Part shown: one piece after another, positions 1 to 64,000 of the stretch
Layout: every line of letters starts with the position of its first letter
Numbering within the stretch: position 1 is the first letter of the stretch
Assembly (NCBI RefSeq): GCF_900156415.1
Contig: NZ_FTNM01000003.1
Location: forward strand, 186,001-250,000
Source: Pontibacter lucknowensis
GTDB lineage: Bacteria > Bacteroidota > Bacteroidia > Cytophagales > Hymenobacteraceae
Length of the DNA: 64,000 nt
Direction: 5' to 3'
Position numbers and translations under genes: made by a program
The notes under the pieces: model-generated
The model's input: only the letters and a program-made list of their open reading frames with translations
Told to the model about the DNA's origin: nothing
Databases searched by the model: none

Positions 1-123
1 CCCGCGCTACCACCACTGCCTACAAATATCCGGAGACCCACGTACCAGTCGGATAATCGGAGTTTGAGAGTACTGGCATTAAGTCGCTACCTGCCCGAAT
101 CCTGCATCCAGCCATTCACCAAT

Positions 124-1218
124 TCATCTGCTCAGGCGAAGGGCGATGGATGAGAGTAATGTGAAGTTACTGTCAGTTGAACCTGTTTCTATCTCAAAGA
201 TATTATGCTGCCCTTTCAACCATCTGCCTTCTAGTCGGCAAAGTATGTTTGGGGCCGGACTATAATCTACATTGGCTGATAGACCAGTAGCTCTAAAACT
301 GCTTTCTCCAGCAGGCGCCGATATAATCACTTCATTCTGGTCTGAGTAATGCTCGGCGCGGGCGGCTACTGCCCACATGTCATGGATCTTGTAGCGTGTA
401 ATCAACGCCGGACTGTACCAGGTGTGGTAGCGGCGACTACCTTTGTGCTGTTGCTGTATCCCAATATCAAATCCAGCGATCAGGGTGGTTCTTTTCCCTA
501 AGCCAAACTGCCCATAAACATTGTTGAAGTAGCGCATTCTGCGGGTAGCATCCGGATCGTCGGTACCAATGAAGGTACTCCAGTTCAGAGTCAGGTTGTC
601 GTGCGGCGCATAGTTAACCTGCGTGCCAAAGGAGGGCAGGGAGTTTCCGGGTAGTCTTCTAATGCGCTGCCAGCCGTTTACGACCAAGGCGGCCAGTGTC
701 CAGGTAGGAGTGGGGTTAAAAGTCAGTTTGGCTCCGGAGAGGAAGTAGGGTGAGTTCTCAGCCAGAAGGGAACGACTTAAAGTGAGGTTGTCAGTTGAGA
801 TAGCGCTTTCAAAGCCAATGTGCGACCCCATGATTCCGGCATCCAGCCATATCTTTGCTTGTTTATCAAGCGCTATACCTGCGTTAGCCTCAAACACGTG
901 GCGCATCACTTCGTCTTCGGCAGCATAATTATCGGAAGCATAAGTGCCAACTTGCAGCGCCAAAGCACCTCTATACCTGCCATGTTCCACAGTAGCCCGG
1001 AGAAGACCTAAGTTCAGATTAAACTCGTTATGGCGGTTGTGGTTATAAAGGAATGGCTGCCGGTAGCCTGCTGTAGGCTTACTGAAATCATAGGCATAAA
1101 AAATGTCGGCAAACCCTTCGAAGCGAACTTCAGGGCTTGCCGACATGGTAGTATCTGTTTGAGCAGACGCAGAGAGGGCACTAAAGAGCAAAATGGCTAA
1201 TATGGTTGCTCTCACCAC
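124..1218 (-). CDS. Outer-membrane porin, bbp2 (OmpL-like) beta-barrel family
   Basis: The 364-residue product has a clear signal peptide (hydrophobic residues 4-16, cleavage near SASAQ). The mature start VRFEGFADIFYAYDFSKP, followed by RHNEFNLNLGL, is the hallmark of the putative beta-barrel porin-2 family of Bacteroidota. The rest alternates polar and hydrophobic residues as a barrel does and ends in a hydrophobic/aromatic strand. It should be an outer-membrane channel; the solute is unknown. It lies only 18 bases downstream of hemE on the same strand, so the two are probably cotranscribed. Family call is good; function is inferred. Confidence 0.85.
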   Translation of the reverse strand: MVRATILAILLFSALSASAQTDTTMSASPEVRFEGFADIFYAYDFSKPTAGYRQPFLYNHNRHNEFNLNLGLLRATVEHGRYRGALALQVGTYASDNYAAEDEVMRHVFEANAGIALDKQAKIWLDAGIMGSHIGFESAISTDNLTLSRSLLAENSPYFLSGAKLTFNPTPTWTLAALVVNGWQRIRRLPGNSLPSFGTQVNYAPHDNLTLNWSTFIGTDDPDATRRMRYFNNVYGQFGLGKRTTLIAGFDIGIQQQHKGSRRYHTWYSPALITRYKIHDMWAVAARAEHYSDQNEVIISAPAGESSFRATGLSANVDYSPAPNILCRLEGRWLKGQHNIFEIETGSTDSNFTLLSSIALRLSR

Positions 1219-1236
1219 GGCTTTTCTCTAAATTCT

Positions 1237-2277
1237 CTAATGCTTTATGGCGCTGCTGTATTCCTTCACTGTCTGGATGAAGCATTTCACTTTCTCCGGG
1301 TCAGTATCAGGGTATACGCCGTGACCGAGGTTGGCTATGTGGCGCTGCGGCCCGAACTCCTTCAGCATTTTAATAGTCTCGTGCTGGATGGTATCGAACG
1401 AGCTGTAAAGTAGGCACGGGTCCATGTTGCCTTGCAGGGTCTTATTCGGGCCAACCTGTGCTCTGGACGTCTTGATGTCCATGTTCCAGTCAAGGCCGAT
1501 GGTTTCGCAGTTCAGTCTGCTGAAATCTTCCAGGGCAAAGAAAGCGCCTTTGGCGAATACCGTTACCGGCACGTCGTTGATGGCGTTGCAAATCTCGCTG
1601 ATATATGGCAGGGAGAACTCGCGGTAATGCGCCGGGGTAAGTATACCCGCCCACGAGTCGAACACCTGGATCAGGTTAGCACCCGCTTCTACCTGTGCTT
1701 TCAAGTAGGCGATGGTGGTATCCGTGATCATGCGCAGCATCTGGTGTGCCAGTTTCGGGTTGGTGTACAGTAAACCGCGTGCATGCGAGAATGTCTTGGA
1801 GCCGCTACCCTCTACCATGTAGGCTAGAATAGTCCACGGCGCACCCGCAAAACCGATAAGAGGCACACGTCCGTTCAAGGCTCTTTTAGTCACCTTGATG
1901 GCTTCCAGCACATAACCCAAGTGCTCATGCGGGTCGGCTACACGGAGTCTTGCCAGATCAGCTTCAGTACGGATTGTCTTAGGGAACCATGGTCCGCGCT
2001 TCTCTACCATTTCGTAGGTACAGCCCATCGCCTCTGGCACCACCAGGATGTCAGAGAAGATGATGGCGGCATCCACGTCCAGGATATCAACAGGCTGAAT
2101 GGTTACTTCGGCGGCCAGGTCCGGTGTTTCCACCAGTTCCTTAAATCCGCTCAGGCTTTCGCGTACGGCTCTGTATTCAGGTAGGATGCGGCCAGCCTGG
2201 CGCATCAGCCACACCGGAGTACGTTCTACGGTTTCTCCTTTGGCGGCTCTTATAAGCAGGTCATTCTTCAATTGCAT
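1237..2277 (-). CDS. hemE: Uroporphyrinogen decarboxylase
   Basis: Cytoplasmic heme-pathway enzyme converting uroporphyrinogen III to coproporphyrinogen III. Diagnostic segments are [12 protein letters not shown] near residue 25, the catalytic Asp in [31 protein letters not shown] mid-protein, and [15 protein letters not shown] near the C-terminus. The frame stays open up to 2343, but I choose the ATG at 2277 ([15 protein letters not shown]). It gives the usual family length of 346 residues, and the longer start would lie upstream of a perfect promoter box at 2282-2289. The bbp2 porin follows 18 bases downstream. Confidence 0.96.
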
Positions 2278-2281
2278 GGCA

Positions 2282-2289
2282 CAAAGATA
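2282..2289 (-). promoter_or_regulatory. Promoter -7 box for hemE (near-leaderless)
   Basis: Reads TATCTTTG on the minus strand, a perfect match to the Bacteroidota TAnnTTTG element. Only four bases separate it from the hemE ATG at 2277, so the predicted transcript starts at or very near the start codon. No convincing -33 TTTG is visible. Confidence 0.6.
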
Positions 2290-2430
2290 CGTTAAAAATG
2301 CTGACTGTCGGAAGATGATTGTTATCATCATGCTGCAGGGCAAATGTCATATAAAGTTGGTGTACTCTGTGCGAGGTAATGGGGTTGGGGATTTTTAGCA
2401 GGTATAGCGCAAATAGTAATTTGGTTATAC

Positions 2431-3051
2431 CTATGCAATGAACAAAGCCTTTATACCTGTCACAATAAAATTTACTCCAATCGACAGCACCAGGAAGCCC
2501 ATAATACGCGACAGTGCGGACAGGCCTGCCTTGCCCATGAACTGGAGTAATTGATGGGAGAAAATCAGAATCAGGTATGCCACTACGGCCAAGGCGACAA
2601 TAGCTGTTACGACCAAGCCAAGGTCTGTCATGTGAAGTGCATCGGAGTATAGGCTGATGCTCACGGCAATGGCTCCCGGGCCCGACAGCATCGGCATGGC
2701 CAGAGGGGCGAAGGAAATATCTTCTTTCCGCATGCTCTCTTTCAGCACGCCTTTCGACACCTTTTTGCCACGGTGCGCTTTGCTGGAGAGTAGCTCGAAG
2801 CCCGCTTTCATGATCATAAGTCCGCCGGCAATACGGATGTCGTGGAGTCGGATGCCGAAGAAGTTGAGCACATACTGCCCGGCCAGAAAAAACACCCCCA
2901 GTATAAGCGCCATGTAAATGCAGGCCCGCAGCGCCTGTTGGTTGCGGTTGGAGGGGGTGTCGTCTTGGGTTAGGGTCAGGAAAACGGGCATGGCCCCGAA
3001 GGGGTTTACCACACTAAATAAGGCCGAAAAAGTGGCCAGCATCATTTCCAT
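2431..3051 (-). CDS. MarC/NAAT-family membrane protein, copy 1
   Basis: A 206-residue integral membrane protein with about six hydrophobic segments. It carries the MarC family signatures LFSVVNPFGAMPVFLTLT at the N-terminus and the FAPLAMPMLSGPGAIAVSIS segment in the middle. MarC proteins were once linked to multiple antibiotic resistance, but their transport role is not settled. A close paralogue lies immediately upstream on the same strand (3228-3845), with near-identical N-terminal, central and C-terminal blocks, which indicates tandem duplication. The gene appears to have its own promoter box at 3077-3084. Confidence 0.9.
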   Translation of the reverse strand: MEMMLATFSALFSVVNPFGAMPVFLTLTQDDTPSNRNQQALRACIYMALILGVFFLAGQYVLNFFGIRLHDIRIAGGLMIMKAGFELLSSKAHRGKKVSKGVLKESMRKEDISFAPLAMPMLSGPGAIAVSISLYSDALHMTDLGLVVTAIVALAVVAYLILIFSHQLLQFMGKAGLSALSRIMGFLVLSIGVNFIVTGIKALFIA

Positions 3052-3076
3052 AGCTTGGTCAGGTTGTTTTCTGATG

Positions 3077-3084
3077 CAAAGCTA
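3077..3084 (-). promoter_or_regulatory. Promoter -7 box for MarC copy 1
   Basis: TAGCTTTG on the minus strand matches TAnnTTTG. It lies 25 bases upstream of the ATG at 3051, predicting a leader of roughly 20 bases. Confidence 0.5.
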
Positions 3085-3227
3085 TAGCCCGGAAATTACG
3101 CCTGCGTTACCGCCGTATTGTATGATTGTTAAGTGTGAAGAACGATTTTTCTTGTGGGATAATGAATGAAGTTCAATTGAGGATGACGCCGTAGCTTCGA
3201 AAATCCTGTCAATCCTTCAATCCTGGT

Positions 3228-3845
3228 CTACGACAAAAACAGCGCATAAATGGCCGATACGATGAAATTCACGCCAATTGACAGCACAATAAAGCCCATG
3301 ATGCGAGAGAGCGCAGATAGACCTGCCTTGCCCATGAAGCGGGTAAGTTGCGTTGAGAAGCGCAGAATGACATAAGAGATCACTGCCAGCAAAATGATGC
3401 CAACCAGAATCAGGGTCATATCCCAGAAGGAAAGCGAAGTCGTGAACAGGCCGATACTCACCGCAATGGCACCCGGACCGGAAAGCATGGGCATGGCCAG
3501 CGGTGTGAAGGAAATGTCTTCTTTGTGCTGCGCCTCTTCCACCACATCCGGCGACACTTTCTTATTACTGCCTCCCGGTGTGAGCAGTTCAAAACCGGCC
3601 CGCATGATCATCAAGCCTCCCGCAATGCGCAGATCGTGAATACGGATACCGAAGAAGTTGAGCACGTACTGCCCTGCCAGGAAAAACACGGCCAGTATAC
3701 CTACCATGTACAGACAAGCTTTGAGCGCCTGTTGGTTACGCTGAGCAGGGGTGTCATTTTGAGTAAGTGTCAGGAAGACAGGCATGGCTCCGAACGGGTT
3801 CACAACGGAGAAGAGAGCAGAAAGCGTGGCAAGAATAATTTCCAT
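3228..3845 (-). CDS. MarC/NAAT-family membrane protein, copy 2
   Basis: Paralogue of the neighbouring gene at 2431-3051, sharing MEIILATLSALFSVVNPFG, the PLAMPMLSGPGAIAVSI block and the C-terminal GKAGLSALSRIMGF block. The frame is open to 3929, but the ATG at 3845 aligns exactly with the start of copy 1 and gives a 205-residue protein of family length, so I prefer it. About six membrane spans. Substrate unknown. It is divergent from purK, with about 150 bases between the start codons. Confidence 0.9.
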   Translation of the reverse strand: MEIILATLSALFSVVNPFGAMPVFLTLTQNDTPAQRNQQALKACLYMVGILAVFFLAGQYVLNFFGIRIHDLRIAGGLMIMRAGFELLTPGGSNKKVSPDVVEEAQHKEDISFTPLAMPMLSGPGAIAVSIGLFTTSLSFWDMTLILVGIILLAVISYVILRFSTQLTRFMGKAGLSALSRIMGFIVLSIGVNFIVSAIYALFLS

Positions 3846-3959
3846 GGGAGCGATAAACGTAGAACCTCCAATATAGTTTTTAATCAATATAAAACCAAAG
3901 AACAAGGTTTTCCAGGTATAGAAATGCAATAGAAGGCAAGGCGATTAAAACATAATCCT

Positions 3960-3967
3960 TAATTTTG
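3960..3967 (+). promoter_or_regulatory. Promoter -7 box for purK
   Basis: TAATTTTG matches TAnnTTTG and lies 28 bases ahead of the purK ATG at 3996. No clear -33 TTTG is seen. Confidence 0.5.
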
Positions 3968-3995
3968 GGTAGTCAACACCCTAAGCAACGATACT

Positions 3996-5126
3996 ATGAA
4001 AGGAGAAGTAAAGCTCGGGATACTGGGCGGCGGACAGCTGGGCCGTATGCTCATTCAGGCCGGACTCGATTTTAATCTCTATACCTTGGTGCTCGACCCG
4101 GACGAAAACGCCCCTTGCAAAGATGTATGCCACGAGTTCTACGTGGGCAGCTTTCGCGATTTCGACACGGTGTACGAGTTTGGTAGGAACTGTGACATTC
4201 TCACTATTGAGATCGAACACGTGAATGCCGATGCACTGGAGAAGCTGGAGCAGGAAGGCGTGAAAGTATACCCGGATGCGAAGACCGTCCGCACGATTCA
4301 GGATAAGGGACTTCAGAAAGAGTTCTATAGCAAACACGCTATACCTACCGCCGATTTCAGAATCCTGAAAGACGCTGAAGAACTGAAATCCAACACCGAT
4401 TTCTTGCCGGCTTTCCAAAAGCTACGCCGTGAAGGTTATGATGGCCGTGGTGTGACAAGGCTGCAAAGCGAAGCTGATTTGGGCAAGGGCTTTACAGAGC
4501 CGTCGGTGCTGGAGAAATTGGTAGACTTCGAGAAAGAAATCTCCGTTATCGTGGCCCGCAACGCCAGCGGACAGGTAACGGCTTTCCCGGTGGTCGAGCT
4601 GAGCTTCCATCCGGAGCACAACCTGGTAGACTCGCTCTTTGCGCCGGCCAACGTGCCGTACAAACTGCAGCGCCTGGCTATCGAGATTGCTACCCGTGTG
4701 ATTGAGTCGTTTGACATGGTCGGTATACTGGCCGTGGAGATGTTCCTGACCAAAGACGGACAGATACTGGTGAACGAAGTGGCGCCTCGTCCGCATAACA
4801 GCGGGCACCATACCATCAAAGCCAACTATACCTCCCAATACGAACAGCACCTGCGTGCCATCCTCAATCTGCCGCTCGGCAGTACCGATATACAGAGTGC
4901 CGCTGTGATGCTGAACTTGTTGGGTGAACCCGGCTATGACGGCGAGGCCAAATACGAAGGGCTGCAGGAAGCGCTGGCTGTACCGGGCGTTTACATTCAC
5001 TTGTATGGCAAGAAATACACCCGTCCTGCCCGCAAGATGGGACACATCACCGTGCTGGGCACCGACCTGCAGGAAGCGCAGCAGCGGGCTGAATCAATCC
5101 GCAACATCATCAAAGTAATCGCATAA
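3996..5126 (+). CDS. purK: 5-(carboxyamino)imidazole ribonucleotide synthase (PurK)
   Basis: ATP-grasp enzyme of purine synthesis that carboxylates AIR to N5-CAIR using ATP and bicarbonate. It has the N-terminal nucleotide-binding motif LGILGGGQLGRML, the segment ILTIEIEHVN, and the ATP-grasp metal-binding end LVNEVAPRPHNSGHHTI. The 376-residue length is usual. purE begins one base after its stop codon, so the two consecutive enzymes are translated from one message. Three CTATACCT copies lie inside the gene (4079, 4339, 4826), two read as Tyr-Thr and one as Ile-Pro. Confidence 0.96.
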   Translation: MKGEVKLGILGGGQLGRMLIQAGLDFNLYTLVLDPDENAPCKDVCHEFYVGSFRDFDTVYEFGRNCDILTIEIEHVNADALEKLEQEGVKVYPDAKTVRTIQDKGLQKEFYSKHAIPTADFRILKDAEELKSNTDFLPAFQKLRREGYDGRGVTRLQSEADLGKGFTEPSVLEKLVDFEKEISVIVARNASGQVTAFPVVELSFHPEHNLVDSLFAPANVPYKLQRLAIEIATRVIESFDMVGILAVEMFLTKDGQILVNEVAPRPHNSGHHTIKANYTSQYEQHLRAILNLPLGSTDIQSAAVMLNLLGEPGYDGEAKYEGLQEALAVPGVYIHLYGKKYTRPARKMGHITVLGTDLQEAQQRAESIRNIIKVIA

Positions 5127-5127
5127 T

Positions 5128-5652
5128 ATGGCTAATGAAACAAATACGCAGCCGCTGGTAGGCATTATCATGGGCAGCCAGTCTGACATGAAAGTAATGG
5201 AAGCAGCAGCTGAGATCCTGGAAAACCTGGGGGTACCTTTTGAGATCACGATCGTGTCGGCGCACCGCACGCCGCACCGTATGTTTGAGTACGCAGAGCA
5301 AGCCCGTAAAAAAGGCCTGAAGGTAATTATTGCCGGTGCCGGTGGCGCAGCCCACCTGCCAGGTATGGTCGCTTCTATCACGACACTGCCTGTTATCGGG
5401 GTGCCGGTGAAGTCGAGCAACTCTATTGACGGCTGGGATTCTGTGCTGTCTATTCTCCAAATGCCGGGTGGTGTACCAGTGGCGACGGTAGCGCTTGATG
5501 GCGCTCTGAACGCAGGTATACTGGCTGCGCAAATCATTGGTACTTCCAATGCCGCAGTAGCTGACAAACTGGAAAAATATAAGGTGAGCCTGAAAGACAA
5601 GGTGATGCGATCAGTGGAGGAACTCCGCCGCGGCGACCGTGATCTGGATTAA
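5128..5652 (+). CDS. purE: N5-CAIR mutase (PurE, class I)
   Basis: Rearranges N5-CAIR to CAIR, the step after PurK. The 174-residue protein carries VGIIMGSQSDMKVMEAAAEIL at the N-terminus, the active-site SAHRTPHRMFEYA, and AGAGGAAHLPGM, all typical of class I enzymes that work with PurK. It starts one base after the purK stop. A strong hairpin terminator follows at 5681-5710. Confidence 0.97.
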   Translation: MANETNTQPLVGIIMGSQSDMKVMEAAAEILENLGVPFEITIVSAHRTPHRMFEYAEQARKKGLKVIIAGAGGAAHLPGMVASITTLPVIGVPVKSSNSIDGWDSVLSILQMPGGVPVATVALDGALNAGILAAQIIGTSNAAVADKLEKYKVSLKDKVMRSVEELRRGDRDLD

Positions 5653-5680
5653 TGCGAGTATAGGTCTAACCTAAACAAGA

Positions 5681-5710
5681 AAGGCCCGCAGTTTCATAAC
5701 TGCGGGCCTT
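5681..5710 (+). terminator. Terminator after purE
   Basis: Perfect 13-bp stem (5681-5693 with 5698-5710) around a TCAT loop, GC-rich in the middle and followed by TGTGTTTATT. It ends the purKE message and may also act on the opposite strand. Confidence 0.9.
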
Positions 5711-5770
5711 TGTGTTTATTCCAAAGTATAACTGCCAGTTAAAGCAGCGTCTCTTCTGATAGTCCTGAAT

Positions 5771-7006
5771 TCAGAATTTATAGCCTGCCATCAGACTGAA
5801 GGTTTTAATACTGCTGGGCAGGCTTAGCAGCATGGAAATACCCTCGGTCGTCTCATAGCGTGTTTCTAGAAACAAGGTCTTGGTTCTAATCGGATACACT
5901 ATGCCTACTCCGGCCACTGCACCGAACATATGGCTCTTAAATTCGCTCCCCGGCAGCGCTTCTTTCTCCTCGGAGTAACTGGTGGAGTGAAACGAGCTAT
6001 ACCTGCTTTCTACCCTCTTCGAATGAACTGCATAAGAGTAAGACGGCCCGATGTTGGCAAATGGCCTCACTTTTCCTTTAGGGAAGGTATAGCGAAGTTG
6101 CAAAGGGAGTTTAAGGTAGTTCAGGTCAAAAAGCAGATCATAGGAAGTAGTGCGGCCTGTATTGTATGTACCCTCCACTTTGCCTTCGAAGCGATAAGGT
6201 GCATAGAGCAATTCCACTATCAGAGAGAGCTTTTCACTCATGGATGGATTGGCTACCTGCATGGCAATGCCTCCCCCTAATCCTAGTCCCGTGCTGCGGA
6301 AATCCCCTCTCGCATAATAATGGCTCCCTGACACATGCAGCGATGGGAAAGAAAGTGCAACTACTGGCACGAGCGTTATCGAGGCTTTTTTAGGTTCAGG
6401 TGTGAACTGTGTGCTGCCGACGCACCGGTTATACTCTATGCCCACCTTAGCAAGCGAACTGTGCCTGAGCATAACGTTCTCCAGGCGTTTCTCTGTAAAG
6501 GCCGGGCAGTCTGAAAAAGCTGATGCTATGACGCCGAGGTATGGTCTGTCCACTACGCGGTATTTCTTGCCGGATTTTGGGTCAGTACGGGTATAAACCT
6601 GCTCTACCAATTCTACCAGGTTGGCACCTTCTTTTGAAAGATAGAAGTGGTCGCGGTCGTTCCCATCCCGGTAGGTATAAATGCTGATTCTGCCTTTCAC
6701 AAGGGCTTGCAAAAACAGAAGCTGCTCAGCCTGAGCTTCTGTGGCAGGTACTCTTTTCGACTCGTAGATCTTCTGCTCTCTGTAAAAGCCGTAGCCTTCC
6801 AGTTGGTCAGGGGAGAAGGCCTGCTCCTTGGCGTCAGGCGCTGGTCTATATGTAGTCATTTTGGAACTGCGTACCGCTCCCCGGTAATCGACGTAACCCC
6901 GAAGCGTGTCGCCATGCTGAACTATGTAACCAGGACGGAAATCTGTTTGGGCAAAGGCCTGGCCAAAAAATAAACAAGTGATAAGGGTCAGATAAAAGTG
7001 CTTCAT
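5771..7006 (-). CDS. Outer-membrane beta-barrel protein, paralogue A
   Basis: A 411-residue exported protein with a signal peptide (hydrophobic 5-17, cleavage near AFAQ). Residues about 20-200 form a charged, non-membrane region beginning DFRPGYIVQHGDTLRGYVDYRG. The C-terminal half (from about residue 215) shows alternating strands typical of a small PorT-like barrel. A paralogue with the same order lies 46 bases upstream on the same strand (7053-8291). I do not recognise a specific function. Confidence 0.7.
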   Translation of the reverse strand: MKHFYLTLITCLFFGQAFAQTDFRPGYIVQHGDTLRGYVDYRGAVRSSKMTTYRPAPDAKEQAFSPDQLEGYGFYREQKIYESKRVPATEAQAEQLLFLQALVKGRISIYTYRDGNDRDHFYLSKEGANLVELVEQVYTRTDPKSGKKYRVVDRPYLGVIASAFSDCPAFTEKRLENVMLRHSSLAKVGIEYNRCVGSTQFTPEPKKASITLVPVVALSFPSLHVSGSHYYARGDFRSTGLGLGGGIAMQVANPSMSEKLSLIVELLYAPYRFEGKVEGTYNTGRTTSYDLLFDLNYLKLPLQLRYTFPKGKVRPFANIGPSYSYAVHSKRVESRYSSFHSTSYSEEKEALPGSEFKSHMFGAVAGVGIVYPIRTKTLFLETRYETTEGISMLLSLPSSIKTFSLMAGYKF

Positions 7007-7052
7007 TCTAAGCTGTTTTAAGTTTGATAAACTCGCAAAACCAGGCTGCCGG

Positions 7053-8291
7053 TTAGAAGGTAAACCCGGTCATCACGCTCAGGCTGTGAATAGGTAAGCG
7101 TAACTCCCGGAGGTGAGAGAAACCTTCGGCTGTTTCATAACGCGTCTCTACAAACAGGGCCTTATGCTCACTGACATGATAGGATACGCCTACTCCTCCA
7201 AGCAAGCCAAAGTTACCTTTTCTGAAAATGCCGACCAGTGCTTCCCGTTCCTGAACAGAGCTGGAGGAGTGAAAAGTGCTGTGCGATTTTTCTACGCGCT
7301 TAGAGCGTATAACCTGCGAATAAGATACTCCCAGGTTCACGAAGGGGCGTATTTTGCCATTAGGCAAGGTATAGCGTAGCTGGGCCGGTAACTTCAGATA
7401 GTCCAGATCAAACGTCAGGTCATAGTCAGTGGTTCTTCCAAAGTAGCTCACATTATCGATCTCGCCCTTGAAGCGGTAAGGCGCATACAGGAGTTCTAAC
7501 TGCAGCGAAAGCTTCTCACTGAGCGCCGGGTTTCTGACATTGAAGGCCAGGCCACCACCTATACCCAGACCGGTGCTCTCGTAAGTGCCATCTACATAAA
7601 GATGATAGCCCGTAGGTTTCAGAGAGGACACGCTATAGCTGATCACCGGCATCATCGTCACCTGAATTTTAGACGGAGGCTGTATATGGTGAATGTCAGC
7701 ACCTATGCAATCGTTATATTCCTCTGTGATTTTGAGAAGCGAGTTGGCCTTAAGCTGTACCGAGGACAGTCGCTTCTCAGTCATAGTGGGGCACTCCATA
7801 AAGGCAGAACCCAGTACGCCCTGAAAAGCCTGGTCAAGTACTTTGTACCGTTTACCGCTGGTTGGGTCTTTGCGCGTGTAAGAGGTTTGTCCGAGTTCTA
7901 CCAGTTCGCCATTGTTTTTGGAGAAGTAGAAACGGTCGCGGTCTCTTTCGTCCCGCATGGTGTAGATGCTGGCTTTGCCTTTAATGAGGGTGTGTAAAAA
8001 GAAACGCTCAAAACCTGTGCGCTCCGGAGTAGGCACCAGCCAGGATTCGTATGCCTTTTTTTCATTGATAAAGCCATAGGCCTGAATCTCGTCCGGACTG
8101 TAAGTATATACGTTGGCATCAGGACTGGTTTTGAAACTTGCTATTTTTGAGCTACGGATAGCGCCCCGGTAGTCAACATAGCCCTGCAGGGTATCGCCAC
8201 TACGGACAATATAGCCGGGTCTGAAATCTTGCTGGGCGAAGGCACTGCTGGCTACCAGTATCAGCAGTAATAGGAGGCTTGTTGTTTTCAT
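7053..8291 (-). CDS. Outer-membrane beta-barrel protein, paralogue B
   Basis: Paralogue of the next gene downstream. Both begin after the signal peptide with DFRPGYIV, followed by GDTL.GYVDYRGA, and share the barrel block LLYAPYRF with FDL.YLKLP.QLRYT. I use the ATG at 8291 (MKTTSLLLLLILVASSAFAQ, a good signal peptide) and not the in-frame one at 8309, giving 412 residues. With paralogue A it forms a probable two-gene operon. Function unknown; outer-membrane location is inferred. Confidence 0.7.
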   Translation of the reverse strand: MKTTSLLLLLILVASSAFAQQDFRPGYIVRSGDTLQGYVDYRGAIRSSKIASFKTSPDANVYTYSPDEIQAYGFINEKKAYESWLVPTPERTGFERFFLHTLIKGKASIYTMRDERDRDRFYFSKNNGELVELGQTSYTRKDPTSGKRYKVLDQAFQGVLGSAFMECPTMTEKRLSSVQLKANSLLKITEEYNDCIGADIHHIQPPSKIQVTMMPVISYSVSSLKPTGYHLYVDGTYESTGLGIGGGLAFNVRNPALSEKLSLQLELLYAPYRFKGEIDNVSYFGRTTDYDLTFDLDYLKLPAQLRYTLPNGKIRPFVNLGVSYSQVIRSKRVEKSHSTFHSSSSVQEREALVGIFRKGNFGLLGGVGVSYHVSEHKALFVETRYETAEGFSHLRELRLPIHSLSVMTGFTF

Positions 8292-8404
8292 GGCTCGAAG
8301 ATGTACCATGAAATATAGATATAAATAAATATTTTTTTGGGAATCAGTTAGAAAAATATTTCAGGTTTATACCTGTCAGCTTTCTGATCTTCAACGAGCT
8401 ATAA

Positions 8405-8441
8405 ACAAAAAATCCCCTGCCGAGAAACTCGACAGGGGATT
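8405..8441 (-). terminator. Terminator after dnaK
   Basis: Read on the minus strand, a stem of nine bp (8411-8419 with 8433-8441), extended by a short inner stem with one mismatch, is followed by a run of six T residues. It lies 20 bases beyond the dnaK stop. Confidence 0.85.
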
Positions 8442-8461
8442 CTAGTATCTTAAGTTAATTC

Positions 8462-10393
8462 TTACTTCTTACCGTCTACTTCTTCGTAGTCTACGTCGGT
8501 TACACCACCGTCGTCAGTAGCAGCGCCCTGCGGACCGCCCGCCTGCTGACCGTTTCCGGCAGCACCAGCTGCGCCTTCCTGTCCGGCACCGGCTGCGTAC
8601 ATCTCCTGCGAGGCCGCCTGCCATGCATTATTCAGACTTTCGATCGCTGCGTCAATTCCAGCGATATCTTTGGCACCGTGCGCTGTCTTTAGCTGACCCA
8701 GTGCATTTTCGATGTTCGACTTGTTACCTTCAGACAGCTTGTCGCCATACTCTTTCAGCTGCTTTTCGGTCTGGAAGATCATCGAGTCAGCTGCGTTCAG
8801 CTTTTCGATTTCTTCTTTCGCCTTCTTATCAGCTTCTGCGTTGGCCTCTGCTTCCTGACGCATTTTCTCGATTTCCTGCTCGCTCAGACCAGAAGAAGCC
8901 TCAATGCGGATCTTCTGCTCTTTGCCAGTGGCTTTATCCTTGGCCGTTACATGCAGGATACCGTTGGCGTCGATGTCGAAAATTACTTCGATCTGCGGAA
9001 CGCCGCGTGGTGCTGGTGGAATGCCGTCCAGGTGGAAGCGACCAATCGTGCGGTTGTCTTTCGCCATTGGGCGCTCACCCTGCAGTACGTGGATCTCAAC
9101 AGATGGCTGGTTGTCCGATGCCGTGGAGAAGGTCTCTGACTTCTTCGTAGGTATAGTCGTGTTAGACTCGATCAATTTCGTCATCACACCACCCATCGTC
9201 TCGATACCCAGTGAAAGCGGCGTTACGTCCAGCAGAAGCACGTCTTTTACTTCACCTGTCAGTACACCACCCTGAATCGCGGCACCAATGGCCACTACTT
9301 CATCCGGGTTCACACCTTTAGAAGGCTTCTTGCCGAAGAACTTCTCTACTTCTTCCTGCACTTTCGGGATACGGGTTGAACCACCTACCAGGATTACTTC
9401 GTCAATGTCAGAAGTTGACAGGCCAGCATCCTGCAGAGCCTTCTTACAAGGCTCCATCGAGCGACGGATCAGATCATCAGACAGCTGCTCGAACTTCGCT
9501 CTTGTCAGCTTGCGTACCAAGTGCTTTGGCACACCATCTACTGGCATGATGTATGGCAGGTTGATCTCTGTTTCGTTAGAAGAAGAAAGCTCGATCTTCG
9601 CTTTCTCAGCGGCTTCTTTCAGACGCTGCAAGGCCATTGGGTCTTTGCGCAGGTCCAGGCCTTCGTCGTTCTTGAACTCGTCGGCCAGCCAGTTGATGAT
9701 CACCTGGTCAAAGTCATCACCACCCAGGTGTGTGTCACCGTTGGTAGAAAGTACTTCGAACACACCGTCACCCAGCTCCAGGATTGAGATATCGAAGGTA
9801 CCGCCACCTAAGTCGAATACCGCGATCTTCTGGTCTTTGTGTTTTTTATCGAGGCCGTAAGCCAGCGCCGCCGCTGTAGGCTCGTTGATGATACGCTTCA
9901 CTTCAAGGCCTGCGATCTGTCCAGCTTCTTTCGTAGCCTGACGTTGCGCATCGTTGAAGTAAGCCGGTACGGTAATAACCGCTTCTGTCACTGTAGTACC
10001 CAGGTAGTCTTCTGCCGTAGCCTTCATTTTCTGAAGCACCATCGCCGAGATTTCCTGTGGTGTGTACTGGCGGTCGCCGATCTCTACACGCACGGTGTTG
10101 TTGCCACCCTGCACCACTTTGTAAGACACCTGCTTGGCTTCTTCGCTTACTTCATTGTAGCTGTGGCCCATGAAGCGCTTGATTGAAGCGATCGTGTTTT
10201 GTGGGTTTGTGATTGCCTGACGTTTGGCAGGGTCACCTACCTTACGCTCGCCTTTACCGCCGTCCAGAAACGCGACGATAGACGGAGTAGTTCTGCGGCC
10301 TTCGCTGTTAGGAATAACCACCGGCTCGTTACCTTCCATTACGGCAACGCAGGAGTTGGTTGTACCTAAGTCAATACCAATTATCTTTCCCAT
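8462..10393 (-). CDS. dnaK: Molecular chaperone DnaK (Hsp70)
   Basis: Cytoplasmic ATP-driven Hsp70 chaperone of 643 residues. The nucleotide-binding domain has [47 protein letters not shown] and [13 protein letters not shown]. The linker and start of the substrate-binding domain are seen at [19 protein letters not shown]. The C-terminal lid ends in a Gly/Ala/Gln-rich disordered tail and the acidic motif [11 protein letters not shown]. dnaJ and grpE are not adjacent in this window. Only one AGGTATAG octamer occurs inside this long, highly conserved gene. A TGGCAC-N5-TTG element lies 58-71 bases upstream (see findings). Confidence 0.98.
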
Positions 10394-10895
10394 TCTATAG
10401 TTTTATAATGATTCGATTACAATTTCTTTTCACTGTTGCTAGCACTATTACAAGGTATGTGCCAAGGCTCAAATCAGTGCTTTTGCCTGTCATTCTGTCA
10501 CAGGATGAGGTATGCTATACCTTGTTTGTCTGACCATGCAACAGGTGCCCCGCTCGTGTGCGACATAATTACTGCAGTATTGGTACTGCGTTGCTTTGCT
10601 GTAGGTTCTAAAATTAAGCACTCGTCTGATGCTAATCATGTGATGTTGCTTTTGTGCCACCGAACCCTGGGGGTATCAACTGTCATCCTGAAAGAAACGA
10701 GAGATCTGAAACATGGCTGTGCCTGAACAGGATGCCGGATCTCTCTTAGGAATTGGAAAAACAGCATCAGGTTTAAGGTGAGGGTATTGGGAGAGGGAGC
10801 AGGTTGCCTCAGCGAGTCGGTTTGCTTTTTTAGCTAAACTTTTATAAATCAGAAGTTCAAACAAACTGATCCAAAACCTTTTCGCTCACCTTTAC
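10394..10895. other. Intergenic region between divergent dnaK and Asp-box gene
   Basis: About 500 bases with no convincing gene. It holds the dnaK upstream region (including TGGCAC-N5-TTGT on the minus strand at 10450-10464), one CTATACCT octamer at 10515, and a degenerate palindromic repeat at 10680-10748. Short open frames here have no recognisable content. Confidence 0.6.
10680..10748. repeat. Degenerate copy of dispersed TGTCAT palindromic repeat
   Basis: Begins TGTCATCCTGAAAG and contains GAGAGATCTG, then a partial opposite arm GGATCTCTCTTAGG. It resembles the repeats at 32126-32219 and 44369-44449, but the distal TGACA end is missing. Confidence 0.5.
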
Positions 10896-13800
10896 ATGAA
10901 AAGCACCTTTCTTAGAACTGGTACAACGGCTTGTCTGCTGCTGGCACTGACCATGTCGCCGCCGGAAGCGGTGGCCCAGAAACAGAAGCCACGCACAAGC
11001 AAACAAAAAGAAGCAGCTGCCCCTTACGAAGCCAAACTATACAATGGCATGGCGTGGCGCTCCATCGGCCCTTTCCGAGGCGGACGTTCCGCCACCGTTA
11101 CAGGCGTACCCGGTAAACCAAACCTCTACTACATGGGCACCGTGGGTGGCGGCGTATGGCGCACGACTGACGGCGGCTCTACCTGGGAAAACATTTCCGA
11201 CGGCTTCTACGGTGGCTCCATTGGGGCAGTAGCGGTGAGTGAGGCTGACCCCAATGTAATCTATGTGGGCGAAGGGGAGAAGACGGTGCGTGGCAACGTG
11301 TCATCGGGCCATGGCATGTGGCGCTCACTCGATGCCGGCAAGACCTGGGAACAAATCGGCCTGAAAGATTCGAAGCACATCGGTCGTATCCGTATTCATC
11401 CTCAAAACCCGGATATTGTATATGTAGCCGTGATGGGCGACCTGTACAAGTCGCACGAAGAACGGGGCGTGTTCAAAAGCACCGACGGCGGCAAGACCTG
11501 GAAGAAGACACTCTTTGCCAACAAAGACGCTGGTGCCGTGGATCTGATCATAGACCCGAACAACCCGCGTCACCTTTACGCCACCACCTGGAACGTGCGC
11601 CGCACCCCGTATAGCCTGTCTTCGGGAGGACCGGGTTCCGGCATCTGGAAAAGCACTGACGGGGGTGACACCTGGAAAGATATCTCAAAAAATGAAGGCC
11701 TTCCGAAAGGTACGCTCGGCATCATTGGCGTGACAGTGTCACCTGTAAACTCAAACCGGGTATTCGCTATGGTGGAAGCCGATGAAGGCGGCCTGTTCCG
11801 CTCCGATGACAGCGGCCTGACCTGGAAGAAGATGAACGACGACCGCAACCTGCGACAGCGTGCCTGGTACTACACCCGTGTGTATGCCGACCCGAAAGAC
11901 GAGGATGTGGTATACGTGCTGAACGTAGCTTACCACCGTAGCAAGGACGGTGGCAAAACCTTTACATCCGCCTATGCCGGTCACGCTGACCACCACGACC
12001 TGTGGATCGCTCCGGAAAACCCATCGCGCATGGTGATCGCCGATGACGGCGGCGCCCAGGTAACATCAGACGGTGGCATGAACTGGAGCACCATGAACAA
12101 CCAGCCGACGGGCCAGTTTTACCGCGTTGTAACCGACAACCATTTCCCATACCGCATTTACGGTGCGCAGCAGGACAACTCCACGGTGCGTATCAGTCAC
12201 CGCTCCACAGGCTGGAGCATCTCTGAAGATGACTGGGAAGAGACAGCCGGATCGGAGAGTGCCCACCTGGCCGTGAACCCGGAGAACCCGGAGATTGTAT
12301 ATGGCGGTAACTATGGCGGCTTTTTGTCGCGCGTGGATCATAGCAACGGGCAGGAGCGCGTGATCAACGTGTGGCCGGACAACCCGATGGGCCACGGGGC
12401 CGAAGGGATGAAGTACCGCTTCCAGTGGAACTTCCCGATCATGTTCTCGCCCAACGACCCGAAGAAACTCTACACCACGTCCAACCACGTGCACGTGACC
12501 TACAATGAAGGGCAGTCCTGGGAAACGATCAGCCCGGACCTGACGCACAACGACTCAACCAAACTCGGACCATCTGGCGGACCGATCACCAAGGACAACA
12601 CCAGCGTGGAATACTACGGCACCATCTTCGCGATCAACGAGTCGCCGGTAGAGCCGGGCGTGATCTGGACAGGGTCGGATGACGGCCTGATCCACGTGAC
12701 GCGCGACAATGGCAAGAACTGGACAAAGGTGCAGCCGAAAGGTATACCAGAGTGGATACAGATCAACAGCATTGAGGCGCACCCGACTCAAAAGGGTGCC
12801 GCTTATGTGGCCGCTACCATGTATAAGTCAGGCGACTTCAGCCCCTACCTGTACAAGACCACCGACTATGGCAAGAGCTGGACGAAGATCACCACAGGTA
12901 TACCGGGCCACCACTTTACCCGTGTGGTGCGTGCCGATCCGAAACGTGACGGTTTGTTGTATGCCGGTACCGAGTATGGCATGTATGTGTCGTTCAACGA
13001 CGGGCAGAGCTGGCAGCCCTTCCAGCTGAATTTACCGATTGTGCCGATCACGGACCTCACGATCAAAAACGATAACCTGATCGCTGCCACACAGGGCCGC
13101 AGTTTCTGGATCATAGACGACCTGACGCCGCTGCACCAGCTGAACGAAGGTATAGTGAAGAGCAAGTTTCATCTGTACAAGCCATTGGATACTTACAAAA
13201 TGGACGGCGGCAGTAGAGGCCTTTCCAAGACAGCCGGTGAGAACCACCCTGGCGGCGTGATGGTGCATTACTACCTGCCAACTAAGCCAGACTCAGCTAC
13301 TGTGGTACAGCTGGAGATCATGGACCAGAACGGTAAACTGATCCGCAGCTATACTAGCAATGCCAAAGAGAAAAAAGACAAGCTGGAGGTGAAAGAGGGT
13401 ATGAACCGCTTCGTGTGGGACATGCGCTATCCGGAGGCAAGTAAGTTCGATGGCATCATCCTGTGGGGCGGTGGCCTGCAAGGACCTAAGGCTATACCTG
13501 GAAACTACAAAGCCAAGCTGACGGTGAACAAGGAGAGCCAGGAGACTGCCTTTACCATTTTGCCTGACCCACGCACCAAGGCTACACCAGAAGACAGAGC
13601 CGCCCAGTTCGCCTTCCTGACCGAGGTACGCGATAAACTGACCGAAACGCATGACGCGATCAAAGACATCCGTACCATGCGGGCACAGCTCAGCACGCTC
13701 AAAGGAAACCTGAAAGGGCAGGAGAACTACAAAGATGTAGTGGAGTCTGCCACCGCAATCGACAAGAAGATTACGGCCATTGAAGAGGCGCTGCACCAGA

Positions 13801-14081
13801 CGAAGAACCGCAGCGGCCAGGACCCGCTCAACTTCCCGATCCGCCTGAACAACAAACTGGCGAACCTGGTGGGGCAGGTGAGCACCGGCGACTTCCGTCC
13901 AACCGATCAGGCCTATGCCTTCAAGAAGGAAATCACGGCTCAGATTGACGAGCAGCTGAATCTATTTAAGCAGGTACAAACACAGGATGTGCCGGCGCTC
14001 AACAGGCTGGTGAAGGAGAAAGGAGTGGACGCTATTTCAGTTAAAAAAGCTGAGGCGGCCCCAGCAACCGGATCTTTGTAA
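10896..14081 (+). CDS. Secreted Asp-box (BNR/VPS10-like) beta-propeller protein, 1061 aa
   Basis: Signal peptide at residues 1-27 (cleavage near AVAQ), then many repeats of the Asp-box type S-x-DGG-x-TW (for example TTDGGSTW, STDGGKTW, STDGGDTW, TRDNGKNW). These are characteristic of sialidase/sortilin-like propellers. The N-terminal half reads FRGGRSATVTGVPGKPNLYYMGTVGGGVWRT, as in a widespread Bacteroidota exported family. The last 250 residues are a separate domain with a coiled-coil-like stretch. Ligand or substrate unknown; sialidase activity is not implied. A homologue lies at 18615-21551. A 17-base palindrome and a terminator follow the stop. Confidence 0.8.
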   Translation: MKSTFLRTGTTACLLLALTMSPPEAVAQKQKPRTSKQKEAAAPYEAKLYNGMAWRSIGPFRGGRSATVTGVPGKPNLYYMGTVGGGVWRTTDGGSTWENISDGFYGGSIGAVAVSEADPNVIYVGEGEKTVRGNVSSGHGMWRSLDAGKTWEQIGLKDSKHIGRIRIHPQNPDIVYVAVMGDLYKSHEERGVFKSTDGGKTWKKTLFANKDAGAVDLIIDPNNPRHLYATTWNVRRTPYSLSSGGPGSGIWKSTDGGDTWKDISKNEGLPKGTLGIIGVTVSPVNSNRVFAMVEADEGGLFRSDDSGLTWKKMNDDRNLRQRAWYYTRVYADPKDEDVVYVLNVAYHRSKDGGKTFTSAYAGHADHHDLWIAPENPSRMVIADDGGAQVTSDGGMNWSTMNNQPTGQFYRVVTDNHFPYRIYGAQQDNSTVRISHRSTGWSISEDDWEETAGSESAHLAVNPENPEIVYGGNYGGFLSRVDHSNGQERVINVWPDNPMGHGAEGMKYRFQWNFPIMFSPNDPKKLYTTSNHVHVTYNEGQSWETISPDLTHNDSTKLGPSGGPITKDNTSVEYYGTIFAINESPVEPGVIWTGSDDGLIHVTRDNGKNWTKVQPKGIPEWIQINSIEAHPTQKGAAYVAATMYKSGDFSPYLYKTTDYGKSWTKITTGIPGHHFTRVVRADPKRDGLLYAGTEYGMYVSFNDGQSWQPFQLNLPIVPITDLTIKNDNLIAATQGRSFWIIDDLTPLHQLNEGIVKSKFHLYKPLDTYKMDGGSRGLSKTAGENHPGGVMVHYYLPTKPDSATVVQLEIMDQNGKLIRSYTSNAKEKKDKLEVKEGMNRFVWDMRYPEASKFDGIILWGGGLQGPKAIPGNYKAKLTVNKESQETAFTILPDPRTKATPEDRAAQFAFLTEVRDKLTETHDAIKDIRTMRAQLSTLKGNLKGQENYKDVVESATAIDKKITAIEEALHQTKNRSGQDPLNFPIRLNNKLANLVGQVSTGDFRPTDQAYAFKKEITAQIDEQLNLFKQVQTQDVPALNRLVKEKGVDAISVKKAEAAPATGSL

Positions 14082-14097
14082 GGTATAGCCTATACCT
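14081..14097. repeat. Perfect palindrome made of two AGGTATAG octamers
   Basis: AGGTATAGCCTATACCT, two copies of the window-wide octamer in inverted orientation around one base. It begins on the last base of the upstream stop codon and lies ten bases ahead of the terminator. Confidence 0.85.
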
Positions 14098-14106
14098 GTT
14101 AATTAT

Positions 14107-14136
14107 GAAAGCCCTGCCATTCCTGGCAGGGCTTTC
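14107..14136 (+). terminator. Terminator after the Asp-box gene
   Basis: Perfect 13-bp stem (14107-14119 with 14124-14136) with a TTCC loop, then a T-rich tail (TGTTTTGTT). Confidence 0.9.
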
Positions 14137-14233
14137 TGTTTTGTTGGTGTTGCAAACTGGTGTTGTTAAAAAGCAGGAAGCACTATTCTCAAATAGTAGG
14201 TACAGGCTACGGAGCCTGGTATAAATTAAGGCC

Positions 14234-14704
14234 TTATAGCTTCTCCACCACCAGCTGGGCCTTTTGCACTTCGCCTTCGTGTGCCTGGCCAGGGTATGGC
14301 CTCACGCCTTTCAGAGTGAATTTGTAACTGACATCGCCAACTGCAGCTTCTACGGTATGGGTTTCTCTGGCTGCATCCGTACCGCAGTCTCCAATACAGA
14401 GTGTGATGTTTTCATTCACGCCATGGCTGTTGGAGGCTCTTAGCAAAACACTTGCATTGCCTGCTGTCACGCAATTAACATCAGTCGGACAGCGGGAATC
14501 TTCTATGCTTTTCAGGGATACGATCAGGCGACGCGGTACCTCCTCGCCGTATAGCGTAATTTGCCCGTACTGCTGCAGGAGCGCCTCCTGACCGAACTTC
14601 AGGTCGTCGGTATCTTTTTTGAACTCCGTGGTTTCATAGGATTCGTCCTGTTGGCATTGCGTAAAGAGCGCCAGAGCCAGGAGTGGATAGAAAAGTTTAA
14701 TCAT
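14234..14704 (-). CDS. Small lipoprotein of unknown function
   Basis: The preferred start at 14704 gives MIKLFYPLLALALFTQC, a lipoprotein signal with the lipobox ending in Cys; an in-frame ATG at 14722 adds six residues. The 156-residue protein contains EDSRCPTDVNCVTAGNA, a Cys-containing motif I recall from several exported Bacteroidota lipoproteins, and a second Cys pair (LCIGDCGTD). Probably anchored in a membrane facing the periplasm. No function can be assigned. Confidence 0.65.
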   Translation of the reverse strand: MIKLFYPLLALALFTQCQQDESYETTEFKKDTDDLKFGQEALLQQYGQITLYGEEVPRRLIVSLKSIEDSRCPTDVNCVTAGNASVLLRASNSHGVNENITLCIGDCGTDAARETHTVEAAVGDVSYKFTLKGVRPYPGQAHEGEVQKAQLVVEKL

Positions 14705-14850
14705 AGTAGTATAGTTTTTCAACCGTAAGAGTCTCTAAAACGGGGAATGGTTGCAATTAGTATCCAAACTTTAAAGACTGGTGTCGCCACATTGTTTATC
14801 TGCCGCAATTGTTGGATATTGGGCTTTCATACCTATTCTGATCTATCTAC

Positions 14851-15417
14851 GTGAGTACCAGTACTGCCACCCTTGTAAAACAGAAAGTAAAAACGCTAGC
14901 CGAACGGCTGCGTAATTTCCGGGTATATCACCGCTACCTGGGACTGATTCTGGGGCTGTTTATCCTGGTAAGCAGTGTGACAGGTATACTGCTGGGCTGG
15001 AAAAAAGATATAGATCTGCTGCAGCCACCCACCCAAAAAGGAGTTACCGCAGACCTGCAGCAATGGCTGCCGTTGGCTGAACTGTCAGCACGTTCGCTTG
15101 CCGGCCTGGACTCGGCAGCGGCTATCACCAACAATCCCATCGACCGCATCGAAGCCCGTCTGGACAAAGGGATCGTGAAAACCATTTTTAAGGAGGGAAG
15201 CTGGGAGGTGCAGCTCGACGCCAGCACCGGCAAAGTGCTTTCCGTGGCCCGCCGCCATTCTGACTGGATCGAGAAAGTGCACGACGGCTCCATCATCAGC
15301 GATCTCTTTAAGTTGGTGTCGATGAACGTGCTGGGCTTCGGATTGTTAGTCCTTTCCAGCACGGGTTTCTTCCTGTGGTTTTATCCGAAAAAGATCAGAA
15401 AGATCAAGAGCGAATAA
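14851..15417 (+). CDS. PepSY-associated transmembrane protein
   Basis: A 188-residue protein starting at GTG. An N-terminal membrane helix (about residues 29-51) carries the PepSY-TM signature FRVYHRYLGLILGL with GILLGWKKD. A periplasmic loop holds one PepSY-like module, and a second helix (about 159-181) ends FFLWFYPKK. Short proteins of this kind accompany TonB-dependent iron or heme receptors and may help inner-membrane electron transfer or substrate release. The receptor gene starts six bases after its stop, so the two form an operon. Confidence 0.8.
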   Translation: MSTSTATLVKQKVKTLAERLRNFRVYHRYLGLILGLFILVSSVTGILLGWKKDIDLLQPPTQKGVTADLQQWLPLAELSARSLAGLDSAAAITNNPIDRIEARLDKGIVKTIFKEGSWEVQLDASTGKVLSVARRHSDWIEKVHDGSIISDLFKLVSMNVLGFGLLVLSSTGFFLWFYPKKIRKIKSE

Positions 15418-15422
15418 GCAGC

Positions 15423-17834
15423 ATGAAGAATCTTCTGCACTTGATGGGGTGGCTGTGCTTACTCAGCACGTCCACGTTCGGGCAGGTCCTGACCGTGAAA
15501 GACCAGGTCACGCAGCAGCCTCTGGAGATGGTGCAGCTTTACAGCAAACATTCCGGGCAGATCAGCTTTACTGACAGCAGAGGTCGGGTGGATGTCAGTC
15601 CCTTCAAAGGTTTCGATAGCCTGGTGATTCGCCTGATAGGTTATGATCAGAAAACCTTGTCTTACGGGCAACTGGAGCGGCAGGGCTTTCAGTTATACCT
15701 GCGCGAAAACAACATCTCACTGCGCACCGTGGTGGTTTCGGCAGCCCGATGGCAACAGGCCGCAAAAGAAGTGCCGCAGCGGGTCAGTACTATCCGGCCG
15801 AAAGATGTGCTGCTGCAGCAACCTCAGACTGCCGCAGACATGCTGGGGCAGGCAGGGGAGGTGTTTATCCAGAAAAGTCAGGGTGGAGGCGGCAGCCCTA
15901 TGATCCGCGGATTTGCTACCAACCGGGTATTGCTTGCCGTGGACGGTGTGCGCATGAACACAGCCATTTTCAGGAGCGGCAACCTGCAGAATGTTATTTC
16001 CCTTGATCCTTTCGCCATAGAAAAAACAGAAGTGATGTTCGGACCGGGCTCGGTCATGTATGGCAGCGATGCGATAGGCGGCGTAATGAACTTCTATACC
16101 TTGTCGCCGAAGTTTTCGGCGGACGCATCACCGTTGATCAAAGGCAACGCTGCCATTCGATGGTCTTCGGCCAACCACGAGAAGACCGCACACCTCGATC
16201 TGAGTTACGGGCTGAAAAAATGGGCCTTTCTGACCAGCGCAACTTTCAGCGATTACGGTGACCTGACAATGGGGGCAAATGGGCCGGATGATTACCTCCG
16301 AAAAGAGTATGTGCGCAGCCAAAACGGACAGGACGAGGTGATTACCAATCCTGATCCGATGCGACAGGTATACACGGGCTACGACCAGCTGAACCTGATG
16401 CAGAAGATCAGGTATAGGCCCAGCGAAAACTGGGAATTACAGTACGGTTTCCATTACTCTACCACCTCCGATGTGCCCCGCTACGACCGCCTGACCCTGT
16501 ACCGAAATGGCAAGCTGCGCTCAGCGGAGTGGTATTATGGTCCGCAGGTATGGGCGATGCAGCACCTGCAGGCAAGCCACCGGACGGACAACAAATTCTT
16601 TGATCAGCTGAACATCGGTTTAGCGCACCAGCTGTTTGAGGAGAGCCGTCACAATCGGGACCTGGGTAAAGCGACCAGGTATAACCGCTACGAAAAAGTC
16701 AACGCCTACTCTGTCAACCTGGATTTTGAGAAAGCGTTGGACGGGCGCCATCATCTCTTTTATGGTCTGGAAGTTATTTATAACCATGTGCGCTCGACAG
16801 GCACCGATGAGAATACCAGCACTGGCGCGACTATACCTGGGCCTGCCCGTTATCCGGATGGTTCGGACTGGGGTTCCTATGCCGCTTTCCTGACTTACCG
16901 ATTCAAAGTGGGGGAGGAGCTCACAGTACTGACAGGGGCCAGGTATAACCACATCCTGCTCAATGCAGCTTTCGACAAGAGCTTCTATGATCTTCCTTTC
17001 GCTTCCGCTGACATCAACACAGGGGCTGTGACCGGAAGTGCAGGGCTGGTGTATAGTCCGAAACCCGACTGGCAGCTGAGCACGAATTTATCCACAGGTT
17101 TCCGCTCTCCGAACGTGGACGATATCGGCAAGATTTTCGATTCTGCTCCGGGCCTGGTCGTGGTGCCCAATCCATACCTGAAACCGGAGTACGCCTACAA
17201 TGCGGATCTGGGATTTGCTAAAGTGTTCGGGGAGGTACTCAAACTAGATGCGACAGCTTTCTATACCTATCTGCAGGATGCGATGGTGCGGCGAGACTAT
17301 ACCTTAAACGGTAACAGCTTTATCGGATACGAGGGAGAAAGTAGCCAGGTGCAGGCTATCCAGAATGGCGCCTATGCCAGGGTTTGGGGTGTGCAGGCAG
17401 GTATAGAACTGAAGTTACCGGCCGGTTTTGGTATCACCTCTAGGTATAGCCTGCAGCGTGGGCGTGAAGAACTAGATAATGGCACGGAGGCACCTTTGCG
17501 ACATGCCGCACCAGCTTTTGGTACAACCCGCCTGACTTATACCCGCAATCGGTTCAAGGCAGACTTATATGCCGTGTATAATGGAGCATTCAGGTATAGC
17601 CAGCTGGCGCCCGAAGAGCAGGACAAAGCTTACCTATATGCGACAGACGAAGACGGGAATCCATACAGTCCCGACTGGACCACACTCAACCTGAAGGCAC
17701 TCTACCAACTGAACCGGCACCTGTCGCTGAGCGCAGGTATAGAGAACATCACAGACCAGCGTTACCGACCTTACTCTTCAGGTATAGCAGCTCCGGGCAG
17801 GAATTTTGTGATGTCGGTCCGGGCTGTTATTTAA
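15423..17834 (+). CDS. TonB-dependent receptor, probable heme/iron type
   Basis: The start at 15423 gives the signal peptide MKNLLHLMGWLCLLSTSTFGQ; the longer frame has no signal sequence. Residues about 22-95 are a carboxypeptidase-like domain, and the plug follows with the characteristic run GGGSPMIRGFATNRVLLAVD and GPGSVMYGSDAIGGVMNFYT. The remainder is a 22-strand barrel ending GRNFVMSVRAVI. The plug resembles receptors annotated for heme or hemoglobin, and the upstream PepSY protein supports an iron role; the ligand is inferred. The C-terminal part carries a dense cluster of AGGTATAG/CTATACCT octamers between 16.4 and 17.8 kb. Confidence 0.85.
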   Translation: MKNLLHLMGWLCLLSTSTFGQVLTVKDQVTQQPLEMVQLYSKHSGQISFTDSRGRVDVSPFKGFDSLVIRLIGYDQKTLSYGQLERQGFQLYLRENNISLRTVVVSAARWQQAAKEVPQRVSTIRPKDVLLQQPQTAADMLGQAGEVFIQKSQGGGGSPMIRGFATNRVLLAVDGVRMNTAIFRSGNLQNVISLDPFAIEKTEVMFGPGSVMYGSDAIGGVMNFYTLSPKFSADASPLIKGNAAIRWSSANHEKTAHLDLSYGLKKWAFLTSATFSDYGDLTMGANGPDDYLRKEYVRSQNGQDEVITNPDPMRQVYTGYDQLNLMQKIRYRPSENWELQYGFHYSTTSDVPRYDRLTLYRNGKLRSAEWYYGPQVWAMQHLQASHRTDNKFFDQLNIGLAHQLFEESRHNRDLGKATRYNRYEKVNAYSVNLDFEKALDGRHHLFYGLEVIYNHVRSTGTDENTSTGATIPGPARYPDGSDWGSYAAFLTYRFKVGEELTVLTGARYNHILLNAAFDKSFYDLPFASADINTGAVTGSAGLVYSPKPDWQLSTNLSTGFRSPNVDDIGKIFDSAPGLVVVPNPYLKPEYAYNADLGFAKVFGEVLKLDATAFYTYLQDAMVRRDYTLNGNSFIGYEGESSQVQAIQNGAYARVWGVQAGIELKLPAGFGITSRYSLQRGREELDNGTEAPLRHAAPAFGTTRLTYTRNRFKADLYAVYNGAFRYSQLAPEEQDKAYLYATDEDGNPYSPDWTTLNLKALYQLNRHLSLSAGIENITDQRYRPYSSGIAAPGRNFVMSVRAVI

Positions 17835-17852
17835 GAATGTGTTGAGCCGGGG

Positions 17853-18434
17853 TTACCATCTCGCATTTTTCAAGGTCAGGCCAACAGCTGCCAGTCGCTG
17901 CCCAGTATGGAAACTTTGCACGGAGCCTCTCAATCCGAAAGTGAGGTGCTGTTTAGCTTTCACATCCAGGTTAAGCGCCAGCACATAGCCTGCCTGCAAT
18001 TCATTTCTTGAGCGCATCTCAGGCTCGAAGTCTGTGATACCACCCTGCCCGTTGTACTGAATGGAAAGTCCGTACAACTCCCGTTCGCTGGCATACCTTA
18101 GCACCGGACCAACTGCCGGGTAGATCTGTACAGGCCCGGCATTGATGAAGAGGTTATAGGATCCTTCAAGCGCAACACCATTCGACTTCTGGAATGTCTC
18201 ATATCCCTGCCCCCAGCGGCGGGTCTGCTCAATGTATGTGCCGGTGGCCAGTATCTCGAAGCCTGAGCGCTTGGAGATATGCGTTTGCATGCCACCTATA
18301 AACCAATGGCCGGGTATATCGCCATTACCTGAATACACGGTGCCGTAGCCGAGCTTTGGTATCCATTTATTCTGCGCCATGGCGCTAATTGAAGTGCAGA
18401 GAAGAAATGTGAGGAGTAGAAGTTTGATTTTCAT
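17853..18434 (-). CDS. Small outer-membrane beta-barrel protein
   Basis: 193 residues with a signal peptide (cleavage near AMAQ) and alternating strands rich in Gly and aromatic residues, consistent with an eight-stranded barrel. It is convergent with the TonB receptor, with 18 bases between the stops, and no terminator fits there. The upstream gap to 18615 carries the terminator of the next gene. I do not recognise a specific family. Confidence 0.6.
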   Translation of the reverse strand: MKIKLLLLTFLLCTSISAMAQNKWIPKLGYGTVYSGNGDIPGHWFIGGMQTHISKRSGFEILATGTYIEQTRRWGQGYETFQKSNGVALEGSYNLFINAGPVQIYPAVGPVLRYASERELYGLSIQYNGQGGITDFEPEMRSRNELQAGYVLALNLDVKAKQHLTFGLRGSVQSFHTGQRLAAVGLTLKNARW

Positions 18435-18561
18435 AAGCTGGGTTTAGGTAAGCGTTAAATGATAGAAATTATAGGAATAGCTGTATCTAATATATGTAAT
18501 ATTCTATAACAATATGTGTGCCAATATCTTCTTTTCTTTATAAGGAATAGGTATAAAACAA

Positions 18562-18590
18562 CAAAGGCAGCCCCATCGGGACTGCCTTTG
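18562..18590 (-). terminator. Terminator after the 978-aa Asp-box gene
   Basis: On the minus strand, a nine-bp stem (18562-18570 with 18582-18590), continued by three GC pairs after one mismatch, precedes TTGTTTTAT. Confidence 0.8.
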
Positions 18591-18614
18591 CAATGGGTAT
18601 AGCAATTTCCAGAA

Positions 18615-21551
18615 TTAACTTCTTGCTCTTCTTTCCTGCGCTTTCAAAGTAAACTCAGAAGTAGCCTTGCCACCATCGGCTGTTTCTACTTCTACTATAT
18701 ACTTACCTGGCTGGAGGTAGATCACCTTGTTATCGGCCGCCTCTACTTTCAGGGCTTCCTCGCCATCCTTCTTGCTGCTGTTCAGGGCCGTTTCGTAGGC
18801 TTTGGCGTTGGCTTCGTCTACTGAGAAGTTGTAGCTCACGTAGTTCAGACCGCGCTCGTTCTCGTCCTTCATCTCTTTCAACAACTGGCCTTTATCCGTT
18901 TTGATGCGGATGGTCGCAGTGCCTGCTTGAGTTGTGTAGAATGGAATCTCCAGCGAAGTCTCCATTGGCTCACCCCAGGCACCCCACGACTGTCCCCAGC
19001 GCGGGTTATAGTTAGTTGGCTGGAAAGCGAACAGGTGCAGCTTCTGATTCTGGATCTCCGGTGTAAGCTGCTGCAGGTGGTCCACGTTGGCGATATAGAT
19101 CGAGCGGCCGTGCGTTCCCACAATCAAATCGTTGTCACGTGGGTGTACAACCACGTCGTGTACTGAAACAGCTGGCATGCCATTGCGCATCTGCATGAAG
19201 GTCTTGCCACGGTCCAGCGAGATATACAAGCCATGGTCGGTGCCTACATAAAGCAGGTCCGGGTTCTTCGGATCTTCCTTTATCACGTTAATGGCCTCAG
19301 CTGGCAGGTTAGTGCCCAGGCGCTCCCACTTCTTGCCATTGTCTTCCGACACGTACAGGTATGGCGTGAAGTCATCCCAGCGGTAACCGTTAAGTGAAGT
19401 ATAGACACGGTTTTCGCTGTGGTTGGAGGCCACTACAGTTGATACCCACATGTTCTGCGGCAGCTTCTTTGAGATGTTCTCCCAGTTATAACCGCCATCT
19501 TTGGATACGTGGATTGCGCCATCGTCAGAGCCGGTATAGAGTAAGCCGAACTTGAGCGGAGACTCATCGATGCTGGTCAGCGTACCAAAACCTACGTCAC
19601 CTTTCAGACCACCGTTTGTCAGGTCGCCCGAGAGGGTTTGCATGTCCTCGCCCTTCTTCATGGAGCGATGGAATTTGTTGGAGCCAAAGTACAGGATGTC
19701 CTGGTTGTGGCGGCTCAGGTGTATCGGGCTTTCCCAGTTAAAGCGCAATGGTGTTTCGCCAAGTTCATGCGTTGGCTTCACAGACACACGCTGACCGGTG
19801 CGCTTGTCTACACGGGCGTAGTTGCCGTACTGCGAGCCCAGATATACCGTGTTGTTGTCACGGAAGTCCACCTGCACCATCATGCCGTCGCCACCACCTA
19901 GACGCTGGTAAGGATAGCGGCCGTTTTGGGTCCAGGCCGAACTGGCCTTGTAGTTGCTCGGACCATACCAGGTGCCATTGTCCTGCAAACCCCCATAGAT
20001 GTTGTAAGGCTTCTCCATATCAACAGCCACGGCGTAGAACTGCCCTACCGAAGGAGAGTTGGCAATCGCCCAGGTTTTGCCATCGTCGTAGGTGATGTTC
20101 AGGCCACCATCGTTGCCATTGATCACATAGCCCGGTTTGTCAGGGCTCACCCACAGGGCCTGATGATCGGAGTGCACGTTGTCGCCCTCAATGTTGCGGA
20201 AGGTTTTGCCTCCGTCGTCTGAGGTCAAAAGCGGCACACCGAGCAGGTATACCTTGTCTGGGTTGTGCGGCGCTACACGTACCACACCGAAGTAGTAACC
20301 GTAGCTCGAGTACATGTCGTCGATTGGCTTCTCGTGGGTCTTCTTCCAGGTCTTGCCAGCATCATCAGAGCGGTATAGTTCAGCACCTTTTACCGGAGCC
20401 TCGGTGGTTACCGCCAATGGGTCCTCCAGGTATGCGGCTAAAGCAGCAGGCTTTATCTTACCGCTTTTCACATCGGCCTTCACCGTTTTGGCGGTATATT
20501 TAGAAGGGAAGCGGTTGTTGTCCAAGAAGCTGTTCAGGTCTTTGTCGTTCAGGGCCAGAAAAGCCTCTGTCGTCATCCCTTTGAACTGATCCTTCTGCAG
20601 TTCACCCGCCTTTGGCTCCTTCTTCTCCACCTGACGCAGCTCCTGGTTGTCCAGGAAAGCGTAGATGATGTTCGGGTTGCCAGGGTGAATGTCCAGACCG
20701 ATACGGCCTACGCCAGCAGAAGTCGGGAATCCGCTGCCTTCGGTGCTCACACGAGTCCAGGTGTTGCCTCCGTCGGTTGACTTATGGATGCCGGATGTCT
20801 TGCCGCCTTCCACAAAATCCCAGGCGCGTCGCTCGCGGTGCCACATGGCTGTATACAAGTTGTTCGGGTTCTTCGGGTCGATCACCAGGTCAATCGCGCC
20901 TGTGTTATCGTCGATGTAGAGGGTCTTCTTCCAGGTCTTGCCGCCATCGGTCGTTTTATAGACACCCCGGTCTTTGTTCGGTGAGTACAGGTGCCCAACC
21001 GCCGCTACCCATACCGTGTTCGGGTCAGATGGGTGCAGGATAATGCGACCGATGTGGTGGGTATCGTCCAGGCCCATGTGCTGCCAGGTTTTGCCGCCGT
21101 CGGTGCTCTTGTACACACCCACACCGGAGTATGACGAGCGGCTGGAGTTACTCTCGCCGGTACCGATCCAGATGGTTTCGTTGTTGTTCCAGTCCACGGC
21201 AATGTCGCCAATGGTCATCACCGCTTCGTTGTCGAAGAGCGGCTCAAAGGAAATGCCGTTGTTGATGGTTCTCCAGAGACCGCCCGAGGCATAGGCTGCG
21301 TAGAAATTGGTCGGGTCTTTCGGGTTCACATCCAGGTCAGTGATGCGGCCGCTTTGTACGGTAGGGCCCACGTTGCGGAAGGCCAGGTTTTTAACAAGGG
21401 AGTTCTGTTCCAGCTGCTGTCGCTTCTCGAACCCCTGCAGCCTTTCTTTGGCGGGTGTTGAGGCCGGCTGCTTTGGTGCTTTCTTCTGAGCCTGCACAGC
21501 GCCCCCGCTTAGGGCCACCAGCAGCGCTACAGAAAGTATACGCTTTTGCAT
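18615..21551 (-). CDS. Secreted Asp-box (BNR/VPS10-like) beta-propeller protein, 978 aa
   Basis: Homologue of the 1061-residue protein at 10896-14081. A signal peptide (cleavage near AVQAQ) precedes LAFRNVGPTVQSGRITDLDV, and Asp-box repeats recur through the protein (STDGGKTW three times or more, TTDGGKTWKKTL, STDGGNTWTR). It differs by an insertion around residues 310-385, rich in Lys and Asp, and has a C-terminal Ig-like domain. Exported or outer-membrane associated. The biochemical role is unknown; the repeats predict a propeller binding surface. Confidence 0.8.
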   Translation of the reverse strand: MQKRILSVALLVALSGGAVQAQKKAPKQPASTPAKERLQGFEKRQQLEQNSLVKNLAFRNVGPTVQSGRITDLDVNPKDPTNFYAAYASGGLWRTINNGISFEPLFDNEAVMTIGDIAVDWNNNETIWIGTGESNSSRSSYSGVGVYKSTDGGKTWQHMGLDDTHHIGRIILHPSDPNTVWVAAVGHLYSPNKDRGVYKTTDGGKTWKKTLYIDDNTGAIDLVIDPKNPNNLYTAMWHRERRAWDFVEGGKTSGIHKSTDGGNTWTRVSTEGSGFPTSAGVGRIGLDIHPGNPNIIYAFLDNQELRQVEKKEPKAGELQKDQFKGMTTEAFLALNDKDLNSFLDNNRFPSKYTAKTVKADVKSGKIKPAALAAYLEDPLAVTTEAPVKGAELYRSDDAGKTWKKTHEKPIDDMYSSYGYYFGVVRVAPHNPDKVYLLGVPLLTSDDGGKTFRNIEGDNVHSDHQALWVSPDKPGYVINGNDGGLNITYDDGKTWAIANSPSVGQFYAVAVDMEKPYNIYGGLQDNGTWYGPSNYKASSAWTQNGRYPYQRLGGGDGMMVQVDFRDNNTVYLGSQYGNYARVDKRTGQRVSVKPTHELGETPLRFNWESPIHLSRHNQDILYFGSNKFHRSMKKGEDMQTLSGDLTNGGLKGDVGFGTLTSIDESPLKFGLLYTGSDDGAIHVSKDGGYNWENISKKLPQNMWVSTVVASNHSENRVYTSLNGYRWDDFTPYLYVSEDNGKKWERLGTNLPAEAINVIKEDPKNPDLLYVGTDHGLYISLDRGKTFMQMRNGMPAVSVHDVVVHPRDNDLIVGTHGRSIYIANVDHLQQLTPEIQNQKLHLFAFQPTNYNPRWGQSWGAWGEPMETSLEIPFYTTQAGTATIRIKTDKGQLLKEMKDENERGLNYVSYNFSVDEANAKAYETALNSSKKDGEEALKVEAADNKVIYLQPGKYIVEVETADGGKATSEFTLKAQERRARS

Positions 21552-21940
21552 TGTGTAGAATTAGGTATGGTTAGAGTAGTTTAGATTGCGTGTCTAAAGC
21601 TAAGGAATTGTACCCAATTATTGATGAAAGAAGGGGGTTGTAAAACATTTGTTATACTGAACCCTGAATATATCTAATATCAGGTATAGAGGCCTCCAAC
21701 TTACGCCTTCTACCTGCTCAAAACACTCAGCATGAAATCTTATTATTCAGGTACGCTTGCTGGTTTTTCTGCCGACGACAGCGATAAGATATTTGGACTG
21801 CTGTGTAAAAATCTACTTACCTGGTCACATACTAACACAGACTCCCTATGTTCCCGTAGCACGCCATAGGTATAGCTTGCGCACCCAGCATTGGCTTCAT
21901 CCCGAAGTCTGACAATATGTATTACCCTGAAAGCGACTTG
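21552..21940. other. Intergenic region with a gene remnant
   Basis: Nearly 390 bases between two minus-strand genes. The only gene-like content is the short remnant at 21732-21869. AGGTATAG octamers lie at 21682 and 21868. Confidence 0.5.
21732..21869 (+). pseudogene. Truncated 5' remnant, possibly of a DUF2075-type helicase gene
   Basis: The ATG frame encodes MKSYYSGTLAGFSADD, then SDKIFGLLCKN, and after about 30 residues becomes unrelated and stops at residue 45. The opening resembles, from memory, the N-terminus (YYS..I..FL....D.I.G.L) of large DUF2075/Schlafen-like helicases, which are more than 600 residues long. No further matching frame follows before the XRE gene. I read it as the stump of a deleted gene; a chance ORF remains possible. 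Confidence 0.4.
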
Positions 21941-22141
21941 CTAATCTGAGTCATCGAGTGAGAAAATAGACTCGACGGGTTTTTCAAACACACGGGCGAT
22001 TTTAAGAGCCAGTACTGTCGAAGGCACATATTTGTTGGCTTCCATGGCGTTGATGGTTTGCCTGCTCACCCCGATTTTTTTGGCTAGCTCTTCTTGGGTC
22101 AGGTCGTGGATAGCCCGCTCCACTTTTAATGTATTTTTCAT
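21941..22141 (-). CDS. XRE-family HTH regulator, 66 aa
   Basis: A compact helix-turn-helix protein; residues about 14-35 (LTQEELAKKIGVSRQTINAMEA) are the DNA-binding motif, followed by the usual LALKIARVFEKPVESIF. This YozG-like class of stand-alone XRE protein commonly pairs with a small membrane protein. Here the ATG overlaps the stop of the upstream membrane-protein gene (ATGA, four bases), so translation is coupled. It probably binds the TTACA array upstream of the operon at 22639-22697. Confidence 0.9.
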   Translation of the reverse strand: MKNTLKVERAIHDLTQEELAKKIGVSRQTINAMEANKYVPSTVLALKIARVFEKPVESIFSLDDSD

Positions 22142-22605
22142 GCGATGGAGCGGGAGGTTTTGTAGAGGACATAGTTGAAGCGTATCAAGAAGATAAAGAG
22201 CACGGTGAACATGTTAAACAGCATCACCTGGTAAAAGCCAAGCCCATAGACGAAGAGCACCGAGAACAGCAGAAAGCCATAATTGATATAAGTTGCCCAT
22301 AGTAGCGACTCTAGCCTGATTTTGGCGATGTATTCGTCCTCATCTTTTTCCTCCGAAAAAGCCGCCAGCACTCCACCGATGATAGCCACTATGGCGACAA
22401 GCTCATCCACTATGTTGTTTTCAATCAAAACAAAAGCTTTGGCTGGGTCAAAAAGCCCGCCATCATAAATAGCGAACACGGTTGCGTCCAAATCAAATAC
22501 AGGGTTATCTAACAGCACGATAAGCAACCCTAGGAGGGTAGAGGGAATTAATAAAATCCATCCAATTATCTTAAATCGGTTGGGGAAAAGGAACTGTGTT
22601 TTCAT
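22138..22605 (-). CDS. Small integral membrane protein paired with XRE regulator
   Basis: 155 residues with about four membrane segments (roughly 13-32, 66-84, and two between 103 and 148) and a charged cytoplasmic loop (SEEKDEDEYIAKIRLE). It is the first gene of a two-gene operon with the overlapping XRE regulator, an arrangement common in Bacteria, although the role of the membrane partner is unknown. Confidence 0.7.
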   Translation of the reverse strand: MKTQFLFPNRFKIIGWILLIPSTLLGLLIVLLDNPVFDLDATVFAIYDGGLFDPAKAFVLIENNIVDELVAIVAIIGGVLAAFSEEKDEDEYIAKIRLESLLWATYINYGFLLFSVLFVYGLGFYQVMLFNMFTVLFIFLIRFNYVLYKTSRSIA

Positions 22606-22638
22606 TGGGTTGTTCTTTTTTAGAATAGATACGATAAA

Positions 22639-22697
22639 TGTAAAGAAAACATTACATTTAGCAAGTATTTTTTACATAGTGTAAGGAATTTATTACA
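22639..22697. promoter_or_regulatory. Array of TTACA/TGTAA half-sites upstream of the membrane protein-XRE operon
   Basis: Five half-sites: TGTAA at 22639, TTACA at 22652, the palindrome TTACATAGTGTAA at 22672-22684 and TTACA at 22693. The three TTACA copies are 20-21 bases apart, two helical turns, so they face the same side. Likely operator for autoregulation by the XRE protein. Confidence 0.6.
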
Positions 22698-22882
22698 TGA
22701 ATGGCTTCTTTTGGAGGGCGAACATGTTTGAAAAGGGAGTGATCGATTGACTAAGTCAGCACATCTTGAACAGGTATGTCTGTGCTGTACTGCTGAACAC
22801 TCCGTATATTCGTTCTGTTAACTGGCTATACCTGTAGCAGCAACTCACTCCTGCAGGTAGGCTATACCTGAACAACACCATT

Positions 22883-23857
22883 TTGGAAAATACTTTCGAT
22901 ATCATAATAGTAGGGGGCGGTCCCATTGGTTTGGCCTGTGGACTGGAAGCTAAGAAAGCCGGACTTTCTTTCCAGATCATCGAGAAAGGCACCATCACCA
23001 ATTCGCTTTTCAATTACCCGCTCAACATGACCTTCTTCTCCACCGCCGACCGGCTGGAAATAGGAGGCTTCCCTTTCCCTTCGATTCACCCCAAACCCAA
23101 CCGCAGCGAAGCCCTGGAGTACTACAGGCGGGTGGCTGACATCGGAGAGTTGAACATCCGCTTGTTTGAAGAAGTGTCAGGTATACGCCGCGAAGGGGAG
23201 CTATACCTGACGAGCACCAGCAAGGGCAGCTACCAGTCACGGTATGTGATCCTGGCGACCGGCTTTTATGACATCCCCAACATGCTCGGTATACCTGGCG
23301 AGGATTTGCAAAAAGTAAAACACTACTATTACGACCCGCACTATTATTACAAGCAGAAGGTCGTAGTGGTGGGCGCCAATAACTCATCTGCCGACGTGGC
23401 CCTGGAGACCTGGCGCAAAGGAGCTGACGTGACCATGGTGGTGCGGGAAGGCGAACTGGGACGGATCAAGTACTGGATCAAGCCTGACCTGGAAAACCGG
23501 ATCGCTGAGGGCAGCATCAAAGCCTATTTCAACTCCAGCCTGACCGAGATCAGAGAACAGGAAGTGGATATACAGACGCAGGAGGGTAAAGTGACGATCC
23601 CCAACGATTTTGTGATGGCCATGACTGGCTACCAGCCCAACTTCGCTTTTCTGGAGAAGATCGGGGTGAAGCTGTCAGATGATTTCTATCGGCACCCTTA
23701 CCACAATCCCGAAACCATGGAGACCAACCTGCCCGGGCTATACCTGGCGGGCGTGGTGTGCGGCGGCATGGAGACCCATGTGTGGTTCATCGAGAACTCC
23801 TGCGAGCATGCTGTGAAGATAGTGCAGCATATTGCAGGGAAGCAAACTAAAACATAA
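22883..23857 (+). CDS. ypdA: YpdA-family putative bacillithiol disulfide reductase
   Basis: A 324-residue pyridine nucleotide-disulfide reductase-like flavoprotein. FAD binding is at residues 6-15 (IIIVGGGPIGLACG) and NADPH binding in the middle (VVVVGANNSSADVALE). The segment NYPLNMTFFSTADRLEIGG is typical of YpdA, which reduces oxidised bacillithiol in Firmicutes and Bacteroidota. The start must be TTG at 22883, because the FAD motif begins six codons later and no ATG or GTG fits. GGCTATACCTG is repeated in the 60 bases before the start. The 3' end overlaps the convergent barrel gene by 11 bases. Confidence 0.9.
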   Translation: MENTFDIIIVGGGPIGLACGLEAKKAGLSFQIIEKGTITNSLFNYPLNMTFFSTADRLEIGGFPFPSIHPKPNRSEALEYYRRVADIGELNIRLFEEVSGIRREGELYLTSTSKGSYQSRYVILATGFYDIPNMLGIPGEDLQKVKHYYYDPHYYYKQKVVVVGANNSSADVALETWRKGADVTMVVREGELGRIKYWIKPDLENRIAEGSIKAYFNSSLTEIREQEVDIQTQEGKVTIPNDFVMAMTGYQPNFAFLEKIGVKLSDDFYRHPYHNPETMETNLPGLYLAGVVCGGMETHVWFIENSCEHAVKIVQHIAGKQTKT

Positions 23858-24404
23858 AGCCCAGCTGCACTGACAGGCGCTTGAAGGTGATCTTTTGCTC
23901 TGTGAAACTGTGTCCCCAGGAGCTGACAGTTTCTGCCTTTTGTGTTTTGTAACCGGCCGCAAAGGTATAGGCGGTGCTATTGCCACTCCTGACCCGGAAT
24001 CCCAGTGCAGGGTTAAACATCCAGCCACCCTCCTTTTTTTCATTGTCAGATTCATGGCTCAGAAACGAAGAACCATACCCTGCGTCAATGCTATAAATTG
24101 GGCTGATGCGTGTGTTCAACATCTCACCACGAATACCCAGTGCAAAAGGCGTGATCAGGAGGTTGTTATAAAAATCAAATCCGGTAGTGGCACCTATGGC
24201 CAGTAGCCTGTGCAGCCGGATGCCATTGAAAAGCGTCACTGTAGGTGCAGCTACAAAGTTATCGACATCATGCTGTTTGTTGTTTCCATAAAGGTAGCCG
24301 AGCTCGACCGTGCCCATGTAACGTTTAACAGGCTGTTCATCCGACTGTGCCTGAGCCAGTCCGGAGGAAAAAAATAACAGGGTGAGCAGGTATAGGTATC
24401 TCAT
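23847..24404 (-). CDS. Small outer-membrane beta-barrel protein downstream of LVIVD gene
   Basis: 185 residues with a signal peptide (cleavage near AQAQ), then alternating strands ending KRLSVQLGFMF, with the terminal aromatic residue typical of barrel proteins. It starts 18 bases after the LVIVD lipoprotein gene on the same strand and is probably cotranscribed, which may mean the two proteins work together at the outer membrane. Function unknown. Confidence 0.65.
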   Translation of the reverse strand: MRYLYLLTLLFFSSGLAQAQSDEQPVKRYMGTVELGYLYGNNKQHDVDNFVAAPTVTLFNGIRLHRLLAIGATTGFDFYNNLLITPFALGIRGEMLNTRISPIYSIDAGYGSSFLSHESDNEKKEGGWMFNPALGFRVRSGNSTAYTFAAGYKTQKAETVSSWGHSFTEQKITFKRLSVQLGFMF

Positions 24405-24422
24405 ATAGTGGCGGTAGGAGGA

Positions 24423-25706
24423 TTAGCGGGATACGGGCAGTTTGCTGAGCAGCTTGATGTCTTTCAGATTGCTGTAGTCATACTGGTACAGGCCGTCCTG
24501 GCCTATCAGCAGCAGGTTGCTTCCCATCGGAATGACATCAAAGGCATCGTGCTCTTTGAAATGGGAAATCAGGTTTTCGCTCACTTTTAGGTGATCCTTC
24601 GCATCAAAAATCTTCAAGCCATACTTGCCTTCACAGAGGAAGAGCGTGGAGCGGTCTATACCTAAGCCGTGGGGATTTTGCATAGGGTAGGTCTTGACCA
24701 GCTGCGGGCTACGCGGGTTGCTGATGTTGATCACTTCAAGTTGATTGGTGAAGCCGGCACATGCATTGCCGGAGCGCAGCGTCACCCAAGCCAGGTCGCC
24801 TTCCACCACCACCGGGTCGCAGCTATTGACGTGTGCATATGTGGACAGGTGTACCGGACTAGTCGGGTTGCTGTTGTCGTAGATGTGCATACCTGTGGTA
24901 GAACCAATAAACAATTTGTTGTCATAAGGGAAGATCGTTTCGATGCCCCAGCCCAGCCTGATCTTTTCGCCCTTTTTTGGATTGGACGTGTTGCTGATAT
25001 CGAGTACCTGCAAGTCTGAATTGCTGACGGTATACAGGTGGTCGCCCGAAATAGTAAACCTCGCCATCGAGCCGCCTTTGCCGGATGAGTTGCCAGGCTG
25101 CGCCACCGAAGTAGAGGCAAAGGATCTGCCATCAAAAGTCATCCAGCCATTGCGCCAGCCAGGACCAGCGCTACTGCAGTCAGTACCGGCCGGCTGTTTC
25201 AGTTGTGTCTCCACAAATTCAGAAATGAACACGGCTGCGGTGTCATTTACCACCATCCCAAAATAAGTAGGGAAGATGTTTTCGACACGGCTGACCAGCC
25301 TGACATCCAGTGGATTGCTGATATCAAAAGCCACCAGGTCGATGTAGTTATCGGCATACAGGATATTGCCCTTCACCGCCATATCCAGATTGCCCGGAAT
25401 GTCGATAAAGCTGAGGAAACGTGGTAAACTTGGATTAGAGTTATCCACGATGTGGACACCTTTGTTTACTTCATTGATGAAAAGGTAGTGGCCTTTTGTA
25501 TAGATCTTGCCCGGCTCTTTGAGTGTTTGTGCAGGCGTTACTTTCACCGCATTTTTCAGTTCTGTCCGCAGCATGTACACCGGTTCATATACGATGAAGG
25601 TGGTGGTTGATTCACATTCGTCGGAGCAGGAGCTTAGGAGCATGGCCGGCAGGAAAAGCAACAAGGCGATCGCCTGTTGTAAAACGGGTAGAGGTCCTTT
25701 TCTCAT
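24423..25706 (-). CDS. LVIVD-repeat beta-propeller lipoprotein
   Basis: A lipoprotein signal (LLSSC lipobox near residues 23-27) precedes 400 residues of LVIVD-type repeats, seen as GVHIVDNSNPSLPRFL, LVAFDISNPLDVRLV, LQVLDISNTSNPKKG, MHIYDNSNPTSPVHL and LEVINISNPRSPQLV. These repeats form surface-exposed propellers in Bacteroidota and archaea. The protein is expected on the periplasmic or outer face; the ligand is unknown. A TGTAA-N7-TTACA inverted repeat lies about 40 bases upstream (25745-25761). Confidence 0.85.
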   Translation of the reverse strand: MRKGPLPVLQQAIALLLFLPAMLLSSCSDECESTTTFIVYEPVYMLRTELKNAVKVTPAQTLKEPGKIYTKGHYLFINEVNKGVHIVDNSNPSLPRFLSFIDIPGNLDMAVKGNILYADNYIDLVAFDISNPLDVRLVSRVENIFPTYFGMVVNDTAAVFISEFVETQLKQPAGTDCSSAGPGWRNGWMTFDGRSFASTSVAQPGNSSGKGGSMARFTISGDHLYTVSNSDLQVLDISNTSNPKKGEKIRLGWGIETIFPYDNKLFIGSTTGMHIYDNSNPTSPVHLSTYAHVNSCDPVVVEGDLAWVTLRSGNACAGFTNQLEVINISNPRSPQLVKTYPMQNPHGLGIDRSTLFLCEGKYGLKIFDAKDHLKVSENLISHFKEHDAFDVIPMGSNLLLIGQDGLYQYDYSNLKDIKLLSKLPVSR

Positions 25707-25823
25707 GAGAGTCCTTTTTAATGTGAAACCAAATTAGCGGCCTTTGTAATGTACTATTACATGCCCCTTACTTACAGGACCCCGAAATGATAGGAATGGT
25801 TGTAAGGTGTTAAAAATATCTGT

Positions 25824-26528
25824 CTAAAATCTTTTCTTCCGGCTGGAGTTGTTGCGGCTGTCGTAATGGCGGCCACCATTGCTCTTAGGAGTGCTACCCG
25901 GTTTTTTTGGAGTGCTGCCTGGTCTTTTAGGTCTGCTGCCAGACCCGTAACTGCTGCCAGCGGTCAGGCTCTTCAGTTTGGCAACTTCCTCCGTTGTCAG
26001 TTCGCGGTACTCGCCGGGTTGCAGCTCGCCAATGTTCAACGGACCAATTGCAGGCCGGATCAGGCGCAGCGTCGGGAAGCCCACAGCAGCTGTCATACGA
26101 CGCACCTGCCGGTTCATGCCCTGCGAAATTTTGATCTCCACCCAGCTGGTCGGAATGTCTTTTCGGAAGCGGATCGGTTTAGAGCGCTCCCATACCTGCG
26201 GCTCCTCTTCCAGTAGACTAGCTATGGCAGGAGCAGTCTTCGTGCTTTTAATCATCACGCCGCGTCGCAGTTCCTCCAGCGCCTCTTCTGTAGGTACACC
26301 ATCCACCTGTACCCAGTATGTTTTCTCAATCTTGAACTTCGGGTCAGACAAACGGTGCTGCAAAGTTTTGTCGTCGGTCAGCAGTACTAAACCCTCGCTG
26401 TCGTAGTCCAGGCGACCAACAGGGTAAATGTCCGGTATAGCCACAAAATCTTTGAGCGTAGCACGGCCTCCCTCGTCTGTAAACTGGGTGAGTACTTCGT
26501 AAGGCTTGTTGAGGATGATGTATTTCAA
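25824..26528 (-). CDS. rluE: RNA pseudouridine synthase, RluE-like
   Basis: RsuA/RluB/E/F-family enzyme lacking an N-terminal S4 domain, as in RluE. The catalytic Asp is D41 in VGRLDYDSEGLVLLTDD. MNRQVRRMTAAVGFPTLRLIR is the conserved C-terminal block, and FRKDIPTSW is like RluE, which modifies 23S rRNA near position 2457 in E. coli. The last 45 residues form a basic Gly/Pro/Lys/Ser tail with repeated RPGSTPK units, common in Bacteroidota versions and probably RNA-binding. The exact rRNA target is inferred. Confidence 0.85.
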   Translation of the reverse strand: MKYIILNKPYEVLTQFTDEGGRATLKDFVAIPDIYPVGRLDYDSEGLVLLTDDKTLQHRLSDPKFKIEKTYWVQVDGVPTEEALEELRRGVMIKSTKTAPAIASLLEEEPQVWERSKPIRFRKDIPTSWVEIKISQGMNRQVRRMTAAVGFPTLRLIRPAIGPLNIGELQPGEYRELTTEEVAKLKSLTAGSSYGSGSRPKRPGSTPKKPGSTPKSNGGRHYDSRNNSSRKKRF

Positions 26529-26578
26529 GAGAGTTTAGGAGTTTAAGAGTTGAGGAGTTTGAGAGTGTTTTGAGTTAA
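26529..26578. repeat. Homopurine-biased GAGTTT repeat cluster 1
   Basis: Loosely tandem GAGTTTAGGA / GAGTTTAAGA / GAGTTTGAGA-like units immediately upstream of the rluE start. Related clusters lie at 29502-29539, 29662-29698 and 44289-44317. Confidence 0.55.
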
Positions 26579-26740
26579 AAAAGTAAATAGTTTGGAAGGT
26601 AGAAAGTTAAAGTGTAGCGATTTTACACCGTAACGTTGCGGGTCTATGTAGCCTTACCGTTTCCCTGTCGCGACCTGTCCGAAACGTGCACCGGAATCCC
26701 CTCTGGGAGTAGGGGCCCTCGACAAAGGGAGGAGCAGGTT

Positions 26741-26786
26741 AATCATGCATTAACAACCATCAGCAATTTAACCATTCAACCATTCA
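26741..26786. repeat. AACCATT-type AT-rich repeat, copy 1
   Basis: Contains AATTTAACCATTCAACCATT next to a GNAT stop codon. Related tracts occur at 44545-44610 (CAACCATTCAACCAT) and, inverted, at 58680-58742. Confidence 0.45.
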
Positions 26787-26791
26787 GTTAT

Positions 26792-27403
26792 TTACACCTT
26801 CTCCGGCTGATGAATTTTGTACTGCAGGTCCCACAGAGACTTGAGCCGGTCAAAGTCGGGGCGGATGATGGAGTAGAGTACCGAATCTTCGTTGATGCCA
26901 TCTACCACATAATGCTCCCGGATCACGCCTTCCAGCTGCATACCAAACCGCTTGAGCAGTTTGATGGATGGTGTGTTATAATCCGCTGCAAGCGCTTCGA
27001 TGCGGCGCAGGCCCATCTCCTCGAACCCATAGGCGATAACGGGGCCCAGTGCTTCGGTCATGTAGCCTTTTTGCTTGTAGCTGTCGTCGAACAGCACATA
27101 GCCTACCTCAGCCCGGCGGTGACTCATAATCCAGGTATGATAGCCGCATCGGCCTAGCACGGTAGCGGTCAGCTTATCAATAATTCTGAAGTTCCTGAAG
27201 CTATGGAAATAGGTGGTAAGCCCTTTGCTGAACTTGTCTTTTTCTTCTGCCAGCTCAGCAGCATTCTTCAAGCCAAGGTATGCGGTGATCTCCTCATCGC
27301 TGCTGACTGTAAAGAGGTGCTGGTAGATGGCAGGCGTCAGTGAGCTCAGGTATAGGCGTTCTGTCTCTATAACAACGGGATGTGGGAAGTCTGAATTGGT
27401 CAT
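26792..27403 (-). CDS. GNAT N-acetyltransferase, RimJ/RimL type
   Basis: A 203-residue acetyl-CoA-dependent acetyltransferase. The acetyl-CoA loop region is seen in VGYVLFDDSYKQKGYMTEAL, followed by FEEMGLRRIEALAADYNTPSIKLLKRFGMQLEGV, the classic ending of the RimJ/RimL-like group that acetylates proteins or small amines. It starts 16 bases after the vWA-like membrane gene and may be its operon partner. Substrate unknown. Confidence 0.85.
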   Translation of the reverse strand: MTNSDFPHPVVIETERLYLSSLTPAIYQHLFTVSSDEEITAYLGLKNAAELAEEKDKFSKGLTTYFHSFRNFRIIDKLTATVLGRCGYHTWIMSHRRAEVGYVLFDDSYKQKGYMTEALGPVIAYGFEEMGLRRIEALAADYNTPSIKLLKRFGMQLEGVIREHYVVDGINEDSVLYSIIRPDFDRLKSLWDLQYKIHQPEKV

Positions 27404-27419
27404 AGTACGTTATCAAAAA

Positions 27420-29501
27420 CTAGTAACTCCCATTGTACTTTCGCACAAACCACTCCCCGCATACCAAAGCCAGGATCACAAAGAACAGCCACTTCAGGTC
27501 TACCAAGTCGTTGAGCGACTCAGAGCTGTAGATCAGGTCTTTGTGCTCGGCCTTCAGGATGTCCTGTTCCAGTTGCTGCAACTGTGCCGGGTAATACAAC
27601 TTGGAGCCGGTATTGGTACCCAACTGGTAAAGTAAGTTATGGTCAGCCACGGCATGTAGCGCCTCCAGCTGCTGCTCCTCTACTATAAACTCGCCCTTAT
27701 CCTGCTGCAGCGACCCGTTAATGCGGGCTGAGGCTGTGTAGGTATAGCGACCGCCTGGCAAAGTGCCTATGTTCACCCCCGACTGGTTCTCTCCATTGGC
27801 AAACTCAAAGGACTTCTCGGCACCTTCAGCATCCTGTATCTTAAGCGTAATATTTTGTCCGTAGATTGGCTCCAGCGCTTCGTTGTAGGCCTCTGCTGCA
27901 AACCGGATTTCGTCGGAACTGCTGTACTCGTTCAGTTGTGGGTATACGTTAAGGCGCTTCTTGTTACGAGGAGCTGTCAGGAGCTGCACCAGGTTCGTGA
28001 TCAGTTTGTCGTACACTGCGGCGTTTTCATGGTTCGCCGTTTCGGTGAGTCGCCATTGCCAGGTGCCGGAAGCAAGCAGAGCAGCATTGCGTTTGTCGCC
28101 CACGGTCTGCACGGTGAGCAGCGGCTTGTTCGTACGCACGCGGCCCACCTGCTGGTAGAGAACGGTTTCCGTGTTTGGCATGAGCTGATAGTCGCCATAA
28201 GGCACCGTGGCAGGAGGGTATTGTTGCAGACGCTCGGTGGCCTCTTCGGCTACTTTGAAGGTGCTGAAGCTCGGATTGATCACGCTGGTCACTTCGTCGG
28301 ACTGCCCTGGTGTATTGATGCGGATGCCCACATTAAGGCGGTTGAAGTTGCCAATGTCGCTCTGCGGACCGAGGATATAAAGGGCCGGCAAGTTCTTCTG
28401 GCGTACCAGGTTAAGGGCCGCCTCACCACCGGCTGTGCGGCCCGGCAACTGGTGCAGCACCGCCACATCATAGTCCTGCTGCTTGAGCGTCGTCAGGCCA
28501 GGTATAAACAGTTCCGTTTCATAGTTCTCGTTCGACTCAATGGCAGCACGTAATGCCTTGATATCCGGGTGAGGAGATGCGGCTGCTACCAGCACTTTGA
28601 TCTTGCCTTTCACCACATCAATGTATGCGCTTCGGGAATTGTTCAGCTCCGTAAACTCGCCTTGCTGCGGTAGCACTTCTACTTCGTATTGACGCTTGCC
28701 CAACCCGCTGGCCATCACCTGGAAAGGTACCTGCTGCAATGGCTGTCCGGCCTTCAGAGTAACTGTTTTACGGTCGATGACCTTCTTGTTTTCCTTTAGC
28801 TGCACTGTCACAGTAGCACCGTCGAAGCCCTGCTGCTGCAGCTCAGCCTCCAGCGGGAAACGGTTGCCGCTGTAATTTACCTTGTTGTAGCGCAGCGATG
28901 CCATCACGATATCTTTCTTAGGCACCGTGTCGCCTACGGCTACAGGGTATATGGTATAGTTATAGTTGGCGTAGGTAGGAGAAGTGCCTTGGTTCACGAT
29001 ACCATCCGATAGCAACACGACGCCGGCCAGGTTCTGCTGCTCAAAATCACGCTGTACATCGCGCAGCAGCTGACTCAGGTTAGTCGTTTCAGCCTCGTAC
29101 TGCATCTCACCCAGGTTCTGCGGTGCCTCGGATTCACCCAGCACACGCACCTCGGTCTGTATACCTTGTTCCTGCAGTCTGTCGCGCAATGCCTGCAAAC
29201 CCTGCTGTGCCTGACGCAGCTGCACCGAGTCCGAGAACAGCGCCACTGACTGCGAGTTGTCCACTGCGAACACGATAGTAGGCGCCTGGGTGCTGTTGCT
29301 GACATAGCGTACCAACGGGCCGAGCAGCAAAAAGCACAGAAAACTCACCACTACAAAGCGCACCGCCGCCAGGGTATAGTTTATACCTGCGGACCAGGGC
29401 GTACGCTTGCTATACAGCAGCCAGGCGTAAAGCGCACCAACAGCCAGACAGGCCAGGATCAGCCAGGGTGAATAGGTCGTTATGAGGCGGAAGGAATCCA
29501 A
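27420..29501 (-). CDS. vWA-like membrane protein, 693 aa
   Basis: Two N-terminal membrane helices (about 12-30 and 43-63) precede a von Willebrand A-like domain whose metal site begins at D81 (VFAVDNSQSV, the DxSxS pattern). A long extracytoplasmic region rich in beta structure and Gln follows, and a C-terminal helix (LKWLFFVILALVCGEWFV) returns to the membrane. It resembles BatA-type or glutamine amidotransferase-like Bacteroidota proteins of unsettled role. The preceding fabG terminator separates it from fabG. Confidence 0.7.
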   Translation of the reverse strand: MDSFRLITTYSPWLILACLAVGALYAWLLYSKRTPWSAGINYTLAAVRFVVVSFLCFLLLGPLVRYVSNSTQAPTIVFAVDNSQSVALFSDSVQLRQAQQGLQALRDRLQEQGIQTEVRVLGESEAPQNLGEMQYEAETTNLSQLLRDVQRDFEQQNLAGVVLLSDGIVNQGTSPTYANYNYTIYPVAVGDTVPKKDIVMASLRYNKVNYSGNRFPLEAELQQQGFDGATVTVQLKENKKVIDRKTVTLKAGQPLQQVPFQVMASGLGKRQYEVEVLPQQGEFTELNNSRSAYIDVVKGKIKVLVAAASPHPDIKALRAAIESNENYETELFIPGLTTLKQQDYDVAVLHQLPGRTAGGEAALNLVRQKNLPALYILGPQSDIGNFNRLNVGIRINTPGQSDEVTSVINPSFSTFKVAEEATERLQQYPPATVPYGDYQLMPNTETVLYQQVGRVRTNKPLLTVQTVGDKRNAALLASGTWQWRLTETANHENAAVYDKLITNLVQLLTAPRNKKRLNVYPQLNEYSSSDEIRFAAEAYNEALEPIYGQNITLKIQDAEGAEKSFEFANGENQSGVNIGTLPGGRYTYTASARINGSLQQDKGEFIVEEQQLEALHAVADHNLLYQLGTNTGSKLYYPAQLQQLEQDILKAEHKDLIYSSESLNDLVDLKWLFFVILALVCGEWFVRKYNGSY

Positions 29502-29539
29502 AGAGTTTGAGAATTTGGGAGTTTAGGAGTTTGAGAAGT
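29502..29539. repeat. GAGTTT repeat cluster 2
   Basis: GAGTTTGAGAATTTGGGAGT and related units directly upstream of the vWA-like gene. Cluster 3 at 29662-29698 is in opposite orientation, so the two could pair across the fabG terminator. Confidence 0.55.
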
Positions 29540-29575
29540 ACTTCTTCTAAAGAATCAAATAATTTCAGGATTAAA

Positions 29576-29626
29576 GATAAAAGAAAAAGACCAATGCTAC
29601 TAACGTAAACGCTACAGCATTGGTCT
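29576..29626 (-). terminator. Terminator after fabG
   Basis: An 11-bp perfect stem (29588-29598 with 29616-29626) with a 17-base loop. On the minus strand it is followed by TTTTTCTTTTATC. Confidence 0.8.
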
Positions 29627-29661
29627 AATATTATAATTGAAAGTCTGGGCGAGTGAGTTTT

Positions 29662-29698
29662 TGACTCTCAAACTCCTAAACTCTCTAACTCTCAAACT
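29662..29698. repeat. GAGTTT repeat cluster 3 (inverted)
   Basis: The reverse complement reads AGTTTGAGAGTTAGAGAGTT with further units. It abuts the fabG stop codon. Confidence 0.55.
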
Positions 29699-30444
29699 TA
29701 GGTCAGCATACCGCCGTCTACCTGCAGCACCTGGCCTGAGATGTAAGACGACTGGTCAGATGCCAGGAAGGCTACGGCGTTGGCCACGTCCTCTGGCGAG
29801 CCACCACGCTTCAGAGGAATTGCCTTGCGCCACTCGTCTACCACTTTCTGGTCGAGCTCGCCAGTCATTTCTGTTTCGATGAAACCAGGGGCTACTGCGT
29901 TGCAGCGAATGTTGCGGGAGCCAAGCTCCAGCGCCACAGACTTCGTGAAGCCGATGATGCCCGCTTTAGAAGCAGAGTAGTTGGCCTGTCCGGCGTTTCC
30001 TTTTATACCTACCACTGAGGTGATGTTGATTATCGAGCCGCTCTTGGCGCGCATCATGTGCTTGGTGGCGCCTTTTGTTAATGCAAACACAGATTTCAGG
30101 TTGGTATTGATCACCGCATCCCACTGCTCTTCGGTCATGCGCATCAGCAGGCCGTCGCGCGTGATGCCGGCATTGTTTACCAGGATGTCGATCTTGCCAA
30201 ACTCGGCTACCACATCTTCGATCAACTTCTCAGCCTGCGCCATGTCAGAGGCGTCAGAACGGAAACCTTTAGCTTTGCCGCCGTTCGCAGTCAGTTCCTG
30301 CTCCAGAGCCTGGCCTTTTTCAACGCTTGAGAGGTAGGTGAATGCTACCTGTGCGCCCATCTCTACCAGTTTCTCGGCAATGGCGCGACCTATACCTTTT
30401 GATGCCCCGGTTACGAGGGCTACTTTTCCTTCTAGTGCTTTCAT
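29698..30444 (-). CDS. fabG: 3-oxoacyl-[ACP] reductase FabG
   Basis: Short-chain dehydrogenase that reduces beta-ketoacyl-ACP with NADPH in fatty acid elongation. The start at 30444 (MKALEGKVALVTGASKGIGR) gives 248 residues; an ATG three codons upstream is less likely. The cofactor loop TGASKGIG is at residues 12-19, NNAG near 90, and the Ser-Tyr-Lys triad at S143, Y156 and K160. It ends GQVLQVDGGMLT as FabG does. Other fab genes are not adjacent. It has a near-leaderless promoter box. Confidence 0.93.
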   Translation of the reverse strand: MKALEGKVALVTGASKGIGRAIAEKLVEMGAQVAFTYLSSVEKGQALEQELTANGGKAKGFRSDASDMAQAEKLIEDVVAEFGKIDILVNNAGITRDGLLMRMTEEQWDAVINTNLKSVFALTKGATKHMMRAKSGSIINITSVVGIKGNAGQANYSASKAGIIGFTKSVALELGSRNIRCNAVAPGFIETEMTGELDQKVVDEWRKAIPLKRGGSPEDVANAVAFLASDQSSYISGQVLQVDGGMLT

Positions 30445-30450
30445 AGGGGT

Positions 30451-30458
30451 CAAAGTTA
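30451..30458 (-). promoter_or_regulatory. Promoter -7 box for fabG (near-leaderless)
   Basis: TAACTTTG on the minus strand, a perfect TAnnTTTG, only six bases from the fabG ATG. Confidence 0.55.
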
Positions 30459-30721
30459 TAAAAGATTTTTTTATTCAGAAGAGCCGCCGCATTCTCCAGT
30501 TTTAATTAGTCTCAATTTTCTGATTTTAAGTCGGTTAAGCTGCAACTGGCAGGTTAATGTGCAATTGGGTTTAGGGTTGGTGATAGCCTGTGGTGCTATA
30601 TTGTGTATCTGAAATAGGATTGCAACATATTTATAATCTGAATATTGTATTGTAAATGATTTTTATTTCTATCGGTTAAACCATATTTTCGTGCCATTCT
30701 TCCAACCAAAGGTACCTTGTA

Positions 30722-32059
30722 ATGTTCAAACGTAGTGTCGGACTAGCCATCCTGATCGCGGTGTCGTTGTTCGTGTTTATCACGGCAGCGCAAACAATCA
30801 GCTTTAAAAATTTCAATTTTTCGTCAGAAGAAAAATTAGACGAACCTGAGCCCGAACCGGAAGTCACAGTCAAAAAACCTGCCCCGGTCATCTTCGGCAT
30901 CCCCACCGACACACTCGAAATACTGGAAGGAACTGTAGAAAGAGGAGAGAACCTGTCGCAAATCCTGGCCAGCTTCAATATCTCGCCTGTCACGATTGAC
31001 CAACTGGCCCGCAAATCAAAAGAAGTATTTGATGTGCGCCGCATCAATGCCAAGCGCAACTACATCATCCTACACGCTCAGGACTCCGCCCAGACGGCCC
31101 GCTACTTTATCTATGAACCAAACGAGGTAGAGTATGTGATCTACGACCTGAACGGTGAGCTGGACGTTCGCCTTGAGAAGCGTGAAGTTGAAATTGTAGA
31201 GCGTGCTATTGCCGGTTTTATTGAGCGCTCCCTGTTCGAGTCCATTCTGGCTGCCGGCGGATCACCGCAGCTGGTAAACCACTTTGCCGATATCTACGCC
31301 TGGCGTCTCAACCTGAGTCGTTTGCAGCCTGGTGACCACTTCAAGCTGATCTATGATGAAAAGCAGGTAAATGGCAACGTGATCGGTTTCGGCAAGATAA
31401 AGGCTGCTTATTTTGAGCACGAAGGCAAGCCACTTTATGCGATCGCCTTCGATCAGGAAGGAAAAAAGGGAGGCTACTATGACCAGGACGGCAAGAGTTT
31501 GAAGAAGGCTTTTCTGAGAGAGCCGCTGGAGTACAGCCGCATCAGTTCCCGCTTTACCATGAACCGCTTTCACCCGGTACAGAAGCGTTACAAGCCGCAC
31601 CTGGGCACCGACTTCGCAGCCCCTCGCGGAACGCCTATCCGTACAGTAGGCGATGGCGTTGTACTGGAAGCCTCCTATACCCGAGGCAATGGCTACTATG
31701 TAAAGATCAAGCACAACAAGACCTATACCACTCAGTATCTGCACATGTCCAAGTTCGCCAAAGGCATCAAGCGTGGAAGCCGCGTAAGTCAGGGCCAGAC
31801 CATCGGCTATGTAGGCAGCACCGGTCTGGCAACTGGTCCGCACCTGTGCTACCGTTTCTGGAAAAACGGCAGGCAGGTAGATGCCCTGAAAGTGCAGCTC
31901 CCATCTGCCCATCCAATCGAGAAGAAGAATAAGGATGCTTTTGAACAGGTAAAGTCTGAGCTGGAAGGCAAGCTGATGGCGATCGAGCTCAAAGGTCTGC
32001 AGCAGGACCTTTTGGCAGCCGATCAGTCACGCAAAAAACTGGACGAAGACGAGGTGTAA
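30722..32059 (+). CDS. M23-family peptidoglycan endopeptidase-like protein with HxC motif
   Basis: A 445-residue envelope protein. One N-terminal membrane helix (about 7-24) is followed by an acidic stretch, an OapA/LysM-like region beginning TVERGENLSQIL, and a C-terminal M23 domain. The first zinc motif is intact (HLGTD, H293 and D297), but the second, normally HxH, reads GPHLCYRFW, with H374 and C376. Cys can bind zinc, so activity is possible, and I recall this variant from other Bacteroidota. Role: cell-wall remodelling, or activating another hydrolase. A terminator follows. Confidence 0.85.
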   Translation: MFKRSVGLAILIAVSLFVFITAAQTISFKNFNFSSEEKLDEPEPEPEVTVKKPAPVIFGIPTDTLEILEGTVERGENLSQILASFNISPVTIDQLARKSKEVFDVRRINAKRNYIILHAQDSAQTARYFIYEPNEVEYVIYDLNGELDVRLEKREVEIVERAIAGFIERSLFESILAAGGSPQLVNHFADIYAWRLNLSRLQPGDHFKLIYDEKQVNGNVIGFGKIKAAYFEHEGKPLYAIAFDQEGKKGGYYDQDGKSLKKAFLREPLEYSRISSRFTMNRFHPVQKRYKPHLGTDFAAPRGTPIRTVGDGVVLEASYTRGNGYYVKIKHNKTYTTQYLHMSKFAKGIKRGSRVSQGQTIGYVGSTGLATGPHLCYRFWKNGRQVDALKVQLPSAHPIEKKNKDAFEQVKSELEGKLMAIELKGLQQDLLAADQSRKKLDEDEV

Positions 32060-32080
32060 CGTTTACTTATATATGAAACG

Positions 32081-32110
32081 AAAAAGGGGCGCTGGCAAGC
32101 GTCCCTTTTT
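32081..32110 (+). terminator. Terminator after the M23 gene
   Basis: Stem of 13 pairs (32081-32093 with 32098-32110, one G-T pair) and a GGCA loop, ending in a T run. Confidence 0.85.
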
Positions 32111-32125
32111 CGTATGTTCATCTTT

Positions 32126-32219
32126 TGTCATCTCGAACGCTAGTGAGAGATCTGGAGGATTGTAAAACATTACCCATGATCCAGATTTCTCCCGATGGTC
32201 GAAATGACATCAAATGCTT
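32126..32219. repeat. Dispersed TGTCAT palindromic repeat, complete copy
   Basis: Imperfect inverted repeat with arms of about 29 bases, beginning TGTCATCTCGAAC and ending GGTCGAAATGACA, and a spacer of about 36. Inside each arm GAGA.ATCTGG pairs with CCAGAT.TCTC. The same family is at 44369-44449 and, degraded, at 10680-10748. Confidence 0.75.
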
Positions 32220-32423
32220 CAGGTAAATTGAACGCTGATCCGGGTTTCTTAATCCGAATCAGCTGTTATCCTTTCAGGATCTTGGTGGCTCGTAACGGGG
32301 GATTGGGAAATCCGAAAGGGTAATCCAGGAGTGATTCGGGCAATGTGTTGTAGGAATAAGGCAGCTTACCAGTTAAACTAAACTTCATTTAACCGAAGCC
32401 GCTAAAGTCCTCGAAAAGTCTCT

Positions 32424-33092
32424 TTACTTCGTTGATTTCGTGGCAGCCGTAGAGTTCTGCTCACAATAATCTCTCAGATACTGTGCAGCTTCTTTCAGGC
32501 CTAGTTGCTCGGCCTTTACCCAGTCTTCGCAGGCGCCGCTTTTGTCTCCGCTGGTATATCGGGGGGCTCCCCGGTTGTAATAAGCTTCGGCGTAGTCGGG
32601 TTGCAGGGTGATGGCGCGGCCATAGTCGATGATGGCGCTGCGGTAGTCTTTAAGGGCGTAGCGTACCAGACCACGGTTGTTGTAGGTGCGGGCCTGCAAC
32701 TGATCAATCGAAACAGCTGTGTTGAAATCAACCAGCGCGCCTTTGTAGTCCTGCAGATTATATTTCGAGAGGCCACGGCTTACCCAGGCTTCTACGTGTG
32801 TAGGATCCAGCGCCAGGGCTTTGTCAAAGTCAGCAATGGCACCGCGGTAGTCCAGTATGCGGTCGCGGGCGATGCCGCGGTTCGTCATCGTGACGATGTG
32901 CTCGGGCTCCTGCTTCAGCACTTCGCTGTATTCCTTAATGGCTTCGGTATACTTGCCTGACTTAAATTTTTGGTTACCTGCGTTAAAGTGCTGCAGCGCC
33001 GTCTTCTGCGGGGCAGGCTGTGTGGCGGCCTTCTGCGAAAAAGCCGGTAAAGCGAAAAGTACAGGTATAATGAGCAGTAAAATTGTTTTCAT
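32424..33092 (-). CDS. Exported tetratricopeptide repeat protein
   Basis: 222 residues with a signal peptide (cleavage near AFSQ) and four to five TPR units between about residues 30 and 195. Recognisable signatures include FNAGNQKFKSGKYTEAIKEY, YRGAIADFDKALALDPTHVEAW and YRSAIIDYGRAITLQPDYAEAYYNRG. TPR proteins are protein-binding scaffolds; this one should be periplasmic. No partner is evident from the neighbours. Confidence 0.85.
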   Translation of the reverse strand: MKTILLLIIPVLFALPAFSQKAATQPAPQKTALQHFNAGNQKFKSGKYTEAIKEYSEVLKQEPEHIVTMTNRGIARDRILDYRGAIADFDKALALDPTHVEAWVSRGLSKYNLQDYKGALVDFNTAVSIDQLQARTYNNRGLVRYALKDYRSAIIDYGRAITLQPDYAEAYYNRGAPRYTSGDKSGACEDWVKAEQLGLKEAAQYLRDYCEQNSTAATKSTK

Positions 33093-33249
33093 GCAGTAGG
33101 GGTTACCTCATGTTATGATGCGCAAAATACAATAGTTCAGCCCAATAAGGAACAGGTAGGCTGTTTTTTGTAATGATTCTTAGTATTGTGCGAGCGTAGC
33201 CTTTGCATAGTACTAATTAACAGACACATGGCACTGTTACAGAAGTGGT

Positions 33250-33280
33250 TTTGTGAAGTTGGGATTATCGTTTAATTTTG
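33250..33280 (+). promoter_or_regulatory. Promoter of lpd (TTTG-N19-TAATTTTG)
   Basis: A -33 TTTG at 33250-33253, a 19-base spacer and a -7 TAATTTTG at 33273-33280: the best complete Bacteroidota promoter in the window. The ATG is at 33305, so the leader is about 20 bases. Confidence 0.75.
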
Positions 33281-33304
33281 CTCAGCATTTAAAAAAGAGA
33301 AACT

Positions 33305-34699
33305 ATGGCATCAAAATACGATTTGGTAGTGCTGGGTAGTGGCCCAGGTGGATATGTGGCGGCCATCCGAGCGTCGCAACTGGGTTTGAAAGTAGGTGTG
33401 ATCGAGCGCGAGTCGCTGGGCGGCATCTGCTTGAACTGGGGCTGTATCCCGACAAAAGCACTGCTCAAGAGCGCGAACGTATTCGAATACATCAACCATG
33501 CGTCTGACTACGGTATTACCATCGGTGAGGCGTCTGTAGATTTCAACGCCGTGATCAAGCGTAGCCGCGGTGTAGCCGACGGCATGAGCAAGGGCATCCA
33601 GTTCCTGTTCCGCAAAAACAAGATCGACGCCATCATGGGTAACGGTAAAGTAGTAGCCAAAGGCAAGGTAGAAGTGACCGATGCCGACGGCAATACAAAT
33701 ACCGTAGAGGCCGATCACATCATCCTGGCAACAGGTGCCCGCTCACGCGAGCTGCCTAACCTGCCAATCGACGGCAAGAAGATCATCGGCTACCGTCAGG
33801 CGATGGCCCTTGATAAGCAGCCTGAGAGCATGGTAGTGGTAGGTTCCGGCGCCATCGGCGTGGAGTTCGCTTACTTCTACAATGCCATGGGCACGAAAGT
33901 GACCATCGTGGAGTACATGCCGAACATTGTGCCGGTAGAAGACGAAGAGGTATCGCGTCAGCTTTCCAAGTCTTTCCGCAAGTCAGGCATCGACATCATG
34001 ACAGAGTCTTCTGTAGAAGCTGTTGACACGAGCGGAGACCTGTGCAAAGTGACTGTGAAGACGGCTAAAGGCGAGCAGACACTGGAAGCTGAGGTTGTGC
34101 TTTCGGCGGTAGGTATACAGACCAACCTCGAAAACATCGGTATCGAAGAGCTAGGCATAAAAGTAGACAAGGGCCGTGTGGTGGTAGACGAGTACTACAA
34201 AACAAACGTGGATGGCATCTACGCGATCGGTGACATCGTGCCGGGCCCTGCGCTGGCGCACGTAGCGTCTGCCGAAGGTATCATTTGCGTGGAGGCTATC
34301 ACAGGTCACGACCCGGAGCCACTGAACTACGGTAACATCCCGGGCTGTACGTACTGCTCTCCTGAGATCGCTTCGGTGGGTCTGACAGAGAAAGCTGCCC
34401 GCGAGCAAGGATTAGAGGTGAAAGTGGGTAAGTTCCCATTCTCAGCTTCTGGTAAGGCAAGCGCCGCCGGTGCGAAAGACGGTTTCGTGAAGGTGATCTT
34501 CGACGCGAAATATGGCGAGTTCCTGGGTGCCCACATGATCGGTGCCAATGTAACCGAGATGATTGCTGAGGTAGTGGTAGCCCGTAAACTGGAGACAACC
34601 GGCCATGAGATCATCAAGTCGGTGCACCCGCACCCAACCATGAGCGAAGCCGTGATGGAAGCTGCCGCAGCTGCTTACGACGAAGTAATTCACCTCTAA
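33305..34699 (+). CDS. lpdA: Dihydrolipoyl dehydrogenase (E3)
   Basis: FAD-dependent enzyme that reoxidises dihydrolipoamide in pyruvate and 2-oxoglutarate dehydrogenase complexes and the glycine cleavage system. FAD motif LVVLGSGPGGYVAA at residues 7-20; redox-active disulfide C42-C47 (GGICLNWGCIPTK); NAD motif VVVGSGAIGVEFA; and the active-site His in SVHPHPTMSEAVMEA near the end. Length 464 is standard. It stands alone with its own promoter and terminator, so it may serve several complexes. Confidence 0.97.
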   Translation: MASKYDLVVLGSGPGGYVAAIRASQLGLKVGVIERESLGGICLNWGCIPTKALLKSANVFEYINHASDYGITIGEASVDFNAVIKRSRGVADGMSKGIQFLFRKNKIDAIMGNGKVVAKGKVEVTDADGNTNTVEADHIILATGARSRELPNLPIDGKKIIGYRQAMALDKQPESMVVVGSGAIGVEFAYFYNAMGTKVTIVEYMPNIVPVEDEEVSRQLSKSFRKSGIDIMTESSVEAVDTSGDLCKVTVKTAKGEQTLEAEVVLSAVGIQTNLENIGIEELGIKVDKGRVVVDEYYKTNVDGIYAIGDIVPGPALAHVASAEGIICVEAITGHDPEPLNYGNIPGCTYCSPEIASVGLTEKAAREQGLEVKVGKFPFSASGKASAAGAKDGFVKVIFDAKYGEFLGAHMIGANVTEMIAEVVVARKLETTGHEIIKSVHPHPTMSEAVMEAAAAAYDEVIHL

Positions 34700-35068
34700 G
34701 CATCATCTGCTACAGGTATAGGAAAGGCCTGGCCGCATTTTCGGCCAGGCCTTTCTGTTTTTGATAGAATTAAGTCGCAAACCCAGCGTCTTTGAGCGAA
34801 GTATATTTTTTGTTATATATCGAAAGAAGACAATTTTCCAGTACTTTTTATCTAAATTGCAAGCTTAGCAGGGGGTGTACGGCAGGTGCATTGCCGTCTT
34901 CGGCCATATAATACGTGTTTATACATGATTAAGTATAAATACTTAAATAGTCGTTGGCTGTCTGAACTTATAACCTCATGATTACATTTTAATAAGTATC
35001 GCGATTCACTCTCTGTGCCTTTTGCCCCTACGTGTGAGTTCTAATTTTTCACACATCATCCTAAAACT
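34700..35068. other. Intergenic region between lpd and first desaturase
   Basis: After the lpd terminator come about 310 AT-rich bases with a small hairpin (ACGGCA with TGCCGT, about 34880-34898) and no gene. Most of it is probably the promoter and leader of the desaturase. Confidence 0.45.
34722..34755 (+). terminator. Terminator after lpd
   Basis: Perfect 14-bp stem (34722-34735 with 34742-34755), loop CATTTT, followed by TGTTTTTG. Confidence 0.9.
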
Positions 35069-36181
35069 ATGAAGCTGCAAAGCAAAGTCAAGTTTGTCAA
35101 CAAAGACAAAAGTCTATTCTTTCCTACCCTCCGGAAACGTGTAGACGCCTATTTTACAGAGAACAACATTCCAAAAACTGCCAATACCGCCATGATTGTG
35201 AAGAGTGTGGTGCTGTTGCTAATTTACTTGCTCCCTTTCGTGTTGCTGCTGGCAATTCAGCCTGCTTTTCCGCTTAGTCTGCTACTGTGGTTTATGATGG
35301 GCCTAGGAGTGGCAGGTATAGGTATGAGCGTGATGCACGATGCTAACCACGGGGCCTTCTCCAACAGCAAGCGGGTTAACGATCTGATGGGCCATACCCT
35401 GAACCTGGTGGGTGGTTCGGCTTTTAACTGGAAACTGCAGCACAACATCCTGCACCATACCTACACCAACGTGGTGGAGATGGACGAGGACATTCAGGAC
35501 AGGCTGGTGCTACGCTTCAACCCTCACTCCAAGGTAAAGTTTTTCCATAAGCTGCAATGGGTATACGCCTTTGTGTTTTATGGTCTGCTCACGCTCTATT
35601 GGGTGGTGGCAAAAGACTTCGTGCAATATGCCCTCTTCAAGAAGAATGGTGTGAATAACAATACAGCAGCCGAGAACAGAAACTGGTTTATGAAACTGGT
35701 AGCTATGAAAGCTACTTACTTTTTCATCGTACTCGCTGTGCCGACGCTTTTCTTTGGAATTCCGTTTTTGCAGGTGCTGCTTGGGTTTTTAGTGATGCAC
35801 TTTGTTGCAGGTATCGTGCTGACGGTCGTGTTCCAGTTGGCGCATACGGTGGAGGGTACGAGTCACCCGAGGCCAGACGAGCATGGTGTAATCGAAAATG
35901 ACTGGGCGATACACCAGATGAACACCACTGTTAACTTCTCGCGTCATAATAAGATCCTTTCCTGGTATGTGGGCGGCCTGAACTTCCAGATCGAGCACCA
36001 CCTGTTTCCGCGCGTTTGCCATGTGCACTACCCGGCTATTGCAGACATCGTGAAAGAAACGGCAGCTGAGTTTGGTGTTCCTTACCTGGAGAATGAAACG
36101 TTTGGGCAAGCCGTCCGTTCGCACATCGCCACGTTGCACCGCTTCGGGAGATTGCCAAATATGAATGAGGCCATCGGTTAA
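35069..36181 (+). CDS. Membrane fatty acid desaturase, copy 1 (front-end-like)
   Basis: A 370-residue di-iron membrane desaturase with three His boxes: HDANH, HNILHH, and QIEHH in NFQIEHHLFP. The Gln in the third box marks front-end/linoleoyl-CoA-type enzymes. Four to six hydrophobic spans surround them. It introduces double bonds into membrane lipid acyl chains, typically for cold adaptation; regioselectivity cannot be read from sequence. A clear paralogue follows at 36406 on the same strand. Confidence 0.9.
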   Translation: MKLQSKVKFVNKDKSLFFPTLRKRVDAYFTENNIPKTANTAMIVKSVVLLLIYLLPFVLLLAIQPAFPLSLLLWFMMGLGVAGIGMSVMHDANHGAFSNSKRVNDLMGHTLNLVGGSAFNWKLQHNILHHTYTNVVEMDEDIQDRLVLRFNPHSKVKFFHKLQWVYAFVFYGLLTLYWVVAKDFVQYALFKKNGVNNNTAAENRNWFMKLVAMKATYFFIVLAVPTLFFGIPFLQVLLGFLVMHFVAGIVLTVVFQLAHTVEGTSHPRPDEHGVIENDWAIHQMNTTVNFSRHNKILSWYVGGLNFQIEHHLFPRVCHVHYPAIADIVKETAAEFGVPYLENETFGQAVRSHIATLHRFGRLPNMNEAIG

Positions 36182-36405
36182 AAAATCAAATAAGCAGCAA
36201 GCGCTTATAGTATCCTGTTTCACCTCTATATTTGCAGCCTCTTTGTGTAGCGATGCACTTTGGGTTTGATTTGAAAGCTTTCCCATTCGGATTTATGAGT
36301 GGATGCAACTAACATTTAACTAAGGGTGTGTAAAACACATAACCTGCTAAACCGTTAAATAGCTTTCAGAGTGTGAGTAGTTTATAAGAATATCAAGTAG
36401 ATTAA

Positions 36406-37524
36406 ATGAAGCTTAAAGGCAAAGTAAAATTCGTTAACAAAGACAAAAATTTGTTTTTCCCGACGCTCCGCAAACGTGTGGACGCGTATTTCTCAGAAAA
36501 TAACCTACCCAAATCAGGTAATTCCCGCTTACTTATCAAAAGCATCATCCTGATGCTGCTCTATGTAGTGCCCTTTGCGGTTCTGCTTACTTTCACACCG
36601 CATGTGGCTATCAGCTTAGTGCTATGGCTGGTGATGGGTGTAGGTGTGGCTGGTGTGGCCATGAGTGTGATGCACGATGCCAACCATGGCGCTTTTTCCA
36701 AGAACAAGACCATGAACTACCTGATGGCGCACTCCGTGAACCTGCTCGGTGCCTCGGCTTTTAACTGGAAGCTGCAGCACAACATCCTGCACCATACTTA
36801 CACCAATGTGGTAGAGATGGACGAGGATATCGACGATATGGTGTTCATGCGTTTCTCGCCTCACACCAAAGTGCGCTTTTACCACAAACTGCAGTGGGTA
36901 TACGCCTTCTTTTTCTATGGTCTGCTCACGCTTTACTGGGTTATCATAAAGGATTTCGTACAGTTCTTCAAGTACATCAAAAGCGGTGTGAACGCTAATT
37001 CCAAATCAGACAACACGGTTGCTTTTTCTAAGATTATAGCTTTTAAACTGTTTTATTTCTTCTCGATTTTGGTGGCACCGACACTTATTTTCGGTATACC
37101 TTTATGGGAAGTGTTGCTCGGATTTTTCCTGATGCACTTTGTGGCGGGCATGATTCTTTCCACTGTGTTCCAATTGGCGCATACGGTGGAGGGTACCCAC
37201 CATCCGCTGCCAAGTGAGACTGGTGTGATCGAAAACGACTGGGCCATTCATCAGCTGAGCACCACCGCTAATTTCGCACGCAAAAGCAAGTGGCTCTCGT
37301 GGTATGTGGGCGGCCTGAATTTCCAGATCGAGCACCATCTGTTTCCGCGTATCAGCCATGTGCATTACCCGGCCATCGCGGAAATCGTGAAGCAAACTGC
37401 ATCCGAGTTTAACCTCACTTATATCGAGAGCAAAACCTTTTTGCAGGCTGTTCGCTCGCACCTGAACACCCTTCATCGATTCGGACGGCTGCGTCTGCCA
37501 AACCTGAACGAGGTGATGGCGTAG
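36406..37524 (+). CDS. Membrane fatty acid desaturase, copy 2 (front-end-like)
   Basis: Paralogue of copy 1 with the same start (VKFVNKDK, FFPTLRKRVDAYF) and identical His boxes HDANH, HNILHH and QIEHH. Well over half of all positions are identical by eye, and several DNA stretches around the His boxes are nearly identical, suggesting a fairly recent tandem duplication or gene conversion. The 224-base gap allows separate regulation. Most divergence is at residues 185-215, so substrate or expression may differ. Confidence 0.9.
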   Translation: MKLKGKVKFVNKDKNLFFPTLRKRVDAYFSENNLPKSGNSRLLIKSIILMLLYVVPFAVLLTFTPHVAISLVLWLVMGVGVAGVAMSVMHDANHGAFSKNKTMNYLMAHSVNLLGASAFNWKLQHNILHHTYTNVVEMDEDIDDMVFMRFSPHTKVRFYHKLQWVYAFFFYGLLTLYWVIIKDFVQFFKYIKSGVNANSKSDNTVAFSKIIAFKLFYFFSILVAPTLIFGIPLWEVLLGFFLMHFVAGMILSTVFQLAHTVEGTHHPLPSETGVIENDWAIHQLSTTANFARKSKWLSWYVGGLNFQIEHHLFPRISHVHYPAIAEIVKQTASEFNLTYIESKTFLQAVRSHLNTLHRFGRLRLPNLNEVMA

Positions 37525-37560
37525 CTTTTGACAAAAGACCTTTTGAAATAATGATTTAAG

Positions 37561-37590
37561 AGCGGCGGGAAGCGATTTTCGCCGTTTTTT
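37561..37590 (+). terminator. Probable terminator after desaturase copy 2
   Basis: A short GC-rich stem (37562-37567 with 37580-37585) followed directly by a run of six T residues. Confidence 0.6.
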
Positions 37591-37755
37591 GTTGCTTACA
37601 GGTATAGCGGCTTGCGCTCGTTCAGTATACCTTTGCAGGAGATAAGTGGCGGGACAAAACGAACTTACCGTGCATGGGACTTTAGCCGTTATTTAGAATA
37701 CGGCAGGGCATCACGCTAAAATTTTGAGTCCTTCGTCAAGAAAACCATTGCCGCT

Positions 37756-38985
37756 ATGACATTCAAAGACCTAAACCTGATCAACCCCATCCTGCAGGCG
37801 CTGGAAGAGGAAGGCTACACCCAGCCAACACCTATACAGACGCAGGCTATGCCGGAAGTGCTGCAGGGCCGCGACCTATTGGCTACGGCCCAGACAGGCA
37901 CAGGTAAGACGGCGGCCTTCGCCCTGCCTGTTCTGCAGCTCCTGCACGGGCAGGCTATACCTGAGCCACGGGTTATACGCGCGGTGGTGCTTACGCCTAC
38001 CCGCGAGTTGGCCAGTCAAGTAGGCGACAGTTTTGCAGCTTATGGCAGGTATACAGGACTGAAGCATCTGGTGGTATATGGTGGCGTGCCCTACAAGGTG
38101 CAGACGGAGGCGCTGCAAGCAGTTATAGATATCCTCGTTGCCACGCCTGGTCGTTTGCTCGACCTGCTGGAGCAGGGTTTCATTGACTTGCAACAGGTAC
38201 GGCTATTGGTGCTCGACGAGGCCGATCGCATGCTGGACATGGGCTTTCTGCAGGATATCCGACGTGTGCTGCAGGCTATACCTGAGCAGCGGCAGACACT
38301 GTTCTTTTCCGCAACCATGGCGCCTGAAGTAAGTAAGCTTGCCAAAAAAATATTGACGGAGCCGGTGAGCGTAGAGGTAAGTCCAATTTCCTCCTCGGCA
38401 GTTACGATCCGGCAGGAGTTGTACTATGTAAGGAAAGTCAACAAAACACCTTTGCTGCTGCACCTCTTACAGCATGCAGGGATAGACCGCACGCTGGTGT
38501 TTATGCGCACCAAAGAGGGGGCCGACAAACTGGCCAAGGAACTCAGTGCCGCAGGTATAGCCGCTGAAGCTATCCATGCAGACCGTGCCCAGCGCGACCG
38601 GGAGCGTGTGCTGGAAAGCTTTAAAAAATACGAAACAAAAGTACTGGTCGCAACCGACGTGGCTGCTCGGGGCATCGATGTGGAGGAACTCTCGCACGTC
38701 ATCAACTACGAGCTGCCCTTTGAGCCTGAAACCTACGTGCACCGCATTGGCCGCACCGGCAGGGCAGGGGCTGCAGGTATAGCCATCACCTTCTGCGGCG
38801 CCAGCGAAACGCCTCTGCTGATCGCCATCCAGAACCTCACCGGCAAGGCTATACCTGTGGTGGACCAGCACCCATACCCGCTCACAGCGCAGGATTTTAT
38901 GGAAGCAGCGGCATCTTCGTCAGCCAAAAATGACAAGCGCAAAGGTTCAGGCAAAGGAGGCAAAGGAAAACGGGGGAGGAGGTAA
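37756..38985 (+). CDS. DEAD-box RNA helicase, RhlE-like
   Basis: A 409-residue ATP-dependent RNA helicase. Q motif PTPIQTQAMP near residue 22, Walker A AQTGTGKT near 46, PTRELA, DEAD box VLDEADRML, SAT motif FFSATMAP, and C-terminal HRIGRTGRAG. The tail is Lys/Gly-rich (KGSGKGGKGKRGRR), typical of RhlE-type proteins in ribosome assembly or RNA decay. The position next to cold-linked desaturases is suggestive only. Five AGGTATAG/CTATACCT octamers occur in 900 bases, read as Ala-Ile-Pro or Gly-Ile-Ala. Confidence 0.93.
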   Translation: MTFKDLNLINPILQALEEEGYTQPTPIQTQAMPEVLQGRDLLATAQTGTGKTAAFALPVLQLLHGQAIPEPRVIRAVVLTPTRELASQVGDSFAAYGRYTGLKHLVVYGGVPYKVQTEALQAVIDILVATPGRLLDLLEQGFIDLQQVRLLVLDEADRMLDMGFLQDIRRVLQAIPEQRQTLFFSATMAPEVSKLAKKILTEPVSVEVSPISSSAVTIRQELYYVRKVNKTPLLLHLLQHAGIDRTLVFMRTKEGADKLAKELSAAGIAAEAIHADRAQRDRERVLESFKKYETKVLVATDVAARGIDVEELSHVINYELPFEPETYVHRIGRTGRAGAAGIAITFCGASETPLLIAIQNLTGKAIPVVDQHPYPLTAQDFMEAAASSSAKNDKRKGSGKGGKGKRGRR

Positions 38986-39132
38986 GCTTAGAACTCACAG
39001 TGTCTTCCAGACCTGTGAGTGTCAGAAGAGCTGCTGCAGAAACTCACGTGCTATAACACGAGTGGGCAAAAGCCAGGTGAGAACGCAAGATAAGTGTTGT
39101 TAGAGGGTAGGTGGAGCTATAAACCTGAACAC

Positions 39133-39165
39133 AAAACGGCTATCGGTATATCCGATAGCCGTTTT
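39133..39165. terminator. Bidirectional terminator between helicase and glycine-zipper genes
   Basis: Perfect 14-bp stem (39133-39146 with 39152-39165) with TTTT on both exiting strands, between two convergent genes. Confidence 0.85.
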
Positions 39166-39191
39166 ATCCTTTAAGACAGGTATGCTATACC

Positions 39192-39470
39192 CTACCGCTG
39201 CAACTGCTCCCGGTTTTCGCGGTTATCCCGATTTCGTTTACGTTCCTTCTTTTTATCTTTCTTACGGCCAATGGCACCACCGGCCACTGTGCCGGCCGCA
39301 CCGCCAATTACGGCACCTGATGTGCCACCTACCGCAGCGCCTGTAGCTGCACCAGCCGTGCCGCCTATCACGGCGCCTTTCTTTTTACTGCTCCAGTTAT
39401 CGGAACCAGCACAACCACCTAGTAGAAATGCTGATAATATGGCAAATGAAAATATTCTTATGTGTTTCAT
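39192..39470 (-). CDS. Glycine-zipper lipoprotein
   Basis: 92 residues. Lipoprotein signal with LLGGC lipobox (Cys near residue 20), then a glycine-zipper stretch (GAVIGGTAGAATGAAVGG and GAVIGGAAGTVAGGAIG), and a highly charged Lys/Arg/Asn/Glu C-terminus. YMGG-like glycine zippers insert in or span envelope membranes. Function not established; possibly a structural or stress envelope component. Confidence 0.85.
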   Translation of the reverse strand: MKHIRIFSFAILSAFLLGGCAGSDNWSSKKKGAVIGGTAGAATGAAVGGTSGAVIGGAAGTVAGGAIGRKKDKKKERKRNRDNRENREQLQR

Positions 39471-39686
39471 AACTAGTTGAATTTAAGCGAGTATTATACG
39501 CTTTTTATTGAGTCATTGTTTGTGGTGTGCACAAAATCAGTGCAATTTCAGATTGTCATAGCGGTGCAATTGTGCTAAGATGGAAAGAGGAGTGATGGTA
39601 TTTGAAAGAAATTTCAGCGATTAGTCTGCACAAAAGCGGCGTCTGTGCAGTATATTGGTCTGAGCAATTTCTATCTCTGATTTTCC

Positions 39687-40211
39687 ATGACCGACATAGC
39701 CATTACGCCCTGTACACTTGCCGACCTGACCGAATTGCGGGACATAGCCGTAGAAGCTTACAACGACCACTATACTTACCTCTGGCACGACGGAGGCGCC
39801 TGGTATGTGGAGCGCTGCTTTACAGAGGAGGCCCTGCGCGATGACATGGCCGATCCCAATGCCGCCTATTTCCTTATCCAATACAAGGACGAACCGGTTG
39901 GGTTTATGAAGTTCAACAAAGACAAGGCACTGGAAGGCTACACGGATGCCGAATGCCTTGAGCTCGAACGGCTATACCTGGTAGATCGTGCCTCCGGTAT
40001 AGGCATAGGTAAGTGGGCGGTGGATTTTGCAGTGCAGTATGCGCTGGAAAGCAATAAGAGCGTAATCTGGCTCAAAGCCATGGACAGCAGTCGCTCCGTT
40101 GACTTCTATGAACAGAACGGTTTTGTGAGATGGAGCACCGACGAGCTCGACTTTGAGCAGATGAAGGAAATATACCGCGGCATGGTCGTGATGAAAAGAG
40201 ATATTGCCTGA
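39687..40211 (+). CDS. GNAT N-acetyltransferase
   Basis: A 174-residue acetyltransferase with the acetyl-CoA site LYLVDRASGIGIGKWAVDFA (R/Q-x-x-G-x-G/A-like) near residue 96, and the C-terminal LKAMDSSRSVDFYEQNGFVR. Substrate unknown. The ORF for the following lipoprotein overlaps its 3' end if the longer start is used, but the preferred start lies 46 bases downstream. Confidence 0.85.
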   Translation: MTDIAITPCTLADLTELRDIAVEAYNDHYTYLWHDGGAWYVERCFTEEALRDDMADPNAAYFLIQYKDEPVGFMKFNKDKALEGYTDAECLELERLYLVDRASGIGIGKWAVDFAVQYALESNKSVIWLKAMDSSRSVDFYEQNGFVRWSTDELDFEQMKEIYRGMVVMKRDIA

Positions 40212-40257
40212 AGTGATTCTCTTTATACCTTTGAGTTCGACAAAGCCGCTCCACCAC

Positions 40258-40737
40258 ATGAAGCTTCGCCTCTTATTTGCCTTCTGCTTATTCACACTCG
40301 TAGCCTGCAACCAAAAAGAGGAAGAGCAGTACGAGCGGATCGATCAGGAAGTCGCAGTATCTGACCCAAACAGCTGGGTGAAAGCCGACCTGCAGTGCGA
40401 GGAGATCCAAAGCGCTGACGAGGACAACCCACTAGCGGTGGTATACCTGAGCCAGGTGGAGATGCAGTACGTGCTTGACACGGTGTATACCTGCTCCGTC
40501 ATCGCTCCGCAGATGTATACCTCATTCGGGGTGCCGCGCCAGGCGCTGTCAGCCTGTGGCGGCTGGTGGGCCGGACGAGGCAACTTCTACTATACCCTGC
40601 ATGAAGGTGACAGCATCACGGTCATGCATGCCCAACCCGTGCAAAGCGACACCGTGGACTTCCAGTACAGCTTGCTGCGCCGCTTGCCTGTTTCACACAC
40701 TACTGCCGACCTAGTCGAAGATACTTACATGCCTTAA
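40258..40737 (+). CDS. Small lipoprotein of unknown function
   Basis: The start at 40258 gives MKLRLLFAFCLFTLVAC, a lipoprotein signal with LVAC lipobox; the upstream in-frame ATG at 40204 would bury it. The 159-residue protein is acidic, with several Cys residues (LQCEE, YTCSV, SACGG). It overlaps the convergent EamA gene by four bases. I do not recognise a family. Confidence 0.65.
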   Translation: MKLRLLFAFCLFTLVACNQKEEEQYERIDQEVAVSDPNSWVKADLQCEEIQSADEDNPLAVVYLSQVEMQYVLDTVYTCSVIAPQMYTSFGVPRQALSACGGWWAGRGNFYYTLHEGDSITVMHAQPVQSDTVDFQYSLLRRLPVSHTTADLVEDTYMP

Positions 40738-41636
40738 GCAGCTTGCTGCACGGCATGTTGCTTCGTTCGGCTCACCAGATACACCCCGGCAAAGATCAGG
40801 AGCGCGTAGAATGCCTTTTCCAGCGTGAATACGTCTTTCCCCACCGCAACCGCGATTAAGATAGCCATGACCGGCTGCAGGTAAATGTAGGCGCCTACGA
40901 GCGAGGGGTTGGCGTAGCGTAGCGCCCAGGTATTGAGCAGGTAAGCGATGATGGTAACGGCAAACACCATGAACAGAATAGCCAGCCAGATCGACATTGG
41001 AAAAGCGCTGTAGTCAGGACTAAGCAACTGCTGCCAGCCGAACGGAATCACCAGCACGGCTCCCACGGTGAAAATGCGGCTCACAATCGTGATGGCCTGG
41101 TACCGCTGCATGAGTGGCTTCACCAGCACCAGGTATAGGCCAAAGGAAGTAGCGTTCAGAATGATAAGCAGGTCACCCCACATGTTGCCTGTAGCCTGCT
41201 CTCCACGGGAGGTATAGATGAGCAGAAAAGCACCCGCACAGGCCAGGGCTATACCTGAAACCTTGCGCCTCCCGATACGCTCCCGCAGCAGCAGGGCCGA
41301 AAACACAAGCACCACCACCGGCACGATCACCATCAGAAGCGCCGCATTGATAGGAGCGGTAAGGTTCAAACCTGCGAAGAAGCACAGCTGGTTCACGGCC
41401 ACACCTGTCACGCCACAGAGGATCACGCGGATATTATCGGCACGTCCCACAATTTTCTCTTTCACCACCAGCCGGGCAAATATGCCAAAGAACAGCGCCG
41501 CCGAAACCACCCGGATCAGAATCAGACCGAAAGGGCCGACATATTCCGGCATCACCTCTTTGGCGATGCTGTAATTACTACCATAGATCAGTGCCACCAG
41601 AAAAAGCGAGGCATGCACCTGTACCTGTTTATTCAT
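40734..41636 (-). CDS. EamA-family (DMT) inner-membrane transporter
   Basis: 300 residues with ten predicted membrane helices and an internal repeat of two EamA halves (first half begins VALIYGSNYSIAKEVMP, second near GDLLIILNATSFGLYLVL). Such drug/metabolite transporters usually export amino acids or metabolites; the substrate is unknown. A promoter box four bases ahead of the ATG suggests a near-leaderless transcript. Confidence 0.9.
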   Translation of the reverse strand: MNKQVQVHASLFLVALIYGSNYSIAKEVMPEYVGPFGLILIRVVSAALFFGIFARLVVKEKIVGRADNIRVILCGVTGVAVNQLCFFAGLNLTAPINAALLMVIVPVVVLVFSALLLRERIGRRKVSGIALACAGAFLLIYTSRGEQATGNMWGDLLIILNATSFGLYLVLVKPLMQRYQAITIVSRIFTVGAVLVIPFGWQQLLSPDYSAFPMSIWLAILFMVFAVTIIAYLLNTWALRYANPSLVGAYIYLQPVMAILIAVAVGKDVFTLEKAFYALLIFAGVYLVSRTKQHAVQQAA

Positions 41637-41640
41637 GCTG

Positions 41641-41648
41641 CAAAATTA
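41641..41648 (-). promoter_or_regulatory. Promoter -7 box for EamA gene (near-leaderless)
   Basis: TAATTTTG on the minus strand, four bases from the ATG at 41636. Confidence 0.55.
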
Positions 41649-41717
41649 CGTGCTTATTCGGTTTGTACCGTATAAGGAGAGGCAATTAAAACCAGTACGC
41701 TCAAACCACATTTTTGC

Positions 41718-42884
41718 ATGAATCAAATGCCGCTTACGGTCCGCAGGGCCATCGAGGTAATGGGCCTCTTTTTTCTGGGCTGGATCATTGTGCTGGGCCG
41801 CGACCTGCTCGCCCCACTGCTGGTCGCTTTCTTTATCAGCATCATGTTGCTGCCCATTTATCGCTTCTTTAAACAGCGAAACTTCCCCGATGCCGTGGCC
41901 ATCGGTATCAGTCTGCTCACGCTGATCGTTGTGCTGGGGGGCATCATCTGGTTCTTTTCTTCCCAGATGCGGGTGCTGATAGAGGACTTCCCGATGATCC
42001 AGAAAAACGTGATGAAACACCTGACCGCCCTGAGTGAGTGGATCGGCAGCAAAACGCCTTTTTCGACAGCAGAGCAGACCAGTTTCATAAAAGAGCAGAG
42101 CAACAACCTGCTCACCTATGCGGGTAACCTGCTGGGCGGTGTGGCTGGTGGCGTGACAGGTACGGTGGTGTTCATTGGTCTGCTGCCCATCTACATCTTC
42201 CTGCTGCTGTTCTACAAAAACCTGTTGTTGCGCTTCGTGTTCCTCTGGTTCCCGCGTGAGCGGCACGAGAAGGTGGAGGAAACGCTGAGCGAAATGCAGG
42301 TCATCATCAAAAGCTACCTGTTCGGACTACTCATACAGATCACCTACATGACCGTGCTGCTAGGTGGTCTCCTCATGATCATCGGGATCAAACACGCCCT
42401 GCTGATCGGGGTGATCTTCGCCTTTCTGAACCTGATACCTTACGTGGGAGCACTGCTGGGCAACATCATTGGGGTGCTGCTCACACTGGCATCATCAGAG
42501 GAACTGTGGCCGGTGCTGGCTGTGCTGGGAACGATTGCGGCGGTACAGTTTCTGGACAACAACATCCTGATGCCCCGCATTGTGGGCTCCAAGGTAAAGA
42601 TCAATGCATTGGCCACCATTGTGGGTGTGATCGTGGGTGGGGAGATCGCAGGTATAACCGGTATGTTTCTGTCGCTGCCCATTATTGCCATGCTCAAAGT
42701 GGTGTTCGATCGTACCGACCAGTTTAAGCAGTGGGGTGTGCTCTTCGGGGACGAGCGGCCGGGCTTGAGTCCCATGGCTATACCTGTGCTGCGTTGGGAC
42801 ACCAAAGCCGTCCGGCGTAAACTGGAGGAGGAAAACGACATAGAGCCGCCGCACGAAGGGGAAGAGGAGAAGCGAAAAGACTAA
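41718..42884 (+). CDS. AI-2E (PerM/YdiK)-family membrane transporter
   Basis: A 388-residue inner-membrane protein with about seven or eight helices and the family ending FAFLNLIPYVGALLGNIIGVL, then DNNILMPRIVGSKVKINAL. The C-terminal 45 residues are charged and cytoplasmic (rich in Glu/Lys). Family members export autoinducer-2 in some species or exchange Na+/H+ in others; the substrate here is unknown. Divergent from the EamA gene. Confidence 0.88.
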   Translation: MNQMPLTVRRAIEVMGLFFLGWIIVLGRDLLAPLLVAFFISIMLLPIYRFFKQRNFPDAVAIGISLLTLIVVLGGIIWFFSSQMRVLIEDFPMIQKNVMKHLTALSEWIGSKTPFSTAEQTSFIKEQSNNLLTYAGNLLGGVAGGVTGTVVFIGLLPIYIFLLLFYKNLLLRFVFLWFPRERHEKVEETLSEMQVIIKSYLFGLLIQITYMTVLLGGLLMIIGIKHALLIGVIFAFLNLIPYVGALLGNIIGVLLTLASSEELWPVLAVLGTIAAVQFLDNNILMPRIVGSKVKINALATIVGVIVGGEIAGITGMFLSLPIIAMLKVVFDRTDQFKQWGVLFGDERPGLSPMAIPVLRWDTKAVRRKLEEENDIEPPHEGEEEKRKD

Positions 42885-42976
42885 GGTATAGCCCATGTAG
42901 CGGTAAAATGGTGGATCGACAGGCGGCCACAGGTATAGCGCATATTTTATACCTTCCTGCTTTGCCTTCTAATTCG

Positions 42977-42984
42977 TAACTTTG
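42977..42984 (+). promoter_or_regulatory. Promoter -7 box for rarA
   Basis: TAACTTTG matches TAnnTTTG, 32 bases ahead of the ATG at 43017. Confidence 0.5.
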
Positions 42985-43016
42985 TTTAGACCGAATCCTG
43001 AGAAAGATAAGAGCAG

Positions 43017-44285
43017 ATGAATCACCCGAACATACCTTTGGCCGAGCGCCTGCGGCCGCACAACCTCGATCAATATTACGGACAAAAGCACCTGGTAGGG
43101 CCAGACGGCATCCTGCGGCGCTACATTGAGGGCGGCGTGATACCGAGCATGATTCTGTGGGGACCTCCGGGCGTGGGCAAAACTACCCTGGCCAACATCA
43201 TCGCCAACCAGATGAAGGTGCCTTTCGTGGCCCTGAGTGCCATTAACTCTGGTGTGAAGGACATCCGCGAAGTGATCGATCAGGCCAAAAAGCGGCAGGG
43301 CACAGTGCTGTTCATAGACGAGATTCATCGCTTTAATAAATCCCAGCAGGACGCTTTGCTGGGGGCTGTAGAGAAAGGCACAGTGACTTTGGTGGGCGCC
43401 ACGACCGAGAATCCGTCTTTCGAGGTGATATCGGCCTTGCTGTCGCGCTGCCAGGTATACATTCTCAAGCACCTCACCAAAGACGAACTGATCGAGCTGG
43501 TGGACAAGGCCCTGGAGCAGGACGAATGGATGCGCCACCGCAAGGTGCGAATAGAAGAGTACGAGGCACTGCTGACCATATCAGGCGGTGATGCCCGCAA
43601 ATTGCTCAACCTGCTCGAGATCGTGGCTGAAGGTATAAAAGCCGACGAAGTAGTGGTGACCAATGATTTGGTGAAGCAGGTAGCCCAACAGAACATCGTG
43701 ATGTACGACAAGTCCGGAGAGATGCACTACGACCTGGTGTCGGCTTTCATCAAGTCCATCCGCGGCTCTGACCCCAACGCCGCCGTTTACTGGCTGGCCC
43801 GCATGATAGAAGGAGGCGAAGATCCCAAGTTTATCGCCCGCCGTTTGCTGATCGCCGCTTCGGAGGACATCGGTCTGGCGAATGCCAACGCACTGCTCAT
43901 GGCGACCAACTGCTTTCAGGCGGTGCAGATGATCGGGTATCCGGAGGCGGAGATCATTCTTTCGCAGTGCACCATCTACCTGGCCACCTCACCCAAGAGC
44001 AACGCCTCCTACAAAGCCATCAAGCAGGCCCGACAGCTGGTGCAGCAAACCGGCAATCTGCCAGTGCCGCTGCACATCCGCAACGCCCCGACCAAGCTGA
44101 TGAAAGAGATCGGCTACGGCAACAACTACAAATACGCCCACGACTACGAAGGCAACTTCGTGCAGCAGGAGTTCATGCCGCAGGAGCTCAGCAACACCGC
44201 CCTCTACCAGCCCGGCAACAACACCCGCGAGCGCGAAATGCTCAAGCAACTGCAGGCGCAGTGGGGGAAGAAATATCGATATTAG
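43017..44285 (+). CDS. rarA: Replication-associated recombination protein A (RarA/MgsA)
   Basis: A 422-residue AAA+ ATPase acting at stalled replication forks. N-terminal PLAERLRPHNLDQYYGQKHL, Walker A GPPGVGKTTLA near residue 48, Walker B VLFIDEIHRFNKSQQD, sensor GATTENPSFEV, and the C-terminal MgsA tetramerisation block (YWLARMIEGGEDPKFIARRL). Length is standard. It is downstream of, and may be read independently from, the AI-2E transporter, with its own promoter box. Confidence 0.95.
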   Translation: MNHPNIPLAERLRPHNLDQYYGQKHLVGPDGILRRYIEGGVIPSMILWGPPGVGKTTLANIIANQMKVPFVALSAINSGVKDIREVIDQAKKRQGTVLFIDEIHRFNKSQQDALLGAVEKGTVTLVGATTENPSFEVISALLSRCQVYILKHLTKDELIELVDKALEQDEWMRHRKVRIEEYEALLTISGGDARKLLNLLEIVAEGIKADEVVVTNDLVKQVAQQNIVMYDKSGEMHYDLVSAFIKSIRGSDPNAAVYWLARMIEGGEDPKFIARRLLIAASEDIGLANANALLMATNCFQAVQMIGYPEAEIILSQCTIYLATSPKSNASYKAIKQARQLVQQTGNLPVPLHIRNAPTKLMKEIGYGNNYKYAHDYEGNFVQQEFMPQELSNTALYQPGNNTREREMLKQLQAQWGKKYRY

Positions 44286-44288
44286 TCC

Positions 44289-44317
44289 GTTTGGGAGTTT
44301 GAGGGTTTAGGAGGTAT
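44289..44317. repeat. GAGTTT repeat cluster 4
   Basis: TTTGGGAGTTTGAGGGTTTA and a further partial unit, four bases after the rarA stop. Confidence 0.5.
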
Positions 44318-44368
44318 AAAGGGATGAACACCACGCTCGCTTCCCAGTGCTGTCAACTTAAGCTTTTT

Positions 44369-44449
44369 TGTCATTTCGACCGAAGGGAGAAATCTGAAGT
44401 ATTGCTTAGGCTTTGAGAGATCCAGATCTCTTCTTTAGTCGAGATGACA
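44369..44449. repeat. Dispersed TGTCAT palindromic repeat, complete copy
   Basis: Begins TGTCATTTCGACCGAAGGGA and ends AGTCGAGATGACA. The arms of about 30 bases are imperfectly complementary (GAGAAATCTG with CCAGATCTC). Same family as 32126-32219. Confidence 0.75.
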
Positions 44450-44544
44450 GGTTAGAAGCGATATTCCTTAAGCTGACGGCATTGGGTTGCGACTTGTCCA
44501 ATTGCGTACTGGCAATCATGCGGGAAATACTGCCAACTAGTGTA

Positions 44545-44610
44545 TAAACAACAATCATCAACCAGCAATCAACAACTCAACCATTCAACCATAAACAATC
44601 CAACAATTAG
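44545..44610. repeat. AACCATT-type AT-rich repeat, copy 2
   Basis: A-rich tract with CAATCAACAACTCAACCATT followed by CAACCATAAAC. Related to 26741-26786 and inverted 58680-58742. Confidence 0.4.
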
Positions 44611-44680
44611 GTTAGTCTATGAAATGGACCGATTGGTCGAGATTGCTGTTTGTTGGGGACTAGTATTGAACTTTAAGCGC

Positions 44681-44688
44681 TATTTTTG
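44681..44688 (+). promoter_or_regulatory. Promoter -7 box for sppA
   Basis: TATTTTTG matches TAnnTTTG, about 67 bases ahead of the sppA ATG. Confidence 0.4.
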
Positions 44689-44755
44689 TTTATTGTATGC
44701 AGGGACCTGTATTTCCCGGTACTTAAAAACAGAACCTAAACATTAAATAGAACCT

Positions 44756-46519
44756 ATGCTGAATTTCCTCAGATATGTGCTGGCTACCATTCTTGGCCTG
44801 TTCATATTCTTCTTCCTGGGCTTGCTGATCATGGTAGGCATCATTGCGGCATCAGCTTCCAAAGGCGATGTCACCGTAACCGAAAACTCGGTTCTGGAGC
44901 TCAAGCTTGATAAGTCTATTGTAGAGCGTGAGCAGGAGAATCCCTTTGGCGATTTCTCTATCGGCTTCTTTTCGATGAACAGCAATGATGGTCTTGATCA
45001 GATCAAAGCCTCTATTCGTCGCGCCAAAACAGATGATAACGTAAAAGGCATCTTCCTGAATATGCGCTTTGTGGATGCCGGTATGGGCAAACTGGAAGAG
45101 ATACGCAACGAACTGATTGACTTCAAAGAGTCTGGAAAGTTCATCGTGTCCTATGGCGACATGACCAACGAGAAGGCTTATTACCTGTCTTCTGTAGCTG
45201 ATAAAATTTACCTGAACCCGATGGGTACACTGGAGTTCAACGGCATCAGCTCTGAGGTGTTCTTCTTCAAAGGTACACTGGAGAAGCTGGACATTGAGCC
45301 GACTATCTTCAAAGTAGGTGAGTTCAAGAGTGCGGTAGAGCCTTTCTTCCTGGACAAGATGAGCGATGCTAACCGTGAGCAGATGACCTCGTTCCTGAAC
45401 TCAATCAATGACTACCAATTGCGCAAAATTGCGGAGGCACGTGGCAAAACTTACGAGGAACTGAAAAAAGTGTCTGATGAAGTACTCGTTCGTGAAGCTG
45501 AAGATGCCAAAACCCATGGTCTGGCAACCGATATTGGTTACTATGACGAGGCCATCGACTACATGAAAGAGCAGATGGGTGTGGATAAAGACAAGAAACT
45601 GCAGCTGGTGAGTCTTGGTAAGTACAAGAAAGTGAAAGACACTGAGAAGAGCGGTTCTGCTAAAAACCGTATCGCTGTGATCTACGCCGAAGGCGACATT
45701 GTGGACGGTGAAGGCGGCGATGATGAAATTGGCAGCATGCGCTACGCTGAGGCTCTTCGTAATGCCCGCATGGACAAGAACGTGAAGGCTGTTGTACTGC
45801 GCATCAACTCACCGGGCGGTAGCGCACTGGCCTCTGACGTCATGTGGCGCGAGATTCAGGAGACCCGCAAGGTGAAGCCTGTCATCGCTTCTATGTCAGA
45901 CATGGCTGCCTCTGGCGGTTACTACATGGCTATGGGCTGCGATACGATCGTGGCGCACCCGAACACTATCACAGGTAGCATCGGTGTGTTTGGCATCGTG
46001 CCGAATTTCGAGAACTTCTTCAAGAACAAGCTAGGCATCACAGTGGATCGTGTAAGCACAGGCAAACACTCTGACTTGCCGACTGTAACCCGCGCCATGA
46101 CACCGTTTGAGAAAGAGATCGTGCAGCGTGAGATCAACAAAATCTATGAAGTGTTCACACAGAAAGCAGCCGACGGCCGCGGCATGTCGCAGGACCAGCT
46201 GAAGGAATTTGCTTCAGGCCGCGTGTGGTCAGGTATAGAAGCCAAAGAACGCAACCTGGTGGACGTGCATGGTGGTCTGGAAAAAGCCATCGAGATTGCC
46301 GCTGCCCGTGTAGGTATAGAAGATGACTATCGCATCAAAGAACTGCCGCGCCGTAAGACTTTCTTTGAAGAGATGTTCGGAGAAGCTGGTTCGCAGGTAA
46401 AAGAGCGTGCCGTAAAGGCCGAACTTGGTCAACTATACCCTGTGTACAAGATGTACAAGAAGGTAGAGAACATGCAGGGTATCCAGACCCGCATGCCATA
46501 TGAACTGACAATCCAATAA
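44756..46519 (+). CDS. sppA: Signal peptide peptidase SppA, 67K type
   Basis: A 587-residue membrane-anchored serine protease with two tandem peptidase S49 domains. One N-terminal helix (about 10-33) anchors it. The Lys-Ser dyad is intact: K191 (VGEFKSAVEPF) in the first domain and S386 (SDMAASGGYYMAMG) in the second. It degrades cleaved signal peptides in the inner membrane. Two AGGTATAG octamers occur, both in the 3' end. A terminator follows. Confidence 0.95.
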   Translation: MLNFLRYVLATILGLFIFFFLGLLIMVGIIAASASKGDVTVTENSVLELKLDKSIVEREQENPFGDFSIGFFSMNSNDGLDQIKASIRRAKTDDNVKGIFLNMRFVDAGMGKLEEIRNELIDFKESGKFIVSYGDMTNEKAYYLSSVADKIYLNPMGTLEFNGISSEVFFFKGTLEKLDIEPTIFKVGEFKSAVEPFFLDKMSDANREQMTSFLNSINDYQLRKIAEARGKTYEELKKVSDEVLVREAEDAKTHGLATDIGYYDEAIDYMKEQMGVDKDKKLQLVSLGKYKKVKDTEKSGSAKNRIAVIYAEGDIVDGEGGDDEIGSMRYAEALRNARMDKNVKAVVLRINSPGGSALASDVMWREIQETRKVKPVIASMSDMAASGGYYMAMGCDTIVAHPNTITGSIGVFGIVPNFENFFKNKLGITVDRVSTGKHSDLPTVTRAMTPFEKEIVQREINKIYEVFTQKAADGRGMSQDQLKEFASGRVWSGIEAKERNLVDVHGGLEKAIEIAAARVGIEDDYRIKELPRRKTFFEEMFGEAGSQVKERAVKAELGQLYPVYKMYKKVENMQGIQTRMPYELTIQ

Positions 46520-46561
46520 CAGCGATGGCAGGCTACTACCTGCTGTTGATAAAATACCCGG

Positions 46562-46589
46562 AAGCCCGCTGGTGTAAACCAGTGGGCTT
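46562..46589 (+). terminator. Terminator after sppA
   Basis: Twelve-pair stem (46562-46573 with 46578-46589, one G-T pair), loop GTAA, followed by TTTTGTTT. Confidence 0.85.
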
Positions 46590-46728
46590 TTTGTTTCAGG
46601 TCCAAGCCATTTTTTGCAAATTGCGGATGAGAACAAGGTAATAGCTTAAGGAAGCACATGACATAAGTCATTTATTCTATCAGATTAAATGAGCTATTTC
46701 GCAGACCAAAAACAAAGAACATAAAACG

Positions 46729-47553
46729 ATGAACGATATGATGCAGCAATTACGAGAGTCCGCCTCTTACATACAGGACCAGACAGGCAACTTTCAACCG
46801 GAGTTTGGCATTATCCTGGGCACGGGCTTGGGCGCTTTGATCAAAGAGATTGAAATAGAGTATAGCCTCAACTACGCTGACATTCCGCACTTCCCGGTTT
46901 CAACGGTGGAGAGTCACTCAGGCCGACTGGCTTTCGGTAAGCTGGCCGGTCGTCGTGTGATTGTGATGCAGGGACGCTTCCATTACTACGAAGGCTATAC
47001 CATGAACCAGGTGGTGCACCCGGTGCGTGTCATGAAACTGCTGGGCGTGCAGAAGCTTTTTATTTCCAATGCCAGTGGCGGTCTGAACCCTGCCTTCAAC
47101 ACCTCCGACCTGATGGTGATCACAGATCATATCAACCTGCAGCCATCTAACCCGCTGATCGGTCCGAACCTGGACGAACTGGGACCTCGCTTCCCGGACA
47201 TGAGCGAAGTGTATGATGAGAAAATGGTACGCCAGGCCATGGTCATCGCTGAGGATGCCGGCTTCACGTTGCAGGAAGGCGTATACGCCAGTGTGCCAGG
47301 ACCAATGCTGGAAACACTAGCTGAGTATAGCTACATCGCCCGCATCGGGGCTGATGCCGTAGGTATGTCCACCGTGCCGGAGGCCATTGCTGCCCGCCAC
47401 ATGGGCATGAAGATCTTCGGTATTTCGGTAATCACTGACATGGGTACACCGGATCGCATCAAGAAAGTGATCCTGGCGGATATTCTGGAAGCCGCCGCGA
47501 TAGCTGAGCCACGCATGACCATGCTGATCAAAGAGCTGGTGCGTCAGCAGTAA
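46729..47553 (+). CDS. punA: Purine nucleoside phosphorylase, trimeric (PNP I) family
   Basis: 274 residues; cleaves purine nucleosides with phosphate for salvage. Phosphate and sugar sites are seen in IILGTGLGALI, TVESHSGRLAFG and MQGRFHYYEGY; the base site in YASVPGPMLETLAEY and VGMSTVPEAIAARHMGM. At the position where trimeric enzymes usually carry Asn (VTN), this protein has Asp237 (VITDMG), which may widen specificity to 6-aminopurines. Terminator shared with the convergent CPBP gene. Confidence 0.93.
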   Translation: MNDMMQQLRESASYIQDQTGNFQPEFGIILGTGLGALIKEIEIEYSLNYADIPHFPVSTVESHSGRLAFGKLAGRRVIVMQGRFHYYEGYTMNQVVHPVRVMKLLGVQKLFISNASGGLNPAFNTSDLMVITDHINLQPSNPLIGPNLDELGPRFPDMSEVYDEKMVRQAMVIAEDAGFTLQEGVYASVPGPMLETLAEYSYIARIGADAVGMSTVPEAIAARHMGMKIFGISVITDMGTPDRIKKVILADILEAAAIAEPRMTMLIKELVRQQ

Positions 47554-47585
47554 TAGCCGAGCACAGGTGCGACAGCACTTAAAAG

Positions 47586-47623
47586 AACAAGCAGGGGCGG
47601 TCAGATGGCTGCCCCTGCTTGTT
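47586..47623. terminator. Bidirectional terminator between punA and CPBP operon
   Basis: A 13-bp stem (47586-47598 with 47611-47623) between convergent genes; TTT follows on the plus strand. Confidence 0.85.
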
Positions 47624-47632
47624 TACAGTATT

Positions 47633-48400
47633 TTACATGGTCAGGTAGGCAATAGCGAGCAGCACTGCATTAAACAAGCCGTGCGATACGATTGCCCAGG
47701 TCAGGCTGAAGCGGAGACGGATGTAACCCCAGAAAAGGGCACCAATAAACTGCGGCACCACGAGTAAAGGTATAAGGGCGATGGGCAGGTGCAGGTTTTC
47801 ATAGTTGGCCAGGTGCACCATGCCAAATACGATCGTGAAGGTATAAAACACCGTTGGGAAACGCTTTTCCCAGAGCCGCCTCAAATACCAGGCACGCATA
47901 TCCGATAGTACCACCCATATGGCCAGCATCAGGGCCACAAGCCAGATCAGGGCGCTCAGGAGTGTGCTGATCTGCAGCATCTCGAGCAGGGTAGGGAGTA
48001 TAAAAAAAATGATGGTCAGGAAAGCTACAAATAGCCGCATGCGGGTGTAGCGCAAGGGGGCACGAAAGAAGAATTCCTCAATGGCAGGACTGATCACGGC
48101 TACAGCCAATAGCACCAGCAGGGGGTTGTTTTCCTCCAGGAAACGGCCCATGCGATGACTCGCGAATGGGTTGTAACCCATCAGCTTGATCAGGCCAAAT
48201 ATGATGGCTGCTATACCCAGGCTCAGGATGAACTTGAGTACGAACAGTTGCAGCAGCGGCCTCCATACTTCCTCAGGCTTTTGGTGCAGCGCCTCCAGCT
48301 GTTTAGGGGCTTTCAGAAAACGCCAGAAGGCCAGTGCAGTTTCTTTTGGACGAGGGCTTGGGTTCTCTCTAACCCGGTCAGGAGGTAAAGGTGCTTCCAT
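47633..48400 (-). CDS. CPBP-family intramembrane glutamic endopeptidase
   Basis: A 255-residue CAAX-like membrane protease. Motif 1 EEFFFRAPLRYTRMR provides the catalytic Glu pair and Arg; the following His residues are in FGMVHLANY and IVSHGLFNAVLLA. About six to eight helices. Proteases of this group process membrane or exported peptides. It is the third gene of an operon with DUF4249 and a TonB receptor, eight bases after DUF4249. Substrate unknown. Confidence 0.9.
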   Translation of the reverse strand: MEAPLPPDRVRENPSPRPKETALAFWRFLKAPKQLEALHQKPEEVWRPLLQLFVLKFILSLGIAAIIFGLIKLMGYNPFASHRMGRFLEENNPLLVLLAVAVISPAIEEFFFRAPLRYTRMRLFVAFLTIIFFILPTLLEMLQISTLLSALIWLVALMLAIWVVLSDMRAWYLRRLWEKRFPTVFYTFTIVFGMVHLANYENLHLPIALIPLLVVPQFIGALFWGYIRLRFSLTWAIVSHGLFNAVLLAIAYLTM

Positions 48401-48408
48401 CGTTTGTT

Positions 48409-49224
48409 TTACTTCTCAATTACGACCGTTTTGCGGTTATAGGAGAGGTTTGTGAAGATGCCGATGCCTCCCTTCACTGAAGACACAATGCGCGAAGGCT
48501 GGGCAAATGGGTTTCCGTTGGCCCTGCGTGCATCCGAAATAGAGCTCAGGAAGTCGTAGTACTGCTTCTCGATGTGAAACAGCGACACGATCAATGTATC
48601 GCCCTCTTCGTAATCATAGCCTGACCCATAGGATACGCGCTGGCCATTGGTAAGCTGGTCACTGGATACGAAATCCCGCTGAGAGGAGTTGGACAGGCTG
48701 TCGCGGTGCACCATGTAGCGGTAATAGTTCGCGGCATCCGGGTCGTCCTGGTAAGAAGTGAGCAGATAGGCCTTGTTGCTTTCATTGAACTTCCACTCCA
48801 CAGCCTCAATCGGAACCTGACCCATGACGGTGGTAGTGCCGGTCACGTGACGACCTTTCTTATCTTTGACCTCCAGCGTAAGCACATCACCGGGTTGCAG
48901 GTTGAGCTTCTCATTTTTGCGATGAGTATAGTACTTGCCCGTCGCCTTGTTTTGAATGGGGCTGAAAGGCAATTTGATCGTTCTGCCCTGGTGGGTGATG
49001 AACACTTCCGCATCGGGCACAAGCGGCAACTCGGGTTCGTTGAAGTAACTCACACTCTCCAGCACAACGGCCCGAAGGGACTTGCCGGGTTCCAGGTAGC
49101 ATTCAACTACTAATTGTGATTCGTAAGGGGGCAACTTAATCTCCACTTCCTGCTCCATGTCACAGGATAGCAGCAAAAAGAGTAGGGGCAGCAACAAGGT
49201 ATAGATCGCTCGTCTGGTCTTCAT
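48409..49224 (-). CDS. DUF4249 lipoprotein
   Basis: 271 residues with a lipoprotein signal (LLLSC lipobox, Cys near residue 21) and the DUF4249 pattern, for example QLVVECYLEPGK, VSYFNEPELPLVPDAEVFI and NLSYNRKTVVIE at the end. These lipoproteins regularly pair with TonB receptors and probably act as surface substrate-binding partners. The first base of its ATG is the last base of the receptor stop codon (TGATG), so translation is coupled. Confidence 0.9.
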   Translation of the reverse strand: MKTRRAIYTLLLPLLFLLLSCDMEQEVEIKLPPYESQLVVECYLEPGKSLRAVVLESVSYFNEPELPLVPDAEVFITHQGRTIKLPFSPIQNKATGKYYTHRKNEKLNLQPGDVLTLEVKDKKGRHVTGTTTVMGQVPIEAVEWKFNESNKAYLLTSYQDDPDAANYYRYMVHRDSLSNSSQRDFVSSDQLTNGQRVSYGSGYDYEEGDTLIVSLFHIEKQYYDFLSSISDARRANGNPFAQPSRIVSSVKGGIGIFTNLSYNRKTVVIEK

Positions 49225-51539
49225 CAGAACTTGAAATTATAGGTAACAGAAGGTATAACCGGGAAGAGCGACACCTGCTTGGCCCGAAAACCGAGCGTTT
49301 CGTTGTCGTCTTCGTCCTTCACCTGCTCAAAATACACAAAGTATGGATTGCGACGGTTATAGGCGTTGTAGGCATTGAAGGTCAGGTCGGCCTCGCCACG
49401 TTTGGGCTTCAGCTTGAGTACCAGGCCCAGGTCCAGTCGGTGGAATGCATCCAGTCGGAAGCTGTTGCGGTCGCTGTACACAGGCACCACCGTAGCACTT
49501 TTGCCCTGCACATCCTGAAAGGCGAAGCGGGCTACAGGCAGTGAATAGGCGTTGCCGGTGCCATACACAAAAGCGCCGGTGAGGCTGATGCGCTTGCTCA
49601 ACTCATGCAGCACCACCACACTCAGATCATGGCGGCGGTCGTAGCGGGTCGGGAAGCGGCGTCCCTCGTTGATGTCGTCGAACTGGCGGTAACTCCACGA
49701 CAAGGTATAGCCTACCCAGCCGGTGGTGCGTCCTTTTATCTTTTCGAGGTATACCTCATTGCCGTAACTCTCGCCCTTGCCAAACAGAAACTCCGCCTCC
49801 AGGTTATCATTCACAAACAGATTGGCCCCGTCGCGGAAGTCGATCTGGCGGTGCATCCACTTATAGTACAGTTCGTTGGTAACCATGTAACGGCCACCGC
49901 CGAAGAGGTGGCTTATACCTGCGGCCACTTGTTGGGAGCGCTGCGGCTTTACGTAGTCATTGCTTGGATACCAGATGTCGGTTGGTAGCGATGCGCCGGA
50001 GTTGGCTACCAGGTGGATGTACTGCATCATGCTGGCATAGCTGGCCTTCAGAGAGGTGTTCTCGCTGAGGCTATACCTGGCAGAGGCACGTGGCTCAAAG
50101 GCACCATAAGTCTTGCCTCCACTGCTGAAGGCCGACACACGCAGGCCATAATTAAGTGAAAGCTGCGCATTTACCTGAAAGTCATCCGCCACATAAGCAG
50201 CGGCTTCCGTGGCTTCGTAATCATTGCCTGCACCAAAGCTGATGCGGTCATCGTCTGAGTCGAAGTTGAGGCGGCCGATCGTGAAGTTGTGCCGGGTGGC
50301 CATGGCACCGAATTGCAAGGTATGGCCTTTATCCAGGATCAGGCTGAAGTCGGTTTTGAGGGCAATATCACGGATATCAGAAGTCAGGTTAAAACTGAAT
50401 ACATCGATCTTATTGCTGACATTGTACTGGTAGCTGCTGCCCGAAAGCGTCGTGTTTACCTGGAAGCGCGGGTTGAACTTGTGCTGCCAGCGCAAAGCCC
50501 CTACCTTATTCCCCCAGTCGAAACCAAACTGAAAATCCGCGTCGTTAAACCCGAAGAAGTCGCGCCCAAAATAGCCGCTCAGAAACAGTTCGTCTTTCTC
50601 GCCCAGCTTGTAGTTAGCCTTGCCGTTGAGGTCGTAGAAGTAGTAGTCAGGTATAGGATTGAAGTCTTCTTTGCCTTCCTGTATCCGGTTGATCTGGCGG
50701 GTGAAGACATCAAAATAGGTACGGCGTCCGGAGAGAACAAACGAGGATTTATCTTTCACAATAGGGCCATCCACGGTCAGGCGTGAAGCAATCAGGCCGA
50801 TGCCACCGGTTACGCCGATGCGCTCCTTATTTCCTTCACGCATTTTCACATCCACCACCGACGACAGTCTGCCACCAAACTGCGCCGGGAAGCCCCCTTT
50901 GTACAGCTCCACACTTTCAACCGCATCTGGGTTGAACACGGAGAAGAAACCAAACAAGTGGGAGGCGTTGTAGACGACGGCGTCATCGAGCAATACTAGG
51001 TTCTGGTCAGGACCGCCGCCGCGCACATACAGGCCTGAAGCTCCTTCGCCACCTGATTGCACACCAGGCTTCAGTTGCAGCGCCTTGATCAGGTCAACCT
51101 CGCCGAAGATGGCCGGCAGGAGCTTTGCCTCCCTTGTCGTCAGCGTCTCGACACTCATCTGGTTGGCATTGAGTTTCTGCTGGAGCGAATTGGCTTCGAT
51201 CACGACCTCGCGCAACTGGCTGTTGGCTGGCAATAAAGCAAAATTGATGGTTAGGTCCCGGTCAGTGACCTCAATGGTGCGGGTAGCAGTTTCGTAGCCG
51301 ATGTAAGTGGCCTGCAAGGTATGGCTGCCTTCGGGCAGTTGCAGGGTATAGAAACCACGGGCATCCGTTGCAGCACCGATACGAAGCTCGGGAACCGATA
51401 CGGTAGCCCCTATCAGGGCATCTTCGCCGCCGGTGCCCCGAACGTAGCCACTAATGGTGTAGGTGCTCTGCGCAAACACATCAGGGGCAAGGAAACTGAG
51501 TAGACAAATAATGTATACAGCAAAAGCTGGTAAGCGCAT
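49224..51539 (-). CDS. TonB-dependent receptor with carboxypeptidase-like domain
   Basis: A 771-residue outer-membrane importer. Signal peptide (cleavage near VFAQ), then a carboxypeptidase-like regulatory domain at about 26-105 (TISGYVRGTGGEDALIGATV), then the plug with DLIKALQLKPGVQSGGEGAS, GLYVRGGGPDQNLVLLDDA, and GGFPAQFGGRLSSVVDVKM. The barrel runs to SVTYNFKF. Cargo unknown. It heads an operon with DUF4249 and the CPBP protease and has its own promoter box. Confidence 0.93.
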   Translation of the reverse strand: MRLPAFAVYIICLLSFLAPDVFAQSTYTISGYVRGTGGEDALIGATVSVPELRIGAATDARGFYTLQLPEGSHTLQATYIGYETATRTIEVTDRDLTINFALLPANSQLREVVIEANSLQQKLNANQMSVETLTTREAKLLPAIFGEVDLIKALQLKPGVQSGGEGASGLYVRGGGPDQNLVLLDDAVVYNASHLFGFFSVFNPDAVESVELYKGGFPAQFGGRLSSVVDVKMREGNKERIGVTGGIGLIASRLTVDGPIVKDKSSFVLSGRRTYFDVFTRQINRIQEGKEDFNPIPDYYFYDLNGKANYKLGEKDELFLSGYFGRDFFGFNDADFQFGFDWGNKVGALRWQHKFNPRFQVNTTLSGSSYQYNVSNKIDVFSFNLTSDIRDIALKTDFSLILDKGHTLQFGAMATRHNFTIGRLNFDSDDDRISFGAGNDYEATEAAAYVADDFQVNAQLSLNYGLRVSAFSSGGKTYGAFEPRASARYSLSENTSLKASYASMMQYIHLVANSGASLPTDIWYPSNDYVKPQRSQQVAAGISHLFGGGRYMVTNELYYKWMHRQIDFRDGANLFVNDNLEAEFLFGKGESYGNEVYLEKIKGRTTGWVGYTLSWSYRQFDDINEGRRFPTRYDRRHDLSVVVLHELSKRISLTGAFVYGTGNAYSLPVARFAFQDVQGKSATVVPVYSDRNSFRLDAFHRLDLGLVLKLKPKRGEADLTFNAYNAYNRRNPYFVYFEQVKDEDDNETLGFRAKQVSLFPVIPSVTYNFKF

Positions 51540-51578
51540 CTAACTAAAATTAAAACCGGGAGCTTTGAGAATCAGGCA

Positions 51579-51586
51579 CAAAGGTA
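51579..51586 (-). promoter_or_regulatory. Promoter -7 box for the TonB receptor operon
   Basis: TACCTTTG on the minus strand (TAnnTTTG), 39 bases ahead of the ATG. Confidence 0.5.
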
Positions 51587-51701
51587 CACACAAATAACCT
51601 GATCCGCCCCAGAAAAACGCCCCTTATCGGATCGTCATTAGGAGAATATTTTTTAATGAAACAGCGCGATTTCCAAAATGTTCCTTTCGGGGGAGGGATT
51701 C

Positions 51702-53573
51702 TTAAGGCATGGTATCATTTAGCCAGGAGGCACGCAGGCGAAGCTGTCGCTCTGATGGAGAGGCAACCGGCTCTAGCAGGTGCAGTACTTCCCGTTTGAC
51801 AGCGGTCACTTTTCCTGTGAGTTTTTTAGGTTTCACATTGCCCTTTGCGTCTTTGCGTCCTACGGTGATCTCTATTTTGCTGCCCGGCTTGGCCTGTTGC
51901 AGTTCTTCGCCTATGATGTCGCGGATGTTCATGGGCGTAATCTCTCTGCCGTTGAAAGCCAGCAGTTGGTCTCCTTCCCTGAATCCCATTTGCTGCCCGA
52001 ATTCATCCATATCATCCGCCTCAGCCACCGTGATCTTGTCGGCTTCGCGGTCATAGCCTGGCACAAAACCCCCGTAGGAATTGACCAGCTGCACTGAAAC
52101 AGGCTCGTATTTGACACCTACTTTGTTGAACAATTCTCCTAAAGGCAGCGGCTCACTGCCCTCCACATAGCGGGCGAAGAAGGTGCGCATCTCCGGGTAG
52201 GTGAGTTCGGCTATCTTGTCAAACAGCTCGTCGTCTTTGAAAGGGCGGCCTTTGCCGTAGGTTTTGGCCAGATCCTGCATCAGGTCTACCAGACCATACT
52301 TGCCATCTGACAGGTCGCGCAGCTGTATATCCAGCGCCATCCCGATCAAAGCTCCCTTCTGGTACACGTTGCCATACTGATTTTCGTACTCGTCCAGCAC
52401 TTTGGCACTCATCTCCGTGAAAGGCAGGGTATCGTTAAAAGCCATGGAGTTGAAAATGTACTCCCGGATCTTCTGCATGAACTCGTCTACCGAAATCAGG
52501 CCTTCATGCACCTGCACATGCGAAGCAAAATACTCCGTAACACCCTCATACAGCCAGAGGTGCTTCGACATGCGGGGGTTGATGAAGTCAAAGTCGTGGA
52601 TTTCTTCGGATTGAATGGATAGCGGTGTCACGATGTGAAAGAACTCGTGGGCGGCTACATCGCGCATGGTACTGTTGAAGCGCTCCTCCGGCATTTCTGG
52701 CAGGTAGTAAACGGAAGAGTTGGAGTGCTCCAATGCACCATAAGAACCTGACTTGCCCGGTCGCTCCGGCACATAGATCAGAAAGGCATACTTGTCGACT
52801 GGCAGGGTACCGCCAAGGTAGCTGCGCTGTGCTTCGAGTATGTCGCGGATGTTGTCGGCGATAGGCTTGGATGTCACCCGGCCGGTAGGGGAGTATACGG
52901 ATACGAGCACCTCAGTCCCACCCAAATTCAGTACCGTCGTGTCAGGTTGATTATACATCAGCGGCGAGTCGGCCAGCTCTACGTAATTGGGCACAGTATA
53001 GGTGTCGGCAGTAGCTGTGCTGGACGTAGCCTGCAGTGCCGTGGAACCATAAAAACCGGCAGGTTTTGTAACAGTGAGTTCATAAGGTACCTGCTTTAGT
53101 CCGTCGAAATAACCCACGAAGCCAAACGGGTTGAGCAGAAAGTTCTTGTCTTCTTCGATGTTGGTGCCGCCCGGCTCAAACACCACATCCTGCCTTCTTT
53201 CGGCATCAAATGTATCGTCAACCCAATAGGTGATTCTGTCCAGGTTCTGGGCCTGTGTGATGCGCCAGCGGTTGGTGTCAATTCGCTCCACAGGCAGCGG
53301 CTTGCCCTGCTTGTCCAGCGCCTGAAACTCCGACACGAACTTGCCGAAGTCTGATACGGAGTAGGTGCCGGGCACGATCTTGGGCATGTTATAAATGGCC
53401 TCGCCCTGCTTGATGGCCGGTGGGCGCAGGCTTACCTGTACCTTATCACTTTTAACCTGAGTGAGGTCGATGGTAACGGCATAGCGAGGTTCAGGTGTCG
53501 ACTGAGTGGCAACTGAGGAACAGCTGAAATGAAGGCTGAGCAGCAGGAGCAGGATTGTTTTGGTTAATTTCAT
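51702..53573 (-). CDS. M61-family metallopeptidase with PDZ domain
   Basis: A 623-residue exported peptidase. The N-terminus has a signal with a possible lipobox (LHFSCS near residue 18), followed by the M61 N-domain (MPKIVPGTYSVSDFGKF). The zinc motif HEFFH is at H309, E310, H313, with further active-site residues in WLYEGVTEYFASHV. A PDZ domain lies near 515-590 (MGFREGDQLLAFNGREI). Glycyl-aminopeptidase-like family. Third gene of an operon with DoxX and the SDYE-repeat protein. Confidence 0.92.
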   Translation of the reverse strand: MKLTKTILLLLLSLHFSCSSVATQSTPEPRYAVTIDLTQVKSDKVQVSLRPPAIKQGEAIYNMPKIVPGTYSVSDFGKFVSEFQALDKQGKPLPVERIDTNRWRITQAQNLDRITYWVDDTFDAERRQDVVFEPGGTNIEEDKNFLLNPFGFVGYFDGLKQVPYELTVTKPAGFYGSTALQATSSTATADTYTVPNYVELADSPLMYNQPDTTVLNLGGTEVLVSVYSPTGRVTSKPIADNIRDILEAQRSYLGGTLPVDKYAFLIYVPERPGKSGSYGALEHSNSSVYYLPEMPEERFNSTMRDVAAHEFFHIVTPLSIQSEEIHDFDFINPRMSKHLWLYEGVTEYFASHVQVHEGLISVDEFMQKIREYIFNSMAFNDTLPFTEMSAKVLDEYENQYGNVYQKGALIGMALDIQLRDLSDGKYGLVDLMQDLAKTYGKGRPFKDDELFDKIAELTYPEMRTFFARYVEGSEPLPLGELFNKVGVKYEPVSVQLVNSYGGFVPGYDREADKITVAEADDMDEFGQQMGFREGDQLLAFNGREITPMNIRDIIGEELQQAKPGSKIEITVGRKDAKGNVKPKKLTGKVTAVKREVLHLLEPVASPSERQLRLRASWLNDTMP

Positions 53574-53596
53574 GTTTGCGGACGCGAGTTAACAAC

Positions 53597-54049
53597 CTAG
53601 TTAACGGTCACGGGCTGCTTTTGGGTTTGTACTTGCCTTTTCTCTAAAAAAGAATCGACGGAAAGGGGACCGGCACCGTTGAACAGGTAAAAGAAACCTG
53701 CAAAAATAAGCTCAGCTGCCGGATAGTACTGCGGAAAGGACTGCCCGATGTGTACGATCAAAATGGCAGCCGTGAAATTGATGATCAGCAACAGGCCCGC
53801 AATCCGCACACCCCAACCAAGCAGGAGCATCAGGCCAATCAGAAATTGGGTATAGACCGAAAGATGAGCGGCCACCAGCGGGTAGGGCACCCCATGTGAC
53901 TGCAGAAAATCCCGGAACTCGAGCATACGCTCCCAACTAAACACGTTATCCTGTACGCCATAGATCAGAAAAACACCCATTGCAAAACGCAGGAACACCA
54001 CCCCATAGGCTTTGTGACGACGAAAAAAAGTGAAAGCGTTCCTTGTCAT
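53597..54049 (-). CDS. DoxX-family membrane protein
   Basis: A 150-residue, four-helix membrane protein (helices about 13-31, 57-80, 80-104, 108-129) with the DoxX pattern VFLRFAMGVFLIYGVQDNVF. Family members relate to quinol:oxygen or sulfur metabolism and redox stress, but for this type the role is open. It starts three bases after the SDYE-repeat gene and 23 bases before the M61 peptidase gene. Confidence 0.85.
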   Translation of the reverse strand: MTRNAFTFFRRHKAYGVVFLRFAMGVFLIYGVQDNVFSWERMLEFRDFLQSHGVPYPLVAAHLSVYTQFLIGLMLLLGWGVRIAGLLLIINFTAAILIVHIGQSFPQYYPAAELIFAGFFYLFNGAGPLSVDSFLEKRQVQTQKQPVTVN

Positions 54050-54052
54050 AGG

Positions 54053-55279
54053 TTACCTGAGAGCACTGATGACTTTGTTTTTCTCATAATCGGAGCCAAT
54101 GGTATTGGCTGCTTTCTCCACTTCCGCACGAAGATCTTTATTGTCGGCAGGTATAGCACTGGCAATGTTGCGTAGCACTTTGCCCTTTTCGTAGTCGGAG
54201 CTTATGCGGCTTACGACTGGCAGCAGCTCCTTGTACTGGGCCTGTGATAGTTTGTGGTTCTTTACAACAGCGTTGATGATTTTCGCCTTCTCGTAGTCTG
54301 ATGAAAATTTATCGATGATGGAGAAGGCTGGCTTGTAGTGATACTGGATGAAGTCTGACTGTTTAGCCAGTTGCTGCAGTACTTTGGCTTTTTCGTAGTC
54401 AGAGGAGATTTTACCCGTCTGCTCCAGCGCCATGGCCATGCTCTCTTTGCTCAGATCCGGCGTCTCCAGCAAATGCAGAAGAGCTTTGCGTCGCTCGTAG
54501 TCTGAATTGATTTTGCCGCTCACCTGCAGGTAGCTGCTTACCACGTCCTTGTTTTTCAGGTGTGCGGCTGCTACGGTACCCAATGCTTTGCGGCGTTCAT
54601 AGTCAGAAGTCACGTGCTTGTCTACAAACTGGAGCGACTGTTTCACATCGGCAGACTTCAGGTCAGCCTGCTGGTACAGGTGATGCACGAAGCGCATCTT
54701 CGCATGTTCACTGCCTGCTTTTTCCGCCTCAGCGAGTACTCCTTTCGCGCCTGCTTTACTATAAAGGTCGTTCACCAGCTCGGCTATACCTATACCTGTG
54801 TTGGCCATCAGGTCAGGCATTATCTGCTGCAGCCACTCTCTGCCTGCCGGCTCGTAGGCTACCTTCTTGCCGTTCTCTGAGTAAGTGCGGGTCAGGTTGC
54901 CGTTCGCATCGCTGGTAATCTCGAGCCGCTTGGTGTCGTCGTTAACCGAGCGCATGTACTTGAGGTAGCCGTTCGGGGAGATGCTTTTGATGTCTTTCAG
55001 GTCATCGGTGAGGGTGACAGTCCCTTGGCGCTTCAGCTCTTCCCGCTTGTTGTCATCCGTGTTGATGTATACCTGTTCTCCGTCCTTGCCGTCTTTGCCC
55101 TTTCCGCCTACCTGAATCCGGACATTGCTGTTTTTCTTCTTTGCCTTCACGGTGTCCTGCTGCATTATTTCCACACCGGTAATAAGGCGCAGACTGGTAG
55201 AGGCGGCAGGGCGCAGGTCAAGCATGCTCAGGACGCCAGCGGCAAGTGAAGCAAAAAAGATAGTAGATGGCTTTGTCAT
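54053..55279 (-). CDS. Exported protein with six 34-residue SDYE repeats
   Basis: 408 residues. Signal-like N-terminus (about 1-27), a Lys/Gly-rich stretch (KGKDGKDGEQVYI), a central domain (DLKDIKSISPNGYLKYM), then a helical repeat region to the end. Six copies of SDYE-(K/R)-x-K-(A/V/I)-(L/I) start at 54607, 54505, 54403, 54301, 54199 and 54094; the spacing is 34,34,34,34,35 residues. I recall similar repeats attached to M56/BlaR1-type metallopeptidases; here there is none. Probably a periplasmic protein-binding superhelix. First gene of the DoxX-M61 operon. Confidence 0.75.
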   Translation of the reverse strand: MTKPSTIFFASLAAGVLSMLDLRPAASTSLRLITGVEIMQQDTVKAKKKNSNVRIQVGGKGKDGKDGEQVYINTDDNKREELKRQGTVTLTDDLKDIKSISPNGYLKYMRSVNDDTKRLEITSDANGNLTRTYSENGKKVAYEPAGREWLQQIMPDLMANTGIGIAELVNDLYSKAGAKGVLAEAEKAGSEHAKMRFVHHLYQQADLKSADVKQSLQFVDKHVTSDYERRKALGTVAAAHLKNKDVVSSYLQVSGKINSDYERRKALLHLLETPDLSKESMAMALEQTGKISSDYEKAKVLQQLAKQSDFIQYHYKPAFSIIDKFSSDYEKAKIINAVVKNHKLSQAQYKELLPVVSRISSDYEKGKVLRNIASAIPADNKDLRAEVEKAANTIGSDYEKNKVISALR

Positions 55280-55321
55280 AGTTTTTATTTTTAATGATGC
55301 ATTTTGTTGGGTAAAGGATGC

Positions 55322-55355
55322 TTCAGCGGGTATCTTTTTTTGATGACCCGCTGAA
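55322..55355. other. Perfect 10-bp hairpin between permease and SDYE-repeat gene
   Basis: TTCAGCGGGT (55322-55331) pairs with ACCCGCTGAA (55346-55355) around a T-rich 14-base loop. There is no T tract beyond the stem on either strand, so it may be a weak terminator for the ABC permease gene or a leader structure. Confidence 0.5.
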
Positions 55356-55396
55356 ATTCACCTTCAATTAACAATACAAACACAAACTCAATTAAA

Positions 55397-57787
55397 TTAC
55401 TCCGTGCGCAGGGCCCTTATGGGGTCTGCCAGTGCTGCCTTCATGGCCTGATAACTGACTGTGGCTAACGCTATCGTCATGGCGGCTAATCCAGTTGTCA
55501 CAAATACCCACCAGCTAATCTCGATGCGGTACGCAAAGTTTTGCAACCACTTATCCATGCTAAACCAGGCAATAGGTATAGCCATTACTATCGCAATAAG
55601 AACCAAGAGCGCAAAGCTTCTGGAGAGTAGTAGCACAATTTCTGACACCGATGATCCGAGCACAATCCTGATACCTATTTCCTTTGTGCGTTGCTCGGCC
55701 ATGTAAGCTGACAACCCAAACAAACCCAGGCAGGCAATGACAATAGTCAGGATAGTGAAATATGTAAAGATGATCAGCATTTTCTCTTCGGCACGGTACT
55801 GCTGCTGAAAACTCTCGTCCAGAAACTGGTAATCCATCGGAAATGCGGGGAAGTGTTTCTTCCATACCTTATCCATATCCGCTAAGGTGGCAGAAAGATC
55901 AGCCTCGGTATTTACACGCGTCAGCAACCTCCCGAAGTGCGGCTCCAATCGGATAATGAGTGGCTCAATCTTGCTATGCAGTGATTTATAGTTGAAGTCT
56001 TTTACCACGCCGATCACTTTGCTGGTGAGCGTATCGTCGGGGAGTTTAATGCGTTTATCTAATGCATCTGTCCAGCCGAACTCTCTGGCAGCAGCTTCAT
56101 TTATAAGGTAGCTGTGTGTTTCGTCGGAGCGAATTTCCCGTGAATACCCGCGCCCTTCGGCTAGCTTTATTCCCATCAGATCTATGTAGGAGTAATCCAC
56201 GCCAATATGGTTAATTGTCCGCGTGACCATCTTGTGGTTAATCTCCACCTGAAAGTCAGAGACAAGGGCATCTTCACCTGGCAGTTGCTGGGCACTGGAG
56301 GTATAAGCAATTTGTGGTAACTCAAGCATCTCCTTCTTGAGGAGCGCCAGTTTTTCCTTCTGCCTCACCCAGCCGATAGATGGTATTTTAACAGAAATGA
56401 CATGCTCTTTCTGAAAGCCAAGATGCACACCCTTTAAGTGTTGCATCTGGTTATACACCACTACAGTGCCTATAATCAGGATGAGGGATATGGTAAACTG
56501 CAGCACGACTAAAGCCTTGCGAAGCCTGGCGTTGCCGCTATTGGGGGTAGCATTTGCCTTGAGGGCTTCAACCGGCTTGTAGCCTGACAGGTATAAGGCC
56601 GGATATCCACCTGCCATAAAGCTTACAAAAATGACAATGCCGAGTATGAACAAGCCTACTTCGGGCTTCAGGATAAAGATGGTGTCAATACTTCTTTCGG
56701 TCAGGCTGTTGAACAACGGGAGTATTAACTCTACTATAGAGAGCGCCACTACAACAGCAATCAGGGTAAGCATGAAAGACTCAGCTAAAAACTGCTTGAC
56801 CAGCTGACTGCGGCTGGCTCCGATTGTTTTGCGAAGGCCCACTTCCTTAGAGCGTTTGGCAGACCGTGCTGTGGCTAGATTAATGTAATTGATGGTTGCG
56901 ATGAGCAGGATAAACACCGCTATGACACTGAAGATATAGATGTAGGTAATATTGCCTACATCTCCAACCGGATACTCCAGGTCTTTATCCAGGTAAGCGT
57001 CCGTAATGGGTTGAATGTTGTACCCGGTAACAGCGATACCATCCATCTGTTGGTTTGGCTTTGCTTTCCGGTTGTACAGTTCCGGCATTTTTGACGTTAA
57101 CGCGCCCGCCTGCTCAGCTTTAAATAGTTTCAGATAGGTATAGCCACCCACCATCTGCCACTGGTTCAACATGTATTCTGTGTTGGTGTCAAAGTGTAAT
57201 GGGAAGACAGCGTCGATCTGTAAGTGTGACGGCCGTGGGTGTGAGATTACCCCCGTCACCAGGAAAGTACTGGCGATATAAGTAAGTGGTTTGCCTAGTG
57301 CAGAGTCGGCACTGCCAAAATACTTTCGGGCCAACTCTTCGGTCACTACTACTGAAAATGGGTTTTGCAGGGCAGTAGCGGGATCGCCAGCTACAAAGGG
57401 AAAAGGCAGTACTTTGAAAAAATTACTGTCAGCGTAGGAAATGCCTACAGTAAGGGCATTTTCTTTTGAACGGAGCGAATTCTGGCCCATTTGCAGAAGA
57501 AACGTTGCCTGCTCTACCTCCGGATACTCCTCGGTCAGGGTTTGCGCGAGCGGACCATGGCTGAGTGCGGTTTTCTTAGCCTGTCCGTTCAGGCTCATAT
57601 CACTCGTAACTCTATACAGCCTGTCAGCATCACTAAAACTCTGATCGTAGCTCAGTTCATGTTGCAGGAACAGGTAGATGAGTATGCAGGAAGCTATACC
57701 TACAGCCAAACCAATGATGTTGATGGCAGCATGTACCCTGTTTCGTGTTATGCTGCGCCAGGAGGTAAGCCAGTAATTCTTGAGCAT
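55397..57787 (-). CDS. MacB/FtsX-type ABC transporter permease
   Basis: 796 residues. N-terminal helix (about 21-41), a large MacB-type periplasmic domain, three helices around 285-420, a second periplasmic domain, and three C-terminal FtsX helices with the family motif YMAEQRTKEIGIRIVLGSS. The duplicated FtsX layout is typical of Bacteroidota antimicrobial-peptide or lipid-export permeases. It follows the ATPase gene by 165 bases in the efflux cluster 55.4-60.0 kb. Confidence 0.9.
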   Translation of the reverse strand: MLKNYWLTSWRSITRNRVHAAINIIGLAVGIASCILIYLFLQHELSYDQSFSDADRLYRVTSDMSLNGQAKKTALSHGPLAQTLTEEYPEVEQATFLLQMGQNSLRSKENALTVGISYADSNFFKVLPFPFVAGDPATALQNPFSVVVTEELARKYFGSADSALGKPLTYIASTFLVTGVISHPRPSHLQIDAVFPLHFDTNTEYMLNQWQMVGGYTYLKLFKAEQAGALTSKMPELYNRKAKPNQQMDGIAVTGYNIQPITDAYLDKDLEYPVGDVGNITYIYIFSVIAVFILLIATINYINLATARSAKRSKEVGLRKTIGASRSQLVKQFLAESFMLTLIAVVVALSIVELILPLFNSLTERSIDTIFILKPEVGLFILGIVIFVSFMAGGYPALYLSGYKPVEALKANATPNSGNARLRKALVVLQFTISLILIIGTVVVYNQMQHLKGVHLGFQKEHVISVKIPSIGWVRQKEKLALLKKEMLELPQIAYTSSAQQLPGEDALVSDFQVEINHKMVTRTINHIGVDYSYIDLMGIKLAEGRGYSREIRSDETHSYLINEAAAREFGWTDALDKRIKLPDDTLTSKVIGVVKDFNYKSLHSKIEPLIIRLEPHFGRLLTRVNTEADLSATLADMDKVWKKHFPAFPMDYQFLDESFQQQYRAEEKMLIIFTYFTILTIVIACLGLFGLSAYMAEQRTKEIGIRIVLGSSVSEIVLLLSRSFALLVLIAIVMAIPIAWFSMDKWLQNFAYRIEISWWVFVTTGLAAMTIALATVSYQAMKAALADPIRALRTE

Positions 57788-57952
57788 AGATCTTTACCGC
57801 TTTAGTTACTCAGTTTATTTGGTCAATAGGCTAAGGCTATACCTGCAGTATGCTTACGCTACCAGGGCCGCCGCACACATGAAGGTGAAGCCTATCTGCT
57901 ATTGCATAGAGGCTGACATCACACAAGGCAGAAGACTTTTCTGCTATCAGCC

Positions 57953-58672
57953 TTAGAGCAGCTCGGCAGCGTGCTTTCTGGCGTTAAGACTTTCTGTCAC
58001 GATCTGGCCGTCAAACAGGTTTACAATGCGGTGCGCATATTCAGCATCAGAAGGAGAGTGCGTTACCATTACCACCGTCGTGCCGGCATCGTTGAGCTCA
58101 GACAGCAGCGACATCACCTCTCGGCCATGAACTGAGTCCAGGTTACCGGTCGGTTCGTCGGCCAGGATCAGGCTTGGGTTGGATACTGTGGCACGGGCAA
58201 TGGCGACACGCTGCTGCTGACCACCGGAAAGCTGCTGTGGGAAGTGCGCATGGCGGTGGGCGATGCCCATGCGTTCCATGGCCTCTTTCACGCGCTTGTC
58301 TGCCTCGGCACGCGGTATACCCAGGTAAGCCAGTGGCAGACCAATGTTTTCCTCTACCGTGAGCTCATCGATCAGGTTGAAGCTCTGGAACACAAAGCCC
58401 AGGTTATGCTTGCGGATCTTGGCACGCTGGCGCTCCGATGCATGGCTGATGTCCTGGCCCAGGAAGCGGAAAGTACCGCCCGAAGGACTGTCAAGCAAAC
58501 CGAGGATGTTCAGCAGCGTGGACTTGCCACAACCGGATGGACCCATCACCGCCACAAATTCGCCTTTGGCGATGCGCAGGTCCACACCCGCCAGGGCAGT
58601 CGTCTCAACCGTATCGGTGATGTATTTTTTCTCTAACTGCTGTGTTTCGATGATAAATTCTTCCTTGCTCAT
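57953..58672 (-). CDS. ABC transporter ATP-binding protein, MacB/LolD type
   Basis: A 239-residue nucleotide-binding subunit with Walker A GPSGCGKST near residue 45, the Q-loop in FVFQSFNLIDELTVEEN, signature LSGGQQQRVAIARA, Walker B LILADEPTGNLDS and the switch His in VVMVTHSPSDAEYA. It energises the MacB-like permease encoded downstream, acting with the HlyD-type adaptor encoded upstream. Mechanotransmission-type export rather than substrate translocation is likely for this family. Confidence 0.95.
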   Translation of the reverse strand: MSKEEFIIETQQLEKKYITDTVETTALAGVDLRIAKGEFVAVMGPSGCGKSTLLNILGLLDSPSGGTFRFLGQDISHASERQRAKIRKHNLGFVFQSFNLIDELTVEENIGLPLAYLGIPRAEADKRVKEAMERMGIAHRHAHFPQQLSGGQQQRVAIARATVSNPSLILADEPTGNLDSVHGREVMSLLSELNDAGTTVVMVTHSPSDAEYAHRIVNLFDGQIVTESLNARKHAAELL

Positions 58673-58679
58673 GATATCT

Positions 58680-58742
58680 TAATTGTTATGTTATTTAATA
58701 GTTAAATTATCAGATTTTTGATGGTTAAATTGTTCATTCAAC
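58680..58742. repeat. AACCATT-type AT-rich tract, inverted copy 3
   Basis: The reverse complement contains GAACAATTTAACCATC and AATTTAACTATTAAATAAC, like the tracts at 26741 and 44545. It fills the 77-base gap between adaptor and ATPase genes. Confidence 0.35.
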
Positions 58743-58749
58743 CCTTAAT

Positions 58750-60003
58750 TTACTTTAACTCCAGCCTATCTATATCGCCGTAGCTTTCATAGGAGGAGAG
58801 GACCACTTTCTCACCTGGCTTCAGTCCATCAAGCACTTCGTAATGCTTCGGGTTCTGGCGTCCGAGTTTGATGGAGCGTTTGGTCGCATGGTCTCCTGAC
58901 TTATCCACCACGAATATCCAGCTGCCGCCTGTGCTTTGGTAGAAGCCGCCGCGTGGCAGGAGTACGGCCTTGCCGCCATCATTCAGGTTTAGCCTGATCT
59001 GCAGCGTCTGACCGCGGCGTATACCTTGCGGAGTGGTGTCCCCGGCAAATTCCAAGTCTACCTGGAAAGTGCCGGCTTGCACTTCTGGGAACACTTTGGC
59101 TACTTTTAGTTTATAGTTCTGTCCGTTGAAGTCGAAGTTGCCTTCCAACCCGGGGTATATGCGGGAGATGTAGTGCTCATCAATAGAGGCCCTCACCTTG
59201 TAACCGCTCATGTCGTCTACCTGGCCAATGTTCTCGCCGGGGCCTTTTGACTCGCCCACTTGCGCCTTCAGCGTAGAAAGCTGACCAGATATAGGGGCGG
59301 TTACATACAAGCTGTTCAGTGTGTTGCGGGCCATGTTGATATTGGCCTGCATTCTTCTGATGGACTCATCCAGCTGGCGCAGGCGGTCATCCAACAGCTT
59401 TGCGTCCTGCTTCACGGAGCGGTCGCCCAGAATCTTACGTTTCTTAAGGTACTCGTATTCGTCTTTAGAGGCTTGAAATTCCTCCTGCGAGATCACTTTT
59501 TCATCGAACAAGACTTTATTCCGGTTGTAGGCCCGCTCAGCAGTTGCCAGGTTGTATTCAACCTCGGCTAGCTGGTTCAGCTGTCTGATCTGCTCCTGCT
59601 TCATGGTGATCTCAGAATTCTGACGTTCGTTCATGAGGTCATAGAGCTGCGTTTCACGGGTCATGAAGTCAATCTGGAGCGTCGTGTTGGAAAGCTTCAG
59701 AATAGTGTCTCCTTTTTCCACCATGCGGCCGTCATCGGTATAGATCTTCTCCACACGGCCACCTTCTGATATGTCCAGGTAAAATGTTTTGAGAGGCTCC
59801 ACCGCACCATCAATGGCGATGAACTCCTGGAACACACCATTCTCCACTGTGCCCACGGTAATGCGCTTGCTGTCAACGTTGAGTTTAGAGGAGTGTTCTG
59901 CAAAAAGTAGGTTGTATAGAATCACCACCAACAGCAGGGCAGCACCGGCTATAGCAGCAATTTTCTTAGGGGTGTATTTTTTCTTTTCTAGGACGCGATC
60001 CAT
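58750..60003 (-). CDS. HlyD/MacA-type periplasmic adaptor
   Basis: 417 residues. N-terminal helix (about 13-34), a beta-barrel/lipoyl half (EGGRVEKIYTDDGRMVEKGD), a long coiled coil at about 115-225 rich in Gln/Glu/Arg, the second lipoyl half (YVTAPISGQLSTLKAQVGE), then a membrane-proximal barrel. It bridges the MacB-like permease to an outer-membrane channel, not encoded nearby. First gene of the efflux cluster, behind a sigma-54-like promoter and divergent from the NtrC-type regulator. Confidence 0.93.
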   Translation of the reverse strand: MDRVLEKKKYTPKKIAAIAGAALLLVVILYNLLFAEHSSKLNVDSKRITVGTVENGVFQEFIAIDGAVEPLKTFYLDISEGGRVEKIYTDDGRMVEKGDTILKLSNTTLQIDFMTRETQLYDLMNERQNSEITMKQEQIRQLNQLAEVEYNLATAERAYNRNKVLFDEKVISQEEFQASKDEYEYLKKRKILGDRSVKQDAKLLDDRLRQLDESIRRMQANINMARNTLNSLYVTAPISGQLSTLKAQVGESKGPGENIGQVDDMSGYKVRASIDEHYISRIYPGLEGNFDFNGQNYKLKVAKVFPEVQAGTFQVDLEFAGDTTPQGIRRGQTLQIRLNLNDGGKAVLLPRGGFYQSTGGSWIFVVDKSGDHATKRSIKLGRQNPKHYEVLDGLKPGEKVVLSSYESYGDIDRLELK

Positions 60004-60041
60004 AGCGGGGAAAGAGTTTCTGTGTAATGCTGATCAAAGAT

Positions 60042-60058
60042 TGCCAATAAATGTGCCA
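60042..60058 (-). promoter_or_regulatory. Sigma-54-like promoter for the efflux operon
   Basis: The minus strand reads TGGCACATTTATTGGCA. The -24 block TGGCAC is perfect and the spacing to TTG is correct; the -12 block has TTGG in place of TTGC. The predicted start is about 30 bases before the adaptor ATG at 60003. The divergent neighbour is an NtrC-type activator. Confidence 0.55.
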
Positions 60059-60293
60059 TTGTAATTAAGATGCTGTATAGCAGTCTTTTGTGTATTGTTT
60101 GACTGATGGTGTCAAGTTAAACTGTTCGGTATCGTACACTCCTTTGTCTGTATGCGAACACTTGAACACACAAGTAAAAATACACTGTTTTTCTCTTTCT
60201 GAATTTGCGGCGGGACATGGTGCTGTAACTTTTGGTATTCTGAAACAGAAAGTATTTCTTTACCCCGAAGAATTTGTAAAGCCCTTGCAGCTC

Positions 60294-61673
60294 ATGCGGA
60301 AAATTGATTGTAAAATACTGGTTGTAGATGACGAAGAAGACATCCTGCTGGCAAGCAGACTGCTGCTCAAGCAGCACTTTGCTACGGTGGTGACAGCTTC
60401 GGATCCCTATAGCATCCCGGCTTTGCTGCAGGAGCACCGTTTTGATGTAGTGCTGCTGGATATGAATTACAGCACCGGCGCCACCTCCAGTAAAGAAGGA
60501 CTGCACTGGCTGAAACAGATCCTGAAATTGGCACCGGAAGTCAAGGTAATTCTGATGACTGCCTATGGCGATATTGAGCTGGCAGTGCGTGCCCTCAAAG
60601 AAGGAGCCACCGATTTTGTGCTAAAACCATGGCAGAACGATAAACTGGTGGCTATCCTCAAAACTGCCTGTCAGCAGAATAGGGGGGTAGGCAAACGCAG
60701 TGCTGAAACAGCGGCGCGAAACCAGACCGCCTTCCACTATGCCGGTTTTATTGGCGTATCACCGGCCATGCAGCGGGTATACCAGACGATAGAAAAAGTA
60801 GCCGGTACGGATGCCAATGTGCTGATACTCGGAGAGAACGGCACAGGCAAGGAAGTGGCAGCACGTGCCCTGCACCGTAAGTCGAAACGGGCCGATAAGG
60901 TTTTCGAGAAAGTAGATTTGGGTGCTATCAGTGAGACACTCTTCGAAAGTGAGCTATTCGGCCACGCCAAAGGCGCCTTTACTGATGCCAAAGAAGAGCG
61001 CATGGGACGGATGGAGGCTGCAAATGGTGGGACTTTGTTCCTGGATGAAATAGGCAATCTGTCGCTGCCGCTCCAGGCCAAACTCTTGTCTGTGCTGCAA
61101 AACCGCCATGTGATCCGGCTTGGTACCAACAAGTCCCGCCCGATTGATATACGCCTGATCTGCGCGACCAATATGCCGCTGTACGATATGGTGCGGGAAG
61201 GCACCTTCCGCCAGGACCTGCTGTACCGCATCAACACAGTCGAGATATACCTGCCCCCATTGCGGGAGCGTCGGGAGGATATACGCTTGCTGGCGGAGCA
61301 CTTCCTGCGCGTGTACAGCCAGAAATATGAGCGTGAAGGGCTAGGTATAGCACCAGGCACCATCCGCCGGCTGACCGAGTACCGCTGGCCGGGCAATATT
61401 CGGGAGCTCGACCATGCTCTGGAGCGAGCCGTGATTTTGTGTGACCAGCAGGAGCTGCAGCCAGAGGATTTTTATTTTGCACCGGGCGATGTGTCAGGCA
61501 AGGCCGCCGATAAAGAGCCTGTTCTGGAGAGTGACTATACCTTGGAGGCGCTCGAGAAAATGATGGTGCAGAAAGCCCTTGTCAAACACGCCGGAAACAT
61601 CACACATGCAGCAAAGGAACTTGGTATCACCAGAACCGCACTTTACCGCCGAATAGAAAAGCATGGTTTATAA
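60294..61673 (+). CDS. NtrC-family sigma-54-dependent response regulator
   Basis: 459 residues from the ATG at 60294 (MRKIDCKILVVDDEED); the frame is open to 60090, but those residues do not look like a receiver domain. Receiver at 1-125 with phospho-acceptor D56. AAA+ domain with Walker A GENGTGKE and Walker B GGTLFLDEIGNL. The sigma-54 contact loop reads GAFTDA (D231), not GAFTGA. C-terminal Fis-type HTH (NITHAAKELGITRTALYRRI). It overlaps the kinase gene by 11 bases and probably activates the divergent efflux operon. Confidence 0.93.
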   Translation: MRKIDCKILVVDDEEDILLASRLLLKQHFATVVTASDPYSIPALLQEHRFDVVLLDMNYSTGATSSKEGLHWLKQILKLAPEVKVILMTAYGDIELAVRALKEGATDFVLKPWQNDKLVAILKTACQQNRGVGKRSAETAARNQTAFHYAGFIGVSPAMQRVYQTIEKVAGTDANVLILGENGTGKEVAARALHRKSKRADKVFEKVDLGAISETLFESELFGHAKGAFTDAKEERMGRMEAANGGTLFLDEIGNLSLPLQAKLLSVLQNRHVIRLGTNKSRPIDIRLICATNMPLYDMVREGTFRQDLLYRINTVEIYLPPLRERREDIRLLAEHFLRVYSQKYEREGLGIAPGTIRRLTEYRWPGNIRELDHALERAVILCDQQELQPEDFYFAPGDVSGKAADKEPVLESDYTLEALEKMMVQKALVKHAGNITHAAKELGITRTALYRRIEKHGL

Positions 61674-63042
61674 CCGCTTCAGAGCAAACCTACTGCTGCG
61701 GGTGGGGCTGTTGATCATCAGCATCGCTGGGATCACACTGGTCCTGTACCGCACCGAATGGTACATGACCGCCGTGTGCATCGGCTTGTTGCTGCTCTTT
61801 CAGCTCTACGACCTCGTGCATTATGTGGAGCGAACCAACCGCGATATCTCGAGTTTTCTGGAGGCGATACAGCACTCGGACTTTACGCAGCATTTTGCTG
61901 TAAAAGGGGGTAACCCAGCATATAAGGAGCTTTACCAATCCTTCAACGATGTGACTGATGCCTTTCAGCGCATCAAAACCGACAAGCAGGCGCACCACCT
62001 GTACCTGCAGGCGATCGTGGAGCACATTGGCGTAGGTATCGTTTCTTTTGATGAGAGTGGACGTGTGGAGTTGGTGAATCACGTGTTAAAAGAAGTACTG
62101 CACACGCCCCACCTGGAGCACATAGAATCGTTAGGCCGCATTAGCGAGGAGCTGGTGGAGGTGATGCGCAGCATCGGGCACAATGAGAGAAGGCTCGTTA
62201 CCCTGCAGGTACGGGATGAGCAGCTGCAGCTGGCCCTGCATGCCACCATCCTGTTTTCGCAGGGACGAACGCTCAAGATCGTTTCGTGCCAGAACATCAA
62301 ATCTGAACTGGAGGAGCAGGAGCTGCAAACATGGCAGAAGCTGATCCGGGTACTCACCCATGAAATTATGAACACCATCACACCGGTCATCTCCCTTACG
62401 GCTACTGTTTCGCAGCTGATGGAAGAGGAGGTAGTTAGGAAAGCTGATGTCGGAGAGATACCTGAACAGGAGGTGCTGGAGGATATACAGACGGGATTAC
62501 AGACCATTGAGAAACGCAGTACCGGGATGCTCCACTTCGTAAAGAACTACCGCCGCCTGATGCGTGTGCCAACCCCGGAATTGAGAACCGTAAAAGTAAA
62601 AGACCTGCTGAAGAGTGTGCAGACCTTACTTCAGCCTGAAATGGAAGCCAGGCAAACGAAGCTCTCCATCTACCTGCGGGAGGAAAAGGCGGAGTTGCAG
62701 ATAGACCCGGAGCTGATCGAACAGGTGCTGATCAACCTGATCAAGAACGGGATGGAAGCAAGCCATAAGGCTGCAGGCCCCTGTGTGGAGGTAATTGCCT
62801 ATCAGGAAGAGCAGGACAGAAATCGCTTTAGGATTGATGTGCAGGACAATGGGACAGGGATTGCTCCTGAAGACCTGGATAAGATTTTTATTCCTTTTTT
62901 TACCACCAAAAAGCAGGGCTCAGGTATAGGTCTCAGCCTCTCCAGGCAAATCATGCGGCAGCATGGAGGCAGCATACGTGTCAGCAGCCCCCCAGGCGGC
63001 CCTACCACTTTCAGCCTGATCTTCCATATCAATGATGAGTAG
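61663..63042 (+). CDS. NtrB-like sensor histidine kinase
   Basis: 459 residues. Two N-terminal helices (about 9-29 and 31-50) with almost no periplasmic loop, so it probably senses a membrane or cytoplasmic signal. A PAS-like domain lies at about 115-215. The phospho-acceptor is H233 in LTHEIMNTITPV. ATPase motifs: N box LINLIKNGMEA, G1 DNGTGIAPEDL, F/G2 FFTTKKQGSGIGLSLS. It is the cognate partner of the overlapping regulator gene. Confidence 0.93.
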   Translation: MVYNRFRANLLLRVGLLIISIAGITLVLYRTEWYMTAVCIGLLLLFQLYDLVHYVERTNRDISSFLEAIQHSDFTQHFAVKGGNPAYKELYQSFNDVTDAFQRIKTDKQAHHLYLQAIVEHIGVGIVSFDESGRVELVNHVLKEVLHTPHLEHIESLGRISEELVEVMRSIGHNERRLVTLQVRDEQLQLALHATILFSQGRTLKIVSCQNIKSELEEQELQTWQKLIRVLTHEIMNTITPVISLTATVSQLMEEEVVRKADVGEIPEQEVLEDIQTGLQTIEKRSTGMLHFVKNYRRLMRVPTPELRTVKVKDLLKSVQTLLQPEMEARQTKLSIYLREEKAELQIDPELIEQVLINLIKNGMEASHKAAGPCVEVIAYQEEQDRNRFRIDVQDNGTGIAPEDLDKIFIPFFTTKKQGSGIGLSLSRQIMRQHGGSIRVSSPPGGPTTFSLIFHINDE

Positions 63043-63161
63043 TAAGTAATTAAGAATGGTTTGGAAGTCGTTGAGTGGAAGCGCCAAGCAGCTGAAGCTC
63101 AGGTATACCAGCTTCCGCTACTCTTAATTACAAATTATAAAATTACTCACTACTCATCATT
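63031..63161. repeat. Large imperfect inverted repeat between kinase and trxA
   Basis: The 21-base arm 63031-63051 (AATGATGAGTAGTAAGTAAT and one more base) matches the reverse complement of 63141-63161 at 20 of 21 positions. An inner pair TAATTAAGA / TCTTAATTA lies at about 63048 and 63122. The left arm includes the kinase stop codon. It could act as a terminator for both convergent genes. Confidence 0.7.
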
Positions 63162-63166
63162 GATTC

Positions 63167-63472
63167 CTACAGGTTTTGCTGAATGATTTGGTTTAGCTGA
63201 TGTCCCGGCACAGCACCGGCCTGTTTCCAAACTACCTGTCCGTTTTTGAAAAGCATAAAAGTCGGCACGCCCTGCACACGGTACTGCTGTGCGGCTGCCT
63301 GGTTCTTGTCCACGTTTATTTTGATGACCTTCAGCTTACCCGAAAAGTCCTTCGCTAGTTGCTCCACCACCGGGTTCATCATTTTGCAGGGGCCGCACCA
63401 GTCGGCATAAAAGTCCACGAGTACCGGCATGCCCGGGCTTTTGATCAGTTCAGCGAATGATTTCTTTGCCAT
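63167..63472 (-). CDS. trxA: Thioredoxin
   Basis: A 101-residue cytoplasmic thioredoxin with active site WCGPCK (C26 and C29), the cis-Pro region GVPTFMLFKNG, and a conserved Asp in VDFYADW. It reduces protein disulfides and supplies electrons to reductases. Convergent with the kinase gene, single-gene unit with its own promoter box. Confidence 0.96.
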   Translation of the reverse strand: MAKKSFAELIKSPGMPVLVDFYADWCGPCKMMNPVVEQLAKDFSGKLKVIKINVDKNQAAAQQYRVQGVPTFMLFKNGQVVWKQAGAVPGHQLNQIIQQNL

Positions 63473-63503
63473 AGCTCTCTTGTTTAACCTATTTTACGAA
63501 GTG

Positions 63504-63511
63504 CAAAGCTA
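63504..63511 (-). promoter_or_regulatory. Promoter -7 box for trxA
   Basis: TAGCTTTG on the minus strand (TAnnTTTG), 31 bases ahead of the trxA ATG. Confidence 0.5.
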
Positions 63512-63714
63512 AAGGATAAAAGCCGCGAACACCAACTAGTCATACGGAAGGCACATCATGTTACGCTTTTCTGAGTGGAGGATACACGGCGTGGATACTG
63601 CATCCCGGCATTATAAATGCAGGATGGACTGCGCTCTACCTGGTTTGTATACCAACCGGGAACTATAGCCAGCGCGGCTTGATTATTGTAATGACAAGAT
63701 TTTCCCTGATTAAC

Positions 63715-64000
63715 ATGACGAAGTTAAAATATAAGCTGAAGTACTGGATCAGCTCTCTGGTGATTGCTGCTCTATTAGTAACAACCACCTTCCCGCTCAA
63801 CTCATGCAGCAAAAGCGATGCGGCTGTACCTGAAAACGTAGTGGAGCGCGAACTGCTCGTTTCGTCAGAGAAGGTAGGCACCCTGCCGGCTGCCATGCTC
63901 AAGCAACTGGCCGGCGCCTATGCCGGTAGCTTCCAGAATCAGATCAAATATGATGTGGCGATTTACAAAGTAAATTACCGCACTACTTTCCAGGGACGCG
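63715..64000 (+). CDS. Lipoprotein, probable alpha/beta hydrolase (partial, runs off the end)
   Basis: The open frame continues to the last base. From the ATG at 63715 (an alternative in-frame ATG is at 63691) it encodes a lipoprotein signal ending LNSC (Cys near residue 35), then ERELLVSSEKVGTLPAAML and YDVAIYKVNYRTTFQG. This pattern resembles, from memory, the start of exported Bacteroidota alpha/beta hydrolases (lipase/prolyl oligopeptidase-like). The catalytic region is outside the window, so function is only suggested. Confidence 0.7.
   Translation, partial: MTKLKYKLKYWISSLVIAALLVTTTFPLNSCSKSDAAVPENVVERELLVSSEKVGTLPAAMLKQLAGAYAGSFQNQIKYDVAIYKVNYRTTFQGR

Follow-up and report, generated by a model that had tools for sequence, protein, structure and literature searches.

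The analyzed window is a 64,000-nucleotide stretch of Pontibacter lucknowensis DNA (contig NZ_FTNM01000003.1, positions 186,001 to 250,000). Three minus-strand genes in it encode an SDYE-repeat protein (54053..55279, 408 aa), a DoxX-family membrane protein (53597..54049, 150 aa), and an M61 peptidase (51702..53573, 623 aa). Their coordinates confirm the 3- and 23-base gaps given in an earlier sequence-only reading. The cluster reaches beyond 51702-55279. Upstream on the minus strand lie genes for a MacB/FtsX-type ABC permease assigned by domain matches (55397..57787), an ABC ATPase (57953..58672), and a HlyD-type adaptor protein (58750..60003). Beyond these, the plus strand carries genes for an NtrC-type response regulator (60090..61673) and a sensor histidine kinase with two hydrophobic segments (61663..63042). 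NtrC homologs align mostly from about codon 48-69 of the window ORF, and translation therefore probably begins downstream of 60090. Domain matches cover the HlyD, ABC ATPase, MacB_PCD, and FtsX domains that characterize a MacAB-type efflux cluster. In Pontibacter, the SDYE gene occupies the distal portion of a MacAB-like efflux cluster that has NtrC and a kinase at its flank. In some relatives, M61 is followed by a gene for an outer membrane efflux protein (OEP, TolC-like), which was not found after M61 in the window.

The six repeat units counted earlier were recovered, with SDYE motifs at residues 225, 259, 293, 327, 361, and 396 (spacings of 34, 34, 34, 34, and 35; 54083..54607, minus strand). 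The serine of each motif is one residue ahead of a predicted helix. There is a degenerate seventh unit at residue 190 (SEHA), and the last SDYE unit is truncated by the carboxyl terminus. Among 20,000 shuffles of the protein, a single SDYE arose in 122 and more than one in none. Codons vary among the six sites and TRF detected no DNA-level repeat, thus the motif is kept at the protein level. In a 28-row family alignment, Ser225, Ser259, Ser361, and Ser396 are invariant and Ser293 is present in at least 90% of rows. Structure prediction gives the repeats a common fold, a predicted α-solenoid (54056..54856, minus strand; residues 142-408) behind a small β domain (54860..55123, minus strand; about residues 53-140). 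The window protein has both elements by which the SDYE family is defined here, the β domain and the serine-initiated helical repeats. Relatives of the β domain also occur as free-standing proteins of 121-130 aa (family f23).

Compared with solved structures as a possible HEAT/ARM-like fold, the solenoid matched generic helical repeats among the structures listed, the best having Z = 13.2 and an rmsd of 6.0 over 226 aligned residues, a Z score common for helical models. The best β-domain match was p32 (Z = 6.0, rmsd 4.0, 85 aligned), and no clear β-domain relative was among the matches listed. Toastrack structures were absent among the fold matches listed, and absence there proves nothing. Sequence searches of the PDB gave weak matches of about residues 140-183 to kelch proteins (best E = 0.0015), which were taken as chance. 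No NCBIfam model came close to its cut-off, a plasmid search gave no match, and the M56 domain (PF05569) was not matched in the window repeat protein at E values up to 1. The repeats weakly resemble DUF4476 (PF14771), which has matches in 7 of the 28 members (E ≤ 0.01, best 1.4e-6), but the window protein scores 18.5 bits against a gathering threshold of 22.5. A literature search, mostly without subscription journals, listed no paper on the SDYE family.

In the window repeat protein, there is no clear signal peptide, and no segment passes the hydrophobicity threshold. A passing segment is present in five of six relatives tested, the exception being the protein of locus L067. The M61 start resembles a lipoprotein signal by eye yet also fails the hydrophobic-segment test, which indicates that the test is insensitive. 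SDYE family proteins are probably exported, and export may extend to the Pontibacter clade.

The DoxX protein matches PF07681 (41.3 bits, cut-off 23.6) and shows the four hydrophobic segments expected from its description as a four-helix membrane protein. M61 amino-terminal and catalytic domains are present in the peptidase (PF05299, 55.2 bits; PF17899, 147.6 bits; cut-offs of 22 and 23), along with one HExxH at residue 309 and a weak PDZ match. It is an M61 peptidase by domain content with putative catalytic activity. Comparison with relatives at seven loci gave dN/dS values of 0.065-0.106 for the repeat gene (six loci computable, two with saturated dS), 0.049-0.063 for DoxX (three computable), and 0.035-0.163 for M61 (five computable). 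All three genes are therefore under purifying selection.

A tentative σ54-like element, TGGCACATTTATTGG (60044..60058, minus strand), is kept in all eight aligned upstream regions, each from an SDYE genome. Its -24/-12 spacing fits σ54, and the -12 element is GG, not GC. A σ54 consensus scan of the window performed at chance (10 matches versus 6.76 expected), and a strict scan (TTGC) of the upstream regions gave no site. A palindrome, TGTACGATACCGAACA (60123..60138, minus strand), is a candidate operator with a related copy, TGTTCGCATACAGACA, at 60145-60160. Both the palindrome and the final σ54-like pattern were picked after the sites were seen, and promoter and terminator scans returned fewer sites than the mean of shuffles. 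A conserved, covarying RNA hairpin (55292..55387, minus strand) sits between FtsX and the repeat gene; with this hairpin ahead of it, SDYE may or may not be carried on the efflux transcript. The same hairpin mostly precedes M61 where SDYE is absent. The hairpin alignment (A8) was fitted to the model with the stem forced in some rows, and leaves out L163 and L054, both of which produced antisense matches as well. Rfam gave no match overlapping the hairpin in window positions 51000-63900 at E values up to 1 and none at gathering thresholds in L056, L129, L147, and L158.

A genome-contig search with the window repeat protein returned four close Pontibacter loci, and the locus was scored across 50 Pontibacter genomes. 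M61 is present in all 50, with or without the repeat gene, and full SDYE protein in 10, always directly upstream of M61 or DoxX-M61. DoxX is found in 16 genomes, all of which carry SDYE or a shortened or decayed derivative (16/19 genomes with SDYE or derivative versus 0/31 others). Two of these DoxX proteins (G030 and G040) are incomplete, the derivative calls in G014 and G027 rest on weak matches (best i-E of 0.0032 and 0.00014), and the 31 include G035, in which DoxX is absent and an ORF begins similarly as judged by eye. By gene content, SDYE and DoxX are a tighter pair than SDYE and M61. What occupies the slot upstream of M61 varies: the full SDYE gene, a derivative of 81-90 aa, decayed remnants, toastrack, or no recognized gene. 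On the M61 tree, whose 50 rows omit the second M61 copies of G032 and G028, the presence of SDYE or a derivative switches at least five times. Toastrack proteins of the LiaF/LiaG kind lie at most 9 kb upstream in 16 of 52 Pontibacter M61 loci (Pfam on three).

HlyD occurs in 41 of the 50 genomes versus 10 for SDYE, showing that the efflux pump does not need SDYE. HlyD is upstream on the same contig in 9 of the 10 SDYE-bearing genomes; in G007, contigs break upstream and FtsX precedes SDYE. In five members of the 12-genome clade around the window, the locus has full SDYE together with HlyD; in the other seven it has a shortened protein and no HlyD. G019 keeps SDYE, and the kinase and NtrC are missing from its locus.

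An order-level search matched 36 of 291 genomes including the window's own, and 26 of the other 35 were fetched wide. A phylum-level search matched 14 of 395; 11 of these had not come up before, and 8 of the 11 were fetched. The 34 loci outside Pontibacter (33 in the first neighborhood survey plus L069) include many from a few genera and are not independent. Neighbor names come from phmmer or tblastn comparisons with a small set of reference proteins, and Pfam was run on examples. A LytS-type kinase is next downstream of the repeat gene at 23 of the 34 loci, and a kinase-kinase-LytTR triad is present at 20. BlaI-M56 is upstream at two loci, an ECF-type sigma factor is upstream at two, and a gene for a DUF2807 protein lies ahead of the repeat gene at two (L072 and L073). 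Three loci have no recognized neighbor, and the β domain stands alone in two. Pfam on the proteins scanned confirms the kinases, LytTR, M56, BlaI (Penicillinase_R), both sigma factors, and DUF2807. Anti-sigma factors were noted by eye at L117 and L118, without a Pfam hit. A quick tree places the Pontibacter proteins in one clade, followed by the lone protein of L070 and then two proteins from LytS-LytTR operons. Searching the window genome with the L067 kinase gave a best match of 31% identity.

The free-standing SDYE-repeat protein is the rule among the Bacteroidota sampled. The sequence-only reading had described the module as usually fused to M56/BlaR1-type sensors. The fusion is real, but "usually" is rejected for the Bacteroidota sampled, where eight genomes gave 34 M56 matches, two of them with detectable repeats. 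Two of these genomes were chosen because the fusion is present, and repeats were sought genome-wide. Both fused proteins adjoin a free-standing copy. In the L115 M56 protein, the repeats span roughly residues 542-671 (hhalign E = 9.9e-11), and its last hydrophobic segment, residues 379-397, lies ahead of them. The L116 protein is similar, with repeats in its carboxyl-terminal part. The penicillin-binding sensor domain of BlaR1 is carboxyl-terminal, beyond the last membrane segment. The L115 repeats follow the last hydrophobic segment and thus stand where BlaR1 has this sensor domain.

These arrangements relate the family to several known systems. L115 and L116 resemble BlaR1/MecR1-type systems in having a BlaI-M56 (PF05569) pair ahead of the free-standing member and in the carboxyl-terminal position of the M56 repeats; unlike BlaR1, the repeats in both occupy the place of the penicillin-binding sensor domain, and the window protein has neither an M56 domain nor an adjoining BlaI. 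LytS/LytTR systems with paired PF06580 kinases are the commonest neighbors of the family, whereas the neighboring pair in Pontibacter is of the NtrC type. The window shares the upstream HlyD, ABC ATPase, and MacB_PCD/FtsX permease genes with MacAB-type clusters and differs from them in its distal solenoid protein, DoxX, and M61 and its divergent NtrC-kinase pair. Toastrack (DUF4097/DUF2807/DUF2154) is a β-helix; PMC11237479 proposes that it is intracellular and links it to sigma factors, ABC transporters, and two-component systems. The SDYE family shares coupling to partners of the kinds named there, the Pontibacter cluster itself can contain toastrack genes, and DUF2807 is ahead of the repeat gene at L072 and L073 (Pfam on L073). 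Unlike toastrack, the SDYE protein has a predicted small β domain and α-solenoid and is probably exported.

The three genes had been proposed to form an envelope sensing or repair complex. Linkage holds within Pontibacter, where SDYE is directly upstream of (DoxX-)M61 in 10 of 10 genomes having it, and it agrees with such a complex, as do the restriction of DoxX to genomes with SDYE or a derivative, purifying selection on all three genes, and a hairpin distribution that looks like a shared leader. The neighborhood was not seen beyond the genus: tblastn of the fetched stretches found M61 or DoxX near the repeat gene at 0 of 34 outside loci, leaving the M61 link seen in Pontibacter only. M61 is universal in the genus, DoxX is missing or a remnant in two of the 10 SDYE genomes, and the SDYE-DoxX link on the tree amounts to five pairs, four in the same direction and one with no difference (p = 0.125). 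Given M61 in 50/50 genomes and its absence with DoxX from the stretches fetched around the outside loci, we consider a dedicated SDYE-DoxX-M61 complex improbable and prefer another reading.

SDYE could instead be an accessory of the MacB-like permease that handles periplasmic substrate for the efflux pump and is not a sensor. Solenoids often bind peptides, SDYE is downstream of efflux genes in Pontibacter, and the L091 repeat gene directly follows two FtsX permeases. However, L091 is the only such adjacency seen outside the genus and most Pontibacter efflux clusters lack SDYE, which leaves this role with a similarly low probability. It is more doubtful still that SDYE is a dispensable envelope protein functionally unconnected to its neighbors; the changing contents of its slot and the repeated changes of status on the M61 tree would suit this idea, but purifying selection and the recurrent link to signaling genes across distant families argue against it.

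The best explanation, to which we give about an even chance, is that SDYE family proteins serve membrane signaling systems as extracytoplasmic subunits, either sensors or adaptors, and that one lineage was recruited to an efflux locus in Pontibacter. It builds on the observed neighborhoods, tree, and conserved upstream sequence and on the fold model; from these we infer export in the Pontibacter clade, binding, the direction of signaling, NtrC control, and co-transcription. Counted against it are the many HlyD loci without SDYE, the lack of a clear signal peptide, the three loci without a recognized signaling gene, the origin of many outside loci in a few genera, the weak σ54 site, and G019, where SDYE remains without kinase or NtrC at the locus. 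In the proposed mechanism, a Bacteroidota family with a small β domain and an α-solenoid would partner with paired LytS-type kinases and LytTR, BlaR1/M56, or an ECF-type sigma factor. In Pontibacter, one lineage would have joined the MacAB-like efflux cluster beside NtrC, taking the position before DoxX and M61. The kinase and NtrC would become active under envelope stress or in response to a toxic substrate, and NtrC would drive the σ54-like promoter of HlyD-ABC-FtsX. SDYE-DoxX-M61 might then be expressed by read-through or via the structured RNA. The solenoid may hold an envelope peptide or protein and relay its state to the kinase or the MacB-like permease. DoxX would be a closer companion of SDYE than M61, which may be a constant neighbor that clears peptides and no obligate partner.

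More broadly, SDYE may be a previously undescribed extracytoplasmic sensor module that in Bacteroidota plugs into three or more unrelated signaling machines (LytS/LytTR, BlaR1/M56, and ECF-type sigma), both as a separate protein and fused to M56, and is wired to the NtrC-flanked efflux cluster in Pontibacter; we hold this tentatively, at somewhat less than even chances. If true, the module would be a candidate input for LytS-type kinases that have little room for an outer domain, as judged by hydrophobic segments for two kinases of L078, and one solenoid module could serve several kinds of envelope signaling.

Three adjoining genes on the minus strand encode the 408-residue SDYE repeat protein (54053-55279), DoxX (53597-54049) and the M61 peptidase (51702-53573). 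They are separated by 3 and 23 bases. The repeat protein has six SDYE units at spacings of 34, 34, 34, 34 and 35 residues; all of this is exactly as the sequence-only reading had described. The repetition exists at the protein level only: codons vary over the six sites, TRF detected nothing, and none of 20,000 shuffles held more than one SDYE. Purifying selection acts on all three genes wherever dN/dS was computable. Structure prediction bore the repeats out. An AlphaFold2 model built from a 28-sequence alignment (mean pLDDT 86.1, pTM 0.75; residues 23-31, 35-52 and 58-64 below pLDDT 50) predicts a β domain at about residues 53-140 followed by an α-solenoid at residues 142 to 408. Predicted helices begin at 226, 260, 294, 328, 362 and 397, one residue past the S of each SDYE, which suggests that this serine is the helix N-cap; a glutamate three residues on from an N-cap serine can complete a capping box. 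In the same alignment the S is conserved among relatives and the other motif positions differ, which favours a structural over a catalytic motif. Fold searches returned generic helical repeats, the best of them with Z 13.2 (rmsd 6.0, 226 aligned). The β domain folds when modelled alone (pLDDT 85.4); its best structural match, with Z 6.0 (rmsd 4.0, 85 aligned), is no clear relative.

Among 50 Pontibacter genomes, M61 is present in all, HlyD in 41, DoxX in 16 (incomplete in two) and full-length SDYE in 10. The ten SDYE genomes carry DoxX whole in eight cases, as a remnant in G012 (its last 26 codons, locus L163) and not at all in G022. Seven further genomes (loci L059-L065) have an 81-90-residue ORF in the SDYE slot, for example L060:6242-6514, whose first ~50 residues are common with the window protein. 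The pairwise dN/dS of this ORF is 0.14-0.42, and short-ORF and full-length genomes are interleaved on the M61 tree. Weakly matching SDYE remnants occur in G014 and G027. DoxX is found in 16 of the 19 genomes with SDYE or such a derivative versus none of the 31 others (Fisher p 2e-10, kinship ignored); a tree-based test gave five pairs, four the same way (p 0.125). By these counts SDYE and DoxX occur as companions, and M61 is the constant element of the locus. In genome G040 (L064) about 860 bases with a 264-residue ORF split DoxX, and the M61 match of G002 (L055) contains an in-frame TAG.

Within the order, 36 of 291 genomes, spread over 16 of 115 genera, have the repeat family; within the phylum it is at least 14 of 395 genomes, own included in both searches. 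In the class that holds the two M56 fusions, 2 of 117 genomes have it. A LytS-type kinase is the next gene downstream in 23 of 34 neighbourhoods outside Pontibacter, 20 of them kinase-kinase-LytTR. Of the remainder, two have BlaI-M56 and two a sigma factor upstream of the repeat gene, two have a DUF2807 protein, three show no recognised neighbour, and two consist of the β domain alone. In both M56 proteins the repeats sit after the last hydrophobic segment. Lone β-domain proteins (L121:6169-6534, L122:6490-6870 and L103-L106; four genomes, family f23) are open frames of 122-130 residues; in the two that were read, the start resembles a lipoprotein signal by eye. The Pontibacter SDYE proteins form one clade (SH-aLRT 99), next to which stands the lone protein L070, followed by L067/L068 of LytS-LytTR operons. 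From this placement the Pontibacter context looks like recruitment, in a tree that does not separate gain from loss.

SDYE is preceded by genes for a MacB/FtsX permease, an ABC ATPase and an HlyD adaptor, with a divergent NtrC regulator and kinase. This gene order, in which the number of permeases varies from one to three, recurs in the other SDYE genomes examined (six), except at G019, which is without permease, kinase and NtrC; the efflux stretch of G007 is divided between contigs. On the minus strand of the NtrC-HlyD interval, TGG-N8-TTGG at sigma54 spacing occurs in 8 of 8 aligned regions, all from SDYE genomes, and the palindrome TGTNCG-N4-CGNACA is whole with a related copy upstream in seven (the extracted L194 region starts within it), both patterns having been drawn up post hoc from sites already seen. 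This interval is the palindrome's sole site in the window (0.25 matches expected on both strands). The -12 element reads GG, not GC; a strict TTGC scan of the aligned regions gave no match, and over the whole window matches to a sigma54 consensus occurred at chance frequency. Four short-ORF genomes have a second HK-NtrC-FtsX-HlyD-ABC cluster elsewhere (L184-L187; HlyD 77-78% identical), and SDYE was not detected at these sites.

The 117-base FtsX-SDYE intergenic stretch has a folding z of -4.84 and contains an RNA hairpin (55292-55387, minus strand). A covariance model trained on 8 sequences gave one sense match in the window, accompanied by a weak antisense signal at this position. A search of 65 loci (874 kb) with a cut-off of E 0.5 yielded 29 matches; 4 were antisense and 4 came from overlapping loci, which leaves 21 distinct sense hairpins. 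Twelve of the 21 have E no higher than 0.01, and 7 of the twelve come from training genomes. Pairing over 16 sequences is 89.8% of cells versus 76.0 in shuffles, and covariation is 0.464 versus 0.241 (sd 0.025) shuffled and at most 0.142 slid, in an alignment fitted to the model whose related rows inflate both scores. Rfam gave no match overlapping the hairpin in the window, and four more loci likewise gave no hit at the gathering threshold. The hairpin precedes SDYE or, in loci lacking SDYE, mostly M61: among SDYE, M61, DoxX and FtsX, the first gene after it is SDYE in 8 cases, M61 in 11 and DoxX in 2. It lies within 33 bases of the FtsX end in 14 of 21 cases and farther in 5, with no FtsX end found in 2. 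G019, with SDYE and no FtsX, has no hairpin, and in G010 SDYE starts 1.4 kb past it with an ORF between. Given these positions, the hairpin could be part of the FtsX end or a leader of the downstream unit.

Toastrack-like genes were located by tblastn within 9 kb upstream of M61 in at least 16 of 52 M61 loci. These are 13 of the 33 loci without SDYE or derivative, both loci with remnants, one of the 10 SDYE loci and none of the 7 short-ORF loci, all lower bounds since the fetched flanks vary in length. Within 2.2 kb the count is at least 11 of the 33 and none in the other classes. Three such proteins were searched against Pfam (Toast_rack_N above cut-off in all, LiaF-like_C in two); examples are L135:5813-6568, L137:4643-5446 and L150:4260-5003, among others. 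Envelope-stress-type proteins thus recur in the Pontibacter M61/efflux cluster.

The sequence-only reading had proposed that SDYE, DoxX and M61 could form an envelope sensing or repair complex. Its observations are sound, and its interpretation is right in part. Linkage holds inside the genus, where SDYE is directly upstream of (DoxX-)M61 in all ten genomes; neither M61 nor DoxX was detected at any of the 34 outside loci (tblastn, E 1e-4). The weakest link in a sensing or adaptor role is export of the window SDYE protein, its N-terminus having no clear signal peptide. The likeliest partners of SDYE in the Pontibacter cluster would be the adjacent kinase and MacB-like permease, and DoxX may be its membrane partner. 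The M61 peptidase and DoxX are ordinary; the family beside them has no name in the libraries searched and a consistent signalling context. The family stands beside signalling systems of three unrelated kinds and is also found fused to M56 proteins at their sensor end; both observations suggest that it works as an extracytoplasmic sensor or adaptor.
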